From positions 1 to 50,749 of the forward strand of contig JAIQEZ010000017.1 of NCBI GenBank assembly GCA_020073545.1: DNA of 50,749 nt, given 5' to 3'. Numbering within the stretch: the stretch's first letter is position 1; each line of letters starts with the position of its first letter. A program made the translations under genes and the position numbers. The notes under the pieces are model-generated. The model did no database searches. It saw nothing but the letters and a program-made list of their open reading frames with translations, and was not told the origin of the DNA. Shown here one piece after another: positions 1 through 50,749 of the stretch. The stretch is from Terriglobia bacterium. Its GTDB lineage: Bacteria > Acidobacteriota > Terriglobia > UBA7540.

Positions 1-1663
1 CCGATTTCGCGGGCGATGACCAGAGACCGTTCGTGTAACTCGGTGGCGCGGCGGGGTTCGCCCAATTGCCTGCAGGCAATGCCCAGGTTGCCCAGCACGT
101 TGCCCTCCCCGCGCCGGTCGCCAATCTCGCGGAGGACCGTGAGGCCTTGCTGGTGGTACTCGATGGCGCGGCGGGTCTCGCCCAAAGCCGCATAGGCCAA
201 GCCCAGGTTGCCCAGATGCGCGCCTTCAGCGGCGCGATTCTTCAAGCGCCGGGCCGCAGCTAGCGCCGCCTCCAGCCACCGATCCGCTCGCGCGGGTGTT
301 GGCGGAGGGCAAGGCAGTACACGCCAGCGTCCGGATAGGCACTGCACAATCGGGCCGCTCGCTCATCTTCCCCAGCGCGCGATGCCGCCCTCGCCTGTCC
401 CGCTTGAATGTTGGCCCACTCGCGATCGAATAGATCCACTGCCTGCTTCACGGCGTTCCCACCCTGCTTGTAGAGCCGATCAGTTTCCCAGAGGACGCTC
501 AGACAATGCGCGGCGTGGCGGCGCTCGGCTTCGATGCCTTCCACGGAGGTGAGGCGTGCATGGGCAAAGTCCCGCACGAGGTCGTGCAGTTTGTACCTCC
601 TGGCAGCCTCATTCCATTCGAGCAGGCTGTGCGTCACAAGCTCGCCCAGCGTTTCGCGTGCCGGGTCGAGTCCCATCTCCCAAACCGCCGCCGCGCCGTC
701 AACCCAAAATGTCTCAGGAAAGGCTGCCAGTCTCGCGAACCGCCTCTGCAAATCGGGGCCGAGCAGGTCATAGCTCAAGGCTAGCGATGCTTCAACGCTT
801 TGGTTCTTGGTCGGATCCTGCAATTCAAGTCGCCTGCGGGCGTCGTTCAACCACCGGGTATAGTCCGCTGGATCCAAGTCCCCTTTCGCTTTCAAAGCAC
901 TGGCCGCCGCTCGCAAGGCCAGCGGCAGATAGTCACAGAGCCGCGCGATTTCGTCGGCGTGGGCGATGATGGCGCGAGTCCGTGCGTCCGCTGTTGGGAG
1001 CGCTCCGCGCTCCCGAGGGAGCCCAGAGGGCTCCCCTACTGCGGCAGCCGACCGACACGCAATGGTGAGCAGCAGCTTGCGCGCCTCAGCGGGCGAGAGA
1101 GTATCCAGACTCCTGGCCTCGAGCCCTGGCAGCGTGAAGTGCCAGCGCGAGGTGACGAGCAAGAGACACCCGGCGGGCGGCAGGAGCGGCATGACCTGCG
1201 CTGCGTCACGAGCGCTGTCCATCAGCAAAATGGCGCAGTGGCCGTGCAGCACGGGATGATAGAGCGGGCTTAACTGCGCCTCTTCCTCAGGGAGCTTGGC
1301 CTCAGGGCTATAGGCGCGAATCACGTGCGCCATAGCCTGGGCGGGCGTGAGCGGCTGAGGGCTCGTCCCTTTCAGATCGAGATAGAACTGCGCGTCCCGG
1401 TAGCGCTCGGTGAGCCGCTCGGCGAGCACCAGCGCCAGCGCCGTCTTGCCTACGCCCCCCATGCCTTGCAGGCCGGAGATGACTGTCCCCTTCTCGATCC
1501 TGCTCAGGATTTCGTCGATTTCCCGTTTGCGGCCGGTGAAATCCCCGGGCGGCGGAGGGAGTTGATGCAGAGCCGTGGCGGTGGGCGGCGCGACCTCAAC
1601 ATGTTGCTCGACGCGGATGTCACGCCCGGCGTGAAGCTCGCTCGCCTGGATTCCTGGGATCAC
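1..1663 (-). pseudogene. STAND NTPase (NB-ARC plus TPR), frameshifted, runs off left edge
   Basis: Predicted signal-transduction ATPase of the STAND class. From the GTG start at 1663 it shows a P-loop (GMGGVGKTA, residues 67-75), a Walker B strand (AILLMD, about 145-150), a sensor strand (LLVTSR, about 168-173) and a CDYLPLALR motif typical of NB-ARC/AP-ATPases, then a winged-helix-like region. That frame stops at 260. In another minus frame, from about 283 down to base 1, the sequence continues as TPR units (WLEAALAAARRL, then two repeats containing LGNLG). Losing one base near 279-285 explains the break, so this is either a real frameshift or an assembly error. Residues encoded around 990-1040 are a palindromic insert. 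Its upstream neighbour is a small membrane protein 26 bp away on the same strand. STAND proteins act as regulators or defence sensors; the specific role here is unknown. Confidence 0.8.
996..1039 (-). repeat. Tandem GTAG-footed hairpins inside the STAND ORF
   Basis: Two perfect hairpins stand side by side: arms 996-1003/1007-1014 (GGGAGCGC, loop TCC) and arms 1017-1024/1028-1035 (GGGAGCCC, loop AGA), bounded by CTAC at 1036-1039 (GTAG on the minus strand). This is REP architecture. The insert keeps the reading frame and encodes an extra segment around SAAAVGEPSG. Confidence 0.75.
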
Positions 1664-1689
1664 CGCCCCGCCCCCGGCCGAACCGGGGG

Positions 1690-2001
1690 TCAGACTTTTG
1701 GGCCGCTGCCTTGTGGCGTCTCAGACGAAACCTCGATGTCGCCCGCGGCTTCGACTTTCCGGATGTCAGCTCCGCGCCCGGTTCTGTCCTGCGCCTTCAC
1801 GCCCCCACTGTGGCTCCTCGCATCTTCGATCTTCACACCGGGAGCGGGCGTGGAACTCTCATTCGAGGCATCGACGCTCAACTCTGTCCCGGGCGGGCCC
1901 TTGATGCGCACCTTGGCACGGCGTTTGTAAACCACAAAAGCAAATATGGCCACCAGCGCGAAAACGACAACCACGAGAACGAGCATCGTGGGATGGTCCA
2001 T
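1690..2001 (-). CDS. Small membrane protein upstream of the STAND gene
   Basis: A 103-residue protein with an N-terminal transmembrane helix (about residues 6-24, MLVLVVVVFALVAIFAF) followed by KRR, so the charged tail is probably cytoplasmic. The tail holds two short strand-like stretches (DARSHSGGVKAQD and ADIRKVEAAGDIEVSSE) resembling the AGRDIRVEQHVEV start of the neighbouring STAND protein, which suggests that the two proteins share a small structural motif. The ATG at 2001 has a purine-rich site (AAGGGGATAGAG) in front. It ends 26 bp before the STAND start, so the two are probably co-transcribed. I do not recognise the family. A role as membrane anchor or partner of the ATPase is inference only. 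Confidence 0.65.
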   Translation of the reverse strand: MDHPTMLVLVVVVFALVAIFAFVVYKRRAKVRIKGPPGTELSVDASNESSTPAPGVKIEDARSHSGGVKAQDRTGRGADIRKVEAAGDIEVSSETPQGSGPKV

Positions 2002-2213
2002 ACTCTATCCCCTTCCCGGCTCTGGTCGGCGCGCTGCGAACAGCTCAGTAGCAATTCTCGAGCGCACATTTCAGGAGGACCAACTACCAGTTGTTGACGA
2101 GAAGATTACCACAGCCAGCCTGAAGTTGCGAACTCGCCTTGGGCAAGCCACTGGCGGGCTGACGCACCCCCCTGGGCCGCGGGACGCAAGATCGGCGTGA
2201 CGTCACCCGGGTT

Positions 2214-2299
2214 CGACCCTTTCAGGGTCGGACCTTGTGGGGGGCGCGTTTTCCGGGGGCGTTGCCCCCGGCTATTTTATCGATCCCCTGCGGGGATCG
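2214..2299. repeat. Triple-hairpin repeat element
   Basis: Arms 2214-2220/2224-2230, 2253-2260/2264-2271 and 2281-2288/2292-2299, with loops TTC, GTT and TGC. The regular three-base loops suggest a composite mobile palindromic repeat rather than a terminator, because no T-run follows. Confidence 0.6.
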
Positions 2300-2511
2300 C
2301 GGAGGAAAGCGCCAACCGTAGCCACCCCCGGCTTCAAGGTCCCGGAGGGTGTGGAGTATGCACCAGCAGGCTGCGTGGTCGGGGGACGTTCAAGAGCAAG
2401 AGAGGATGCTGAGCGGCGAGACGTGGGGCCCCGAACGAGCACGCGCGCAGTCCCAGGTCCATCGAGAGTGTCAATATATGCAGTGAGCATACCGCGCCTG
2501 GAAGTGTCTGC

Positions 2512-2541
2512 TTGACTTGCCGCCTATCCGAGTCATAGATT
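2512..2541 (+). promoter_or_regulatory. Putative sigma70 promoter, near-leaderless
   Basis: TTGACT at 2512-2517, an 18-base spacer, and TAGATT at 2536-2541. The ATG of the following SDR gene is at 2549, only 7 bases after the -10 box, so transcription would start at or next to the start codon. Confidence 0.45.
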
Positions 2542-2548
2542 TCGGAGC

Positions 2549-3577
2549 ATGCCGGATTTGATTCAGTCTGAAGCCGAACTGGAAGACTTGCTCTCCACGC
2601 CGAGCCCGGAAGACATCGCGCTCTTTCGCGAGTTGGAAGGCGACCTGCTGATTATCGGGGTGGCCGGCAAGATGGGTCCCAGCTTGGCGCGTCGCGTCGC
2701 GCGTGCCGCGCAGGCCGCCGGTGTAAAGAAGCGCATCGTGGGTGTCTCCAGATTTTCCAACCCTGCGGTGGAGCGTTTCCTTCAGCAAGCGGGAGTCGAA
2801 ACCCTGCGGGCGGATTTGCTGGATTCCAGCTCATTCGCCACCCTGCCCGACGCTCCGAACGTAATCTTCATGGCGGGGCGGAAGTTCGGCTCGACGGGCG
2901 CGGAGAGCCTGACCTGGGCGATGAATGCTTACCTGCCGGCGCTCGTCGCCGAGCGGTATCACCACTCCCGAATCGTTGCCTTCTCGAGCGGCAATGTCTA
3001 TCCGCTCGTGCCCATAGTCTCGGGAGGCGCCACCGAAGAGACCGCACCTGAGCCGCTCGGCGAGTACGCGCAGTCGGTGCTGGCGCGGGAGCGCCTGTTC
3101 GAACACTTTTCACGCTGCCACGACACGCCGGTCGCATTGCTGCGGCTGAACTACGCGACCGACCTCCGTTACGGTGTGCTGCTCGATATCGGCCGCAAGG
3201 TGTTCGAGGGCCGCAGCGTTGATGTCAGCATGGGAGCCGTCAACGTGATCTGGCAAGGCGATGCCAATTCCGTAGCGCTGCGAAGCCTTGCCCACTGCCA
3301 GTCGCCGCCCTTGATCTTGAACTTGACCGGGCCGGAGGCGCTCTCAATCCGAGCTGTGGCCAAGCGCTTCGGCGAATCCTTCGGCCAAGAGCCGATTCTG
3401 GAAGGTCAGGAGGCATCCACGGCCCTGCTCAGCAACGCCGGTCGTTGTCATCGCCTGTTTGGCTTCCCCTCCGTGACTGCGGATCAGATGATTACGTGGA
3501 CGGCGCACTGGATCAAGATGGGCGGTGCGACCCTCAACAAGCCCACGCATTTCGAAACACGGGACGGAAGATTTTAA
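2549..3577 (+). CDS. Atypical NAD(P)-binding SDR (epimerase/dehydratase-like)
   Basis: A 342-residue extended short-chain dehydrogenase/reductase-like protein. A Rossmann fold is indicated by the strand LLIIGVAGKMGP (residues about 33-44, a GxxGxxG-like turn), by ADLLD after strand 3, and by an AFSSGNVYP segment corresponding to the catalytic Ser/Thr strand. At the usual YxxxK position there is YAQSV, so the canonical lysine is absent and classical epimerase chemistry is doubtful. It is probably an NAD-dependent sugar or sugar-nucleotide enzyme, but the substrate cannot be read from sequence. The stop TAA (3575-3577) overlaps an ATG at 3577. The Gfo/Idh/MocA oxidoreductase downstream was probably its direct operon neighbour before a GIY-YIG cassette inserted between them. 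Confidence 0.82.
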   Translation: MPDLIQSEAELEDLLSTPSPEDIALFRELEGDLLIIGVAGKMGPSLARRVARAAQAAGVKKRIVGVSRFSNPAVERFLQQAGVETLRADLLDSSSFATLPDAPNVIFMAGRKFGSTGAESLTWAMNAYLPALVAERYHHSRIVAFSSGNVYPLVPIVSGGATEETAPEPLGEYAQSVLARERLFEHFSRCHDTPVALLRLNYATDLRYGVLLDIGRKVFEGRSVDVSMGAVNVIWQGDANSVALRSLAHCQSPPLILNLTGPEALSIRAVAKRFGESFGQEPILEGQEASTALLSNAGRCHRLFGFPSVTADQMITWTAHWIKMGGATLNKPTHFETRDGRF

Positions 3578-3884
3578 TGCCGTTCCAACCTATTGGGCCC
3601 ATGTTCTACACTTACGTTCTATTGAGCCGGAAGGACGGTCGATGGTATACGGGGTCGACGGGGGACCTCAAGGCTCGGGTCGAGGACCACTCGAAAGGGC
3701 GCGTGCAGTCCACACGACACCGGCGCCCGCTGGAGCTGGTCTACTACGAAGCCTGTCGGGCCGAGGACGACGCGAGGACGCGAGAGCGATACCTAAAAAC
3801 AGGCAGAGGGAAAAAGTATCTTCGGCAAAGGCTTCGAGTTTGGCTCCAGGAAAGCGTATCGAAATAGTTGGAACGGCACTAATG
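3577..3884. mobile_element. GIY-YIG one-gene cassette bounded by inverted repeats
   Basis: Left repeat TGCCGTTCCAAC-C-TATT (3578-3594) and right repeat AATAGTTGGAACGGCA (3863-3878) are inverted copies, 12 bp perfect plus 4 more after a one-base gap. Only the GIY-YIG gene lies between them, and its stop codon is inside the right repeat. TAATG occurs at both outer edges (3575-3579 and 3880-3884). Removing one copy plus the insert would leave TAATG, a stop/start overlap joining the SDR and the oxidoreductase genes. Confidence 0.6.
3601..3867 (+). CDS. GIY-YIG nuclease domain protein (UPF0213-like)
   Basis: An 88-residue single-domain GIY-YIG protein. It shows YTYVLLSRKDGRWYTGSTGDL (the first motif spaced as Y-V-L ... 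Y-T-G), then the conserved Arg of DLKARVEDH, followed by RPLELVYYEA and the Glu/Arg-rich RERYLKTGRGKKYLR. The family cleaves DNA or acts as a structure-dependent nuclease; the small single-domain members are mostly uncharacterised. I chose the ATG at 3601 because family members begin just before this strand. An alternative ATG at 3577 overlaps the SDR stop and has GGAAG upstream, giving eight more residues encoded by the left repeat. The gene sits inside inverted repeats and may be the mobility function of the cassette. Confidence 0.85.
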   Translation: MFYTYVLLSRKDGRWYTGSTGDLKARVEDHSKGRVQSTRHRRPLELVYYEACRAEDDARTRERYLKTGRGKKYLRQRLRVWLQESVSK

Positions 3885-4946
3885 ACACCAGGCAAACATC
3901 TTTCCGTGGGTTTTCTGGGCCTCAGCCATCTGCATCCGCCGAGTTACATGAACCTGTTCCAGGCCATCCCCGAGACTGCGGTGACGGCTGCTGCTGACGC
4001 CCATCCCGCCGTCCTGGAGGGCTTCGTCAAAGACTTTTCCGTGCGTGGCTACGCCGACTGGCGGGAATTGCTCGACCAGGAACGGTTGGACCTGGCAGTG
4101 ATCTTCCTTCCCCACGCCGATTGTCCCGACGCCGCCGTAGCCTGCGCCGCGCGGGGCGTGCACGTGCTGGTGGAAAAACCCATGGCCGCCAGCACCGAGG
4201 GCGTGCGCCGCATGATCGCCGTGGCCGAGAAGGCCGGCGTGATCCTCTCGACGCCTTACACTTGGCGTTACCACCCCGTCGCCAGGCACATGAAGAAGCT
4301 CGTTGAGGAAGGGGTCGCGGGCCGCATCGTGGGCTGCGAAGGCCGCTGGGCGGCGGGCCGTCTCTCACGCTACGTGGAGGGAAACGCTGGCTGGATGCTC
4401 GAGAAAGCGCGGAGCGGCGGCGGACCCATGTGCAACCTGGGCGTCCACTGGATCGACCTCTACCGCTGGCTGCTTGCTGATGAAGTCGTGGAAGTGATGG
4501 GCAAGACCGTGCGCGTCAACGAGCAGTACGACATCGAAGACAATTCCTTTGCGCTTTTGACTTTCTCTCGCGGAACCGTGCTCGCCCTCGACATCAGCTA
4601 CACCGTGCCGGGCTCTTACCCTTTTGGCCGTGACCTCTACCTCGCCTTGCGCGGCACCGCCGGCGTGCTTTCCTGGAGCGTCTCATTTGAGGGCGTCAAG
4701 GAGCGCTTGTTCGTGTGCAGCGACTCCGGCGAGTACTCCCAGCCCGCTCGCCAGCACCTCGATTTTGAACTCCCGCCGCAGCGCGGTTACGGAGGCGTCA
4801 TGGGGCATCGCTTCCTCTCGGACTTGGTGGAGTCGGTCCGCACGGACAAGCCACCCGCCATCACCGGACATGACGGTCTGAAAGCCCTGGAAGTTGTCGA
4901 GGCCATCTATCAATCGGCGGAGAGTGGCCGGAGTGTAAGACTGTGA
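3882..4946 (+). CDS. Gfo/Idh/MocA family oxidoreductase
   Basis: A 354-residue NAD(P)-dependent oxidoreductase. The N-terminal nucleotide-binding fold starts with VGFLGLSHLHP (residues 9-19), followed by the family EKP motif (LVEKPM, 96-101). The C-terminal alpha/beta domain has GVHWIDLYRW, matching the G-x-H-x-x-D active-site helix. Members oxidise or reduce sugars, inositols or biliverdin; the SDR upstream and the GH35 beta-galactosidase downstream point to sugar catabolism. The ATG at 3882 lies four bases after the right inverted repeat of the GIY-YIG cassette and has no clear ribosome-binding site of its own, consistent with translation formerly coupled to the SDR gene. Confidence 0.88.
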   Translation: MTPGKHLSVGFLGLSHLHPPSYMNLFQAIPETAVTAAADAHPAVLEGFVKDFSVRGYADWRELLDQERLDLAVIFLPHADCPDAAVACAARGVHVLVEKPMAASTEGVRRMIAVAEKAGVILSTPYTWRYHPVARHMKKLVEEGVAGRIVGCEGRWAAGRLSRYVEGNAGWMLEKARSGGGPMCNLGVHWIDLYRWLLADEVVEVMGKTVRVNEQYDIEDNSFALLTFSRGTVLALDISYTVPGSYPFGRDLYLALRGTAGVLSWSVSFEGVKERLFVCSDSGEYSQPARQHLDFELPPQRGYGGVMGHRFLSDLVESVRTDKPPAITGHDGLKALEVVEAIYQSAESGRSVRL

Positions 4947-5125
4947 GCGCTGCGAAAGCGCCAGGCGCGGGTGAAGAGCACACCTTTTAATCAGCAGGCC
5001 TCGGCTCTTCCTCCGGCAGAGCTCGGGCTTCCTTCTGCCACCCGCTTCCTTTCGCCGTCGAAGAGCCGACGACTCTTTCGCAGCGGATTGGCGCAACAAC
5101 TCCACGCAACTGCCTCGGAGCGATC

Positions 5126-7642
5126 ATGAAGCGCAAACACATCACGATAATGGTTGCTGGCACCTTACTCCTGCTCGGCCGCGAATGGGCAAACCCGATC
5201 CCGCAGACCGCGGACATCATCACGATTGACGCGAGCCGGCCTGCGCCTCCCCCGCAAACGGGAAATCTTCGGCTGGGAGGGAAATCACCCAGCGGCCATG
5301 AGTTGGGGGTCAATAGCCAATACCTGACGCTGGCTGGTGCCCCGTGGCTTCCGATCATGGGCGAGTTCCATTTTTCGCGCTATCCGGAGCAGGGCTGGGA
5401 AGACGAGCTTGTGAAAATGCAGGCGGGCGGAATTCAGATTGTCGTCACGTACGTCTTCTGGATTCACCAGGAAGAGGTCGAGGGCCAGTTTGATTGGTCG
5501 GGACGGCGCAATCTTCGCCGCTTCATCGAACTTTGCCGCGCTCACGGGTTGTACGCGTTCGTGCGCATTGGACCCTGGGCCCACGGCGAGTGCCGCAATG
5601 GCGGATTTCCTGACTGGCTCATTCAAAAGTGCCCCAAACTCAGGACCAATGACCCGTGTTACCTCGGTTACGTCCGCCGCTATTTCGGAGAGATCGGCAA
5701 GCAACTGCAGGGATTGTTCTGGAAAGACGGCGGGCCGATCATCGGCGTCCAACTCGAGAACGAATACCTGGAGCACGGAGTGGGGGCGGGCGAAGGGCAC
5801 ATCGCTGAACTCAAAAGGCTGGCCCTGGAAGCTGGTGTGGATGCACCCCTCTTTACAGTCACCGGCTGGGGCGGCCCGGAGTTTCCCCCGCGGGAGGTTA
5901 TTCCGGTCTTTGGCGGGTATCCGGATGCATTTTGGGAGACCAGCCCGTGCACCCTGCCTCCCAGCGTGAACTATTTCTTCAACCTGACGCGCGACGACGG
6001 CGCGATCGGGGCAGACCTGCGGCCTCTGCGGCCGGCCCTTTCGCACCTGGAAGATTATCCGTTTCTGACCGCCGAACTAGGTGGCGGCATGGAAACCAGT
6101 TACCACCGCCGCCCCCTGATCAGCGCCGATGACGTGGGGGCGCTCGCCCTCGCGAAACTGGGTTCGGGCGCCAACCTGCTCGGTTATTACATGTATCACG
6201 GAGGGATGAACCCGGAAGGAAAGCTGAGTACCCTACAGGAGTCGCAAGCAACCGGCTATCCCAACGACCTTCCGGTGATTTCTTATGACTTCCAGGCGCC
6301 GCTCGGCGAGTTTGGACAGGTGCGGCCTTCCTACGGCGCGCTGAAGGTTCTGCACCTGTTCTTGCATGATTTCGGGGGCGACCTCGCTCCGACGACCCCG
6401 TTCCAACCCGCGGTTACGCCGGCCAGCATCTACGATACCCAGACTCCGCGAGTCATCGCCCGTGTCAAAGGAGATCAGGGCTTCGTCTTCGTCAGCAATT
6501 ACCAGCGCGACTATCCCCTGCCCGATCGCCATGACTTCCAGGTGGCGCTGAAACTTGCCTCGGAAACCGTGACGGTGCCTCGAAAGCCTACAGTGGTTCC
6601 CGCTGGCGCCTACTTGATCTGGCCGGTGAACCTGAACCTGGACGGAATTCTCATGAAATACGCCACGGCGCAGCTCCTGTGCAGAGTCGCGACCGCGGAC
6701 GCCGACCAATACTTCTTCTTCGCTTGGCCGGGAATCGAGCCGGAGTTTGCAGTGGACGCGCAAAGCACCGCTCGGCTGGAGGCTCGCACGGGTGAGAAGT
6801 CCCGCGAGGAAGGAACCATCTATGTCCGTGGCATGACGCCGGGAACGAACGCCGCACTGGAAATGCGCTCCCCAAGCGGTAGAGCCGTGAACATTGTGGT
6901 CTTGACTCGGCAGCAGGCGGAGGAGTGCTACAAGTTCTCGCTCGCGGGCCGTGAACATGTTCTGCTGTCGCCTGCGGACGTTTTCTTCGACGCACAAGCG
7001 CTGCACGTTCGCTCGCGCACGGCGAGTCAACTGTCCTTTTCCATCTTCCCCCCTCTGGAGCGTGCCCCGGAAGCTTCTGTGCCTCTGCGGCCGGCCCGGC
7101 CCGACGGCGCCTTCGTGAAATACTCCGCGGCGTTGGCGCCCAAGGTCATCCCTGTGCAATGCGCGGAAGTCCATGGTCTGCGTCCCTTAGGTCCGGTGAA
7201 GATGGGCCAGCACGCTGCGCTCGCTCCGACGGACGCGGACTTCGACCAAGCCGGAGAGTGGCGCATTGCCGTGCCTGAAAACGCACTCAAGAGCCTGAGC
7301 AATCTGTATCTCAGGATCCAGTACGTGGGCGACGTCGGACGCCTCTCGAGCGGCGGCCAGTTGCTCGATGATAACTTCTATAACGGCAGCGTTTGGGAGG
7401 TTGGGTTGAAGCCCTTCGGCGACACTGCCTTGGGCCGAGAGCTCACCTTGAAGATCTACCCGCTGCGGAAGGGTGCTCCGGTTTATTTGCCGAAAGACGC
7501 CTGGCCGCCCTTCCCGCCCAGCGGCGAAGTCGCCCAAATACGCAGCGCTACTCTCGCTCCAGAATATGAGCTGGTCGTCAAGATAGGTGCGACGCCACCC
7601 CGAGAGATGGAGAGGCCTGCGGAATCGCAGCGGAGCCACTAA
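5126..7642 (+). CDS. Exported GH35-like beta-galactosidase
   Basis: An 838-residue glycoside hydrolase of family 35. The N-terminal MKRKHITIMVAGTLLLLG is a signal peptide. The (beta/alpha)8 domain has GEFHFSRYP (79-87), VRIGPWAHGECRNGG (146-160), the GGPIIGVQLENEY signature (202-214) carrying the acid/base glutamate, and TAELGGGME (315-323) with the likely nucleophile Glu317. The C-terminal half is beta-rich accessory sequence. GH35 enzymes release beta-linked galactose from plant or microbial polysaccharides in the periplasm or outside the cell. It follows the oxidoreductase by 179 bp on the same strand. The start ATG follows GGAGCG by a few bases. Confidence 0.9.
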   Translation: MKRKHITIMVAGTLLLLGREWANPIPQTADIITIDASRPAPPPQTGNLRLGGKSPSGHELGVNSQYLTLAGAPWLPIMGEFHFSRYPEQGWEDELVKMQAGGIQIVVTYVFWIHQEEVEGQFDWSGRRNLRRFIELCRAHGLYAFVRIGPWAHGECRNGGFPDWLIQKCPKLRTNDPCYLGYVRRYFGEIGKQLQGLFWKDGGPIIGVQLENEYLEHGVGAGEGHIAELKRLALEAGVDAPLFTVTGWGGPEFPPREVIPVFGGYPDAFWETSPCTLPPSVNYFFNLTRDDGAIGADLRPLRPALSHLEDYPFLTAELGGGMETSYHRRPLISADDVGALALAKLGSGANLLGYYMYHGGMNPEGKLSTLQESQATGYPNDLPVISYDFQAPLGEFGQVRPSYGALKVLHLFLHDFGGDLAPTTPFQPAVTPASIYDTQTPRVIARVKGDQGFVFVSNYQRDYPLPDRHDFQVALKLASETVTVPRKPTVVPAGAYLIWPVNLNLDGILMKYATAQLLCRVATADADQYFFFAWPGIEPEFAVDAQSTARLEARTGEKSREEGTIYVRGMTPGTNAALEMRSPSGRAVNIVVLTRQQAEECYKFSLAGREHVLLSPADVFFDAQALHVRSRTASQLSFSIFPPLERAPEASVPLRPARPDGAFVKYSAALAPKVIPVQCAEVHGLRPLGPVKMGQHAALAPTDADFDQAGEWRIAVPENALKSLSNLYLRIQYVGDVGRLSSGGQLLDDNFYNGSVWEVGLKPFGDTALGRELTLKIYPLRKGAPVYLPKDAWPPFPPSGEVAQIRSATLAPEYELVVKIGATPPREMERPAESQRSH

Positions 7643-7714
7643 CCAGGGGTCCACCTCCGACCGACGATCCCGTAGGACGGCACTGGGCTGCCCCCTCAGG
7701 AAGGGAGTGTTGGA

Positions 7715-8215
7715 ATGAACACCAAGCGCTTCGCGATTTTCGTTGCCAAAATAATCGCCGCACAAGTGACCACCTACTTTCTGGCGGGGGTGGTCTTTTA
7801 TCCGTTGCTCACCAAACCCTACTATGTGGGACCGAATCCCATCTTTGCCATTTTCCTGCGCACGGAAGCCGATCAGGCGTTGTGGCCACACGTAGTGAAT
7901 TGGTTCCTGCCGGCCGAAATCTTGCGCGGGTTCCTCATCGCTGCGGTTTTCTATCCATTGTACGACGTCCTGAAGGGGTGGCCTTTCCTGAAACGACTTT
8001 TCTATGTCGCCAGTCTCTATTTGGTCCTGGGCTTCTGGGCGGCGAGCGTCCCTGCTCCCGGCACCATTGAAGGCATGGTCTTTATGCGGCCATTCATTAC
8101 GCCTGAGGTCCATCTCCGTGTCCAGCCGGAGATGATCTTACAAAGTCTGGCCTTGGCGTTGTTCATCGCCGGAGCCATGATGGAACCGAAGATGCCGGCG
8201 CACCCGGTCTCGTGA
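7715..8215 (+). CDS. Small integral membrane protein, function unknown
   Basis: 166 residues with about four hydrophobic helices: residues 8-30 (VAKIIAAQVTTYFLAGVVF), 68-85 (ILRGFLIAAVFYPLYDV), 95-112 (LFYVASLYLVLGFWAAS) and 143-156 (LQSLALALFIAGAM). No catalytic motif is visible and I do not recognise the family. The ATG at 7715 has a strong AGGAAGGGAG ribosome-binding site. It stands alone between the GH35 gene and carbonic anhydrase. A copy of the cassette inverted repeat lies 62 bp after its stop. Confidence 0.75.
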   Translation: MNTKRFAIFVAKIIAAQVTTYFLAGVVFYPLLTKPYYVGPNPIFAIFLRTEADQALWPHVVNWFLPAEILRGFLIAAVFYPLYDVLKGWPFLKRLFYVASLYLVLGFWAASVPAPGTIEGMVFMRPFITPEVHLRVQPEMILQSLALALFIAGAMMEPKMPAHPVS

Positions 8216-8652
8216 TCCCGATCTACAAGGTCCTCCGCATTAGACAAGACAGGCAGCCACAATGAGTGCTCTCCCCGTGCCGTTCCAACTATTTTCGGCT
8301 ACTGGCTTCGAACCATGCCCCCCTGGAGGCGGCGGCAAAACGGAGGGAAACATAGCCTCGTCAACAGTGCGTAAGTCGGGGTAATTCAGCCGGACATTTC
8401 ACGTGCTAATGGCAGCCCGCGTTTTTGATAGGACAAACGCGCGGGAACTGTGGTAGGATAGAACCTTCAGGGCGGAGTACCATGATAAGGATAAAGCATC
8501 CGGCAGCATTCCGCTGTTGTTGCCTCTAGGCAACGACACCTCACTTTTTCCAACACAATCCATTGACAGCAAAACGAGGTCTCCTTCGTTCAAGCCTCGG
8601 CAAGGGGGCGCTGGCGAAGGAACTTCGAAAATCTTCCGGAGGGAGAAAATCG
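8216..8652. other. Intergenic region with solitary cassette repeat
   Basis: No gene seen. It holds the repeat at 8277-8294, a hairpin at 8519-8534 (GTTGCC arms, loop TCTA), and a TTGACA at 8563-8568 that lacks a convincing -10 box at the right distance. Confidence 0.5.
8277..8294 (+). repeat. Solitary copy of the GIY-YIG cassette end
   Basis: GTGCCGTTCCAACTATTT, identical to the reverse complement of 3862-3879, the right end of the GIY-YIG cassette. No GIY-YIG gene is next to this copy. Confidence 0.7.
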
Positions 8653-9153
8653 ATGACCATCATTGATGAGGTTCTACACAATAACGAAGCCTACGCCAAG
8701 GGCTTCAACCAGGGCAGTCTCGCCATGCCGCCAGCAAAAAAACTGGCCGTCGTGGCGTGCATGGACGCGCGTTTGGTTGTCTCGAAGATCCTTGGGACTA
8801 AGGAGGGTGACGCGCACGTCATCCGGAACGCGGGCGGCATCGTCACCGAAGACGCCCTGCGGTCGCTTCTGATTTCGCATTACCTGCTGGGCACGCAGGA
8901 GTTCATGATCATCAACCACACCGACTGCGGGATGCTCACCTTCAAAGACGATGACCTGCGCGCGCGTCTGCGGAAGGAGACGGGCGTCACGGCCTTCGCT
9001 CCGGAGCGCTTCTATGCCTTTCCGGACCTCGAGGAGAATGTCCGTCAGCAGATTCAGAAAGTGAGATCGCATCCCTGGGTTCCGAAGCGGATCCCCGTGC
9101 GCGGCTTTGTCTACGACGTTAAGAGCGGGCGGCTGCGCGAAGTCACAGGTTGA
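8653..9153 (+). CDS. Beta-class carbonic anhydrase-like protein
   Basis: A 166-residue protein of the beta-carbonic anhydrase superfamily, which interconverts CO2 and bicarbonate using zinc. Zinc ligands are visible as Cys36 in ACMDARL and His89/Cys92 in NHTDCGM; Asp38 and Arg40 form the usual catalytic dyad. RNAGG (58-62) is also conserved. The length and the short C-terminus match the compact, single-domain subgroup common in Gram-positives and Acidobacteria. The ATG at 8653 was chosen over upstream starts because it follows GGAGGGAG with good spacing and because the conserved fold starts here. It converges on the PfkB gene. Confidence 0.87.
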   Translation: MTIIDEVLHNNEAYAKGFNQGSLAMPPAKKLAVVACMDARLVVSKILGTKEGDAHVIRNAGGIVTEDALRSLLISHYLLGTQEFMIINHTDCGMLTFKDDDLRARLRKETGVTAFAPERFYAFPDLEENVRQQIQKVRSHPWVPKRIPVRGFVYDVKSGRLREVTG

Positions 9154-9192
9154 AGCGTCCGGGAGGGCACAGGCGCCGGTGGAGATTCCGGC

Positions 9193-10133
9193 CTAGCCTT
9201 TCGGGGCGTGTTCGCTGAAGGACTTCTGGAAGTGCGGACGGTCACGAAAGGCTTCCGTGCCGCCGGGTCGGGTGGTCGAGCAGGCGCCCGCGAGATTTCC
9301 GTACCTGAGGCAGGTCGCAAGGCCGGCGCCACGCACGTATTGGTGGAGGAAGCCGGCGTCGAAGCTGTCGCCCGCGCCTACCGGATCAAGGGGCTCAACG
9401 CGCAGCGAAGGAGCGGTGGTGTCCTCTTTTCCCCGGCGCGCCACGGCGCCCTGCGGGCCCAGCTTCAGCACTATAATCGGCACAAACTCGGAGAGTTTCG
9501 CAAGCCCCACCATCGGATCATCGGTTCGGGTGATTCTCATGATTTCGCGCTCGTTGGGCAGGAGAACATCAACGTAGCGCAGGACCTCCACGAGATCGTC
9601 TCCCCAACGGTCTTCCGGGTCATCGTTGGTGTCGAGGGAGGTCGTCAGGCCCGCGGATTTCATCCTGCGGAAGAGCTCCGCAATACGCGGGCGCAGGGCG
9701 CGATGCAGAAAGAATGAAGATAAGTGAAAGTGCTTTGCGGAAGCGAGATACTCGAGGTCCAGATCCTCAAACACATCTCGAACATCGTGCCCGGATAGGT
9801 GAGGATGTTGCGGTAACGCCCGCGCGGCAGGATCACAGTCAGACCGGTGGTCGTGGGCCCGCTGACCCTGCGAACCTTCGAGACATCCACGCCTCCCTGC
9901 GCAAGACGTTCCAGGCTGATGCGCCCGAGCGGGTCATCACCAATGCGCGAAATAAAACCTACGCGGCTGCCCATCACCGCCAGATTGTGAGCGAAAATCG
10001 CCGAGGAACTACCCGGCGTTAATGCCAGCCGGTCGACCAGAAGTTCACGCTCGGGGTCCGGTTCCTCAGGAAGGCCGTAGAGGATCAGGTCGAGGTTGAG
10101 CTCGCCCACTACGGTCACGTCGAAGTTTGACAT
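9193..10133 (-). pseudogene. PfkB-family carbohydrate kinase, frameshifted
   Basis: Ribokinase/PfkB-family sugar kinase split in two frames. The 5' part (10133 down to about 9780) reads MSNFDVTVVGELNLDLIL and PGSSSAIFAHNLAVMG, the typical N-terminal substrate-binding start, up to ILTYPGTMFE. The 3' part (from about 9774) resumes with FEDLDLEYLASAKHF and carries the PfkB signature DPVGAGDSFDAGF with catalytic Asp, ending at 9193. Missing one base near 9771-9780 would restore a protein of about 310 residues, the usual length. Nothing else is damaged, so a recent mutation or an assembly error is likely. It would phosphorylate a sugar or nucleoside; the substrate is unknown. Confidence 0.85.
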
Positions 10134-10451
10134 TCTCCCTCCTCAGCAATTCCGAAAGGTCAACTTTCCTTGGCCGCCCAACCCGAGCTTGCACCCCCTT
10201 TTCTGAAAACCTCCCAGGGCGCTTTGGGCCCCAACAGGCACAACGACAAAATGCGGCTGCTTCAGCAGAAGGAGGTAGGCAATCGCCCTGACGTGTGCTA
10301 TATTAATTCAGCACTTACACCTATAGTTAGTGTTCGTTGGGCCAAAGACCTCAACCACGAGGCATAGTCTGACATCGCGTGCAGCATGCGGAACCCCGTG
10401 GTTTCCGCAATTTGACCTTGGCGTTACATCATGGCGTGCTGAGGTGTGGGA
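10134..10451. other. Divergent intergenic region
   Basis: 318 bp between the divergently transcribed kinase and zinc-ribbon genes. It contains an AT-rich stretch near 10298-10330 (TATATTAATTC, CTATAGTTAG) that could hold promoters, but I cannot assign boxes confidently. No gene seen. Confidence 0.4.
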
Positions 10452-10997
10452 ATGGCGAGTCCGTGCCCCCGGTGTGGAGCTACAAAAACTAAATCGGTCC
10501 GCCACGGGCTCATTTATAACACGCTCTGGAAGATGGGATACCACCTGCGTCGTTGTTCGTTCTGCGAAAAGTGGCGCCTGTTTAAACGGGCGCACCGGGA
10601 CGGGCCGCACCCGGATGACATGACGCACGAGCAACTCCAGGAACATTACGATGGGAAGATCGCTGAAGCTTCGCGAAGGGCACCGGCAAAACTGGAAACG
10701 CCTGGGCCCGAAATAGCTCCCGAGTCTGCCGAGGCATCCGTCGGCGGTGAGACTTTGGGAACCGCAACCTCCGTCAGCGTCGCCGAAGCCCACGACGAGG
10801 TCGATGATTATCACTACTGTCCCGAGTGTGGCAGCACGTCTTACCGAAGGTCCCGACGCCGAATCTTCGAACGCTTGCTGAAACGCCCCAGGATGGCCCG
10901 TTGTTTGAGGTGCAACCATCGCTTCCCCTACCCCGGTCACCGGCACAGGGTGGGCCTGACGACCCACTCGCCTGCCGTTCACTCCGCTCGGTCCTAG
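10452..10997 (+). CDS. Protein with two zinc ribbons
   Basis: 181 residues with two Cys4 zinc-binding modules separated by an acidic, low-complexity linker (about residues 70-120). The first has CPRCG (5-9) and CSFC near 36-39; the second has CPECG near 123-127 and CLRC near 150-153, with a basic stretch (RRSRRRIFERLLKRPR) between the cysteine pairs. Such ribbons bind nucleic acid or protein partners. I do not recognise a named family. The ATG at 10452 has GAGGTG upstream. murJ follows after 34 bp on the same strand, so the two may be co-transcribed. Confidence 0.75.
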   Translation: MASPCPRCGATKTKSVRHGLIYNTLWKMGYHLRRCSFCEKWRLFKRAHRDGPHPDDMTHEQLQEHYDGKIAEASRRAPAKLETPGPEIAPESAEASVGGETLGTATSVSVAEAHDEVDDYHYCPECGSTSYRRSRRRIFERLLKRPRMARCLRCNHRFPYPGHRHRVGLTTHSPAVHSARS

Positions 10998-11031
10998 GCA
11001 AAGCCACGCAAAACGTGATACACCTTCCCGG

Positions 11032-12588
11032 ATGACCACTGCCCCCGTAACGCGGCGCATCGCGCAAGCTTCCGGCATCATCATGGTGAGCGTGCTGGCG
11101 AGCCGCGTTCTGGGCTTTTTCCGCGAATGGACCGTGGCCCACCAGATCGGCTCGAACGCCGTCACCGATGCTTATTACGCTGCCTTCACGCTTCCCGACT
11201 TCTTGAACTACCTTGTCGCGGGCGGATCACTGAGTATCACCTTTATTCCCGTTTTCGCCAAGTTTGTGGCGGAGAGACGCGAGGACGAAGGTTGGCACGT
11301 TTTCTCGACCGTGGTGAGTTCCATGGGGCTGTTGCTGGCGGCACTGGTCGTGGTGGGAGAAATCTACGCGCCGCAATTGGTCGAGCTCATCGCTCCCGGC
11401 TTCAGTCCCGGCGAGAAAGGGCGCGTCATCTTTCTGACACGTCTGATGATGCCGGCGCAGATCTGCTTCTACCTGGGCAGTATCCTGAGCGCCGTGCAAT
11501 ACGCCAAAGGACAGTTTATCGTGCCCTCGCTGGCCCCCGTGATTTACAACGTGGGAATCATCCTGGGCGGTGTGCTGCTCTCGCCGCGGGTCGGGATCAC
11601 CGGATTCGCCTTCGGCGTTCTGGCCGGGTCCCTGGCGGGAAACTTCCTGCTGCAGGTTTACGGCGCCCGACGTGCCGGCGCCCGCTTCTTGCCCAACCTG
11701 GACCTTCGTCATCCCGGATTCCGGCTGTTCGTCAAGCTCACGATTCCCATCATGCTGGCGCTCTCCCTGGTGTTCACAGACGACTGGGTTATCCGCTGGT
11801 TCGGCTCCTATCTGGTGCCGGCCTCGATCACCTGGCTCAGTTATGCCAAGACCCTCATGAGAGTCCCGCTCGGGGTGGTTGGGCAAGCCGTGGGCGTCGC
11901 ATCTTTTCCTTTCCTGGCGCAGCTCTACTCAGAAGGCAAGCTGGAAGAATTGAACCGCACGCTGAATGCCACGATGAAGGGCCTGATCCTGTTGCTCGTG
12001 CCGGTTTCCGCGCTGACGATCGCGCAGAGATCGCCGCTTGTCTACTTGGTTTTTTCCCACACGCGCCTGCGGGCGCCCGACCTCGAAGCCACCGCCGCGA
12101 CGCTGGCCGTCTTCTCCCTGGGGATGTTTGCCTGGGGAGCACAGAACATCCTGGCGCGAGGCTTCTACGCGGCTCGCGACACTCTCACCCCCGCCATCGT
12201 CGGGACCGCGCTCACCTTCCTGAACCTGCCACTCTATTGGCTGCTGGTTCGGCACTATCAGCATCTGGGACTGGCTCTGGCCAGTTCTTGCGGAATCGTT
12301 GCCTACACACTCCTGCTTTTCGGACTGCTGAATCGCCGCACCCGGAACCCGGAGTCGGCCGACCTGGTCAAGTTTTTCTTGAAGATCACTGCTGCTTCGG
12401 TCAGTGCAGCCGGGGTGTGTTACAGGCTGACCCCACTGTTGGAGTCGCGCATCGGCTGGCAAACCCCGCTGCGCGCCCTCGTGGTGTTGGGGATCATGAC
12501 CCTGGTGGGATTTGTCGTCACGGCAGGACTCGCGAAACTCCTTCGCGTGCGGGAGTTGGACCCCTACCTGGCCAAGCTGCGGTGGTGA
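11032..12588 (+). CDS. murJ: Lipid II flippase MurJ
   Basis: A 518-residue polytopic membrane protein of the MVF/MurJ family, which moves lipid II across the inner membrane for peptidoglycan synthesis. Typical features are the start ASGIIMVSVLASRVLGFFRE (residues about 12-31), an N-terminal domain with repeated helix pairs, GGSLSITFIPVF, and the later helices FPFLAQL and LARGFYAARDTLTP. Length and about 14 hydrophobic segments match the family. It follows the zinc-ribbon gene and converges on mnmE; a hairpin-forming octamer repeat lies right after its stop. Confidence 0.93.
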   Translation: MTTAPVTRRIAQASGIIMVSVLASRVLGFFREWTVAHQIGSNAVTDAYYAAFTLPDFLNYLVAGGSLSITFIPVFAKFVAERREDEGWHVFSTVVSSMGLLLAALVVVGEIYAPQLVELIAPGFSPGEKGRVIFLTRLMMPAQICFYLGSILSAVQYAKGQFIVPSLAPVIYNVGIILGGVLLSPRVGITGFAFGVLAGSLAGNFLLQVYGARRAGARFLPNLDLRHPGFRLFVKLTIPIMLALSLVFTDDWVIRWFGSYLVPASITWLSYAKTLMRVPLGVVGQAVGVASFPFLAQLYSEGKLEELNRTLNATMKGLILLLVPVSALTIAQRSPLVYLVFSHTRLRAPDLEATAATLAVFSLGMFAWGAQNILARGFYAARDTLTPAIVGTALTFLNLPLYWLLVRHYQHLGLALASSCGIVAYTLLLFGLLNRRTRNPESADLVKFFLKITAASVSAAGVCYRLTPLLESRIGWQTPLRALVVLGIMTLVGFVVTAGLAKLLRVRELDPYLAKLRW

Positions 12589-12594
12589 CCTTCT

Positions 12595-12662
12595 GATCGG
12601 GTGATCAGATGATCCGATGACCTGGTGATCGGTTTTCTTTTCTGTTCACCCGATCACCCGAT
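12595..12662. terminator. Octamer repeats forming a shared terminator-like hairpin
   Basis: Period-8 repeats GATCGGGT, GATCAGAT, GATCCGAT, GACCTGGT, GATCGG (12595-12632) and the opposite-strand version ACCCGATC-ACCCGAT (12648-12662). Stems: 12624-12632 with 12650-12658 (GGTGATCGG) around a T-rich loop, and 12596-12606 with 12652-12662. It lies between the stops of convergent murJ and mnmE, so a bidirectional terminator is plausible. Confidence 0.6.
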
Positions 12663-12668
12663 AGTGCG

Positions 12669-14069
12669 CTATTTCCCCACGCAAAATGTTTTGAAGATGA
12701 TGTCCAGGACGTCGTCAGCGTAGGTGGCGCCGGTGATGAGGTCGAGGGGCCGCAGTGCGTCGTAGAGGTCGAGCAAGAGCATTTCGTGAGGCAGCCGCTC
12801 GACGGCGGCTTGGCGGGCCTTGGTCAGGCCCTGGAGCGAATCCTGGATAAGTTGCTGGTGGCGCAGGTTGGTGATGAACTCGCCCTCCAGCCCGAGATCG
12901 CGGGCGGGCGCCGCCGTTTCCAGAATCTTCTCTTTGAGTTCGTGAATTCCCGCACCCGTCAGCGCCGAGGTGTGGACAACCTGTGACGGGGAGACTCCCG
13001 CATCCAAATCCGCTTGCACCATGCCTTCGAGTTCCACGAGTGACACGCATGGCGGCAAGTCCGACTTGTTCAAGGCGACCAGCAGCGCACCCAGAGGGCG
13101 CAACCTCTGAAGCAAGAGGGTATTCTCTTCCGTCCACGGCTCCGAGGCATCAACCACCAAAAGTCGCAAATCAGAATCTGCGATGGCGCGGAATGTTCGC
13201 TCCACACCGATCTTCTCAACTTCATCGAGAGCCTCGCGAACGCCGGCCGTGTCCACAAAGCGCAAAGGAATGCCGCCCACATTGGCAGTTTCCGCGACCA
13301 GATCGCGCGTAGTTCCCGGAAGGGGCGTGACGATGGCGCGTTCTTCATTCAAAAGGCTGTTGAAGAGGCTCGACTTGCCGACGTTCGGCCGGCCCACAAT
13401 CGCGAGCGTCAACCCTTCGCGTACAATGCGCCCGTACTTGTAACCCTCCACGAGTTTCTGCAGGTCAGCGCGGCTGCGGTCGAGGCGCGCCAGGATCTCC
13501 TGCCACTCGATTACCGCCACATCATCTTCGGCGAAGTCGATGCCGGCCTCGAGACGCGCGATCAGGTCGAGCAGCACCTGCTTGTGGGGCTGTAGGCGCG
13601 TGGAAACGGAACCCTCGAGTTGTTGCGCGGCGACGCGGGCCTGGTAGAGCGTCTGCGATTCGATGAGGTCACGAATCGCCTCCGCCTGAGTCAGGTCAAT
13701 GCGCCCGTTGAGGAAAGCGCGCAGGGTGAATTCGCCGGGTTCCGCGGCGCGCGCGCCCCGCTCGAGACAGCACTCCACCAGATAGCGTAGGATGACCGGC
13801 GCGCCGTGGCAGGAAATCTCCACCACGTCTTCCGCGGTGTAGGAATGCGGCTGGCGAAAGCAGGTCACGACCACTTGGTCGAGCGCCCGGCCAGACGCGA
13901 GTTCTGAGAAGATCCCCAGCGTCGCGCGCTGGGTGTCGAGCGGCAGCTTGGGGAATTTGACCAGGCTCGTGGTGATTTCGAGGGCGCGGTCGCCCGAGAG
14001 CCGCACCACACCCAGGCCGCCGCGACCCGGAGGGGTGGAAATCGCGACGATGGTGTCTTCGCTCACCAT
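12669..14069 (-). CDS. mnmE: tRNA modification GTPase MnmE
   Basis: A 466-residue TrmE/MnmE protein, which with MnmG makes the 5-carboxymethylaminomethyl modification of wobble uridine in tRNA. The N-terminal tetrahydrofolate-binding domain begins TIVAISTPPGRGGLGVVRLSG. The inserted G domain has G1 GRPNVGKSS, G2 GTTRD, G3 DTAG and G4 NKSD. The C-terminus ends FCVGK, close to the invariant FCIGK whose cysteine is required. Full length. It is last in the minus-strand block rpmH-rnpA-yidD-yidC-jag-mnmE and starts 15 bp after jag. Confidence 0.96.
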   Translation of the reverse strand: MVSEDTIVAISTPPGRGGLGVVRLSGDRALEITTSLVKFPKLPLDTQRATLGIFSELASGRALDQVVVTCFRQPHSYTAEDVVEISCHGAPVILRYLVECCLERGARAAEPGEFTLRAFLNGRIDLTQAEAIRDLIESQTLYQARVAAQQLEGSVSTRLQPHKQVLLDLIARLEAGIDFAEDDVAVIEWQEILARLDRSRADLQKLVEGYKYGRIVREGLTLAIVGRPNVGKSSLFNSLLNEERAIVTPLPGTTRDLVAETANVGGIPLRFVDTAGVREALDEVEKIGVERTFRAIADSDLRLLVVDASEPWTEENTLLLQRLRPLGALLVALNKSDLPPCVSLVELEGMVQADLDAGVSPSQVVHTSALTGAGIHELKEKILETAAPARDLGLEGEFITNLRHQQLIQDSLQGLTKARQAAVERLPHEMLLLDLYDALRPLDLITGATYADDVLDIIFKTFCVGK

Positions 14070-14084
14070 TAGGGAACCCGCTGA

Positions 14085-14618
14085 TCAGCGGCGAGCGCGG
14101 TGTGAGGGAGGGTTGGCAGGGATAATCACCACCTTGCGCTCGGCTCCTGTTCCTTCGCTCTTCGTTAGGACCTGCGGGCGGTCCTTCAAGGTCAGGTGAA
14201 TAATGCGCCGTTCGCGCGGGCTCATGGGGCTGAGGGTAAAAGGATCGCCGGTTTCAATCACGCGCTCCGCCGCCACCTGCGCGGTCAGGCGCAACTCCTC
14301 GTTGCGCAGCCGCCTCCAGTCCTGGCAATCGAAGGTGATTTTCCCGAGATGCTCCTCCTCCAGGCGGACCGCCTTCAACACCACGTATTCGATGGCGCTC
14401 AAGAGCGCGGCGTTCCTCTCCAGCAGGAGGTCAGCGTCCGGCCCGGAGAAATCCACCACGTATTCCGGCGCCTCCAGGTCATCCGCCAGGGGAGCACCTT
14501 TCTGAATAGAGAACCCCAGCTCGAAGCGGCCGTGTCGAGTCACCTCGTGGAGCAAGGATTCGATCAAAGGCAGATAGTTTTCGATCGCGTGTTCAGCGGG
14601 CGGGTGGTCGCTGTCCAT
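14085..14618 (-). CDS. jag: RNA-binding protein Jag/KhpB (KH-R3H)
   Basis: 177 residues with a KH-II-like domain (about 40-105, containing ALLSAIEYVVLKAVRL) and a C-terminal R3H domain (about 108-165: RRLRNEELRLTAQVAAERV, then FTLSPMSPRERRIIHLTL). The R3H Arg-x3-His core is seen as RERRIIH. The separate Jag-N domain found in Firmicutes is absent. KhpB proteins bind RNA and affect cell division or cell-wall genes. The position directly after yidC (6 bp gap) and before mnmE is the family's classic context. Confidence 0.88.
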   Translation of the reverse strand: MDSDHPPAEHAIENYLPLIESLLHEVTRHGRFELGFSIQKGAPLADDLEAPEYVVDFSGPDADLLLERNAALLSAIEYVVLKAVRLEEEHLGKITFDCQDWRRLRNEELRLTAQVAAERVIETGDPFTLSPMSPRERRIIHLTLKDRPQVLTKSEGTGAERKVVIIPANPPSHRARR

Positions 14619-14624
14619 GGCGAA

Positions 14625-16352
14625 TCACTCCTTGGCCACTGCAGGCTTGCGAGGAGCGAGGAGGGGGTCCGGAGCACGCATATGGCGATTGATAAAAAGT
14701 TGCTGTGCGATTCCCACAATGTTGCCGGTAAGCCAGTAAAGCACCATGCCGCTGGGAAACCGGAAAAACATGAAGCCGAAGACGAGCGGCATGATCATCA
14801 TCATGCGCTGCTGGGCCGGGTCGACAGTGGCCATGGGTGTCATGCGCTGCAAGATAAACTGGGTCACAACGATCACACTCGGCAAGATGTAGATCGGATC
14901 CTGTGCCGAGAGGTCTTTGATCCACAGAGTCCACGGTGCATGGCGGAGCTCAATGGCGAGGTCGAGCACGCGGTAAAAACCATAGAGGAAGGGAAGCTGC
15001 AGCAGCATGGGCAGGCAACTGCCCAGAGGATTGATATGGTGCTCGCTATAGACCTTCATGACTTCTTCGTTCATCTTCTGCTTGCGCGGATCGTTGAACT
15101 TGTATTGCTTGTACTTGTCCTGGATGCCCTTGATGATCGGCGAAACGCGCTGCATTTCCTGCGCGGAGCGGAGGCTCTTGAGTTTCAGGGGGAACATTGC
15201 CAGGTTGATGAGGACGGTCAGCAGGATGATAGCCCAGCCGTAATTGTGAATCCAGTGGTCGTAGATATATCGCAGCGCAATAAAGAGAGGCTTGGCGACA
15301 ACGCTGAACCAGCCGAAATCCACTAGAGAATCCAGGGGAGGATTCACGGACTTGAGCACTTCCAGGTCTTTGGGTGCGACGAACAAGCGGAAGGCCAGCG
15401 GCTTCGGCTGCGTTTCCACCAGCGTGGCGGTGAGTGGCCGGGGCTTTTCCTTCTCGGTCCAATCGGGCGGGGACCACTCCTGCCGCGCGACACGGAAAGC
15501 CACTTGGTCGGGCGCATCGGGAAGGAAGATGTCCGCGAAATATTTGTCTTCCAGTCCCGCCAGTTGCAGCGGGCCGGGAATGACACGGGCTTCTTTCACT
15601 TTGCCCTGTCCCAAGGTGTTGAGGTCACCGAGCGAACCGTAAACCACTTGGCTGACGGATTCAATCACGGAAGGCGCCAGCGTATGATCACCGAAGCCGC
15701 CCGGCCAGGCGACGTCGATAGGCAGGTAATGTTGCCCGTCGAAGGCGCTGACCTCGGCTTTGACTGCGTAGCTGTCACCAAAAGAGAACTGTTTCTTCGC
15801 CTGAATCTTGCCGTCGCTATAAGTGAAAGTGAGATTAACGGGAGGGGCGAATTGGGTTCCAGAGAGCTTTGCGGGTTCACCTTGCGCGACGAGCTTGGCG
15901 GCCTCGGCCACGTACATCGCCTGGTTGAGCTGCGTCTTGAGCGCGGCGTCCGACACGCTCACGCTCATCGGGAAACCCAGCGTCTGGCAGGCCGCGACGT
16001 CGACGGTGTCGAGTAGGTTGTCCTTCGCGTCGCGATATCTCTTCAGCACCCAACTCTTGACAACGGCGCCCTGTGTCGAGAACGTCACGCGGTAGAGATC
16101 GTTTTCGACCATGATATCTTCCGCTTTGTTTCCTTGCGTGACCGGCAGCGCCACGCGAGACGCAGCCTGCTTCGCTTGCGGCCCCGAGCTCACCGCTGGC
16201 GCCGCTGCCGGCTGTCCTGGAGCAGTCGTCGCGGTCGTGGCCTTCTTCGGCTGCGGAGGCGGCTCCTTGACGAAAAAGACACGCCACAGGATCAGCATCA
16301 CAAAGGAGAGCGCGAACGCTACGATTACACGTTTTTCTTGGTCAAGGCTCAC
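14625..16352 (-). CDS. yidC: Membrane protein insertase YidC
   Basis: A 575-residue Oxa1/YidC/Alb3 insertase, which places proteins into the inner membrane alone or with SecYEG. It has the Gram-negative layout: N-terminal helix (VIVAFALSFVMLILWRVFF, about 9-27), an Ala/Pro-rich linker, a large periplasmic beta domain (about 75-340) and the C-terminal five-helix core (about 350-560) with MFPLKLKSLRSAQEMQRV and PFLYGFYRVLDLA. The start MSLDQEKR is normal for the family. Downstream are jag and mnmE. Its 5' side normally abuts yidD, but here a 523-bp insert with a four-helix-bundle gene intervenes. Confidence 0.95.
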   Translation of the reverse strand: MSLDQEKRVIVAFALSFVMLILWRVFFVKEPPPQPKKATTATTAPGQPAAAPAVSSGPQAKQAASRVALPVTQGNKAEDIMVENDLYRVTFSTQGAVVKSWVLKRYRDAKDNLLDTVDVAACQTLGFPMSVSVSDAALKTQLNQAMYVAEAAKLVAQGEPAKLSGTQFAPPVNLTFTYSDGKIQAKKQFSFGDSYAVKAEVSAFDGQHYLPIDVAWPGGFGDHTLAPSVIESVSQVVYGSLGDLNTLGQGKVKEARVIPGPLQLAGLEDKYFADIFLPDAPDQVAFRVARQEWSPPDWTEKEKPRPLTATLVETQPKPLAFRLFVAPKDLEVLKSVNPPLDSLVDFGWFSVVAKPLFIALRYIYDHWIHNYGWAIILLTVLINLAMFPLKLKSLRSAQEMQRVSPIIKGIQDKYKQYKFNDPRKQKMNEEVMKVYSEHHINPLGSCLPMLLQLPFLYGFYRVLDLAIELRHAPWTLWIKDLSAQDPIYILPSVIVVTQFILQRMTPMATVDPAQQRMMMIMPLVFGFMFFRFPSGMVLYWLTGNIVGIAQQLFINRHMRAPDPLLAPRKPAVAKE

Positions 16353-16363
16353 GGTTTAAGTTC

Positions 16364-16391
16364 CAGGTGTCGGGTGTCAGGTGTCAGGTTC
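16364..16391 (+). repeat. Heptamer array, left arm
   Basis: Four tandem heptamers CAGGTGT, CGGGTGT, CAGGTGT, CAGGTTC just upstream of the yidC start. The stop codon of the four-helix-bundle gene (16384-16386) lies inside it. It is inverted relative to the array at 16845-16872. Confidence 0.75.
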
Positions 16392-16788
16392 CCGATGGCG
16401 ACTGTGTGATTCTTTTCTTCAGGCTCCTCGTTAACCCTGACAACATTCGACCAAGTTCCGCTGTCTCCGTCAAGACGACATCAAGGTCTCTCGACGCGAC
16501 ATACGAGAGCCTGCTGGCAATCAGGAGATGTGTCTCCAATTCCATCAACGAGCCATTGGCCATCGACAGATGGTGCAGGTAGTCGCCGAGATGGTCTCTG
16601 CCATGGCCCTCGGCAATGTTGGCTGGAACCGAGATTGCTGCACGTTGGACCTGCGAGGCCAGTCCATAGGCTTCACTCTTCGGAAAGCAAGCTGTGAGTT
16701 CGTAGGACCTCACGACCAAATCCATTGCCTTCTTCCAAACTTCCAGATCGCGATAGCTTCTAACCGTTGCTCTGCTCCGTTCAGTCAT
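16384..16788 (-). CDS. Four-helix bundle protein (S23/IVP family)
   Basis: 134 residues of the S23 rRNA-intervening-sequence protein family: YRDLEVWKKAMDLV (about 9-22), then FPKSEAYGLASQVQRAA and SVPANIAEGHGR, then LMELETHLLIA. Members form four-helix pentamers. They were first seen in 23S rRNA intervening sequences and are related to the Avd protein of diversity-generating retroelements; most are uncharacterised. I chose the ATG at 16788 because the conserved domain starts there. The gene is a guest between yidD and yidC and is bracketed by inverted heptamer arrays that fill nearly the whole gap, so it looks like a transposed cassette rather than an operon member. Confidence 0.9.
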   Translation of the reverse strand: MTERSRATVRSYRDLEVWKKAMDLVVRSYELTACFPKSEAYGLASQVQRAAISVPANIAEGHGRDHLGDYLHHLSMANGSLMELETHLLIASRLSYVASRDLDVVLTETAELGRMLSGLTRSLKKRITQSPSGT

Positions 16789-16844
16789 GATTGGAAGCTC
16801 ACCCGAGTTCCCTGCCAGGTTCCGTGAGATCTGTCTTCGCCCTA

Positions 16845-16872
16845 ACACCTGGGACCTGACACCTGGCACCTT
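16845..16872 (-). repeat. Heptamer array, right arm
   Basis: On the plus strand ACACCTG, GGACCTG, ACACCTG, GCACCTT; on the minus strand these match CAGGTGT-type heptamers, inverted relative to 16364-16391. It ends three bases before the yidD stop. Confidence 0.75.
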
Positions 16873-16875
16873 CTT

Positions 16876-17085
16876 TCACGGCACCGGGTCGCAACCATAG
16901 GCGCCCCAAGGCCGGCAGCGCAGCAGCCGCCCGAGCGCCAAGCGTACCCCTCTCCACACTCCCCACTTCTCGACCGCCTCATATGCATAAGCTGAGCAGG
17001 AAGGGTAGAAGCGGCAGGCCGAAGGCATTGCGGGCGAGAGGCAGGCTTGATAAAAGCGAATCAATCCCAACACTACGAACCTCAC
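16876..17085 (-). CDS. yidD: Membrane protein insertion efficiency factor YidD
   Basis: 69 residues of the YidD family, a small membrane-associated protein that assists YidC-dependent insertion. The hallmark cysteine pattern is present: FYQACLSP, then ACRFYPSCSAYAYEAVEKWG, then GRLLRCRPWGAYGCDPVP at the end. I set the start at the GTG (17083-17085), because it overlaps the rnpA stop (GTGA) and because the family begins just before this hydrophobic stretch. The frame remains open further upstream, overlapping rnpA, but that part has no family similarity. Confidence 0.93.
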   Translation of the reverse strand: MRFVVLGLIRFYQACLSPAMPSACRFYPSCSAYAYEAVEKWGVWRGVRLALGRLLRCRPWGAYGCDPVP

Positions 17086-17468
17086 GAGGCCCCCTGTGGC
17101 GAGGGCAGCGCAGGCTCGCCTGCCTGTGGAGGCAGGCGGGGAAACACTCGCAGCAATTCCCGCTGCAGCGCTGCGAAGGGGACCTTCGCCACCGTTTCGC
17201 GGGGATTCAGGAGAATATCCCAGCCCCCCGGAAGGTTCGCGCGGTTCAGCCGGAACACTTCGCGCACGCGCCGCTTCAGGCGATTGCGCAGCACGGCATT
17301 GCCCACGCGCGCCGGCACGGTGACCCCCAGACGGGAGTGCGGCAGCCCATTGGACCGAAAGAAGACCGTGCATAGTGACGTGCTCCGGCGTTGCCCTTCG
17401 TCGTAAACGCGCCGAAATTCGCTTCGGCGCAGCAGCCGGAAAGTCTTGGGGAAAGCTTGAGAGGTCAA
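17082..17468 (-). CDS. rnpA: Ribonuclease P protein component
   Basis: A 128-residue RnpA, the protein subunit that helps the RNase P ribozyme bind precursor tRNA. Visible are the N-terminal RLLRRSEFRRVYDEGQRRS, the RNA-binding basic helix AVLRNRLKRRVREVFRLN (the RNR signature) and the following WDILLNPRETVA. It starts 9 bp after the rpmH stop and overlaps yidD by 4 bases. The last 20 or so residues (PRLPPQAGEPALP) are encoded partly by a perfect hairpin at 17117-17138 (CGCCTGCC arms), suggesting a repeat extended the C-terminus without harming the core. Confidence 0.95.
   Translation of the reverse strand: MTSQAFPKTFRLLRRSEFRRVYDEGQRRSTSLCTVFFRSNGLPHSRLGVTVPARVGNAVLRNRLKRRVREVFRLNRANLPGGWDILLNPRETVAKVPFAALQRELLRVFPRLPPQAGEPALPSPQGAS
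17117..17138. repeat. Hairpin repeat in rnpA tail
   Basis: CGCCTGCC (17117-17124), loop TGTGGA, GGCAGGCG (17131-17138). A similar CCCTGCCT/AGGCAGGG hairpin lies at 34490-34509. Confidence 0.55.
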
Positions 17469-17477
17469 ACGAACTCT

Positions 17478-17612
17478 TTAGGGAATCAGGCGATGACGGC
17501 CCTTCTGACGACGGCGCCGCAAGACATTGCGACCTCCCGGAGTCCTCATGCGAATGCGAAAGCCGTGCGTTTTGGCGCGGCGCCGGCGGTTCGGTTGAAA
17601 GGTACGTTTCAA
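17478..17612 (-). CDS. rpmH: 50S ribosomal protein L34
   Basis: A 44-residue protein, [20 protein letters not shown] with the usual GR-rich C-terminal half ([20 protein letters not shown]), matching L34 throughout. The start is a TTG at 17612, because no ATG or GTG lies upstream in frame before the conserved sequence and GGGGAG stands 9 bases in front. It is the first gene of the rnpA-yidD-yidC-jag-mnmE block. dnaA, which commonly lies just beyond rpmH, is not found in this window. Confidence 0.95.
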
Positions 17613-18050
17613 AGCGCAATGCTCCCCACTGTGATTTCAGGCCTAAAGCTGAACATCTAAAATACCCTGCACCAAGGAATTAAGTCAAGCAAAGCGCTGC
17701 GCGGGTCTTGACTCGGGGGGTGTAACTGTTCCCGATCCTCCCGCTTGGACTGGAATGCCTGTAGCGGACCACTCCATGTCGGGTGGGTGAACCCGGCAAC
17801 CAACCCCGGATTCGCACAAGGGACAGCTTGGCGGGAAGCCCCGCTCAATCCCCCGCGGGCGGCGTGTGCCGCGTTAGACCTTCGATAATTAGAAACTGGC
17901 AGGTTTTAGGCCGATTCATTTAGGGAGTACTGAAGGGAGACTCGATGGACAGCGTGCTGCTGGGTGTCACTCGCATCGCCAATCGGGAAATCCAAGAACT
18001 CATTACAGTCGGATAGGCAGCACGGATAGCCTCCTCAGCGCTGTTGAAGG
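17613..18050. other. Intergenic region beyond rpmH
   Basis: 438 bp without a convincing gene; it should contain the rpmH promoter. A tiny plus-strand frame at 17945-18016 (23 codons, MDSVLLGVTRIANREI) follows a GAAGGGAG sequence but matches nothing I know. No DnaA-box cluster was found. Confidence 0.4.
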
Positions 18051-18317
18051 TCACTGCCGCGAGAAAGCATCAGCAGTCCAAGTGGAATCCGGTGAGCCGA
18101 CGCGAAGGTAGGCGCCGAGCGAGTGCGTCAGGGTTCGTGCGAAGGTTTCATGCAACAGGCTTACAGAACGGAGTTGTTCCTTGGAGATTTGGCCGACTGC
18201 AGAGAATTGCAGGCGGTGAAGGTCCGGCGCGTGGCTGTGGTTTTTGGCCTTGCGGCCATGCCCCTGCGCAGCACGGGAGAGTGCGTCAATCTCATCCTGA
18301 CTTAGAATCTTCTCCAC
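18051..18317 (-). pseudogene. fliM: Truncated flagellar switch protein FliM
   Basis: Only the N-terminal 70 or so residues of FliM remain. MEKILSQDEIDALSRAAQG is the CheY-binding N-terminal peptide of the family, and QISKEQLRSVSLLHETFARTLTHSLGAYLRV is the start of the middle domain. After LRV the sequence loses similarity and stops, so the rest of the roughly 330-residue protein, including the FliG- and FliN-binding parts, is gone. Its ATG lies inside the end of fliA, as in flagellar operons. The break near 18105 marks a deletion or rearrangement next to the rpmH cluster. Confidence 0.85.
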
Positions 18318-19123
18318 GATGTCTCCATCGAGTTGGGATGGTTGGGGGGCGGGCCTACCAACCGGGGCGGGGATTTTTCAAGCAAATCGCGCATTTTCGC
18401 CCGCAGGCGAACGGAGGCGGCGGAATGGATCTGGGAAACGCGCGCCTCCCCCACCCCCAACACGGCTCCCACCTCTTTCATGGTGAGCTCTTCAAAGTAG
18501 TAGAGAGAAAGGACTTGGCGTTCTCTGGGCTGAAGTTCACCGACGGCGCGGGCGAGGAGCTCGCGGAGTTCTCCCTGCAGACAATTCGAAAAGGGTTCTT
18601 GATCTGTCCCCTCCGGTTTCGCCGCCAAACTTTCGCGTTCCTGGCCCGATTCGGTGAATTCGTCTTGCAGACTCCCGAGATCGAGTCCCCGCAGGTCACT
18701 CAACAGGCGCTGCAAATCCTTTAACTCCATCCCCAACTCGTCCGCCACTTCGGGTTCCGTCGCAGGTCGGCCCAGCCGTGCCCGAAGTCGCTGATGCGCC
18801 TCCTCCAGTTGGCGGGCCTTCTTGCGCAGCGGGCGCGGGCTCCAGTCGAGGTCGCGCAGACTGTCAAGGATCGCGCCCTGAATCCGGTACTTCGCGTAGG
18901 TCTTTAGCTCCACATTCTTGCTGGGGTCGTACTTGTGCAGTGCTCCAATCAGGCCCAGAATGCCCGCTTGCACCAAGTCGTCCAGTTGGATGTGGGAGGG
19001 TAAGCGATTATGAATCCGGCGGGCGATGTAACGGACCTGCGGGAGTTGCTCCAAAAGCAGGGGTTCCTGATCGGCAGATTCGAGGGGTGAGACGGACTCG
19101 TAGACTTTCATGGTTGCTTTCAT
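18302..19123 (-). CDS. fliA: Flagellar/general sigma factor FliA (sigma28)
   Basis: 273 residues with all parts of a FliA-type sigma factor. Region 2 is HIQLDDLVQAGILGLIGALHKYD followed by KTYAKYRIQGAILDSLRDLDW, region 3 is RLRARLGRPATEPEVADELG, and region 4 is LQPRERQVLSLYYFEELTMKEVGAVLGVGEARVSQIHSAA with an intact helix-turn-helix. It would direct RNA polymerase to flagellar or chemotaxis promoters. I chose the ATG at 19123 (GAGGGGAAG upstream) because the family starts there. It is apparently intact although the next gene, fliM, is truncated, so it may be freshly orphaned or may serve other promoters. Confidence 0.9.
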   Translation of the reverse strand: MKATMKVYESVSPLESADQEPLLLEQLPQVRYIARRIHNRLPSHIQLDDLVQAGILGLIGALHKYDPSKNVELKTYAKYRIQGAILDSLRDLDWSPRPLRKKARQLEEAHQRLRARLGRPATEPEVADELGMELKDLQRLLSDLRGLDLGSLQDEFTESGQERESLAAKPEGTDQEPFSNCLQGELRELLARAVGELQPRERQVLSLYYFEELTMKEVGAVLGVGEARVSQIHSAASVRLRAKMRDLLEKSPPRLVGPPPNHPNSMETSWRRF

Positions 19124-20088
19124 GGGTTCTTCCCCTCTTCCATCATCGCGGGTCCCACACCGCCAGGGGGTCCAGCAGCCGCTTCCTTTGTGTCCCTTGC
19201 ACTTGAGCGATGGCGGCCATATGTGCACGTCGAGAAAAAGCAAGTCGTTGTCCAAAGGAAGGGAAACCCCGGGGAGAGCTCGAAGGGTGAGGGAGCTGAC
19301 TGGAACCCTTTGTGTTTCCAGGGTTTCCGGGCAGTCCGAGCCTGCCGCCAAACGCCCCGGGCAACACCCGTGCCAGCCCTGATAGTTCCAAATTGGGAAA
19401 CACTCATTAAAGTGCATCAAGACGGCCCCGGCCCGATGCTGGGAGGAACAGGGATGGCGCGTCGTTTTGAAAGGCCTGGAAAGAAAAAACCGAGAGGGTG
19501 CTGGCGGCTATCGAGAAGAAAAGGAATACACCCCATGCGAGAAGGAACCACGGAAGGAGGAGAGGATCAAGCTGGTTGGTGGCGAGAAAGACATGGAACT
19601 ACCGCGACTCCAGAAAGTCGGACGTTCTCATGCAGAGGCGGCTTTACGCCGGCACATGGTGAGGTAAACTCGCCGCTCTGAGTGCTGCGTGGAGGAATCC
19701 TTGGAAGTCCCCCACATTCCTAATTCATTTGTGACTCCCTTCGCGAAATCGCCCCGACGCGTCGGGGTCGAATAGATGTATGGTGGAACCTGGCCACCGC
19801 ACCGATGCGAACCGAAAACCAGGCCCAACATTCGGGAATCCGCTGGACAGAGCCGACTACCTTCCAGATGCTCTGACTAGCTACAATTTGTCTGGCGGGG
19901 CACAAGTTGTGAGCAATATGCTGACTAATTGCTCAAGTTTCCTCTCTCCTGACCTCTGCCCTCGGCATTCAGGAGATCTACCTTCGGTTAACCGGAAATG
20001 CCCACGCGACAGGCGTGTTCTTCGGGGCGAGTCAACAAGCAGGAGGCTCGGCTTGAACGGGGTGCAGAAAAATTGAATCCTCAGAGCT
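19124..20088. other. Long gene-free region upstream of fliA
   Basis: 965 bp with no recognised gene. A minus-strand frame ending in KNP overlaps the fliA ATG by ATGA, which is how an upstream flagellar gene would be coupled, but I cannot recognise its sequence. A palindrome CCCCGACGCGTCGGGG lies at 19752-19767. The rest may be decayed flagellar DNA. Confidence 0.4.
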
Positions 20089-22500
20089 CTAGAATCGCAC
20101 CAAATAAGAGAACTTGACGAAGAACTGGCGGGCGTCGTTCAAGAAGCCGTCGGTATGGACTAGCTGCGTCCCGGTTGGAGACGTCAGGAGGTCTACGTTC
20201 TGGTGGTTACTGTTATACCCGACGTAGAGCGCTGTCCAGGGATTTACCAGGTAGGTGAACAGAAAATCGGCGTTGAAGTTCTTGGAGGTCTCTAGCGCAG
20301 TCAATGCGGGGTTCGCCAGCACGGAGTTGTACTGAAGAATCACACGCAAGGAGAGTTCCCGGTTGAACTGCCAGTTCCAGTTGGAGCGAATGATGTGGTT
20401 GTTGAAAATGCTCGCACCGCCGGCGCGGTCCGTAAGCCGTTCCAGAAGGTAGGAGTTCTCAACCCGCAGAGGCGTGAGCGGCCGAAAGATAATGTCGAGA
20501 TTGGCGTCGGTCACGTTGCCCAGGACCGGCGGCAGCCCTTGGGGTGGATAAAAGTTAATTCCCGCGCCTCGCGTTAATTGCGCCGCCAAGCCCACTTGGG
20601 GCACGATTTGCGAGCCCACGTAGAAACCATTCTGCCGGTGGGAGAATGCCTGGTTCTCGGCCAGCGACGTGAAGTCCTTGGCCCGCAGGAGCTCGCGGTC
20701 GGCGGTTTGAAACACTTCAACATAGGTGAAACCCGGTAATTCAAACATCATGCCCACGTCGTGGAAGGCATCCAGGGGCGCCCCGCTGTGGTCCCACATC
20801 CGGTCAAGGAGGACCGAGGGACCCCAAGAGATCAGCCATTTACTCTCCGGCCGGAACTGATATAAGGCGTACTGGCTCACGTTGCGCATGTCCGTGCGCA
20901 GATTGGGGCCGGTAATGGTGCGGCTCCGCAGGAACGGCCTATTGATCTGGTTATCCGTCAGGAAGCCGAGGTCAGCGACGAACCCCGGGCTGCGGTCATC
21001 ATATTCCAAATCGTAGTAGAGATGCTGACCCGTATGCCGAAGGTAACCCTTGTAGGCGGGCCCTGCCAGCCGGCTGCCGTCAAGAAGCCGAGTAGAACTG
21101 GTTACCCCCTGAAAGGCTGCCGCCCAATTGCTGCTCAGTTTAAAGTGGCCGTCCAACCCGCCGACCCGATTGAAGCTCCCGGCCAGTTCGCGGTCCGTGT
21201 AGACCACGCCCAACGTTGACCGCCGGGAAAAATCGCGCTGGAGGCGAAAGACGCCGACCGTCGCTTTTTGGCCGAAAAGGGGATCCCCGGCGGAGACGCT
21301 CTTGCCCGGCGCCTCATCGTCGGCGAGTAGGATGCCGAGGGAATAAGGACCTTTCTTGCCGGTGAGGCGAGCGCCAAACTGGGGATCGGCGATCCGCCGA
21401 GTGAAGAGAAGATTGATGGGAGTATTGAAGTAACCGGCGTTCTCAAGAAAGAATGGACGCTTCTCGGGAAAGTAAACCTCGAACCGCCGGTTTACAGTGA
21501 TCTGCGGCTCGTCCGATTCCACTTGGCTGAAATCGGGATTGACCGCCGTGTCGAGTACGAAACTGTCCTTCAAGATGAATTTAGCATCCAGGCCCACTTG
21601 CGGATCCAACTTGTCGCTCTGGAAATGCACATTGTTAGGGTCTAGAGTATCTAAAGCCCGGTCGGAGCGAGCAAAAGCGTAGGGCACGAGTTGGAAGTTA
21701 CGGCCAGGAGAGATCCCGCTTATTCCGTGCAAGGCGCCCTCTTGGCTCAACAAACCGTCCAGGGATAAGTAGACCCCTGGCCAATTGGTCTCTTCACTTA
21801 ATCTCGGCATAACCCGCCAAAGAATGAGGCCCCAGGTCTGCTCGGCCGCGGGTTTGAAGCGCAGGCTGTCGAAGGGGATGGCCATCCAGACCACGTAGCC
21901 CTGTTCCGTGAGTTGGCCCTGGGATTGCCAGACCGTATCAAAGGAGAAGTCAGGCCCCTGCCCCTCTGTCCAAATGTTGTCCAATTGCACTCCTAACGGG
22001 TTCGACCAGAGTTGATAGGCCCGCCGCTGGTCGTTAAAGGTATCGAGATCCACCTCAACATAGTCGTCGTCGAAGATCTGGTCTCGGCGTCCCAGGCGCG
22101 CCCGGATCTTGCCGGGGTTGGAATCAAAGCAAACGAAGACGACATAGAAGTGCTTATCGTCATACCCGAGATAGGCGTGCGTGGCCTGCGTGGAGGGCTC
22201 GCCATACTTGGGAACGTACTGCCGGAAGTCCTCGATCTTGGCCATTTGTCCCGCAAGTTCATCGCGGGGCTTCATCTCCAGGAAGTCTTCGATTCTCGGC
22301 GGCGTCTGCACACGAGGGACATGCACCTCCGCCCGCGACCCGGCCGCTCCTGGGGCGGCCTGAACAGTGAGCAGAGAGAGTGCCCATGCATTCAGGAAGA
22401 CCGGAAGAACAACCTTAAGCAGGAAATAACGGAGTTGAAAGCGCTTGCTGGAAGAACTCGTAACCCACGAAAGTGGCCGATCGTAAGTAGTCTTCGCCAT
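20089..22500 (-). CDS. DUF5916-type outer-membrane protein with CBM9-like domain
   Basis: An 803-residue exported protein. A hydrophobic signal segment (about 27-50) precedes a carbohydrate-binding-family-9-like beta-sandwich (about 70-220, with AYLGYDDKHFYVVFVCFD and DDYVEVDLDTF). The remainder has alternating strands (LDAKFILKDSFVLDTAVNPDFSQVE and many aromatic-ended strands) and closes with FSYLVRF, whose terminal Phe is typical of outer-membrane barrels. EVYFPEKRPFFLENAGYF is a conserved DUF5916 segment. Function unknown, probably surface glycan binding or transport. I used the ATG at 22500 rather than an upstream TTG. A perfect hairpin stands directly before the start. Confidence 0.82.
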   Translation of the reverse strand: MAKTTYDRPLSWVTSSSSKRFQLRYFLLKVVLPVFLNAWALSLLTVQAAPGAAGSRAEVHVPRVQTPPRIEDFLEMKPRDELAGQMAKIEDFRQYVPKYGEPSTQATHAYLGYDDKHFYVVFVCFDSNPGKIRARLGRRDQIFDDDYVEVDLDTFNDQRRAYQLWSNPLGVQLDNIWTEGQGPDFSFDTVWQSQGQLTEQGYVVWMAIPFDSLRFKPAAEQTWGLILWRVMPRLSEETNWPGVYLSLDGLLSQEGALHGISGISPGRNFQLVPYAFARSDRALDTLDPNNVHFQSDKLDPQVGLDAKFILKDSFVLDTAVNPDFSQVESDEPQITVNRRFEVYFPEKRPFFLENAGYFNTPINLLFTRRIADPQFGARLTGKKGPYSLGILLADDEAPGKSVSAGDPLFGQKATVGVFRLQRDFSRRSTLGVVYTDRELAGSFNRVGGLDGHFKLSSNWAAAFQGVTSSTRLLDGSRLAGPAYKGYLRHTGQHLYYDLEYDDRSPGFVADLGFLTDNQINRPFLRSRTITGPNLRTDMRNVSQYALYQFRPESKWLISWGPSVLLDRMWDHSGAPLDAFHDVGMMFELPGFTYVEVFQTADRELLRAKDFTSLAENQAFSHRQNGFYVGSQIVPQVGLAAQLTRGAGINFYPPQGLPPVLGNVTDANLDIIFRPLTPLRVENSYLLERLTDRAGGASIFNNHIIRSNWNWQFNRELSLRVILQYNSVLANPALTALETSKNFNADFLFTYLVNPWTALYVGYNSNHQNVDLLTSPTGTQLVHTDGFLNDARQFFVKFSYLVRF

Positions 22501-22516
22501 CCCGAAGTCACAACTC

Positions 22517-22534
22517 GACGCTGCCAAGCGTCGG
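22517..22534. promoter_or_regulatory. Hairpin in the leader of the DUF5916 gene
   Basis: CGACGCT, loop GCCA/TGGC, AGCGTCG within 17-34 bases of the start codon (plus coordinates 22517-22534). It could affect translation; it may equally be a palindromic repeat. Confidence 0.35.
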
Positions 22535-23161
22535 GTGTGCCGATTCTAGGGCATGGCTCCGAGCAAGTCAATCCATGCGGACGGCCAGGCAAAGACGGTG
22601 ATCAGGTTGGCAAGGCCCATACCCAGATAAAACGCCTTGGGCTTGTCCGCATTTTTGAGACAAACCCATGCGCGCGCCGCACCGGGGAAATCCTTAGAAG
22701 GCTCCGATCCCCACTGCTTGCGCCGTGGGCTAAGGTCTTTCGCCCGCCACAGCGGGCTTACGTGCAGCGGGAACTTATAAAGTAAACGCTAAAGGAGACC
22801 ACGCCCCAATCCTGCACCGTTTGGCCCAGGGCTGACCCCCTCCCGCCGCGGCGGGAGGGGATTTTGAGAGCTCCCCTCCTCCATTGAGGAGGGGGTTGGG
22901 GAGCGGTGGGTCTGGGACAAGAGCAAAGGTCAACGACCCCCTGGCCCCCGCCTTACTAAGGAGGGGAATCACGTGGACCATTCTCATGCTCGGTGGCGCG
23001 CCTCAGGCGCATTTCGTCTGTGCTGAGACAGAAAACTCTCACGATGCTGGAACAAACAAACGCCGCGTCATTGACGACCCATCCGAGAAGGTATAGCTTT
23101 TAGCCTCGGTTGGCGGACCCCGAGTGGTAAGGGGGGAAGATCAAGTGAACCGCACGGCTCA
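22535..23161. other. Gene-free region with palindromes
   Basis: No gene recognised. It contains a perfect 24-bp palindrome at 22837-22860 (CCCCTCCCGCCG half) and a hairpin at 22873-22894 (CCCCTCCTC arms, loop CATT), both of the short G/C repeat type scattered through the window. Confidence 0.5.
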
Positions 23162-23379
23162 ACAGGTTGCTGAGAAACGTACCGAGCATGTCATTCTGAG
23201 CCGTTCGCTGTCATCCTGATCCCGCCTTGCGGGAGAAGCATCTTTCTCATTTCGCTCAGGGTGAACTACGCGAAGAATCCCGACAGTTCTGGGTACCTAG
23301 TAAATGCGGGGATCCTTCGTCGTCCCGCAAGGCGGGACTCCTCAGGATGACAGTCGTCGGGAGTTATTCCGCAACCTGT
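23162..23379 (+). mobile_element. MITE-like element, family A, copy 1
   Basis: A 218-bp repeat with terminal inverted repeats ACAGGTTGC (23162-23170) and GCAACCTGT (23371-23379). Internally it has shared blocks such as TCATCCTGATCCCGCCTTGC and TAGTAAATGCGGGGATCC. It matches 40792-41003 in reverse orientation over nearly its whole length. No coding capacity. Confidence 0.75.
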
Positions 23380-23441
23380 CAAGAATGTGAACACCGCGAG
23401 ACCGGTGCCGTGTGATGCGACTCACGAATTGGAGCTTATCC

Positions 23442-25304
23442 ATGGACCACATTCCCAGCAGAAGGCAGTTCCTGAACCTCTTGGTGGGGGCTCCCCTGGC
23501 TCCTTATGCGTTGCGTGCCCTCGAGCCCCAGGCCACGCCTCCATCTAGCGCTTCGGAGCCGCGAGTGTTCCTGGCGCCGTTCAATTACCAAGGAGTACGT
23601 CTCGGGGATGGCAGGTTGAAGAAACAATATGATGCCACGCGAGACTACTTCTACAATCTCCCGGACGACGACATCCTGAAAGGCTTCCGGAAGAGAGTCG
23701 GCATGCCGGCCCCGGGGAACGACATGGGGGCCTGGGGTACGGAAGACACTGGGATGGTTTTTGGCCAATGGCTGAGCGGCATGGCGCGAATGTACAAAGC
23801 CACCGGCGACACGGCAATCCGCGCCAAGGCCGTCCGTCTGATGCGCGAATGGGCGAAGACGATCGAGCCGGACGGCACGCCTTACTATCCTACCTGGGCG
23901 AAGGAGTTGAGATTCTCTCACTACGCCTGGGACAAGCTGGTATGTGGCTTGGTGGATCTTTATGAGTACGGCGGCGAGAAGGATTCGCTCCCGGTGCTGG
24001 AGAGAATCACCGATTGGGCCATGCGGAACCTCGACCGCACTCGCAAGGTGGCCACCGCGGACGACTTTCAAGGAGTCTCTCCGGAGTGGTACACGCTATC
24101 CGAGAACCTTTATCGCGCTTACCGCTCAACTGGGAACGGCACTTACAGAACGTTCGGCGACTTGTGGCGCTACGATCACTACTGGGGAATGTTCAACGGG
24201 AAAGTCCCGCTCGAGCCGGCCCACTTCCATGCTTACAGCCACGTCAACACCCTGAGCAGCGCTGCCATGACTTACGCCCTAACCGGCGAGCCCGAGTATT
24301 TGCAGACCATCGTACACGCCTACGACCACTTTCAAGAGGTGCAATGCTATGCCACAGGCGGTTACGGCCCGGCGGAAAGGCTGGTAGCGCCGGACGGGGA
24401 ACTGGGCAGGTCGCTCGAACGAGAGGCGAACACGTTTGAGACCCCCTGTGGCGCCTGGGCGGTTTTCAAGCTGGGCCGCTACTTGATCGAGTTCACCGGC
24501 GAAGCCCGCTACGGAGACTGGATGGAGAAGCTGCTCTACAACGGGATCGGCGCGGCGCTGCCCATGGCGTCCGCAGGGAAGACCTTTTACTATTCGGATT
24601 ACCAGCTCGGCTCCGACACCCCGATCGCTTCAGCGCGCAAAGACTACTACTGGGACCCCTACCCGTGCTGCTCCGGCACGTACATTCAGGGGGTGGCGGA
24701 CTATCACAACATCATCTATTTCCAGGGCGAGCACAGTTTGTGCGTCAACTTGTTTGTGCCCTCCACGGCGACCTGGAACCTCGACGGACGCGAGATCCAG
24801 GTCGAACAGGAGACGGCCTACCCGGAGTCGGATACCGTCACGCTGACCATCCGCCTACAGAAGAGCGTCCCGTTCAAGCTTGGGTTCAGGGTGCCCGGGT
24901 GGTCGCAGGGGGCGACGTTGAGCGTAAACGGCAGCAAGCTCGATGTGCTCGCCCGCCCCGGTTCGTGGGCCACCATCGAGCGGGCGTGGAATGCCGGCGA
25001 TCGCGTCACGATTCAGATACCGATGCGACTCCGCCTTGTGCCGATTGACAAACAGCATCCGCAACGAGTTGTCTTGATGTACGGCCCCGTGGTCTTGGTC
25101 CAGGATGGACGCTACACGCAGCGACTGACCCGCGTGCCCGGCGGGGGAGATCTCTCAGCAGGGATAACCCGCGTCGGGAACCAGCTGCAATTCCGGGTAG
25201 CAGCCCAGCCGGAAAGTATCTTCAGGCCTGAATGGGGCGCCTTCGTGCCCTTCCACGAGGCGGGGCAAGGATTCCCGTACCGCATGTACTTCGATCTCGT
25301 CTAG
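23442..25304 (+). CDS. Tat-exported GH127-like beta-L-arabinofuranosidase
   Basis: A 620-residue glycoside hydrolase of the GH127/DUF1680 type. SRRQFLNLL (6-14) is a twin-arginine signal. The (alpha/alpha)6 domain carries Cys336 (in FETPCGAW, with Glu333 nearby) and Cys409-Cys410 (PCCSGT), matching the Glu and three-Cys zinc site of the family, in which one cysteine is the nucleophile. The Glu-to-Cys spacing is one residue longer than in the characterised enzyme, as far as I can judge. The C-terminal beta domains include FKLGFRVPGWS. It would remove beta-linked arabinofuranose or related sugars. The ATG at 23442 has GGAG upstream. Its TAG overlaps the stop of the convergent TPR gene (CTAG). 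Confidence 0.88.
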   Translation: MDHIPSRRQFLNLLVGAPLAPYALRALEPQATPPSSASEPRVFLAPFNYQGVRLGDGRLKKQYDATRDYFYNLPDDDILKGFRKRVGMPAPGNDMGAWGTEDTGMVFGQWLSGMARMYKATGDTAIRAKAVRLMREWAKTIEPDGTPYYPTWAKELRFSHYAWDKLVCGLVDLYEYGGEKDSLPVLERITDWAMRNLDRTRKVATADDFQGVSPEWYTLSENLYRAYRSTGNGTYRTFGDLWRYDHYWGMFNGKVPLEPAHFHAYSHVNTLSSAAMTYALTGEPEYLQTIVHAYDHFQEVQCYATGGYGPAERLVAPDGELGRSLEREANTFETPCGAWAVFKLGRYLIEFTGEARYGDWMEKLLYNGIGAALPMASAGKTFYYSDYQLGSDTPIASARKDYYWDPYPCCSGTYIQGVADYHNIIYFQGEHSLCVNLFVPSTATWNLDGREIQVEQETAYPESDTVTLTIRLQKSVPFKLGFRVPGWSQGATLSVNGSKLDVLARPGSWATIERAWNAGDRVTIQIPMRLRLVPIDKQHPQRVVLMYGPVVLVQDGRYTQRLTRVPGGGDLSAGITRVGNQLQFRVAAQPESIFRPEWGAFVPFHEAGQGFPYRMYFDLV

Positions 25305-26335
25305 TCCTTGTGGGGCGTGCTGGTAACGTCCGGAGGCCGAGACCTCTTAAGGACACCCGTCTTTTCCATGCGCCGTATAACGTCGGTGGCTTTTGCCGCG
25401 AAGCGGCCTTGGGGCTCGGCGCGGAGATAGGCCTGCAGCTCCGCGTAAGCGTCGGCATAAGCCTCCTGCCGCGTGTAGACGTCGGCCAGTCGGACGTGAA
25501 TCTCCGCCGGGACCTCGGAGCTCATGGACTCCGCCCGGAGATACTCCTGCTCGGCTTGCTGGTATTGCCCCAGACCGCATTCGGCGGCAGCAAGTTGGTA
25601 ACTGAGCTGCCAGGAGCCCGGGAAATGGCCGATGACCTTTCTCAGGTCCGCTGCGGATTCGGCGAACCTTTTCTGGTGATTCAGGAGAATGCCGAGTTGG
25701 ACGTGAACCTCGTGGAAGCCCGCGTCGCACTCGACGGCTTTCCGGAAGGCGCTTTCGGCGGCCGCGTTTTCACCCTGGAGTTCGAGCGTCATGCCAAGAC
25801 TCGTTTGGGCGCGCGCATAGCAGGGGTACTCCGCCACGGCATTCTCGAGATGTCGACGAGCTTCCGGCAGATTTTCTTTCTGAAACGCCCGCTGGCCCTT
25901 TTCATGCTCCTTGCGTGCCTTCTTGGGGGCGCTCAGGTCGGTTATCGACACCATCGCACCCTTGGACTTGGCCTTTCCCAGGGAGGTGAGCGTAATCGTG
26001 ATGAGGTACCGGCCGTCACCGCGGCGCACGTCGAGCCACTGCTGCTGGGTCTGAAAGCCATCGGCCGTGACCGTAAGGCGGTAAGCCTTTCTTGAGAGGT
26101 TGATGAACCTGAATTGCCCCCTGGAATCGGCGGGCTGGTCGGCCACCACTTGGCCCTCTTGGGTCTCCAGATGCAGGTTGGCAGTCTTGGCGGGGGGCAT
26201 GCCGCGGTCGGTCAGAACTTGCCCTTCCACAACAAAGGTCTGCTGACAGAGCCCTGGGGCAGCACGGAACAAAAGGAGGAAGGAAAGAAGCCCCGCCCAC
26301 GCCGTCGCCAAGGACCACAGACGCTGGTGCCCCAT
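25301..26335 (-). CDS. Exported TPR protein with carboxypeptidase-regulatory-like domain
   Basis: 344 residues. A signal peptide (SLATAWAGLLSFLLLFRAAPGLCQ) is followed by a beta-sandwich of the carboxypeptidase regulatory or CNA-B type (about 32-110: VEGQVLTDRGMPPAKTANLHL, GQFRFINLSRKAYRLTVTADGF). After a Lys-rich linker come about five TPR units (about 135-330: AFQKENLPEARRHLENAVAEYP, ALGMTLELQGENAAAESAF and others). This layout is common in Acidobacteria and is probably periplasmic, for protein-protein contacts. The ATG at 26335 follows GGGAGG. The gene converges on GH127 with overlapping stop codons. Confidence 0.85.
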   Translation of the reverse strand: MGHQRLWSLATAWAGLLSFLLLFRAAPGLCQQTFVVEGQVLTDRGMPPAKTANLHLETQEGQVVADQPADSRGQFRFINLSRKAYRLTVTADGFQTQQQWLDVRRGDGRYLITITLTSLGKAKSKGAMVSITDLSAPKKARKEHEKGQRAFQKENLPEARRHLENAVAEYPCYARAQTSLGMTLELQGENAAAESAFRKAVECDAGFHEVHVQLGILLNHQKRFAESAADLRKVIGHFPGSWQLSYQLAAAECGLGQYQQAEQEYLRAESMSSEVPAEIHVRLADVYTRQEAYADAYAELQAYLRAEPQGRFAAKATDVIRRMEKTGVLKRSRPPDVTSTPHKD

Positions 26336-26670
26336 GGGTAACCTCCCGTGGCCACACCGCGTGACGCACACTCCGCGCCTCGCCGGCGTCTAGACTGTCC
26401 GGACTATACTTCACCCACACCTATGAGTCCAGTCAGAAACCGCAGATCTCGACCAGGAGGTTTGGGCTACGAACCTCAGGTTGTTGATGACTAAGCCGGC
26501 AGCGCGGTCGGGCCGCGGTGGGCTTCGGCTCTTTCTGAGACGGGGTCAGGAACTGCGGAGTGCGAAAGTAACCTCGCGCAACACACTTTTCGTTTAAGAT
26601 AGCGGAAACTCAAGGTGCGAATGGACGGCGGCTCGTGCGCTGGTGTGACGGCTCGACTGGAGGGCATAAC
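26336..26670. other. Divergent intergenic region
   Basis: 335 bp between the divergent TPR and M24 genes, expected to hold both promoters. A plausible but unproven -10-like TAAGAT lies near 26595. No gene seen. Confidence 0.4.
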
Positions 26671-28125
26671 ATGAATCTCAGACGGCGACAGCTCTTTGCG
26701 AAAAGTGGTTTCGGATTGCTCGGTGCCGGCTTCATGTCCCGCGTGGACAGAGTGGCGGCAATGCAACCGTCACCGACCTCACTCACCGCACGCGTGAAAA
26801 AGGAAGCGAGCGGCAACAGCGCGAAGATGCTGCTGCGGCTGACCCCGGGGGAGGAAGGGCCGCCCGAGCCCGCAAAGTTCGACCGGCTGCCACTGGAATG
26901 GAACAAGCAGACCGTCAGGCGCTTCAAGCAGAAGCTTGCTGAGCGTGGCGTCGAAGCTTTCCTGGTACGCGACCCCCTCAACATCATCTACCTGACCGGA
27001 TACTGGCATACCAAGACGGAACGACCACAAGCGACGTTCATGAACAGGGACGACATGGATCCCTGGTTCTTTTACCCCGCACTCGACCGCGACCTGGTGC
27101 GCGGCTGGTGGTTCGGCAACGGCCTGATGTATTTCGATTTCCTCCATGCCGAGGGCGCCTTTCCGAACGAGGGAAAAGTCGTGCAAGGGAAGACGGTGGA
27201 TCTCTTTAAGCTGATGCTGGAAGGCATCAAGAAACGCGGGATCCAGGGGAAGAAAATCGGCCTGGACGGAGAACTCTATCCCTCGGAGAGCGCCAAGGCC
27301 ACCGAAGTTCTTCCAGGCATGGAGTGGGTCAACGTCGGTGACCTGCTCCTCGACATGCGCATCGTGAAGACTCCGGAGGAGCTAGCACTGTGGCGAAGGG
27401 CCTACACTTACTTCGATCGCGCTCACGCGTTTGCGCGAGATTACATCCTGACACACGGCACCGACATTACGGATTACGAAGTGAAGATGGCCACCGAACT
27501 CTGGATCAATGACCAGCTCTATTCCGAGCTGAACCTGGCCAATGGGGCGCCCGACCACGGCGTCAAGAGCGGAGTCGAGCTAGGGGTTCGCGCGGGGCCG
27601 GTGACGGCCTATCCCCATCCCAACCAGCCTTACTACAACCGCATCGGGCGCAACATGGCCCTGCAAATCTCCGGGGCTGCGCAGATCGGCGGCTGTGGCC
27701 ACGAGAACTACCGAATGTTCATCATTGCGGATGCGGCCGGGCAGTTTGATCCGCACATGCGCAAGTTGTGGGAAGTAAGCCAGCGCTGCTGCGACATGCA
27801 AGTGGAATTGCAGGTCGAGGGGGCCACCTGCTCCAGCCTGGCGTACAAGATTCACCAATACCAGGTGGAACAGGGAGTCCAGAAATACATCTACCATCGA
27901 CCCGCTCACGGCGCGGGCATGGAGGGCCATCAAGCTCCGTACCTGGCGCTGGGCGATTACACCGTGCTGCAGCGGAACATGTGCTTCTCGGAAGAACCCG
28001 GGCTGTTCGATCCCGAACACGGGTGCGGCTTCAACTGGAGCGACACGGTCGTTACCGGAGTGAAGTCCGGCTACCGCATGAGCCGCGTGCCTTATTCCAA
28101 GGAGTGGTGCTGGATCAAGTTGTAG
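26671..28125 (+). CDS. M24 (pita-bread) fold protein, creatinase-like, metal ligands mostly missing
   Basis: 484 residues. The N-terminus MNLRRRQLFAKSGFGLLGAG resembles a Tat or Sec signal. The creatinase N-terminal domain (about 75-240, RFKQKLAERGVEAFLVRDPLNIIYLTGYW) precedes a pita-bread domain with YHRPAHGAGMEGHQAPYL (the conserved His) and CFSEEPGLF (one conserved Glu). Of the five metal ligands of M24 aminopeptidases, the two Asp positions (GAAQIGGCGHENYR) and the last Glu (NWSDTVV) appear replaced. It is therefore more like metal-free creatinase-fold proteins than a working aminopeptidase. The ATG at 26671 follows GGAGGG. Confidence 0.85.
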   Translation: MNLRRRQLFAKSGFGLLGAGFMSRVDRVAAMQPSPTSLTARVKKEASGNSAKMLLRLTPGEEGPPEPAKFDRLPLEWNKQTVRRFKQKLAERGVEAFLVRDPLNIIYLTGYWHTKTERPQATFMNRDDMDPWFFYPALDRDLVRGWWFGNGLMYFDFLHAEGAFPNEGKVVQGKTVDLFKLMLEGIKKRGIQGKKIGLDGELYPSESAKATEVLPGMEWVNVGDLLLDMRIVKTPEELALWRRAYTYFDRAHAFARDYILTHGTDITDYEVKMATELWINDQLYSELNLANGAPDHGVKSGVELGVRAGPVTAYPHPNQPYYNRIGRNMALQISGAAQIGGCGHENYRMFIIADAAGQFDPHMRKLWEVSQRCCDMQVELQVEGATCSSLAYKIHQYQVEQGVQKYIYHRPAHGAGMEGHQAPYLALGDYTVLQRNMCFSEEPGLFDPEHGCGFNWSDTVVTGVKSGYRMSRVPYSKEWCWIKL

Positions 28126-28197
28126 GAAGACAAGGTTGGTGGTCGGGTCTACTTTCGAGTCTTGACCATCGGTTGCCGACGATGGATCATGCCAACC

Positions 28198-29439
28198 TCA
28201 GGCTGCGGTTCTCAGATTTGCCTCAGATGGGGGTTTTCCCATCCCCAAGGAGAAATGTTCCGGCCGAAGTTCCGGTCGTTCCTCGGCCAGGATGAATGCT
28301 CGCTCGATCACTTGGCGCAGCTCGCGCACATTTCCCGGCCATGCGTGCTGCTCAAGAGCCCGCGCCGCCTGCGGCGAGAAAATCTTGGCAGGAACATGTG
28401 CTTCCTGGCAGAAGAGATTTAGGAAGTGGCTGCTGAGCGGCGCGATATCTTCGCGGCGCAGACGCAGGGGATCGATCTCAATAGGGAATACCAACACCCG
28501 ATAGTAAAGGTCTTCGCGGAAGCGTCCTTCTTTGACCAGCCGCGGGAGGTTCGCATTGGTGGCGGCGACGACGCGCACGTCCACATGCAAGGTATCAGGG
28601 CTGCCCAGCCGCTGGATTTCTCCCTCCTGCAAGAAACGGAGGATCTTGGCCTGCATCGAAAGAGGCAAGTCGCCGATCTCGTCCAGCAGAACCGTTCCGC
28701 CTTGCGCCATCTGGACCCGGCCGAGGCGCGACTGAAAAGCTCCTGTAAACGCGCCGCGGTTATGGCCGAACAGCTCCGCCTCCAGCAAAGGCTCGGGAAT
28801 GGCCGCGCAGTTGACGACCACAAAGGTGCGCTCGCGCCGCGGGCTTAACGCGTGCAGGGCACGCGCCACCAGTTCTTTCCCTGTGCCGGTTTCGCCGGTC
28901 AGCAGGACGGTGGTCTGCCGCGCAGCCACGAGTCGTGCCAGGCGATACACGCGGCGCAGCGACGGGCTGTGGCCTGTCATACCGGGCAAGGGTTCGGAGT
29001 CCTCCACCGACGCGGGGGAGCGCGCCAGGGGGCGCAGGACCGGTTCTTGCAGTTCGGCCGGAATGCGCACCTCGCGGGAACTCTGCAGCAGATGAAACAG
29101 CTCGCTCGAGTCAGACGCCAACCCCGGGCTGTCGCCGGCAGAGGTCTTCACGGCCTGGGAGTCGAGCACCAGGATTTCCACATCCGGGTGGCGTGCGCGA
29201 ACCATGCCGACGAGTTCACGCAAATCCAGGTCCGGCAGGCATCGATCTAGCAACAAGGTTCGGCATTTGCCTTCCTCCAGCAACGCGAGAGCCTCCGCGC
29301 CGCCGCAAGCTTCCTCCGCAAACCAACTGCGTGCCGCGAGCTGCTGGAGAATCCGCTGACGAAAGAGCGGGTCGGGGCTTGCCACAATGGTGGAGAGGTG
29401 ATCCTGGCAGACACTGTCAAGGGCACTGGTTGTCATCAT
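28198..29439 (-). CDS. Sigma54 activator (NtrC-like) lacking a DNA-binding domain
   Basis: 413 residues. A divergent receiver domain (1-125) keeps a likely phosphoacceptor Asp65 (LLLDRCLP) but shows SPDP where the acidic pair should be. The AAA+ domain (about 155-385) is complete: Walker A GETGTGKE, the sigma54-contact loop GAFTGAF, Walker B GTVLLDEIGDLP, and the arginine-finger region RFREDLYYRL-like. The protein ends at HFSLGMGKPPSEANLRTAA with no Fis-type helix-turn-helix. Such activators (FlgR of Helicobacter is one known case) work from solution. The start follows a GAGGAG. It is third in a minus-strand series after an OmpR-type regulator and a kinase-like protein. Confidence 0.9.
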   Translation of the reverse strand: MMTTSALDSVCQDHLSTIVASPDPLFRQRILQQLAARSWFAEEACGGAEALALLEEGKCRTLLLDRCLPDLDLRELVGMVRARHPDVEILVLDSQAVKTSAGDSPGLASDSSELFHLLQSSREVRIPAELQEPVLRPLARSPASVEDSEPLPGMTGHSPSLRRVYRLARLVAARQTTVLLTGETGTGKELVARALHALSPRRERTFVVVNCAAIPEPLLEAELFGHNRGAFTGAFQSRLGRVQMAQGGTVLLDEIGDLPLSMQAKILRFLQEGEIQRLGSPDTLHVDVRVVAATNANLPRLVKEGRFREDLYYRVLVFPIEIDPLRLRREDIAPLSSHFLNLFCQEAHVPAKIFSPQAARALEQHAWPGNVRELRQVIERAFILAEERPELRPEHFSLGMGKPPSEANLRTAA

Positions 29440-29603
29440 CTCCTCGTTGGGTAAGCTCTATTTTTGCCACGGCATTCTTAAATAGGGATTAGCTCAAGAT
29501 TAAACTTTTCTAGGTCGAAGGGACGGGCAGGCTTCAGCTTCGACTGGGGGCGGTGAGCCATCCCATGCCTTGGGCAGAGGAGTTTCATGAGTGAATTCCA
29601 GCT

Positions 29604-30440
29604 TCAGGTTGCGGGTGCCAAGGGAAAGCGCGCGTGAATACGGCCGGCGTCAGGCCCTTCGGCCACGATTTCGAGCCTACCTCCCAGGCCCTCCACCAGA
29701 CGCCGGTTGATAGCCCAACCCATTGCGCCGGTCTTGACTGCGTGAGAAAACAGCAAGCCAGGGTTGGCGATATCCTCCAGCACTTTGACCTGCAGGTACT
29801 GCAAGTCCAAACGCGGAGGCAGCAGCGACACAAGAGCTTCTCCGTCAGACGCCGAGATCTCCGTCTCGAGCACCCCTCCTCCGGCGCTGCTCTGAATCAC
29901 CCAGGCAAGCAAGCTCTGAAGCGCTTCGCGGAGACGGCCCGGGTCGACGCAAATGTTCGCGGTGCCCTCCGCCGTGAGTTGAAATTGGATTTCTCGGGCT
30001 TGCGCCAGTCCCTGCACTTCCGCCTGCATCTCGCTCACGATCTGTTCCAGGGCGACACTCTGAGGGGGACCTGCCGGGGCACTGGATTCGGCAAGAGCAC
30101 GTAGCGAGACAATCAACTGCACCAGGTGGTCGACGAGCTGCAGCGACTGTTCGAGTACGGACCGGTATTCCGACACCGAGCCTATCCCCAGAAGCGCCAA
30201 CTCCATCCCGCCGCGCAAAGCGGTGACGGGCTGGGCCAGCCGATGAGCCAGCGCTCCCAGACAGGCGCGGCAGCACTCGGAAGCCGCCTGGCTTCCCGGG
30301 GAATCGTGGGCGGGGGTCACTGTTGGTGGCAGCGGGTTCCCACCCCCGGGGGTTTCTCTCGGCGGCAAACTGCCGGTGTCGGCTGCCGGCAGTTCCGGTC
30401 GAACCAGCTTCACTTCGTTCGGCATGGTCTCAAGCCTCAT
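29604..30440 (-). CDS. Degenerate sensor histidine kinase-like protein
   Basis: 278 residues. A Pro-rich N-terminus without membrane helices is followed by a HisKA-like helix with the H-box ALAHRLAQPVTALRGG (about 68-83). The ATPase-like half has REALQSLLAWVIQ where the N-box should be and no DxGxG loop, but a recognisable final GAMGWAINRRLVEGLGGRLEI. ATP binding and phosphorylation are therefore doubtful; it may act as phosphotransferase, phosphatase or scaffold. The ATG at 30440 overlaps the end of the response-regulator gene by 11 bases; an ATG at 30425 is the alternative. It is probably cytoplasmic and co-transcribed with both regulators. Confidence 0.75.
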   Translation of the reverse strand: MRLETMPNEVKLVRPELPAADTGSLPPRETPGGGNPLPPTVTPAHDSPGSQAASECCRACLGALAHRLAQPVTALRGGMELALLGIGSVSEYRSVLEQSLQLVDHLVQLIVSLRALAESSAPAGPPQSVALEQIVSEMQAEVQGLAQAREIQFQLTAEGTANICVDPGRLREALQSLLAWVIQSSAGGGVLETEISASDGEALVSLLPPRLDLQYLQVKVLEDIANPGLLFSHAVKTGAMGWAINRRLVEGLGGRLEIVAEGPDAGRIHARFPLAPAT

Positions 30441-31104
30441 CCCCGATGTGGTAGCCAACGCCCCGAACCGTGCGGATCAGCTTGTGCTCGTGGCCGCTCT
30501 CAACCTTCTTGCGCAGGTAGTTGATGTACACGTCCACGACGTTGGTCATAGTATCGAAGGTGAGATTCCACACGTGTTCAATGATCATGGCGCGAGTCAC
30601 GCAACGACCGGCGTTGCGCATCAGGTACTCGAGCAAGGCGAATTCTTTGGGCGTCAGCTCGATCGCTTGGCCGGCGCGCTTCACGGTCCGTTCCACGCGG
30701 TTCAATTCCAGGTCGCCCACCCGCAACACGACCTCCGCGGGCTGCGCGGCCCGACGCAAGAGCGCTCGCACCCGTGCGGAGAGCTCGCTGAAGGAGAAAG
30801 GCTTGGTGAGGTAGTCGTCGGCCCCCAGGTCCAATCCCTTCACCCGGTCCTCGACGCGGTTGCGCCCGGTCAGAATCAGAACGGGCAGGGCAGGTTTGGA
30901 TTCGCGGATGTGTTTCAGCACATCCAGGCCGTCCACGCGGGGGAGGGACAGGTCGAGGACCGCCAGGTCATAATCGAATTGGTTGACCATGAATTGCGCT
31001 TCATCACCGTCCTGAGCGACATCCACGGCGTATTGCTCGGCTTCCAGACCCTTCTGAACAAAACTGGCCACCGGTTTATCGTCTTCAGCTATGAGGACAC
31101 GCAT
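30430..31104 (-). CDS. OmpR/PhoB-family response regulator
   Basis: 224 residues. The receiver domain has the acidic pair EDD (7-9), phosphoacceptor Asp51 in LAVLDLSLP, Thr at LILTGR and Lys101 in LTKPFSFSEL. The winged-helix DNA-binding domain follows (LTPKEFALLEYLMRNAGRCVTRAMIIEHVW, then DVYINYLRKKVE and IRTVRGVGYHI). All key residues are present, in contrast to the partner kinase. The start has GAGGGTGAG in front. It is first in the module with the kinase-like protein and the HTH-less sigma54 activator. Confidence 0.95.
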   Translation of the reverse strand: MRVLIAEDDKPVASFVQKGLEAEQYAVDVAQDGDEAQFMVNQFDYDLAVLDLSLPRVDGLDVLKHIRESKPALPVLILTGRNRVEDRVKGLDLGADDYLTKPFSFSELSARVRALLRRAAQPAEVVLRVGDLELNRVERTVKRAGQAIELTPKEFALLEYLMRNAGRCVTRAMIIEHVWNLTFDTMTNVVDVYINYLRKKVESGHEHKLIRTVRGVGYHIGDEA

Positions 31105-31327
31105 CGTCTCACCCTCATTCCCATTGTGACTGCGAGAAGCGAAACTCGGCCGGGGGCCGGTCTGGCTTCTCTCATGAAGGACTCACCTTCATTAACCACA
31201 ACTTATTTCGGCGGGACGGATCTAAAAGTTGAAGAAATTTCCAACAAGGCCCCCGGTTGGCGAGCGTAGGTCGTAGGAACCATGGCAAATTCGGTGCCAG
31301 CCAATTGCTCGGCGCCCGAGTCCGCTG

Positions 31328-31430
31328 GTCCCGTGCCTGCCTGGTTAGGTCCTTTTCGGAAGCGTTCGCAGTCAACCAAAGCGCCGTGTGGGCAGAGCGG
31401 GTTCGGGGCTTCCTTGGGCGGTCACGGGAC
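31328..31430 (+). mobile_element. TIR repeat, family B, copy 1
   Basis: About 103 bp starting GTCCCGTG and ending CACGGGAC, i.e. terminal inverted repeats. The inside contains CAGTCAACCAAAGCG and TTTTCGGAAGC. It matches 36538-36645 in reverse orientation. Non-coding. Confidence 0.7.
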
Positions 31431-31884
31431 TGGTCCGAAGGAGGAGCATTCAGAACCAGCCCAATCCTTCGCATTTGCCTGGAGTTGAAAAGATAGATAC
31501 CTCTCTCCGTTAAACAGATAATTAACCGCGTCGATAGATGATTCGGGGAGGATTGGAAGCTACTGCCATGGAACGTGATTATTGCGATGCATCTAAGCAC
31601 ACCTCGGCGGGTGTAGTGGAGTTGCGGACAACCTGGCGCATGTTCTACACCTCCACGAGCGGCTCGCCGGACATGCTGTTTATAGTCCTCACCCCGTCGT
31701 ACGGACGGCAACTTGAGCTGCTTCCTGGATCTCCTGCCCACCATCCTTCAGGAGAGTGAGACATCCGACACCCACTGAAGGGACTTCAGAACAGGGCCGA
31801 CTTAACCCCTGGGGGAGAAATTCCTGGCTCAGGCCGGGGCCAAGTGCTGACTCGGGCCGGTGCAGCCGTCCGCGTGGAAAAGGC

Positions 31885-31944
31885 ATGATTACCCGATTGC
31901 TTCCGGAAGTCCTGGTGGTGGACGACGATCCCGCCGTCCGCTAG
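31885..31944 (+). pseudogene. Response-regulator N-terminal fragment
   Basis: ATG at 31885 encodes MITRLLPEVLVVDDDPAVR and then stops at TAG (31942). EVLVVDDDPAVR is the first strand and acidic pocket of a receiver domain. Nothing receiver-like follows in any frame, so this is the stub of a lost regulator gene. Confidence 0.65.
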
Positions 31945-32166
31945 TCATTCGCAGGGAACCCGGCTGAGTAAAACCGCTTCCCTCCCGTTCTCGACGGATC
32001 GGGGTGAAACTTCCCGCTTTCTTCCTGCGGTTTCCATGGGCTCCCTCCTCCGGGGCTTCGTGCGCGAATCTTTCACCCCACCTACCTGATAAGGATTAGA
32101 ATGTGCCCCGTACCGTCGGGGCGTTGCCAGCCCGCGCTCGCGAGTCTACATCTAAGGAGGGCCACC

Positions 32167-34425
32167 TTGAAACGCGCCGCCCGTCTGCTGCTTGGATTCA
32201 TTCTTCTCTCGCTGCTTTTCCTCTCTGCCCAGTCCGGCCGGCCTGCTGAGGTAGGCAAAAAGCTGTTGACGCTCCAGGAGGTCATCCAGGCCGACCGCAT
32301 CGTCGCGCCGGGAATCTCCGCCCTGCGGTGGCGCCCCGGCGGCAAGCAGGTGACCTTCGTCCGCCCCGGGGTGCCGGGGAAACGCGTAGATTCCCGGCCC
32401 CCGGCAAGCTCAGGGCAAGCTCCAGCGGGGGTCCATGCGGATGTTTCCACGCTCTGTGCGTACGACTTGGAGCATCACACCGAGAGGGTGCTCTTCGATC
32501 TCTCGGATCGCAAAGAGAAATTTGACCTCAAATCTTACCAGTGGTCTCCCCGAGGCGACGCGATCCTGCTGGAAGGCGAAAACGATCTCTGGCTGCTGAA
32601 TCCCCAAACCGGAGGACTGCGGCGACTGACCCAGGATGCAGATGTGGAAGAAGTTCCGGCTTTCTCTCCGGCGGGTGACCGGATTGCGTTTGTGAAGAAG
32701 CACGACCTCTATGTGCTCGACCTCGAGAGCGGCGCCGCGCGGCGACTGACGCGCGATGGCAGCGACACCATTTACAATGGCCGGCTCGACTGGGTCTATG
32801 AAGAAGAGCTCGCCAACCGCTCCACGGCGCGCGCCTATGAATGGTCGCCGGACGGCAAGCGCCTGGCTTACTTGCGGCTCGACGATGGCCCGGTTCCCGA
32901 CTATCCCATCACCGAATACCTCGACACACACGTGCGTCTGGTTCACGAGCGCTTTCCGCAAGCTGGCGATCCCAATCCTCTGGCGTCGCTACACGTAGTC
33001 GCCTGGGAGGATGCTGCCGCGGAACCCGCCTCCCTCACCCTAGATGCGAAGCAGGTGGAATACCTCGGTCCCAGCTTTACCTGGACGCCGGACGGCACAG
33101 CCCTCTGTTTCCTGGCGATCAACCGCGCGCAGAGTCAGGTCAGCGTGCATCGCTGGGACCCGGGCACGGGGAAGGATCACGTCCTGCTCGTGGAAGAAGA
33201 TCCCTCCTGGGTGAATTCCCTCGAGCCTCCACACTTCCTGAAAGGCGGCCGCGAGTTTCTGTGGGTTTCCGAGCGCGACGGATGGCAGCACCTCTATCTC
33301 TACTTGGCGGAGGGAAAGCTCCTCCGGCAGATTACCCGCGGCACGTGGATGATCGACCGGCCGATCTTCCAGGAAGCGCCCCTGTTCCAGTTGGACCCAC
33401 AGGAAAACTGGGTCTACTTTGCCGCTACCAACCCGGATCCTCGCGAAAGGCAGCTCTTCCGCGTTCACCTGGATGGCAGCGGCTTGGAGCGAATCACGAC
33501 GGAGCCGGGATCGCACACGCTTGACCTTTCGCCGGATGGCCGCTTCCTGGCCGATACATTTTCCACGGCAGACACGCCGCCGGTGACGCGTCTCGTGAAT
33601 TCCGACAGGACGCTGGCCGCCACGCTCGATTCCCCCGCTAATCACCTCGCTGATTATGCGTTGGGCAAGCGCGAGTTCCTGGAAGTGAAGGCCCACGACG
33701 GCGCCACGCTTTATGCCGAGCTGCTGAAGCCCGCCGACTTTGACCCCACGCGCAAGTATCCAGTGATCGTCGATGTGTACGGAGGGCCGCACATTCAGCT
33801 TGTTCAGAGGCATTGGGAGAATTCCAGCCTCTTGGATCAGCTCCTGGCCCAAAACGGTTTTCTCGTGTGGACGCTCGACAATCGTGGTTCCTGGGGGCGC
33901 GGCCATGCGTGGGAGTCCGTGATTTTCAAAGACATGGGGAAGCACGAACTGGAGGATCAACTGGCCGGCGTCGAATACCTGAAGTCGTTGCCCTACGTGG
34001 ATGGCGCGCGCATCGGCATTCGTGGATGGTCCTACGGCGGGTACATGACGCTTTATGCCCTCACGCACGCCCCGGAGGTTTTCAAGTGCGGCGCAGCGGG
34101 AGCGCCGGTCACTGCCTGGAAGTTCTACGACAGCATCTATACCGAGCGGTACATGCGCACACCTGGCGAAAATCCCGAGGGCTACAAGAACGGGTCGCCC
34201 CTCGAGGCCGCCGCGAACCTGCGGGCCCGGCTGCTGATCATCCATGGAACGTCGGACGACAACGTGCATATGCAAAACACCATCAATTTCCTGGACGCGC
34301 TCATCCGCGCCGGCAAGCCCTACGAGCTCCATTTGCAGCCCGGACAGAAACACGGCTTCCAGGGAGATGTTCCGCGCACCTACGTCGATCAGCGCATCCT
34401 GGACTTCTTCAAGCAGAACCTGTGA
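32167..34425 (+). CDS. Exported DPP-IV-like peptidase (S9)
   Basis: 752 residues. The N-terminal KRAARLLLGFILLSLLFLSA is a signal peptide. A beta-propeller (about 50-480) carries DWVYEEEL, the double-Glu motif that binds the free N-terminus of substrates in dipeptidyl peptidase IV. The alpha/beta hydrolase domain has GWSYGGYM with Ser622, GTSDDNVH with the catalytic Asp at 697/698, and GQKHGF with His729. It should cleave X-Pro or X-Ala dipeptides in the periplasm or outside. The start is the TTG at 32167, because of the perfect TAAGGAGGG in front and because the upstream in-frame sequence has no signal character. Confidence 0.92.
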   Translation: MKRAARLLLGFILLSLLFLSAQSGRPAEVGKKLLTLQEVIQADRIVAPGISALRWRPGGKQVTFVRPGVPGKRVDSRPPASSGQAPAGVHADVSTLCAYDLEHHTERVLFDLSDRKEKFDLKSYQWSPRGDAILLEGENDLWLLNPQTGGLRRLTQDADVEEVPAFSPAGDRIAFVKKHDLYVLDLESGAARRLTRDGSDTIYNGRLDWVYEEELANRSTARAYEWSPDGKRLAYLRLDDGPVPDYPITEYLDTHVRLVHERFPQAGDPNPLASLHVVAWEDAAAEPASLTLDAKQVEYLGPSFTWTPDGTALCFLAINRAQSQVSVHRWDPGTGKDHVLLVEEDPSWVNSLEPPHFLKGGREFLWVSERDGWQHLYLYLAEGKLLRQITRGTWMIDRPIFQEAPLFQLDPQENWVYFAATNPDPRERQLFRVHLDGSGLERITTEPGSHTLDLSPDGRFLADTFSTADTPPVTRLVNSDRTLAATLDSPANHLADYALGKREFLEVKAHDGATLYAELLKPADFDPTRKYPVIVDVYGGPHIQLVQRHWENSSLLDQLLAQNGFLVWTLDNRGSWGRGHAWESVIFKDMGKHELEDQLAGVEYLKSLPYVDGARIGIRGWSYGGYMTLYALTHAPEVFKCGAAGAPVTAWKFYDSIYTERYMRTPGENPEGYKNGSPLEAAANLRARLLIIHGTSDDNVHMQNTINFLDALIRAGKPYELHLQPGQKHGFQGDVPRTYVDQRILDFFKQNL

Positions 34426-34448
34426 AGAGCGAGTTCAAGAAGTTGAAG

Positions 34449-34487
34449 AGTTGAAAGGGCTAAAGGCTTAGCTTTTTCAACTTTTTC
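34449..34487 (+). terminator. Intrinsic terminator after the S9 peptidase
   Basis: Stem AGTTGAAA (34449-34456) plus GCTAA (34459-34463), loop AGGC, TTAGC (34468-34472) plus TTTCAACT (34475-34482), followed by TTTT to 34486. Confidence 0.7.
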
Positions 34488-34489
34488 GA

Positions 34490-34509
34490 CCCTGCCTGCA
34501 CAGGCAGGG
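34490..34509. repeat. CCTGCCT hairpin
   Basis: CCCTGCCT (34490-34497), loop GCAC, AGGCAGGG (34502-34509), similar to the hairpin in the rnpA tail. Confidence 0.5.
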
Positions 34510-34566
34510 TCTTCGACTGGTTTGACGGTACTTTGCGGCCTGTGCGGCGCAGAGCCAGAGAAAGGC

Positions 34567-34598
34567 CGCAGACCTCGGAGAAACGAGGGCTGCGCTAC
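34567..34598 (-). repeat. GTAG-footed REP hairpin
   Basis: On the minus strand GTAG followed by CGCAGCCCTCG, loop TTTCTC, CGAGGTCTGCG: an 11-bp stem with one mismatch. This is REP architecture, with a stem unlike the other REPs here. Confidence 0.6.
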
Positions 34599-34626
34599 GG
34601 CCCTTGAAACGCACCTGGAGGAGATC

Positions 34627-35100
34627 GTGCCAAACACACGAACATCAGGCGATCCTCTTCTGCTCGAGATGCTCGATCAGGCCTATGAGCGCCGGGCGTG
34701 GCATGGGCCGAATCTCCGGCAGTCGCTGCGCGGAGTCTCGGCCAAAGCGGCGGCGTGGCGGCCCGCGCCGGGCCGGCACAACATCTGGGAAATCGCTGTG
34801 CACGCGGCGTATTGGAAGTATTCCGTGCGTCGCCGCTTGCGCGGCGAAAAGCGCGCCTCGTTCGCACTCAAGGGAAGCAACTGGTTCAAGCGCCCCGTGG
34901 CATTGAGTGAGAAGGCTTGGCGCGCGGACTTGGTACTGCTGGAAGCGGAGCACCGAAAGCTGCGCGCGGCGGTGGTCGCTTACCTGGCGGGCAAGACGCA
35001 CCCGCTGCCGGCGTGGCACACCTTCGGTGTAGGGTTTCACGACATCTACCACGCGGGCCAAATCCGCCTGCTGCGCCGGCTGCAGACCGGGAAGAAGTAA
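34627..35100 (+). CDS. DinB-like domain protein
   Basis: 157 residues of the DinB/YfiT-like four-helix metalloprotein superfamily. Helix 1 is LLLEMLDQAYERRAWHGPNLRQSLRGV, NIWEIAVHAAYWKYSVRRRL carries the first conserved His, and HTFGVGFHDIYHAGQIRLLRRL carries the HxxxH pair; together these form the usual three-His metal site. Members include thiol-dependent S-transferases and stress-induced proteins of unknown activity. I chose the GTG at 34627 because GGAGGAG precedes it; the open frame upstream runs through a REP hairpin and has no domain. It is single-gene, downstream of the peptidase terminator. Confidence 0.87.
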   Translation: MPNTRTSGDPLLLEMLDQAYERRAWHGPNLRQSLRGVSAKAAAWRPAPGRHNIWEIAVHAAYWKYSVRRRLRGEKRASFALKGSNWFKRPVALSEKAWRADLVLLEAEHRKLRAAVVAYLAGKTHPLPAWHTFGVGFHDIYHAGQIRLLRRLQTGKK

Positions 35101-35580
35101 GCCGCAAACGGGATAGCGCCCGCCGCGGCGGGCCCTGCCCCGCTGTTCAGTCCTCAGAGAAGGTGGCCTTGCAGGGGCGGGAGGGCTGGCGCGGCTTCTT
35201 ACGTGTGCGGGCCCCGCTCCGAACCTGTGGGAATCCCGGGCGCAGTGGTGGCTGTTCCACGCGCCGACTCCAAGCGACGGGCCACCACCGATGCAGAGGG
35301 TCGTAGCTGACTGTTCTTGCAATATTTCCAGTATTTAGTCATTTGTAGCCGAACCCGAACCTTACCCAACGACGCCCTCATCTCCTTGAGAATAAAGGGA
35401 ACAGCTACCGGCAGGCGCAATTTGATCCCCTTCACCCGTAGCCTCTCCTGAGGTCGGCGGGTGGCGGGTAGCACCGCGCGAGAGGAACGCGGCCGCGAAG
35501 AGCAGGGGGCTGAGTGGGCTCACCCCAAGCAACTCCCGGACGCAGGAGAGGCCCCCTCCTCCCTCCGGGGCTAGCCTCGC
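35101..35580. other. Gene-free region
   Basis: 480 bp, no recognised gene. It includes a GC palindrome near 35118-35133 (GCCCGCCGCGGCGGGC) and a moderately AT-rich stretch near 35310-35350. Confidence 0.45.
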
Positions 35581-35609
35581 TTGACATCACGCATGCTTTT
35601 CCTTACACT
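35581..35609 (+). promoter_or_regulatory. Sigma70 promoter of the exported protein gene
   Basis: TTGACA (35581-35586), 17-base spacer, TACACT (35604-35609). The GTG start of the next gene is at 35697, giving a leader of roughly 80 nt with AAGGAGG before the start. Confidence 0.65.
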
Positions 35610-35696
35610 TCCGGTACAGTAGGGGTTTGCCCGTCGGCGGCGTCATTGGGGGATGATCCGCCTGCGCCAGTCGTTGGTGAGCCAAGGAGGAAAACT

Positions 35697-36533
35697 GTGC
35701 GTCGAATAGCTTTCGGTTTTGCCGTAGTGTTTCTGGCAGCCTCGGCAGTCGCCGCCCTAGCCCAAGAAACTCAAACAACCCCGTTAGCATCTGTTCTTGC
35801 GGCCACGCGTTCACAGGCGGAATGTACGGGCTTCATCGCCAGCCCTTCCGTGCCCGACGACCTGTTCGTGGTAGATGGGGAGGATGACGATTTCCACTCT
35901 GTGGTCCGCTCCTTCTCAGCGGGCGATTCGATTTTTATTTCCAGTCGCGGCGGGCAGGACTTCGTCGTGGGCACTGAGTATTCGGTGGTCCGGCGGGCTA
36001 AAGATATCTTCCGCACGCGGCGGTACTCGCGCCAGGGATGGGATCTCAATAGGCTGGGGAAACCTTATGAGGATATTGGGAGGGTTAAGGTGACCCATGA
36101 GACTCCTTTTGGAACCGTGGCGGAAGTCGCCTTTGCTTGCGGACCGATTCTCCCCGGCGATCTCTTGGTGCCTTATCAACCTCGCCCCATTCCGGAGTAT
36201 ACAGTCGGCAAGCAACTTGACCGCTTTGCGCCTCCGGATGAAAACAAACAGCACGGAATGATCACTGCTGCCCTCAATAACTATGGCTATGCGGGAGAGA
36301 GAAACGTTGTCTACGTGAACTTGGGTGAGGATGTCGGGACCAAGCCCGGCCAGAGGTTCCGTATCATCAAACCCCTTCCTGCTCACCCCACGGGGTTTCT
36401 GCGAAGTGAGCGAACGCCGCCGGAGACGGTGGGAGAGGCGGTCGTCCTTTCTGTACAGGCGAATTCCTGTGTGGCAATCATCGTGAACAGTGTTCGCGAA
36501 GTCTCCGCAGGGGATGCCGTCGAGGCGGAATAA
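35697..36533 (+). CDS. Exported protein of unknown function
   Basis: 278 residues. RRIAFGFAVVFLAASAVAALAQ is a signal peptide with an AxA cleavage site. The mature part has mostly beta-strand character, with GDSIFISSRGGQDFVVGTEY (about 77-96), VTHETPFGTVAEVAFACGPILPGDLLVPYQPRPIPEY (about 130-166) and a repeat-like second half (GTKPGQRFRIIKP, ETVGEAVVLSVQANSCVAIIVNS, VSAGDAVEAE). The two halves look like paired small beta modules, each with a G-D or P-G-D turn before a hydrophobic strand. I do not recognise a named family with confidence. The GTG at 35697 has a perfect AAGGAGG, and a sigma70 promoter lies upstream. Confidence 0.8.
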   Translation: MRRIAFGFAVVFLAASAVAALAQETQTTPLASVLAATRSQAECTGFIASPSVPDDLFVVDGEDDDFHSVVRSFSAGDSIFISSRGGQDFVVGTEYSVVRRAKDIFRTRRYSRQGWDLNRLGKPYEDIGRVKVTHETPFGTVAEVAFACGPILPGDLLVPYQPRPIPEYTVGKQLDRFAPPDENKQHGMITAALNNYGYAGERNVVYVNLGEDVGTKPGQRFRIIKPLPAHPTGFLRSERTPPETVGEAVVLSVQANSCVAIIVNSVREVSAGDAVEAE

Positions 36534-36537
36534 TCTG

Positions 36538-36645
36538 ACTGGGCCCGTGACCGCCTAAGGAAGTCCCGAGCCCGTTCTACCCACGCGACGCTTTGGTTGA
36601 CTGCGAAAGCTTCCGAAAAACACCCAACCAGGCGGGCACGGGACT
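36538..36645 (-). mobile_element. TIR repeat, family B, copy 2
   Basis: About 108 bp, inverted match to 31328-31430, with ends ACTGGGCCCGTGAC and GCACGGGACT. It starts four bases after the stop of the exported protein gene. Confidence 0.7.
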
Positions 36646-36834
36646 AGCAAACGACCGGTCCGGTCGGCACCCAAAGCAGTGGCGGCGTTGGGCGGAAAGC
36701 CCTGGTCTCGGCGGGGTTGTCGTCGGGACGGCGTGGGCCCGGCATTGTGCCGCCATCGATCTACAAGGGACCGCTAGGTATCGCTCGCAGGCTTCTCGCA
36801 CGGATGACGAGTGCGGGCGACTCGGCGACGACGC

Positions 36835-37407
36835 TCAGCCCGCAGAGTGAGAAGAACGGGCGGGGTCAGGCTCCTCGAAAACTTGCGCGGTAAAGGCTTG
36901 AATGGTGGCGCCGTGCCGCCACGCGTCAGAGGGTAGTCCTGCCTTCAGACAGGTTTCTTCCAGGAATTGCTCCCGGTTCCAGTGCCATTCCACCGCAACT
37001 TGAGGCAACAAGAGGCCACGCTGGGCCCCGCGAGAGATGAGGAGCCCGTGTCGCCCGACCTCGATTTTCTCGGGCGCAATCTCCGCGAGCGGCGAAAGGA
37101 CAGAAATTTCCAGGCTCAGTTCGAGGACCTCCTGGGGAGCAACAGGAGGGAATCGCGGATCGTGGAGCGCCGCTGCCACAGCGCATTCGCGGACGGTGGT
37201 GTAGAGTGGTTTCACCGCCTCCACGTAGCCAATACACCCCCGCAGACGTTTGCCTTTCCGCAAGGTGACAAAGGCGCCGCACGGCTGCCGCAGCGCTTCC
37301 ACGGGCTCCTGGACCTCCGGAAGTCGATTCCGGTGGAGGTACTTCACGATGGCTTCTCGCGCCATCCGCAGAAGGGTTTGCTGGTCGGCTTTAGTGAGCG
37401 GCAACAT
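36835..37407 (-). CDS. AMMECR1-domain protein (AmmeMemoRadiSam system protein A)
   Basis: 190 residues of the AMMECR1 family. The hallmark LRGCIG is at about 57-62 in KGKRLRGCIGYVEAVKPL, followed by AVAAALHDPRFPPV and LELSLEISVLSPL. The C-terminal QRGLLLPQVAVEWHWNREQFLEETCLKAGLP is equally typical. In many bacteria this protein is found with a Memo-like protein and a radical SAM enzyme; neither is next to it here. Its function is unproven. The start ATG at 37407 overlaps the end of pgsA by 17 bases, so the two are probably co-transcribed. Confidence 0.9.
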   Translation of the reverse strand: MLPLTKADQQTLLRMAREAIVKYLHRNRLPEVQEPVEALRQPCGAFVTLRKGKRLRGCIGYVEAVKPLYTTVRECAVAAALHDPRFPPVAPQEVLELSLEISVLSPLAEIAPEKIEVGRHGLLISRGAQRGLLLPQVAVEWHWNREQFLEETCLKAGLPSDAWRHGATIQAFTAQVFEEPDPARSSHSAG

Positions 37408-38005
37408 CCTTCTCTTCCGGTTCCTTCTCGTCGGCCCGGATAACCATCGGGCGACGTGAGGCGCGGCGTTTCACGCGCACATCCAGCCGCTTCCAGAAAT
37501 ACAAGAAGTATTGCACCGCCGAGGCTACCGCAAACAGCACCACCATCCACAACAAGACTTCGCCGAGAGGGTGCACAGCAGGATACCGGTGCTCCAGAAC
37601 GATGACGGTGATCGCCACCACTTGAAACACCATCTTCGTTTTACCCAGCTCGGAAGCTTCCAGCACCCAACCTTCCGCGGTGGCGATGGACCGCAGGCCT
37701 GAGACGGCGAACTCCCTTCCCACGATAATGACCACCATCCAGGCGGGCACGAGTTGGAGTTCCACCAGGGAGATGAGGGCGGCAGAGATCAGGAGCTTGT
37801 CAGCAATGGGATCCAGCAAGATGCCCAGCGTGGTGATTTGGGCGCGTTTCCGGGCCAGGTAACCATCCAGCAGGTCCGTAACCGCGGCGAGCAGAAAGAC
37901 TCCCACCGCCCACAAGTCCATGTTCTCGCCCTTGGTAAGCAGCAGAACGACCACGAGAGGTACGAAGAAGATCCGGAGCAGGGTAAGTGAAATGGGGAGA
38001 TTCAT
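37391..38005 (-). CDS. pgsA: CDP-diacylglycerol-glycerol-3-phosphate 3-phosphatidyltransferase
   Basis: 204 residues with about five membrane helices. The CDP-alcohol phosphotransferase signature D-x2-D-G-x2-A-R-x8-G-x3-D-x3-D is read as TDLLDGYLARKRAQITTLG followed by ILLDPIADK (about 43-70). It makes phosphatidylglycerophosphate, the committed step to phosphatidylglycerol and cardiolipin. MNLPISLTLLRI at 38005 is the usual family start. The C-terminus extends into a charged tail (RRASRRPMVIRADEKEPEE) that overlaps the AMMECR1 gene. Confidence 0.93.
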   Translation of the reverse strand: MNLPISLTLLRIFFVPLVVVLLLTKGENMDLWAVGVFLLAAVTDLLDGYLARKRAQITTLGILLDPIADKLLISAALISLVELQLVPAWMVVIIVGREFAVSGLRSIATAEGWVLEASELGKTKMVFQVVAITVIVLEHRYPAVHPLGEVLLWMVVLFAVASAVQYFLYFWKRLDVRVKRRASRRPMVIRADEKEPEEKDVAAH

Positions 38006-38240
38006 GAGCTTTCGAACCCAGCCCTCATTAGGCAGGAGTCGCACGGGCCCGGCCGCCGTCAATATCGGGGGCCAGAAGAAGGGGTGCTCCAACGCCCTCG
38101 CACCACTATAACGAACGCCCCAGAAGGTGTCAACGCAATCGACTTCATGCGAGAATCCCCCCGAGCTGCGGGATAACAGGTTCGGGCGACTGCCCGGGGC
38201 CCAGGATTTTGGGCTTGTAGGAACGGTATCCCCGGAGCCG

Positions 38241-39323
38241 CTAACTTTTGGGGCCGCCGCTGAGCAGGTCCTTGGCGGACTTGTCGAGGACGAGGGTGCG
38301 AGTGGGGAAAGGAATCTCGATACCCTTTTCTGGAAACCTCTTCACGATTCGCTTCCTCAGCTCGCTTTGGACCGCGTATTGATCCTCGAACCGGCGGAGC
38401 TGCACGTTTAACGAGAAATCGAGCGAGGACTCGCCGAATCCTGGGATGAATCGGACGCTCGGCGCGGGGTCAGAGAGCAACCCCTCCAGGCCACCTTGGA
38501 TCGCCTCTTGGGCGATCTCGAGCAGGACCTTCTCAACCCGGCTGGGATCTGTGCCGTAAGCCACACTGACCACCAAGGTGTAACCCATGCGAGTCTGCGG
38601 CACGGAGTAGTTGGTTATAACCGCTCGAGCAAGGAAGGAGTTCGGAATCACGACGTAGTTGTTGCCAAGCGTCCGGAGCGTCGTGGACCGCCACCCAATC
38701 CGCAGCACGTGCCCTTCCTGATTGGAATTCAGCTTGATGTAATCTCCCGGACTCACGGGCCCGTCGGCCAACAGATACAGGCCGGAAAAGAAGTTGCTCA
38801 GGGTTTCCTGCAAAGCCAGCGCCACGGCCACGCTGCCCACACCCAGCGTGGTCCAGATTACGGTCAGGGAAATGCCCAGGTTTTCCAGAAAGATGATGAT
38901 CGCCAGCAGGGCGAAGACCGTGCGGATCACAAATGTGGCGGGCTGCGTCACCCGTTCCAGGGCGGGGTTCTTTTGGCTCACGCGGCGCAAGCCGAGAATC
39001 AGAACCTTGGCGGGAAAGTACGCGATCACCAAAAGAACGAGTGCCATGATGAGCTTGGAACCAATCCGCTCGTACTGCCTGGGCAGGGTGAGTGATTCCA
39101 GGCCGATGTAGAGGCCCGAAAGCACCAGTAAAGGAATCGGTAGAGATTCGAGGAACGAGAAGAGGAGTTCGCCCCGGCCGTTGCGAAACTTTCTCGTCCA
39201 ATGGTGGAGGACTCGGTTCAGAACAAAGCCCAGTAGCAAGGAGCTGATGATCAAAGTCCCGAACAGAAGTGTATAGAAGACGTTATGGCTGACGTGGAGT
39301 GTCCTTGCCAAGTCCTCGAGCAT
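38241..39323 (-). CDS. Small-conductance mechanosensitive channel (MscS family)
   Basis: 360 residues. Membrane helices lie at about 15-40, 58-75 and 90-112. The pore helix follows (TTLGVGSVAVALALQETLSNFFSGLYLLADGPVSPGDYI, about 180-218), with the Gly/Ala packing and the conserved PGDYI entry into the beta domain. The cytoplasmic alpha/beta cage continues with GHVLRIGWRSTTLRTLGNNYVVIPNSFLARAVITNYS. It protects cells against osmotic downshock. The ATG at 39323 follows GAGGAG. Confidence 0.93.
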   Translation of the reverse strand: MLEDLARTLHVSHNVFYTLLFGTLIISSLLLGFVLNRVLHHWTRKFRNGRGELLFSFLESLPIPLLVLSGLYIGLESLTLPRQYERIGSKLIMALVLLVIAYFPAKVLILGLRRVSQKNPALERVTQPATFVIRTVFALLAIIIFLENLGISLTVIWTTLGVGSVAVALALQETLSNFFSGLYLLADGPVSPGDYIKLNSNQEGHVLRIGWRSTTLRTLGNNYVVIPNSFLARAVITNYSVPQTRMGYTLVVSVAYGTDPSRVEKVLLEIAQEAIQGGLEGLLSDPAPSVRFIPGFGESSLDFSLNVQLRRFEDQYAVQSELRKRIVKRFPEKGIEIPFPTRTLVLDKSAKDLLSGGPKS

Positions 39324-39375
39324 GGCGTGTTCTCCTCGGGCAGTGAACAAGAATCCAAGATACCCCGCCGAGCCC

Positions 39376-39666
39376 TCACACGGCAACCGGCTTTCGCTTC
39401 CCGAGCTGCGGGGCCGGAGGCCCCGGGGTGACTCCGCGGTGGCCAGGGGGCGTTGTCTTCTGGACACTCATCCTCGCCGGCGGCGGGATCTCCTGCCAGC
39501 GCAGGGCACAGCCCCGGTATTCGATCGCCAGGGTCCCGTCCCGCCCTTCACACACCTCTACTTGGCTCTTCGCCGGCGCGTCGCTGCGCCGCACCTGTGG
39601 AATGCGCAAGAACCTGCGCCGCTTGGCTGAAACCAGCGCGATAACATCCTTTCCTTTCAATAACAT
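39376..39666 (-). pseudogene. Transposase C-terminal relic
   Basis: A 96-codon frame containing FLRIPQVRRSDAPAKSQVEVCEG, RDGTLAIEYRGCALRWQEIPPP and a Pro-rich tail. This resembles the C-terminal beta module of ISNCY-like and related DDE transposases (strand, 'LDGTLA', strand). No catalytic core lies upstream; instead the sequence changes to an AT-rich stretch. The relic borders an accessory pocket at 39.3-43.5 kb. Confidence 0.5.
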
Positions 39667-39930
39667 TCAAGGCTCGCTCCGATAAGTGGTTTATTTTTCT
39701 TCAACATTCAAGGTTCACAGTGAGTTTGAGCCAAGTCAATTTTGTATCTCATTTGTTTTCGTCAACATTCAAGGTTATACCTGCATTTTAACATCCTTTT
39801 TTCTTTTCCCAGCCTAGCCTATGAGAGTGTTTTCTAACCGCCCTATTTTCAAGTATTTGGTTCTTTGCTACGGCCGTCACAATTCACCTGATTCTTAGCT
39901 AAATTGCTGTGTTTTCATTAACATTCAAGG
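39653..39930 (-). repeat. Four CCTTGAATGTT motifs encoding LNVxE
   Basis: CCTTGAATGTT occurs on the minus strand at 39662-39672, 39703-39713, 39764-39774 and 39920-39930, each followed by a GAA-type codon after one variable codon. Read in frame: LNVIERK, LNVEEK-stop, LNVDENK-stop and LNVNENT. Spacing is irregular (41, 61, 156 bp). The last copy is the 3' end of the small gene at 39899-40186. The region is AT-rich compared with its surroundings. Confidence 0.65.
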
Positions 39931-40186
39931 ATCGCGAGGGTTTTTCCAAGGCTTCTTCCTCCCGCGCTTGGCGTTTGATCTTCAGGAGCAGGTTGGTGAC
40001 CCGCCAGACTTGCCGAAAGTTGGAATCTTGCATTCTCCGCATGAGCAAGGCGTTTTCGTCCTGGGGCGTCATCAGCGCGGCGCGAGCCTTGCCCTCTGGG
40101 GTCGCCGGACCCCGCGACTGGGGGCCGTTCGAGCGATGCGCGGCCAAGTTCTTCTGGGTCATTTTCCGTTTTTCGGTTAGGGCCAT
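39899..40186 (-). CDS. Small protein with TPEGKARAA motif, possibly internally deleted
   Basis: 95 residues: KNLAAHRSNGPQSRGPATPEGKARAA (about 11-36), then MRRMQDSNFRQVWRVTNLLLKIKRQ and an end SLNVNENT. Its first part matches a group of hypothetical proteins common in Acidobacteria that start with 'AHRxNxxxSxGPxTPEGKAR'; its last part resembles their C-termini. The usual long middle seems missing, so this may be a shortened paralogue. Function unknown. The ATG at 40186 has GAGG upstream. The C-terminal LNVNEN belongs to the repeat motif that continues after the stop. Confidence 0.55.
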   Translation of the reverse strand: MALTEKRKMTQKNLAAHRSNGPQSRGPATPEGKARAALMTPQDENALLMRRMQDSNFRQVWRVTNLLLKIKRQAREEEALEKPSRSLNVNENTAI

Positions 40187-40266
40187 CGTAACCTCACGAA
40201 TCGCCGTCTCGGTGGCGGGCCCCGCACCTCGGCCTCTGGCCGCAAGCAAACATGACGTGGGGTCTT

Positions 40267-40316
40267 GTAGGGCCGGGGCTTGCCCCGGCCTAGGCCGCCC
40301 CAAGGGGTGGCCCTAC
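40267..40316. repeat. REPIN: two GTAG hairpins in inverted orientation
   Basis: GTAG (40267-40270) followed by GGCCGGGGC-TT-GCCCCGGCC, then the opposite-strand version ending GGGGTGGCCCTAC (CTAC 40313-40316). Two REP hairpins face each other, as in REPINs mobilised by RAYT proteins. Confidence 0.7.
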
Positions 40317-40519
40317 ACGCACGACGAAAAATGTTTGCCAAATAAACAAGAGATTACGATCTTGCAATATAGGGCGCAGCCGGCAGCGGCGTTTCTCGTG
40401 CCGGTGCTGCGTACGACCTTACAAACACACCCGTCCCTCCATTCCAGATTAGCATTAATCGCTGGAGTAATGTCAAGACCCTGATGCACGATTTAGGCTA
40501 CCGGTAGGAAGAAAAGTGC

Positions 40520-40541
40520 GTAGGGGCGACTTTAGGTCGCC
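40520..40541 (+). repeat. GTAG-footed REP hairpin
   Basis: GTAG (40520-40523), then GGCGAC (40525-40530), loop TTTAG, GTCGCC (40536-40541). Confidence 0.5.
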
Positions 40542-40791
40542 ACGAGCGGTAGGTGTTAGGTGGAATGTGGTTTGTGGTATGTGGAGTGCATGTCCCCAAC
40601 GTGTCATTCCCGCGGAAGCGGGAATCCAGTTCGTTTGTGGATCCCCGCGTTCGCGGGGATGACGGTTGGCTGCGCCGCTACGCGGCTTGCCTCCGCTCGC
40701 TTCTTTTCCCCATATTGTGCTCTGGCCCGCCGAATGAGAACACGAGGATTTGAAGCTGAAAGCCGCCCCGATGCGTCGGGGCGCTACGCTC

Positions 40792-41003
40792 GCTGAAAAA
40801 CTCCCGATGACTGTCATCCTCAGGAGTCCCGCCTTGGGGGACGACGAAGGATCCCCGCATTTACTAGGTACACAGAACTGCGGGGATTCTTCGCGGAGTT
40901 TACCCTGAGCGAAATGACAAAGATCCTTCTCCCGCAAGGCGGGATCAGGATGACAGCGAATGGGCTCAGAATGACAGCGCCTGCGAGTTTTTCCGCAACC
41001 TGT
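40792..41003 (-). mobile_element. MITE-like element, family A, copy 2
   Basis: Reverse-oriented match to 23162-23379. The right end GCAACCTGT (40995-41003) is intact; the other end retains GCTGAAAAACTC but lacks the outer ACAGGTT, so this copy is slightly truncated. Confidence 0.7.
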
Positions 41004-41145
41004 TAGGCGTGGCTGAGGTGCTACCACAAGCCGCGGGGGGACACAAGCAACGGGATTGTTGGGTAGTGGGCTAATTTGGTCGATCATTTATGTTCTTGTG
41101 CTAATCGCACTGACATGTATCTCGGGGTTTGGGGCTTCCTTTGCA

Positions 41146-41700
41146 TCATTCCATCGAGTTGCCCGTGAAGCAATTTGTGAAGGAATCTCCCTGCAAATGC
41201 ATCAGGCAAAACTTTGTAGTGTGCTGTGGGCCGCCAAGGATGTCATAGTAGGTAATCTTCCCAAGAATGTAGAGAGTCATTGGACTTCCGTCGTTCGTTC
41301 GTCTCCCAAACGAACCTGCCCCCACATGCCACTCGCTGACAGCTCCCGGAGCCAACACTCCGCCTTCAGGGAACAACGCCTTCTCCATAGAGGCCTCCAT
41401 TGCTTCGCGTTCCGCTTTCCAACCGGGGGGCGGTGGATGCTGCCTTTCGAGTTGCTCCTCGAACGTCTTGCGTTGCTCCTGCAAAGCTCTCGTCTCGCTG
41501 TCGAAGTCGCCAACTTGGTCAATCCAGAGGTGGCTAAGCTCCGATATTCGCCCACTCACTTTGAGGGCGGGTGTTTTCCCACTGTTACGGATGATAATCG
41601 TGACCCCTTGGAACGAAAAGCGATCATGTGTCTGGGTGCCGCCTTGCGTGTCCGCTTCAACAACGCCGACCCAAGGGCGCTCATCCAAGCTGGTAGCCAC
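41146..41700 (-). pseudogene. Hypothetical protein, 5' end cut by a REP
   Basis: 184 codons from a GTG at 41700. The sequence starts directly in the domain (TSLDERPWVGVVEADTQ, VTIIIRNSGKTPALKVSGRI) and ends with LYILGKITYYDILGGPQHTTKFCL. This resembles the C-terminal beta-rich part of membrane-anchored hypothetical proteins, in which a transmembrane helix and a coiled coil precede 'RAWVGV'. Those N-terminal parts are absent, and the first codons (VATS) are encoded by the REP hairpin at 41697-41723. The gene therefore looks truncated by the REP. Function unknown. Confidence 0.55.
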
Positions 41701-41723
41701 GGTCAGTGAAGTTCTGACCGTGG
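41693..41723 (+). repeat. RAYT-flanking REP, left copy
   Basis: GTAG (41693-41696) then CCACGGTCAG (41697-41706), loop TGAAGTT, CTGACCGTGG (41714-41723): a perfect 10-bp stem. It lies 8 bp after the RAYT stop. Confidence 0.8.
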
Positions 41724-41730
41724 GCTTTTC

Positions 41731-42240
41731 TCATGCCCGATACCCCATCGGCAACTGCACATAGTCAATCTGGATGGGGCACGCCGCTACCGTCGCCTTG
41801 TCCAAAGCAAAATTGCTGTAACTCGACCACCGCCAATCTCCCGGCCGCTCGACCAGGCCTTTCCGGACGGGATTCAGGTGCATGTATTCCAGGCGCTCCT
41901 GGAATTCCCTTTCGTGGCGCACAAAGCGATCCCAAAACTGGTGTTGCCAGAGCGGTCCCCGGCTCCCCCGCCGGGCGTGAAGCCTCAGCGTCGTGATCTT
42001 TTTGGCGTCGTGCAGCACTTGCCCGATCAGCAGCGGATACCGTGGCCAGATCAGGGCGTGCCAGTGGTCGGGCATCAAGACATAGCCGCAGAGCATAAAC
42101 CCCAGCCGTCGCTGCGAAGCCTCCAGCACGTCAACGATCAGCGCGTATTCGGAATCGCTGAATCGCCTGATCCTCGGCCGAAGGTTCACGTTGACAAAGA
42201 AGATGCGGTCCGTGAGGCGCAGACGGTGAATGCGTGACAC
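41731..42240 (-). CDS. REP-associated tyrosine transposase (RAYT, Y1 family)
   Basis: 169 residues of the TnpA-REP/RAYT group within the IS200-like Y1 transposases. LCGYVLMPDHWHALIWP (about 50-66) holds the metal-binding His-x-His pair (59 and 61), and LEYMHLNPVRKGLVERPGDWRWSSY (about 117-141) contains the catalytic Tyr119 and the group's hallmark. Known members cut and join single-stranded REP hairpins carrying a GTAG-type foot. Here matching GTAG hairpins with identical 10-bp stems lie on both sides of the gene in inverted orientation. The enzyme seems complete. Confidence 0.92.
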   Translation of the reverse strand: MSRIHRLRLTDRIFFVNVNLRPRIRRFSDSEYALIVDVLEASQRRLGFMLCGYVLMPDHWHALIWPRYPLLIGQVLHDAKKITTLRLHARRGSRGPLWQHQFWDRFVRHEREFQERLEYMHLNPVRKGLVERPGDWRWSSYSNFALDKATVAACPIQIDYVQLPMGYRA

Positions 42241-42340
42241 GCCCTCAGATTACCACCTCTGTCGAATGCCTCCAAAGACCCACGGTGAGTACGGTCGCCG
42301 CGGCGACAATTGACCGGAGGTTCGTCATCGAGGGAAGAAC

Positions 42341-42371
42341 CCACGGTCAGCAAACCACTGACCGTGGCTAC
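42341..42371 (-). repeat. RAYT-flanking REP, right copy
   Basis: CCACGGTCAG (42341-42350), loop CAAACCA, CTGACCGTGG (42358-42367), CTAC at 42368-42371 (GTAG on the minus strand). Same stem as the left copy, opposite orientation. Confidence 0.8.
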
Positions 42372-42682
42372 CAGCTCGCGAGTGGACGTACAAATTCCCG
42401 GAGACAGTTCGCGGCGTCGGGACGGAAGACGAGGTTCTATATGTGGGCACCTTGACAGGTCCTATCTTCGCCTTTGCGCCGGCAAGCCAACACTAAGGCA
42501 GGTAGTCTGGACTCATGCGGAACTTTGCCGCCGTGACGCCAGCCCCGGCAGAGCATGCGGGTGGCGCACACGTTGCCTTGGATGTATGTGCCGGTCGAAA
42601 ACGGAGTGGCCTGGAAACTGGGGAGGCTTGGAGCGGGTTCCCAAGTGTCGCCGACACAAAGAGCGATGTCTGCGCCACCCGC

Positions 42683-42763
42683 GTTACACCCGCCATGGAA
42701 GCTGGACTCAGCAACCACGTCTGGACAATCGAGGAAATGGTTGATAGAGTCGGCCTGAGATAG
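42683..42763 (+). pseudogene. IS1-like transposase C-terminal relic
   Basis: The frame reads VTPAMEAGLSNHVWTIEEMV and ends at TAG 42761-42763. 'TPAMEAGhxxHVWxxEEhh' is the common C-terminus of IS1-family-like transposases. No other part of the enzyme is recognisable upstream. Confidence 0.6.
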
Positions 42764-42766
42764 AGA

Positions 42767-42791
42767 AAGGCCCGACTGCGAATCGGGCCTT
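42767..42791 (+). terminator. Hairpin after the transposase relic
   Basis: AAGGCCCGA (42767-42775), loop CTGCGAA, TCGGGCCTT (42783-42791): a perfect 9-bp stem four bases after the relic stop, without a long T-run. Confidence 0.55.
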
Positions 42792-42884
42792 ACAAATGTG
42801 GGAAAGGGCAAACCCACAGTAATAAAGAAGTGTACGCCTTATCCATAACTTGCCAAGCGATACATTTATCGGAAGACCAGAACC

Positions 42885-43520
42885 ATGAGGGGCAAGCACA
42901 AGCGCAAACAACAAAAAGCTGCGCACCGCACCCGTGCACGTGCCGAGATCAAGCGCGCGGAACGAAAGACAGAAACACAACAGCTATTAGTACATACGAA
43001 ACCGCCAATGCGGCCAACGCGCCAAGGAATGCTGCGAGCGCGTTATTTTCGATGGTTTCTCGCGGTGATGACAACAGTCGGTGGACTGTACGTTGTCTAT
43101 GATGTCGTCCACCCAAAGATACATATTTCATGCTCTGGCTCCTTGGATGCCAAAGATCCGTTCGAAGCAGTTTTTTCAATCACTAATTCAAGCCTTCTGA
43201 CAATTAGTGATGTTGAAGTAAGATGCTCGATAAATGACGTGCGCACATCCACATATGTAGAGATCAAAGGAATAGATGTGCAAAACATAAGGACTGACAG
43301 GTTTGATAAAATCTCGCCCGATGAGACAGCAACGGTGCCGTGTTCGTACAAAGGCAGGATAGAAGGGACGGCTCAATCCAGCCTTGTAGACTATGCAGAT
43401 ATCACACTTAACATGGAATACAGTTTTCCTCTTTGGGTGACGCGCCTTAAGAGGAATGCGCGATTCATTGGGAGATGGGGAAAAGACGCAATGTTTCACT
43501 GGGTCCAAGAACCCACGTGA
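42885..43520 (+). CDS. Low-GC orphan membrane-anchored protein
   Basis: 211 residues. A strongly basic N-terminus (KHKRKQQKAAHRTRARAEIKR) is followed by one transmembrane helix (about 57-73, FLAVMTTVGGLYVVYDV) and a soluble beta-rich domain (about 80-190: FEAVFSITNSSLLTISDVEVRCSIND, TATVPCSYKGRIEG). It is probably exported beyond the membrane with a cytoplasmic basic tail. The gene is clearly less GC-rich than the housekeeping genes around it and lies at the edge of the accessory pocket, suggesting transfer. The ATG at 42885 has GGAAGA upstream. No family recognised. Confidence 0.7.
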   Translation: MRGKHKRKQQKAAHRTRARAEIKRAERKTETQQLLVHTKPPMRPTRQGMLRARYFRWFLAVMTTVGGLYVVYDVVHPKIHISCSGSLDAKDPFEAVFSITNSSLLTISDVEVRCSINDVRTSTYVEIKGIDVQNIRTDRFDKISPDETATVPCSYKGRIEGTAQSSLVDYADITLNMEYSFPLWVTRLKRNARFIGRWGKDAMFHWVQEPT

Positions 43521-43719
43521 GCCATGCCGCCCCGCTTCAATGAATTTACTTTCCCTGACACGAACATTTACCACTAGCAGATTCTTGTTCACCGGCGCAC
43601 CTTTTAGACACTACCCAGATTTCAAACTGCACCGCTACCTTCCCTGCTCTTTTCTTGACTTGCTCGCGAGCCACCCCATAGAATTGACGATTTAAGCGCT
43701 TGGCGACGCATGCGCCTAT

Positions 43720-45252
43720 ATGTCCTTACGCTTCTACAACACGCTCACGCGGCAGGTCGAGGAGTTTAAGCCTCTCGAAGGCAACACCGTGCGCATGTAC
43801 ACCTGCGGGCCCACGGTTTACGACTACGCGCACATTGGCAACTATCGCACCTTCGTTTTTCAGGATGTCCTCCGCCGGCACCTGAAGTACAGGGGTTTTC
43901 AACTTCGCCACGTCGTCAACCTCACGGATGTTGACGACAATACCATCCGCAATTCCCGGTCGGCGGGAGTGCCCCTCCGCGCCTATACCGACAAGTACGT
44001 CGAGGCCTTCCAGATCGATCGGCAACTGCTGAACCTGGAGGATCCGGAGTTTCTGGTCCGTGCCACCGACCACATCGAAGAAATGGTGAAGCTCATCCAG
44101 GCGTTGATGGACCGGGGATACGCTTACGCGAGCGAGGGGTCGGTTTACTTCAAAGTCGGCGCCTTCCCGCATTACGGTCAATTGACTCAGATTGATCTTA
44201 CCGGCGTGCGCGCGGGCGCTCGCGTGGACACGGATAAATACGACAAGGCCGATGCCCGCGATTTCGTGCTTTGGAAAGCCGCGAAAGAAGGCGAGCCGTT
44301 CTGGGAGACGCCCTTCGGCCCCGGGCGGCCCGGCTGGCACATCGAGTGCTCCGCCATGTCGATGAAGTACCTGGGCGAAACCTTCGACATCCACTCCGGC
44401 GGCAGCGATCTGATCTTTCCCCATCACGAGAACGAGATCGCGCAGAGCGAAGCCGCCACCGGCAAGCCTTTCGTGAAACTCTGGCTGCACGGCGAGCACC
44501 TGATCGTCAACGGCGAGAAGATGTCGAAATCACTCGGCAACTTCTACACGCTGCGCGACCTGATTGCCAAAGGCTACAAGCCCTCGGCGATCCGCTACCT
44601 TCTGGCCTCGGTGCCGTACCGCAAACCGCTCAATTTCACTTTCGACGGGCTGCATCAGGCGCAACAGTCGATCGATCGGCTGCGGAATTTCCGCTTCCGC
44701 CTGACCAAAGAGAATTTCCCGCCCGGAGATAGCCCGGCTCTCAAGGCCCGCGCGCAGGAGGCGCGGGAGAAATTTGAGGCGGCGCTCGACGACAACCTGA
44801 ACACCGCCGAAGCCCTCGGCGCCATCTTCGACATGGTGCGCGACGGCAATACGGCGATGGACCGCAGGGAGTTCCGCGATGGCGACCGCGGCGCCTTCCT
44901 CGACACGCTGGAACGCTGGGACCGCATCTTTGCCGTGCTGGACGATAATGACCACGCCAAGCTGGTGAAGTTCGGCCTTCTGAAAGAGGGAACGAGTTCC
45001 GTTAAGTTGGGGCTAGATGCTAGAGAACTCAAGAGCGCCGGGGTGGCCGAGGAAGGGATTGGGAACGGCTACACCCAGGTGCTCCAGGTCGGAACCTTGA
45101 GCGACGAAGAAATCGAGAAACTCATCGCGGAACGCGCCGCCGCCCGGCGCAAGGGCGACTACGCCCGCTCCGACGAGATTCGGGCGAGTTTACTCCAGGC
45201 TGGTGTTATACTGGAAGATACGAAAGCTGGAACCCGATGGAAGCGGAAGTGA
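43720..45252 (+). CDS. cysS: Cysteinyl-tRNA synthetase
   Basis: A 510-residue class I synthetase joining cysteine to tRNA-Cys. The HIGH motif is AHIGN (37-41), the zinc ligands begin with Cys29 in MYTCGPTVYD and continue with the Cys in WHIECSAMS and with HHENEIAQSE, and KMSKS is at 267-271. The C-terminal DALR-type region contains an extra stretch (VKFGLLKEGTSSVKLGLDAR) before LSDEEIEKLIAERAAARR, somewhat longer than usual. The end LEDTKAGTRWKRK is canonical. The start ATG at 43720 precedes the conserved LRFYNTLTR. Confidence 0.96.
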   Translation: MSLRFYNTLTRQVEEFKPLEGNTVRMYTCGPTVYDYAHIGNYRTFVFQDVLRRHLKYRGFQLRHVVNLTDVDDNTIRNSRSAGVPLRAYTDKYVEAFQIDRQLLNLEDPEFLVRATDHIEEMVKLIQALMDRGYAYASEGSVYFKVGAFPHYGQLTQIDLTGVRAGARVDTDKYDKADARDFVLWKAAKEGEPFWETPFGPGRPGWHIECSAMSMKYLGETFDIHSGGSDLIFPHHENEIAQSEAATGKPFVKLWLHGEHLIVNGEKMSKSLGNFYTLRDLIAKGYKPSAIRYLLASVPYRKPLNFTFDGLHQAQQSIDRLRNFRFRLTKENFPPGDSPALKARAQEAREKFEAALDDNLNTAEALGAIFDMVRDGNTAMDRREFRDGDRGAFLDTLERWDRIFAVLDDNDHAKLVKFGLLKEGTSSVKLGLDARELKSAGVAEEGIGNGYTQVLQVGTLSDEEIEKLIAERAAARRKGDYARSDEIRASLLQAGVILEDTKAGTRWKRK

Positions 45253-45395
45253 CCATGCGGAATTTACGGCTTTGTCTTCCGTTGTTGGCTCGCCCCAACC
45301 TTTTTGGGGGCGACTAATCCTCTCCGTTGTTTCCTCACCCAAGGACTTCGAAACCCGTAGGAACGCTGCCCGGGGCAGCGGAGAGGAGAGATTCC

Positions 45396-46733
45396 ATGGA
45401 AACCAAACTGCCACGCATTACGACGCCCCTTCCCGGGCCCGAAGCCCAGAAAATCCTGGCGCTCGATAAGCAATTCGTCTCGCCTTCTTATACCCGCGAT
45501 TATCCCCTCGTCGCCAAGCGTGGACAGGGCGCCATCGTGGAGGACGTGGACGGCAACTGCTTCCTGGACTTTGCCTCCGGCATCGCGGTGGTTTCGACCG
45601 GGCATTGCCATCCGGACGTGGTGCGCGCGATTCAGAAGCAAGCCGAGACCCTGATCCACATGTCAGGGACGGATTTCTATTACCCCCTGCTGGCGCAACT
45701 GGCTGAGAAGATGGCCCGGATCACACCCGGGACTTTCCCCAAACGAGTCGCCTTCGGCAACTCCGGCGCCGAGGCCGTCGAGGCGGCGATGAAAATTGCG
45801 CGCTACCACACCAAGCGCCATCGGTTTATCGCTTTTCTCGGCGCCTTCCACGGACGGACCTTCGGCGCGCTTTCGCTCACGGCCAGCAAGGCCGTCCAGA
45901 GGCGAGGCTTCGGCCCGCTGCTGTCGGGTGTCACCCATGTGACGTATGCCAATCCTTATCGCTGCCCGGCAGGCCACCGGGCGCCGGAGTGCGTGTGTGA
46001 TTGCGTCTGCTCGGAAATGATCGAGCGGCAACTGTTCAAGACCGCGGTGCCGCCCGAGGATGTCGCGGCCATCGTCGTCGAACCGATCCAGGGCGAAGGC
46101 GGCTACGTCGTCCCGCCTCCCGGATTCCTCGACGGCCTGCGGCGGTTGGCCGACAAGTACGGAATTCTGCTGATCTTCGACGAAGTCCAGTGCGGCATGG
46201 GACGGACGGGTAAAATGTGGGCCTGCGAGCACTTCGGCGTGGTGCCCGACATCCTGGTGACCGCCAAGGGCATCGCCTCCGGCTTACCGCTGGGCGTGAC
46301 CGTGGCCCGCGCGGATTTGATGAATTGGGGCCCCGGCGCGCACGCCTCGACGTTCGGAGGCAACCCGGTGGCGTGCGCGGCAGCGCTGGAAACGATTCGC
46401 CTGCTGGAAGAGAAGTACATCGCGAACGCTGCCCGCCTGGGCGAATACATCATGGGAAGGATCGCCGATTGGCCGCACAAGCATCGCGTGGTCGGCCAAG
46501 TACGCGGTCGCGGGCTGATGATTGGCATCGAACTGGTCAAGAGTCAGGAGACCCGCGAGCCGAATCCCGAAGCGCGGAACAAGGTGATTGCGCGGGCCTT
46601 CGAACAGGGTTTGCTCATCCTCGGCTGTGGCGAGAGCACCGTCCGGCTGATGCCGCCGCTCCTGATCGATCGCGAGCAGGCGGACTTCGCCGTCGACGTC
46701 CTGGATCGCTGCATCGCCGAATTGGAACACTGA
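45396..46733 (+). CDS. Class III PLP aminotransferase (acetylornithine/GABA type or amino acid racemase)
   Basis: A 445-residue fold-type I PLP enzyme. GNSGAEAVEAAMKIAR binds the phosphate, IFDEVQCGMGRTGK carries the PLP-ring Asp, and Lys291 in VTAKGIASGLPLG is the Schiff-base lysine. The sequence DYPLVAKRGQGAIVEDVDGN, the phrase STGHCHPDVV and the Cys-rich loop RCPAGHRAPECVCDCVC resemble a subgroup that includes archaeal enzymes shown to be amino acid racemases or omega-aminotransferases. Substrate is therefore uncertain. The ATG at 45396 follows GAGAGGAGAG. It is downstream of cysS on the same strand. Confidence 0.9.
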   Translation: METKLPRITTPLPGPEAQKILALDKQFVSPSYTRDYPLVAKRGQGAIVEDVDGNCFLDFASGIAVVSTGHCHPDVVRAIQKQAETLIHMSGTDFYYPLLAQLAEKMARITPGTFPKRVAFGNSGAEAVEAAMKIARYHTKRHRFIAFLGAFHGRTFGALSLTASKAVQRRGFGPLLSGVTHVTYANPYRCPAGHRAPECVCDCVCSEMIERQLFKTAVPPEDVAAIVVEPIQGEGGYVVPPPGFLDGLRRLADKYGILLIFDEVQCGMGRTGKMWACEHFGVVPDILVTAKGIASGLPLGVTVARADLMNWGPGAHASTFGGNPVACAAALETIRLLEEKYIANAARLGEYIMGRIADWPHKHRVVGQVRGRGLMIGIELVKSQETREPNPEARNKVIARAFEQGLLILGCGESTVRLMPPLLIDREQADFAVDVLDRCIAELEH

Positions 46734-46946
46734 CGCGGCTTCGCCTCGGACTGACGAACATGTTTGCTCGCCGGGACGGCGGGGTGGGGGGGCCGTATCG
46801 GCGGGGCTCCCGATAGAAGGCATCGGGACAAGTTTCGCTCCGCCGTTCCAGAACTGGGAGAACTTGACCTATTCAAGCCAAGTTCTCGACTTCAAGATTT
46901 CGAGACGCAAAAAGGCGCAGAGCCCTTGAGCATTTTGGCGCGGTTC

Positions 46947-47390
46947 ATGTATCGTGCGTTGGTTTGGAAGGAACGCCAGCGTGCGCAACACGGCGCGCAC
47001 AGGCCGCCGGTTCCGTCGAGCGAAACCGAGCACTTGAAGACGGGTGCGCGGGGCGAAACCCTCGCCTATTGGTACTTGCGCCAGGGGGGTTACACGATCG
47101 TGGCTCGGAATCGCCGGGCGCGCTCGGGCGCCGGGGAGATTGACCTGATCGGCTGGGACGGCCCCGTTCTGTCGTTCGTGGAGGTCAAGACCCGAACCTC
47201 CGACGTGGCCGGCCCCCCGGAGGCGGCGGTCTCCAAGGCGAAACAAAAACGCATTGCCCGTACTGCCAAGGAATACATGCGGCGGCTCCGGCGGCGACCG
47301 CTCAGCTATCGGTTTGACATTGCCAGCGTGGCATGGGACTCTGAGGCGGGTCTCCAAGTCCGCCTCATCAAGGACGCTTTCAAGGCCTAG
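46947..47390 (+). CDS. YraN/UPF0102 nuclease-like protein
   Basis: 147 residues of the UPF0102 family, a restriction-endonuclease-like fold. The core motif is complete: TGARGETLAYWYLRQGGYTIVARNRRAR, then GEIDLIGWDGPVLSFVEVKTRT (the E-x-D ... E-V-K catalytic set) and SKAKQKRIARTAKEYM. Biological role unknown; a link to DNA uptake or recombination has been proposed for the family. The ATG at 46947 lacks a good ribosome-binding site; a TTG at 46926 (giving SILARF in front) is an alternative. Confidence 0.88.
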   Translation: MYRALVWKERQRAQHGAHRPPVPSSETEHLKTGARGETLAYWYLRQGGYTIVARNRRARSGAGEIDLIGWDGPVLSFVEVKTRTSDVAGPPEAAVSKAKQKRIARTAKEYMRRLRRRPLSYRFDIASVAWDSEAGLQVRLIKDAFKA

Positions 47391-47573
47391 CTCTGGGCTC
47401 CACAGGGCGGGCGATGTGGTAGGGCGGAAAACGCCAAAACTAGTGCCTGCAAAAGCAGCGCGCCACCTCGGGGGATCGGAAGGGTGGGCTCGCCGTTCCC
47501 TTCAGGATGAATGGTTGCGTTTTGTTCCGCAAGCAAGCGCTAGGGTGATCCCAAGTATCAAGGAGTCGTAACC

Positions 47574-48587
47574 TTGCCCGAACTAAGAAAAGATCCCATC
47601 ACCGGTCGATGGGTCATCATCGCCACGGACCGGGCGAAGCGGCCATCGGATTTCGTCCGCGAGAAGGTGCAGATCCGAGGGTCGGGCTTCTGCCCGTTCT
47701 GCTCCGGCAATGAATCCAAGACCCCGCCGGAAATCCTCGCCTATCGCAGCGACGGCAGCCGCCCCAATACTCCCGGCTGGTCGCTGCGCGTGGTGGCGAA
47801 CAAGTTTCCCGCCTTGGGGATCGAAGGCACGCTGAACCGCCAGGGCGAAGGCCTGTACGATAAGATGCATGGCATCGGCGCGCACGAGGTCATCATTGAG
47901 ACTCCGCAGCACAACCTGACCCTCGCCTCCATGCCCGCGCGCCAGATTGAGGACGTGCTCTGGGCTTTCCGCGACCGCATTATCGACTTGAAGAAGGACC
48001 GCCGGTTCAAGTACATCCTGATCTTCAAGAACCACGGCGACGCCGCGGGTGCTTCCCTCGAGCACACCCATTCCCAACTGATCGCGCTGCCCGTAGTGCC
48101 CAGCCTCGTGACGGAAGAAGTGGAAGGCGCGCGCGCGCATTACAGCTTCAAGGAGCGCTGCATTTTTTGCGACATCATCCGGCAGGAAACCGAAAGCAAA
48201 ATCCGGCTGATCTCCGAGAACGATGGTTTCCTTGCCCTGGCGCCCTTCGCTCCGCGCTTCCCCTTCGAGATGTGGATCATTCCCAAGACGCACCAATGCT
48301 CGTTCGAGGAATCGCAGAAGCGCGAATTTGAGCAGCTTGCTCCCGTGCTCAAGGACATGCTGGCGCGCCTGGATCGCGTGCTCGATTTCCCGGCCTACAA
48401 CTACATTATCCACACCTCCCCGATCGGGGAATCCGCCGAGGACTATTACCACTGGCACATGGAAATTATGCCCAAGCTCACCAAAGTCGCCGGGTTCGAG
48501 TGGGGCACGGGCTTCTATATCAATCCCACGCCCCCGGAAGAGTCAGCGAAATTCCTGCGCGAAGCCGCCGTGCCAGTCAGCACGTAG
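47574..48587 (+). CDS. galT: Galactose-1-phosphate uridylyltransferase
   Basis: A 337-residue HIT-superfamily GalT, which exchanges UMP between UDP-glucose and galactose-1-phosphate in the Leloir pathway. Zinc cysteines FCPFC (39-43), IGAHEVIIETPQHN, GASLEHTHSQLIALP, the second Cys pair CIFCDI and the C-terminal YYHWHMEIMPKL are all present. Read by eye, the active-site His-Pro-His of classical enzymes is not obvious; EHTHSQ and HWHMEIMP occupy the HIT positions. The start is a TTG at 47574 after AAGGAG. With the GH35 beta-galactosidase it fits galactose use. Confidence 0.9.
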   Translation: MPELRKDPITGRWVIIATDRAKRPSDFVREKVQIRGSGFCPFCSGNESKTPPEILAYRSDGSRPNTPGWSLRVVANKFPALGIEGTLNRQGEGLYDKMHGIGAHEVIIETPQHNLTLASMPARQIEDVLWAFRDRIIDLKKDRRFKYILIFKNHGDAAGASLEHTHSQLIALPVVPSLVTEEVEGARAHYSFKERCIFCDIIRQETESKIRLISENDGFLALAPFAPRFPFEMWIIPKTHQCSFEESQKREFEQLAPVLKDMLARLDRVLDFPAYNYIIHTSPIGESAEDYYHWHMEIMPKLTKVAGFEWGTGFYINPTPPEESAKFLREAAVPVST

Positions 48588-48682
48588 TAGGGCGCGGAAG
48601 AAACTTCCCTCCGAGCATCGTTCTGCAATTCCCACGGAAGGGGGAATCCAGGTCAACCCTGGCTTCACCAAATGGAGCAAAC

Positions 48683-48713
48683 CCACGGTGAGAAGAACGT
48701 TGACCGTGGCTCT
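48683..48713 (-). repeat. REP related to the RAYT flanks
   Basis: CCACGGT (48683-48689) and ACCGTGG (48703-48709) with a longer, imperfect inner stem, followed by CTCTCAGCTCC where the RAYT flank has CTACCAGCTC. It lies between the galT and CRTAC1 stops. Confidence 0.6.
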
Positions 48714-48734
48714 CAGCTCCATTGACGTTGAGGC

Positions 48735-50480
48735 TCAGCGCTTGAAGGGGCGGGTGGAGAGGATCTTGCCGCCTTCTTGGATGGTGTAAGTGTTGTTGGC
48801 CTTGAGGTTCTTGAGGGCATCGTGCTGGCCGCTGGGCCAGAGGATCTCGACGGCTTGCGCTTCCGCCTCCTGGCCCAAGCCAAAAGTCAGGATGAGTTCG
48901 CTTTGCGAGCAGTAGCTCGACCCGGAGTGGACGGTCTGCCAATTTTCACCGGCTCCCGAGCGCACCCGCACTTCGGCGCCGATGCCGTCGCGGTTCGAGC
49001 GCGTGCCGACGGTCTTGATGCGGATGGCGTTCGAGCGGCTGCCACCCACATTATGGAAAAGGTAGGCCGGGCCGCCGTTCGTGGTCAGGAGGATGTCGGG
49101 CGCGCCGTCGTTGTCGATATCCGCGTGCGCCGCACCGCGCGCCACAGATTTTTGCGTGAAGCCTAAGGGCTTGCCAACTTCCTGAAACTTCTCGTTCCCT
49201 TCGTTGTGGAACACCAACGGGAGCTGTGTGTACGCGACCTGCGGCTGGATGCGGTTGATGTCGGGCTCGATGTGGCCGTTGGCCACGAAAAGATCTTCCC
49301 GCCCGTCAAGATCATAGTCAAAGAAGAATATGCCGAAGGAGAGCGAAAGCAAGCTGGCGCGCCCGATGCTGGAGGAAGGCGCGATGTCGATGAAGAAACG
49401 GTTCCCTTCGTTGTGGTAGAGACCAAGCATTTGGTTCGAAAAGTTGCCGATTGCCAGGCTGGGATAGCCGGAATGGTCGAAATCGACTTCGTCGATGCCC
49501 ATGGCGCCGCGCGCGATGCCGTCTTCGCTGAAGGCGATGCCCGCTTGCACGGCCTGCTCGGTGAAGGTGCCATTGCGGTTGTTGCGGTAGAGCTTGTTGG
49601 GCTGCGTGTCGTTCGAGACGGCGAGGTCCGGCCAGCCGTCCCGGTCGTAGTCGATCACCGCCACGCCCAGCGACTTGCTGGTGGGATCGTAAATCCCCGC
49701 CTTCTGCGTTACGTCCTCGAAGCGCCCGTTGCCGAGGTTGTGGAACAGCCGGCAGGTGTCGCCTGGGTAGGCTTCCGGCGTGCAGTAGGACTTGTGGCGT
49801 CCGTCGAGCGTACAGTAGAGGTCATCCTTCTCGGACCACTTCACGTAGTTGGTCACGAAGAGATCGAGCTTGCCGTCTCGGTCGTAATCCACCCAGGCGG
49901 CGCTCGCGCCAAAGCCCGGGTTGTTGACGCCTGCTGATGCGGTGACGTCTTTGAAGTGGCCGTGCTCGTTGTGGAAGAGGCGCGCTTCGCCGAGGCCGGT
50001 CACGTAGAGATCGTCCCAGCCATCGTTGTCGTAATCGCCCACGGCCACGCCCATGCCGTACATCTCGACGTCGAGCCCCGCTTTGGCCGTTACATCAGTG
50101 AACGTTCCGTTGCCGTTGTTGCGATAGAGCTTGAGCGTGGTGCGGCGCGACTTGTGGCCGGGGAAGTCGGCGCCGCTGACGAGCAGGATGTCCGGACTGC
50201 CGTCGTTGTCATAGTCGAGGAAGGCGCAGCCGGCGCCCATGGTCTCCGGCAAATACTTTTTGCCGAAGGCGCCTGTGTAATGGACAAAGTTAATTCCAGC
50301 TTGATGCGTAATATCAACGTAGTGAACGCCTGTATCGGCGGCAGGGGCGGGCGTCGGGGCAGGGAACGCCCGCGCGAGCCGGAACCAAGAAGGCAGTAGG
50401 CAGCAGGCAGTAAGCAGTAGGCCGCAAGCACCCCATTTACACCAACCTGGAGTCTTTGAATGGTATCGCTGGAGCTGCAT
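48735..50480 (-). CDS. CRTAC1-type protein (FG-GAP/VCBS repeats plus ASPIC/UnbV)
   Basis: A 581-residue exported protein. The signal peptide (CGLLLTACCLLPSW, about 20-33) is followed by at least six FG-GAP/VCBS blades with calcium-loop motifs (FLDYDNDGSPDILLV, VGDYDNDGWDDLYV, WVDYDRDGKLDLFV, VIDYDRDGWPDLAV, FFDYDLDGREDLFV, HADIDNDGAPDILL). The C-terminal ASPIC/UnbV domain has RDGIGAEVRVRSG, GSSYCSQSELILTFGLG and VEILWPSG. It is probably an outer-surface or periplasmic beta-propeller; ligand unknown. The ATG at 50480 lies between two inverted heptamer arrays, one of which encodes the signal peptide core. Confidence 0.92.
   Translation of the reverse strand: MQLQRYHSKTPGWCKWGACGLLLTACCLLPSWFRLARAFPAPTPAPAADTGVHYVDITHQAGINFVHYTGAFGKKYLPETMGAGCAFLDYDNDGSPDILLVSGADFPGHKSRRTTLKLYRNNGNGTFTDVTAKAGLDVEMYGMGVAVGDYDNDGWDDLYVTGLGEARLFHNEHGHFKDVTASAGVNNPGFGASAAWVDYDRDGKLDLFVTNYVKWSEKDDLYCTLDGRHKSYCTPEAYPGDTCRLFHNLGNGRFEDVTQKAGIYDPTSKSLGVAVIDYDRDGWPDLAVSNDTQPNKLYRNNRNGTFTEQAVQAGIAFSEDGIARGAMGIDEVDFDHSGYPSLAIGNFSNQMLGLYHNEGNRFFIDIAPSSSIGRASLLSLSFGIFFFDYDLDGREDLFVANGHIEPDINRIQPQVAYTQLPLVFHNEGNEKFQEVGKPLGFTQKSVARGAAHADIDNDGAPDILLTTNGGPAYLFHNVGGSRSNAIRIKTVGTRSNRDGIGAEVRVRSGAGENWQTVHSGSSYCSQSELILTFGLGQEAEAQAVEILWPSGQHDALKNLKANNTYTIQEGGKILSTRPFKR
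50392..50426 (+). repeat. Heptamer array within the CRTAC1 signal peptide
   Basis: Five tandem heptamers GGCAGTA, GGCAGCA, GGCAGTA, AGCAGTA, GGCCGCA. On the coding (minus) strand they translate as GLLLTACCLLP, the hydrophobic core of the signal peptide. Confidence 0.8.
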
Positions 50481-50505
50481 AGATACGGGGTTCTCACTTC
50501 TGACC

Positions 50506-50540
50506 ACTGCCCGCTCCCTACTGCCCACTGCCTCCTGCCT
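50506..50540 (-). repeat. Heptamer array upstream of the CRTAC1 start
   Basis: Five heptamers on the plus strand: ACTGCCC, GCTCCCT, ACTGCCC, ACTGCCT, CCTGCCT, inverted relative to 50392-50426. It overlaps the end of the small frame at 50518-50667. Confidence 0.8.
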
Positions 50541-50667
50541 TTCTCAGCGCCACCGACACGTGCTCGTGGACGGGTTGCGCTTCGTTGTTGTCGTCGGGGT
50601 GCGTGAGCTTGAACGGGCCGGTAATGGCGCGCGACGCCTCGTCGGCCTTGAATCGCAGGTAATTCAT
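50518..50667 (-). CDS. Short ORF between tRNA-Lys and the CRTAC1 gene
   Basis: 49 codons from ATG 50667: MNYLRFKADEASRAITGPFK, then LTHPDDNNEAQPVHEHVSV and an end RKAGGSGQ encoded by the heptamer array. The start follows a weak site. Codon use looks coding (GC-rich third positions), but I do not recognise a family. It may be the remaining start of a longer gene whose 3' part was replaced by the heptamer repeats. Confidence 0.4.
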   Translation of the reverse strand: MNYLRFKADEASRAITGPFKLTHPDDNNEAQPVHEHVSVALRKAGGSGQ

Positions 50668-50680
50668 CAGACATAAAGAT

Positions 50681-50749
<69 letters not shown>

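Follow-up and report, generated by a model that had tools for sequence, protein, structure and literature searches.

A putative minimal insertion-sequence-like element with a GIY-YIG nuclease as its sole enzyme, and its short gene-less relatives

Within the window, by which we mean the whole 50,749-nucleotide stretch of Terriglobia DNA that was analyzed, a gene for an NAD-dependent epimerase/SDR (positions 2549-3577, plus strand, ending in TAA and with orthologs in congeners) is followed by one for a Gfo/Idh/MocA oxidoreductase (3882-4946, plus strand, with its ATG at 3882). Directly behind the SDR stop and directly before the Gfo/Idh start lies a unit of 301 bp (3578-3878), or 309 bp when the outer 4-mers TTAA and CTAA are counted, whose inverted ends, TGCCGTTCCAAC.. 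and ..GTTGGAACGGCA, enclose one intact gene. This sole gene of the unit (3601-3867), on the plus strand like both of its neighbors, encodes an 88-aa GIY-YIG nuclease. The inverted repeats which the initial annotation had placed around a lone GIY-YIG gene are real: the left terminal repeat, TGCCGTTCCAACCT, occupies 3578-3591 (plus strand) and is imperfect, and the right one, TAGTTGGAACGGCA, occupies 3865-3878 (plus strand). Since the open reading frame runs from ATG at 3601 to TAG at 3867, the nuclease stop falls inside the right repeat, as had been described. On the outer sides stand the two copies of the likely target site, neither assigned to a strand: TTAA at 3574-3577, which was read from the sequence and includes the SDR stop TAA (3575-3577), and CTAA at 3879-3882, the final A of which begins the Gfo/Idh ATG. 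The motif TAATG is present at both edges, as previously noted, but it is partly built by the element, in that the TG of the left ATG (3577-3579) is the element's own first two bases while the TG on the right belongs to the host. That left ATG, for which the target supplies the A and the element the TG, lies in the reading frame of the nuclease, and its use would yield a protein of 96 aa, MPFQPIGPMFYTYV.... The perfect 18-base end copy reported at 8277-8294 was also recovered (GTGCCGTTCCAACTATTT, minus strand); it corresponds to the right end and has no clear partner end nearby. Across the window, the end 16-mer with up to 3 mismatches gave 3 matches versus 0.21 expected, a number reached by 0 of 100 shuffles.

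The open reading frame matches GIY-YIG alone in Pfam (PF01541, 50 bits versus a cut-off of 22.6 bits, E 3.7e-13), and residues Y3, Y16, R26, H30, and E62 were invariant among 35 aligned proteins; membership in the GIY-YIG superfamily is thus met by both the domain and the conserved catalytic residues. AlphaFold2 returned a confident single domain (pLDDT 93.8), and a fold search placed it near Slx1, At-HIGLE, UPF0213, and I-TevI with Z under 8, which is support for the fold only. The best sequence match to a solved structure was 1zg2 (E 2.8e-7). There was no match in NCBIfam or PHROGs, and no relative was found in plasmid or phage collections at E 1e-5. A group I or II intron was considered as a separate candidate and rejected, as the locus spanning the window element (L031) gave no Rfam match at the gathering threshold and so no catalytic intron RNA. 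At the elements in general, Rfam identified no RNA family.

Comparison with close relatives supports the reading of this unit as an insert. In three congeners (G003, G004, and G005), the orthologous SDR and Gfo/Idh genes meet in a direct TGATG junction, SDR stop fused to Gfo/Idh start, and the insert is absent. The genome to which the window belongs (G000) carries a second GIY-YIG copy with the same ends (C179:7092-7334), which is shortened, contains a stop, and is decayed. A search for the same flanks together with a GIY-YIG gene, which the initial annotation had proposed, showed that the unit recurs at an unrelated site in another genome: the closest named relative, L066 (MEKR01000141.1, an Acidobacteria MAG, genome G040), holds a protein with 69% identity between CTAGGGCCGTTCCAACTT and its perfect complement, carries the left repeat of the window unit, and has the same 309 bp length with outer 4-mers. 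The gene adjoining the L066 unit, named from its translation, is carA; the insertion sites are in unrelated genes, with the window copy sitting in the SDR-Gfo/Idh pair. In all three cases (the window, the C179 relic, and L066), the only genes found between TGCCGTTCCAAC-type ends encode GIY-YIG proteins.

Collecting further copies of the repeat, as had also been suggested, revealed many that lack the gene. In G000 (5.28 Mb, 261 contigs), a search for the end motif AGTTGGAACGGCACTAG that allowed up to 2 mismatches gave 69 matches, as opposed to 3 for a reversed control. Most of the 69 pair inward at a spacing of ~105-110 bp counting the outer 4-mers. These pairs delimit about 30 short, gene-less elements with a canonical length of 109 bp and the same ends as the GIY-YIG unit, including its left repeat. 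By their interiors they divide into several subfamilies, and their flanks are unrelated, as is expected of dispersal; they meet the features of MITEs in being short, gene-less, dispersed, and bounded by terminal inverted repeats (TIRs) common to a longer, gene-bearing element. Many of the short elements fold through their ends, and on 10 of 24 stop-ending sides they supply a TAG stop to the neighboring long frame, compared to 12 of 82 control frames. Six further genomes of the same family (G012, G015, G017, G018, G019, and G031) contain many copies; no other member of the window's own genus has more than one.

Well-resolved evidence for a target-site duplication comes from one of these short elements. 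At L024, the orthologous flanks in G008 preserve an empty site, ..CCAACTAGCTC.., with a single CTAG, while the filled site in G000 reads ..CCAACTAG-element-CTAGCTC.. and has two, demonstrating a duplication of 4 bp at this locus. The flanks of the window copy agree at 3 of 4 bases (TTAA, 3574-3577; CTAA, 3879-3882) and fit a duplicated (T/C)TAA with one difference; if the target was duplicated here, the likely length is 4 bp. Over 56 short elements, flanking 4-mers agree slightly more within than between elements (p 0.025), and there were 4 identical non-CTAG flank pairs compared with 1.1 expected (p 0.02); given the strong bias of the flanking 4-mer to CTAG, this test is only weakly positive. 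One related clade provides a second instance, with a TGAA duplication in 8 of 10 loci. These duplications coincide with start codons, the ATG being restored by the element's final base, and in 6 of the 8 TGAA loci the left ATG captured in this way shares the reading frame of the nuclease.

The arrangement extends beyond the Acidobacteriota. A strong flanking inverted repeat was observed at 28 of 76 loci of the GIY-YIG subfamily but at only 4 of 380 random control boxes. The consensus ACCCCGTTARATA describes the ends in Patescibacteria, Omnitrophota, Cloacimonadota, Deltaproteobacteria, and Verrucomicrobia. Among eight such genomes, 35 end-motif pairs face inward and 0 outward. Seven of the eight hold one, and only one, pair as long as a GIY-YIG unit (270-297 bp), with the remaining pairs measuring 28-171 bp. 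One genome, G205, has two GIY-YIG units that are 80% identical and 3 kb apart; these (L196 and L200, G205:C50) sit in the start codons of two neighboring genes, possibly of a defense-type operon. Bare 31-bp hairpins, consisting of two ends with almost nothing between them, were seen in an Omnitrophota genome (G050; C7:80900-80930, C24:5054-5084, and C24:13004-13034). Separately, another GIY-YIG subfamily (L042, L043, L044, L046, L050, L052, and L063) is flanked by a dispersed palindrome, TCATTCTGAGCGAAGCGAAGAATC, and variants of it.

The ends and the protein also vary together. Placed on a tree built from 80 proteins, the TIR label requires 5 changes versus 26.4 when shuffled, and end types group with clades while phyla are mixed within clades. 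End-sequence distance correlates with protein distance (r 0.44), a value reached in 0 of 2000 permutations. These comparisons are subject to the conditions that arms were read by hand from printed flanks, that seven labels were set by hand in the same way, that related rows are not independent, and that the tree is built on 82 columns. A sister set comprises 29 proteins labeled tRNA-associated, whose genes in most cases immediately precede an intact tRNA and are often accompanied by a duplicated part of a tRNA. At L032 (G000:C196), L036, L040, L041, L045, and L051, a lone GIY-YIG gene has a complete tRNA (or the 3' end of a tmRNA) on one side and an incomplete duplicate of it on the other, the tRNA identities having been judged by eye except at L032. 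At L080, L086, L090, L094, L098, L100, L110, and L112, the gene is directly upstream of a tRNA and behind a truncated copy of the tRNA 5' part, and the D-loop region of these truncated copies holds a palindrome resembling GCCCGCC..GGCGGGC.

Taken together, these results suggest that the window unit is a minimal insertion-sequence-like element whose sole enzyme is a GIY-YIG nuclease and which has MITE-like derivatives, a reading to which we assign a probability of roughly 0.6 and in which catalysis by the GIY-YIG protein is inferred. That the element is mobile is well supported, albeit by comparative evidence only, as no movement was observed. The role of the GIY-YIG protein as the mobilizing enzyme is an inference, and no transposition has been seen. 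In the mechanism that we propose, the protein, probably as a dimer, would recognize both ends and make a staggered cut in the target, which here is CTAG or TTAA-like and in the related clade is TGAA; host repair would then complete the joining, with the element either copied or moved, and the same protein would move the short elements in trans. Dimerization, movement in trans, and the route, whether by excision or by copying, are inferred just as the catalysis is. The element tends toward stop/start junctions, where its end bases rebuild or supply an ATG; with this and with the nuclease stop inside the element's own right end, the operon stays readable. A wider proposition is that there exists a cross-phylum class of ~300-bp IS-like elements whose entire transposition enzyme consists of a single GIY-YIG domain, with end motifs like ACCCCGTTARATA (TGCCGTTCCAAC here), a 4-bp duplication at start/stop junctions, short derivatives moved in trans, and a sister branch specialized on tRNA genes; we regard the odds for and against this generalization as even.

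Among the other explanations, the one that survives best, which we consider improbable but still in contention, is that the ends are those of MITEs mobilized by a different transposase and that the GIY-YIG gene is only a passenger which came to lie between two such ends. MITEs with unknown partners are common, and the six genomes of the same family that are rich in short elements yielded no detected GIY-YIG gene between these ends (MAGs 66-96% complete). This absence is the main weakness of the IS-like reading, and a different mover is not excluded; moreover, the interiors of the short elements have not been shown to derive from the GIY-YIG unit, and the weak flank test over 56 elements and the one-base difference between the 4-mers of the window copy also count against the reading. 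MITEs do commonly lose their autonomous copy. A passenger is nevertheless difficult to reconcile with the finding of GIY-YIG genes alone between these ends in the copies read, with the recurrence of the one-gene pattern under other end sequences in many phyla, and with the way in which the end sequence tracks the GIY-YIG clade. Additionally, none of the Y1-transposase loci examined (30 of 52 Y1 matches, in 8 genomes) carried these ends as a pair, although that search was limited to the Y1 type.

We see a poorer prospect for a free-standing homing endonuclease gene, whose GIY-YIG product would cut an allele lacking the gene so that homologous repair copies it in. In its favor, the GIY-YIG fold is one found in homing nucleases, and the sister set next to tRNA genes with duplicated tRNA pieces looks site-specific, but the TIR-bounded set is found at many unrelated genes and has inverted ends, 4-bp duplications, and gene-less derivatives. 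A single conserved target with homologous flanks is not met when L066 lies beside carA and the window copy in the SDR-Gfo/Idh pair. Of the two descriptions offered in the initial annotation, "homing-like or IS-like," the latter accordingly fits better, and the former is disfavored on the same grounds.

Slighter still is the case for repeats of the REP/REPIN or TIRtron type that depend for their movement on a Y1 (HUH) tyrosine transposase, for example RAYT or TIRYT. TIRtrons have been described in Acidobacteria (PMC3733652), Y1 genes are present in these genomes, and some of the related elements are bare hairpins of 28-31 bp; however, RAYT and TIRYT elements encode a Y1 protein where the window element encodes GIY-YIG, and the window-type ends are not self-palindromic REPs tagged GTAG. 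A weak match to a Y1 transposase domain was noted in the window at 41926-42144, distant from the element (PF01797, E 8.3e-5). Finally, the idea of a resident operon GIY-YIG gene with accidental inverted repeats, for which the imperfect left repeat is the sole point in favor, is refuted by the empty congeneric sites, the genome-wide end copies far above control, the matching L066 unit in another genome, and the 76-locus control test.

The classification of prokaryotic transposable elements rests on a small number of transposase chemistries, namely DDE, HUH, tyrosine, and serine, and we know of no GIY-YIG transposase. The window unit has the appearance of a minimal mobile element of a kind not yet named, and its categorical novelty rests on the inference that the GIY-YIG enzyme is the mover. 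If that is true, a GIY-YIG-only element would add another transposase chemistry, with one of the smallest enzymes and one of the shortest units, and would provide a source for dispersed short repeats without a named origin in uncultured Acidobacteriota, Patescibacteria, Omnitrophota, Cloacimonadota, and Verrucomicrobiota. Such an element may also shed light on how GIY-YIG nucleases came to act in homing and to form part of Penelope-like retroelements. With 88 residues and two 14-bp ends, the system is small enough for a direct test.

The initial annotation knew of no named element of this form, and the literature likewise gave no description of a TIR-bounded GIY-YIG element, within a coverage that left out preprints and most subscription papers. 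Several known systems nonetheless share parts of its organization. To our knowledge, no flanking repeats have been described for lone GIY-YIG proteins of the UPF0213 type, and the window gene differs from these in belonging to a repeated unit. What they have in common is a single GIY-YIG domain (PDB 1zg2, 1ywl) in the fold class of Slx1, HIGLE, and I-TevI. GIY-YIG genes have been reported in insertions of CPR rRNA genes which are not group I or II introns and were judged to be outside a homing context (PMC11270868); those insertions differ in lying inside rRNA genes, and the parts of that report considered here mention neither terminal repeats nor matching short derivatives. Among transposable elements with GIY-YIG, the portion of a review considered here names only the eukaryotic Penelope-like elements (PMC5718144), where, as far as that portion goes, the nuclease similarly serves a mobile element; these are, however, eukaryotic and have a reverse transcriptase, none of which is encoded in the window element. 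TIRtrons/TIRYT and RAYT-REP systems resemble the window element in combining small repeats, either bounded by TIRs or palindromic, with a nuclease gene, and some occur in Acidobacteria, but they encode a Y1 HUH transposase (PMC3733652), and a Y1 gene flanked by the repeat was not met here in the loci examined. With insertion sequences and their MITEs, the element shares TIRs, a single gene, short derivatives that keep the same ends but have no gene, and many unrelated sites; a short target duplication, clear at L024 and in the related clade, is a further likeness that the window copy itself shows at only 3 of 4 bases. The criterion of terminal inverted repeats is therefore met and that of a known transposase type is not, and since no such type is present, membership in any named IS family fails. 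In place of a DDE, HUH/Y1, tyrosine, or serine transposase, the window element has an 88-aa GIY-YIG protein as its sole product, and it is ~300 bp long, whereas insertion sequences usually measure 0.8-2 kb (PMC3733652).
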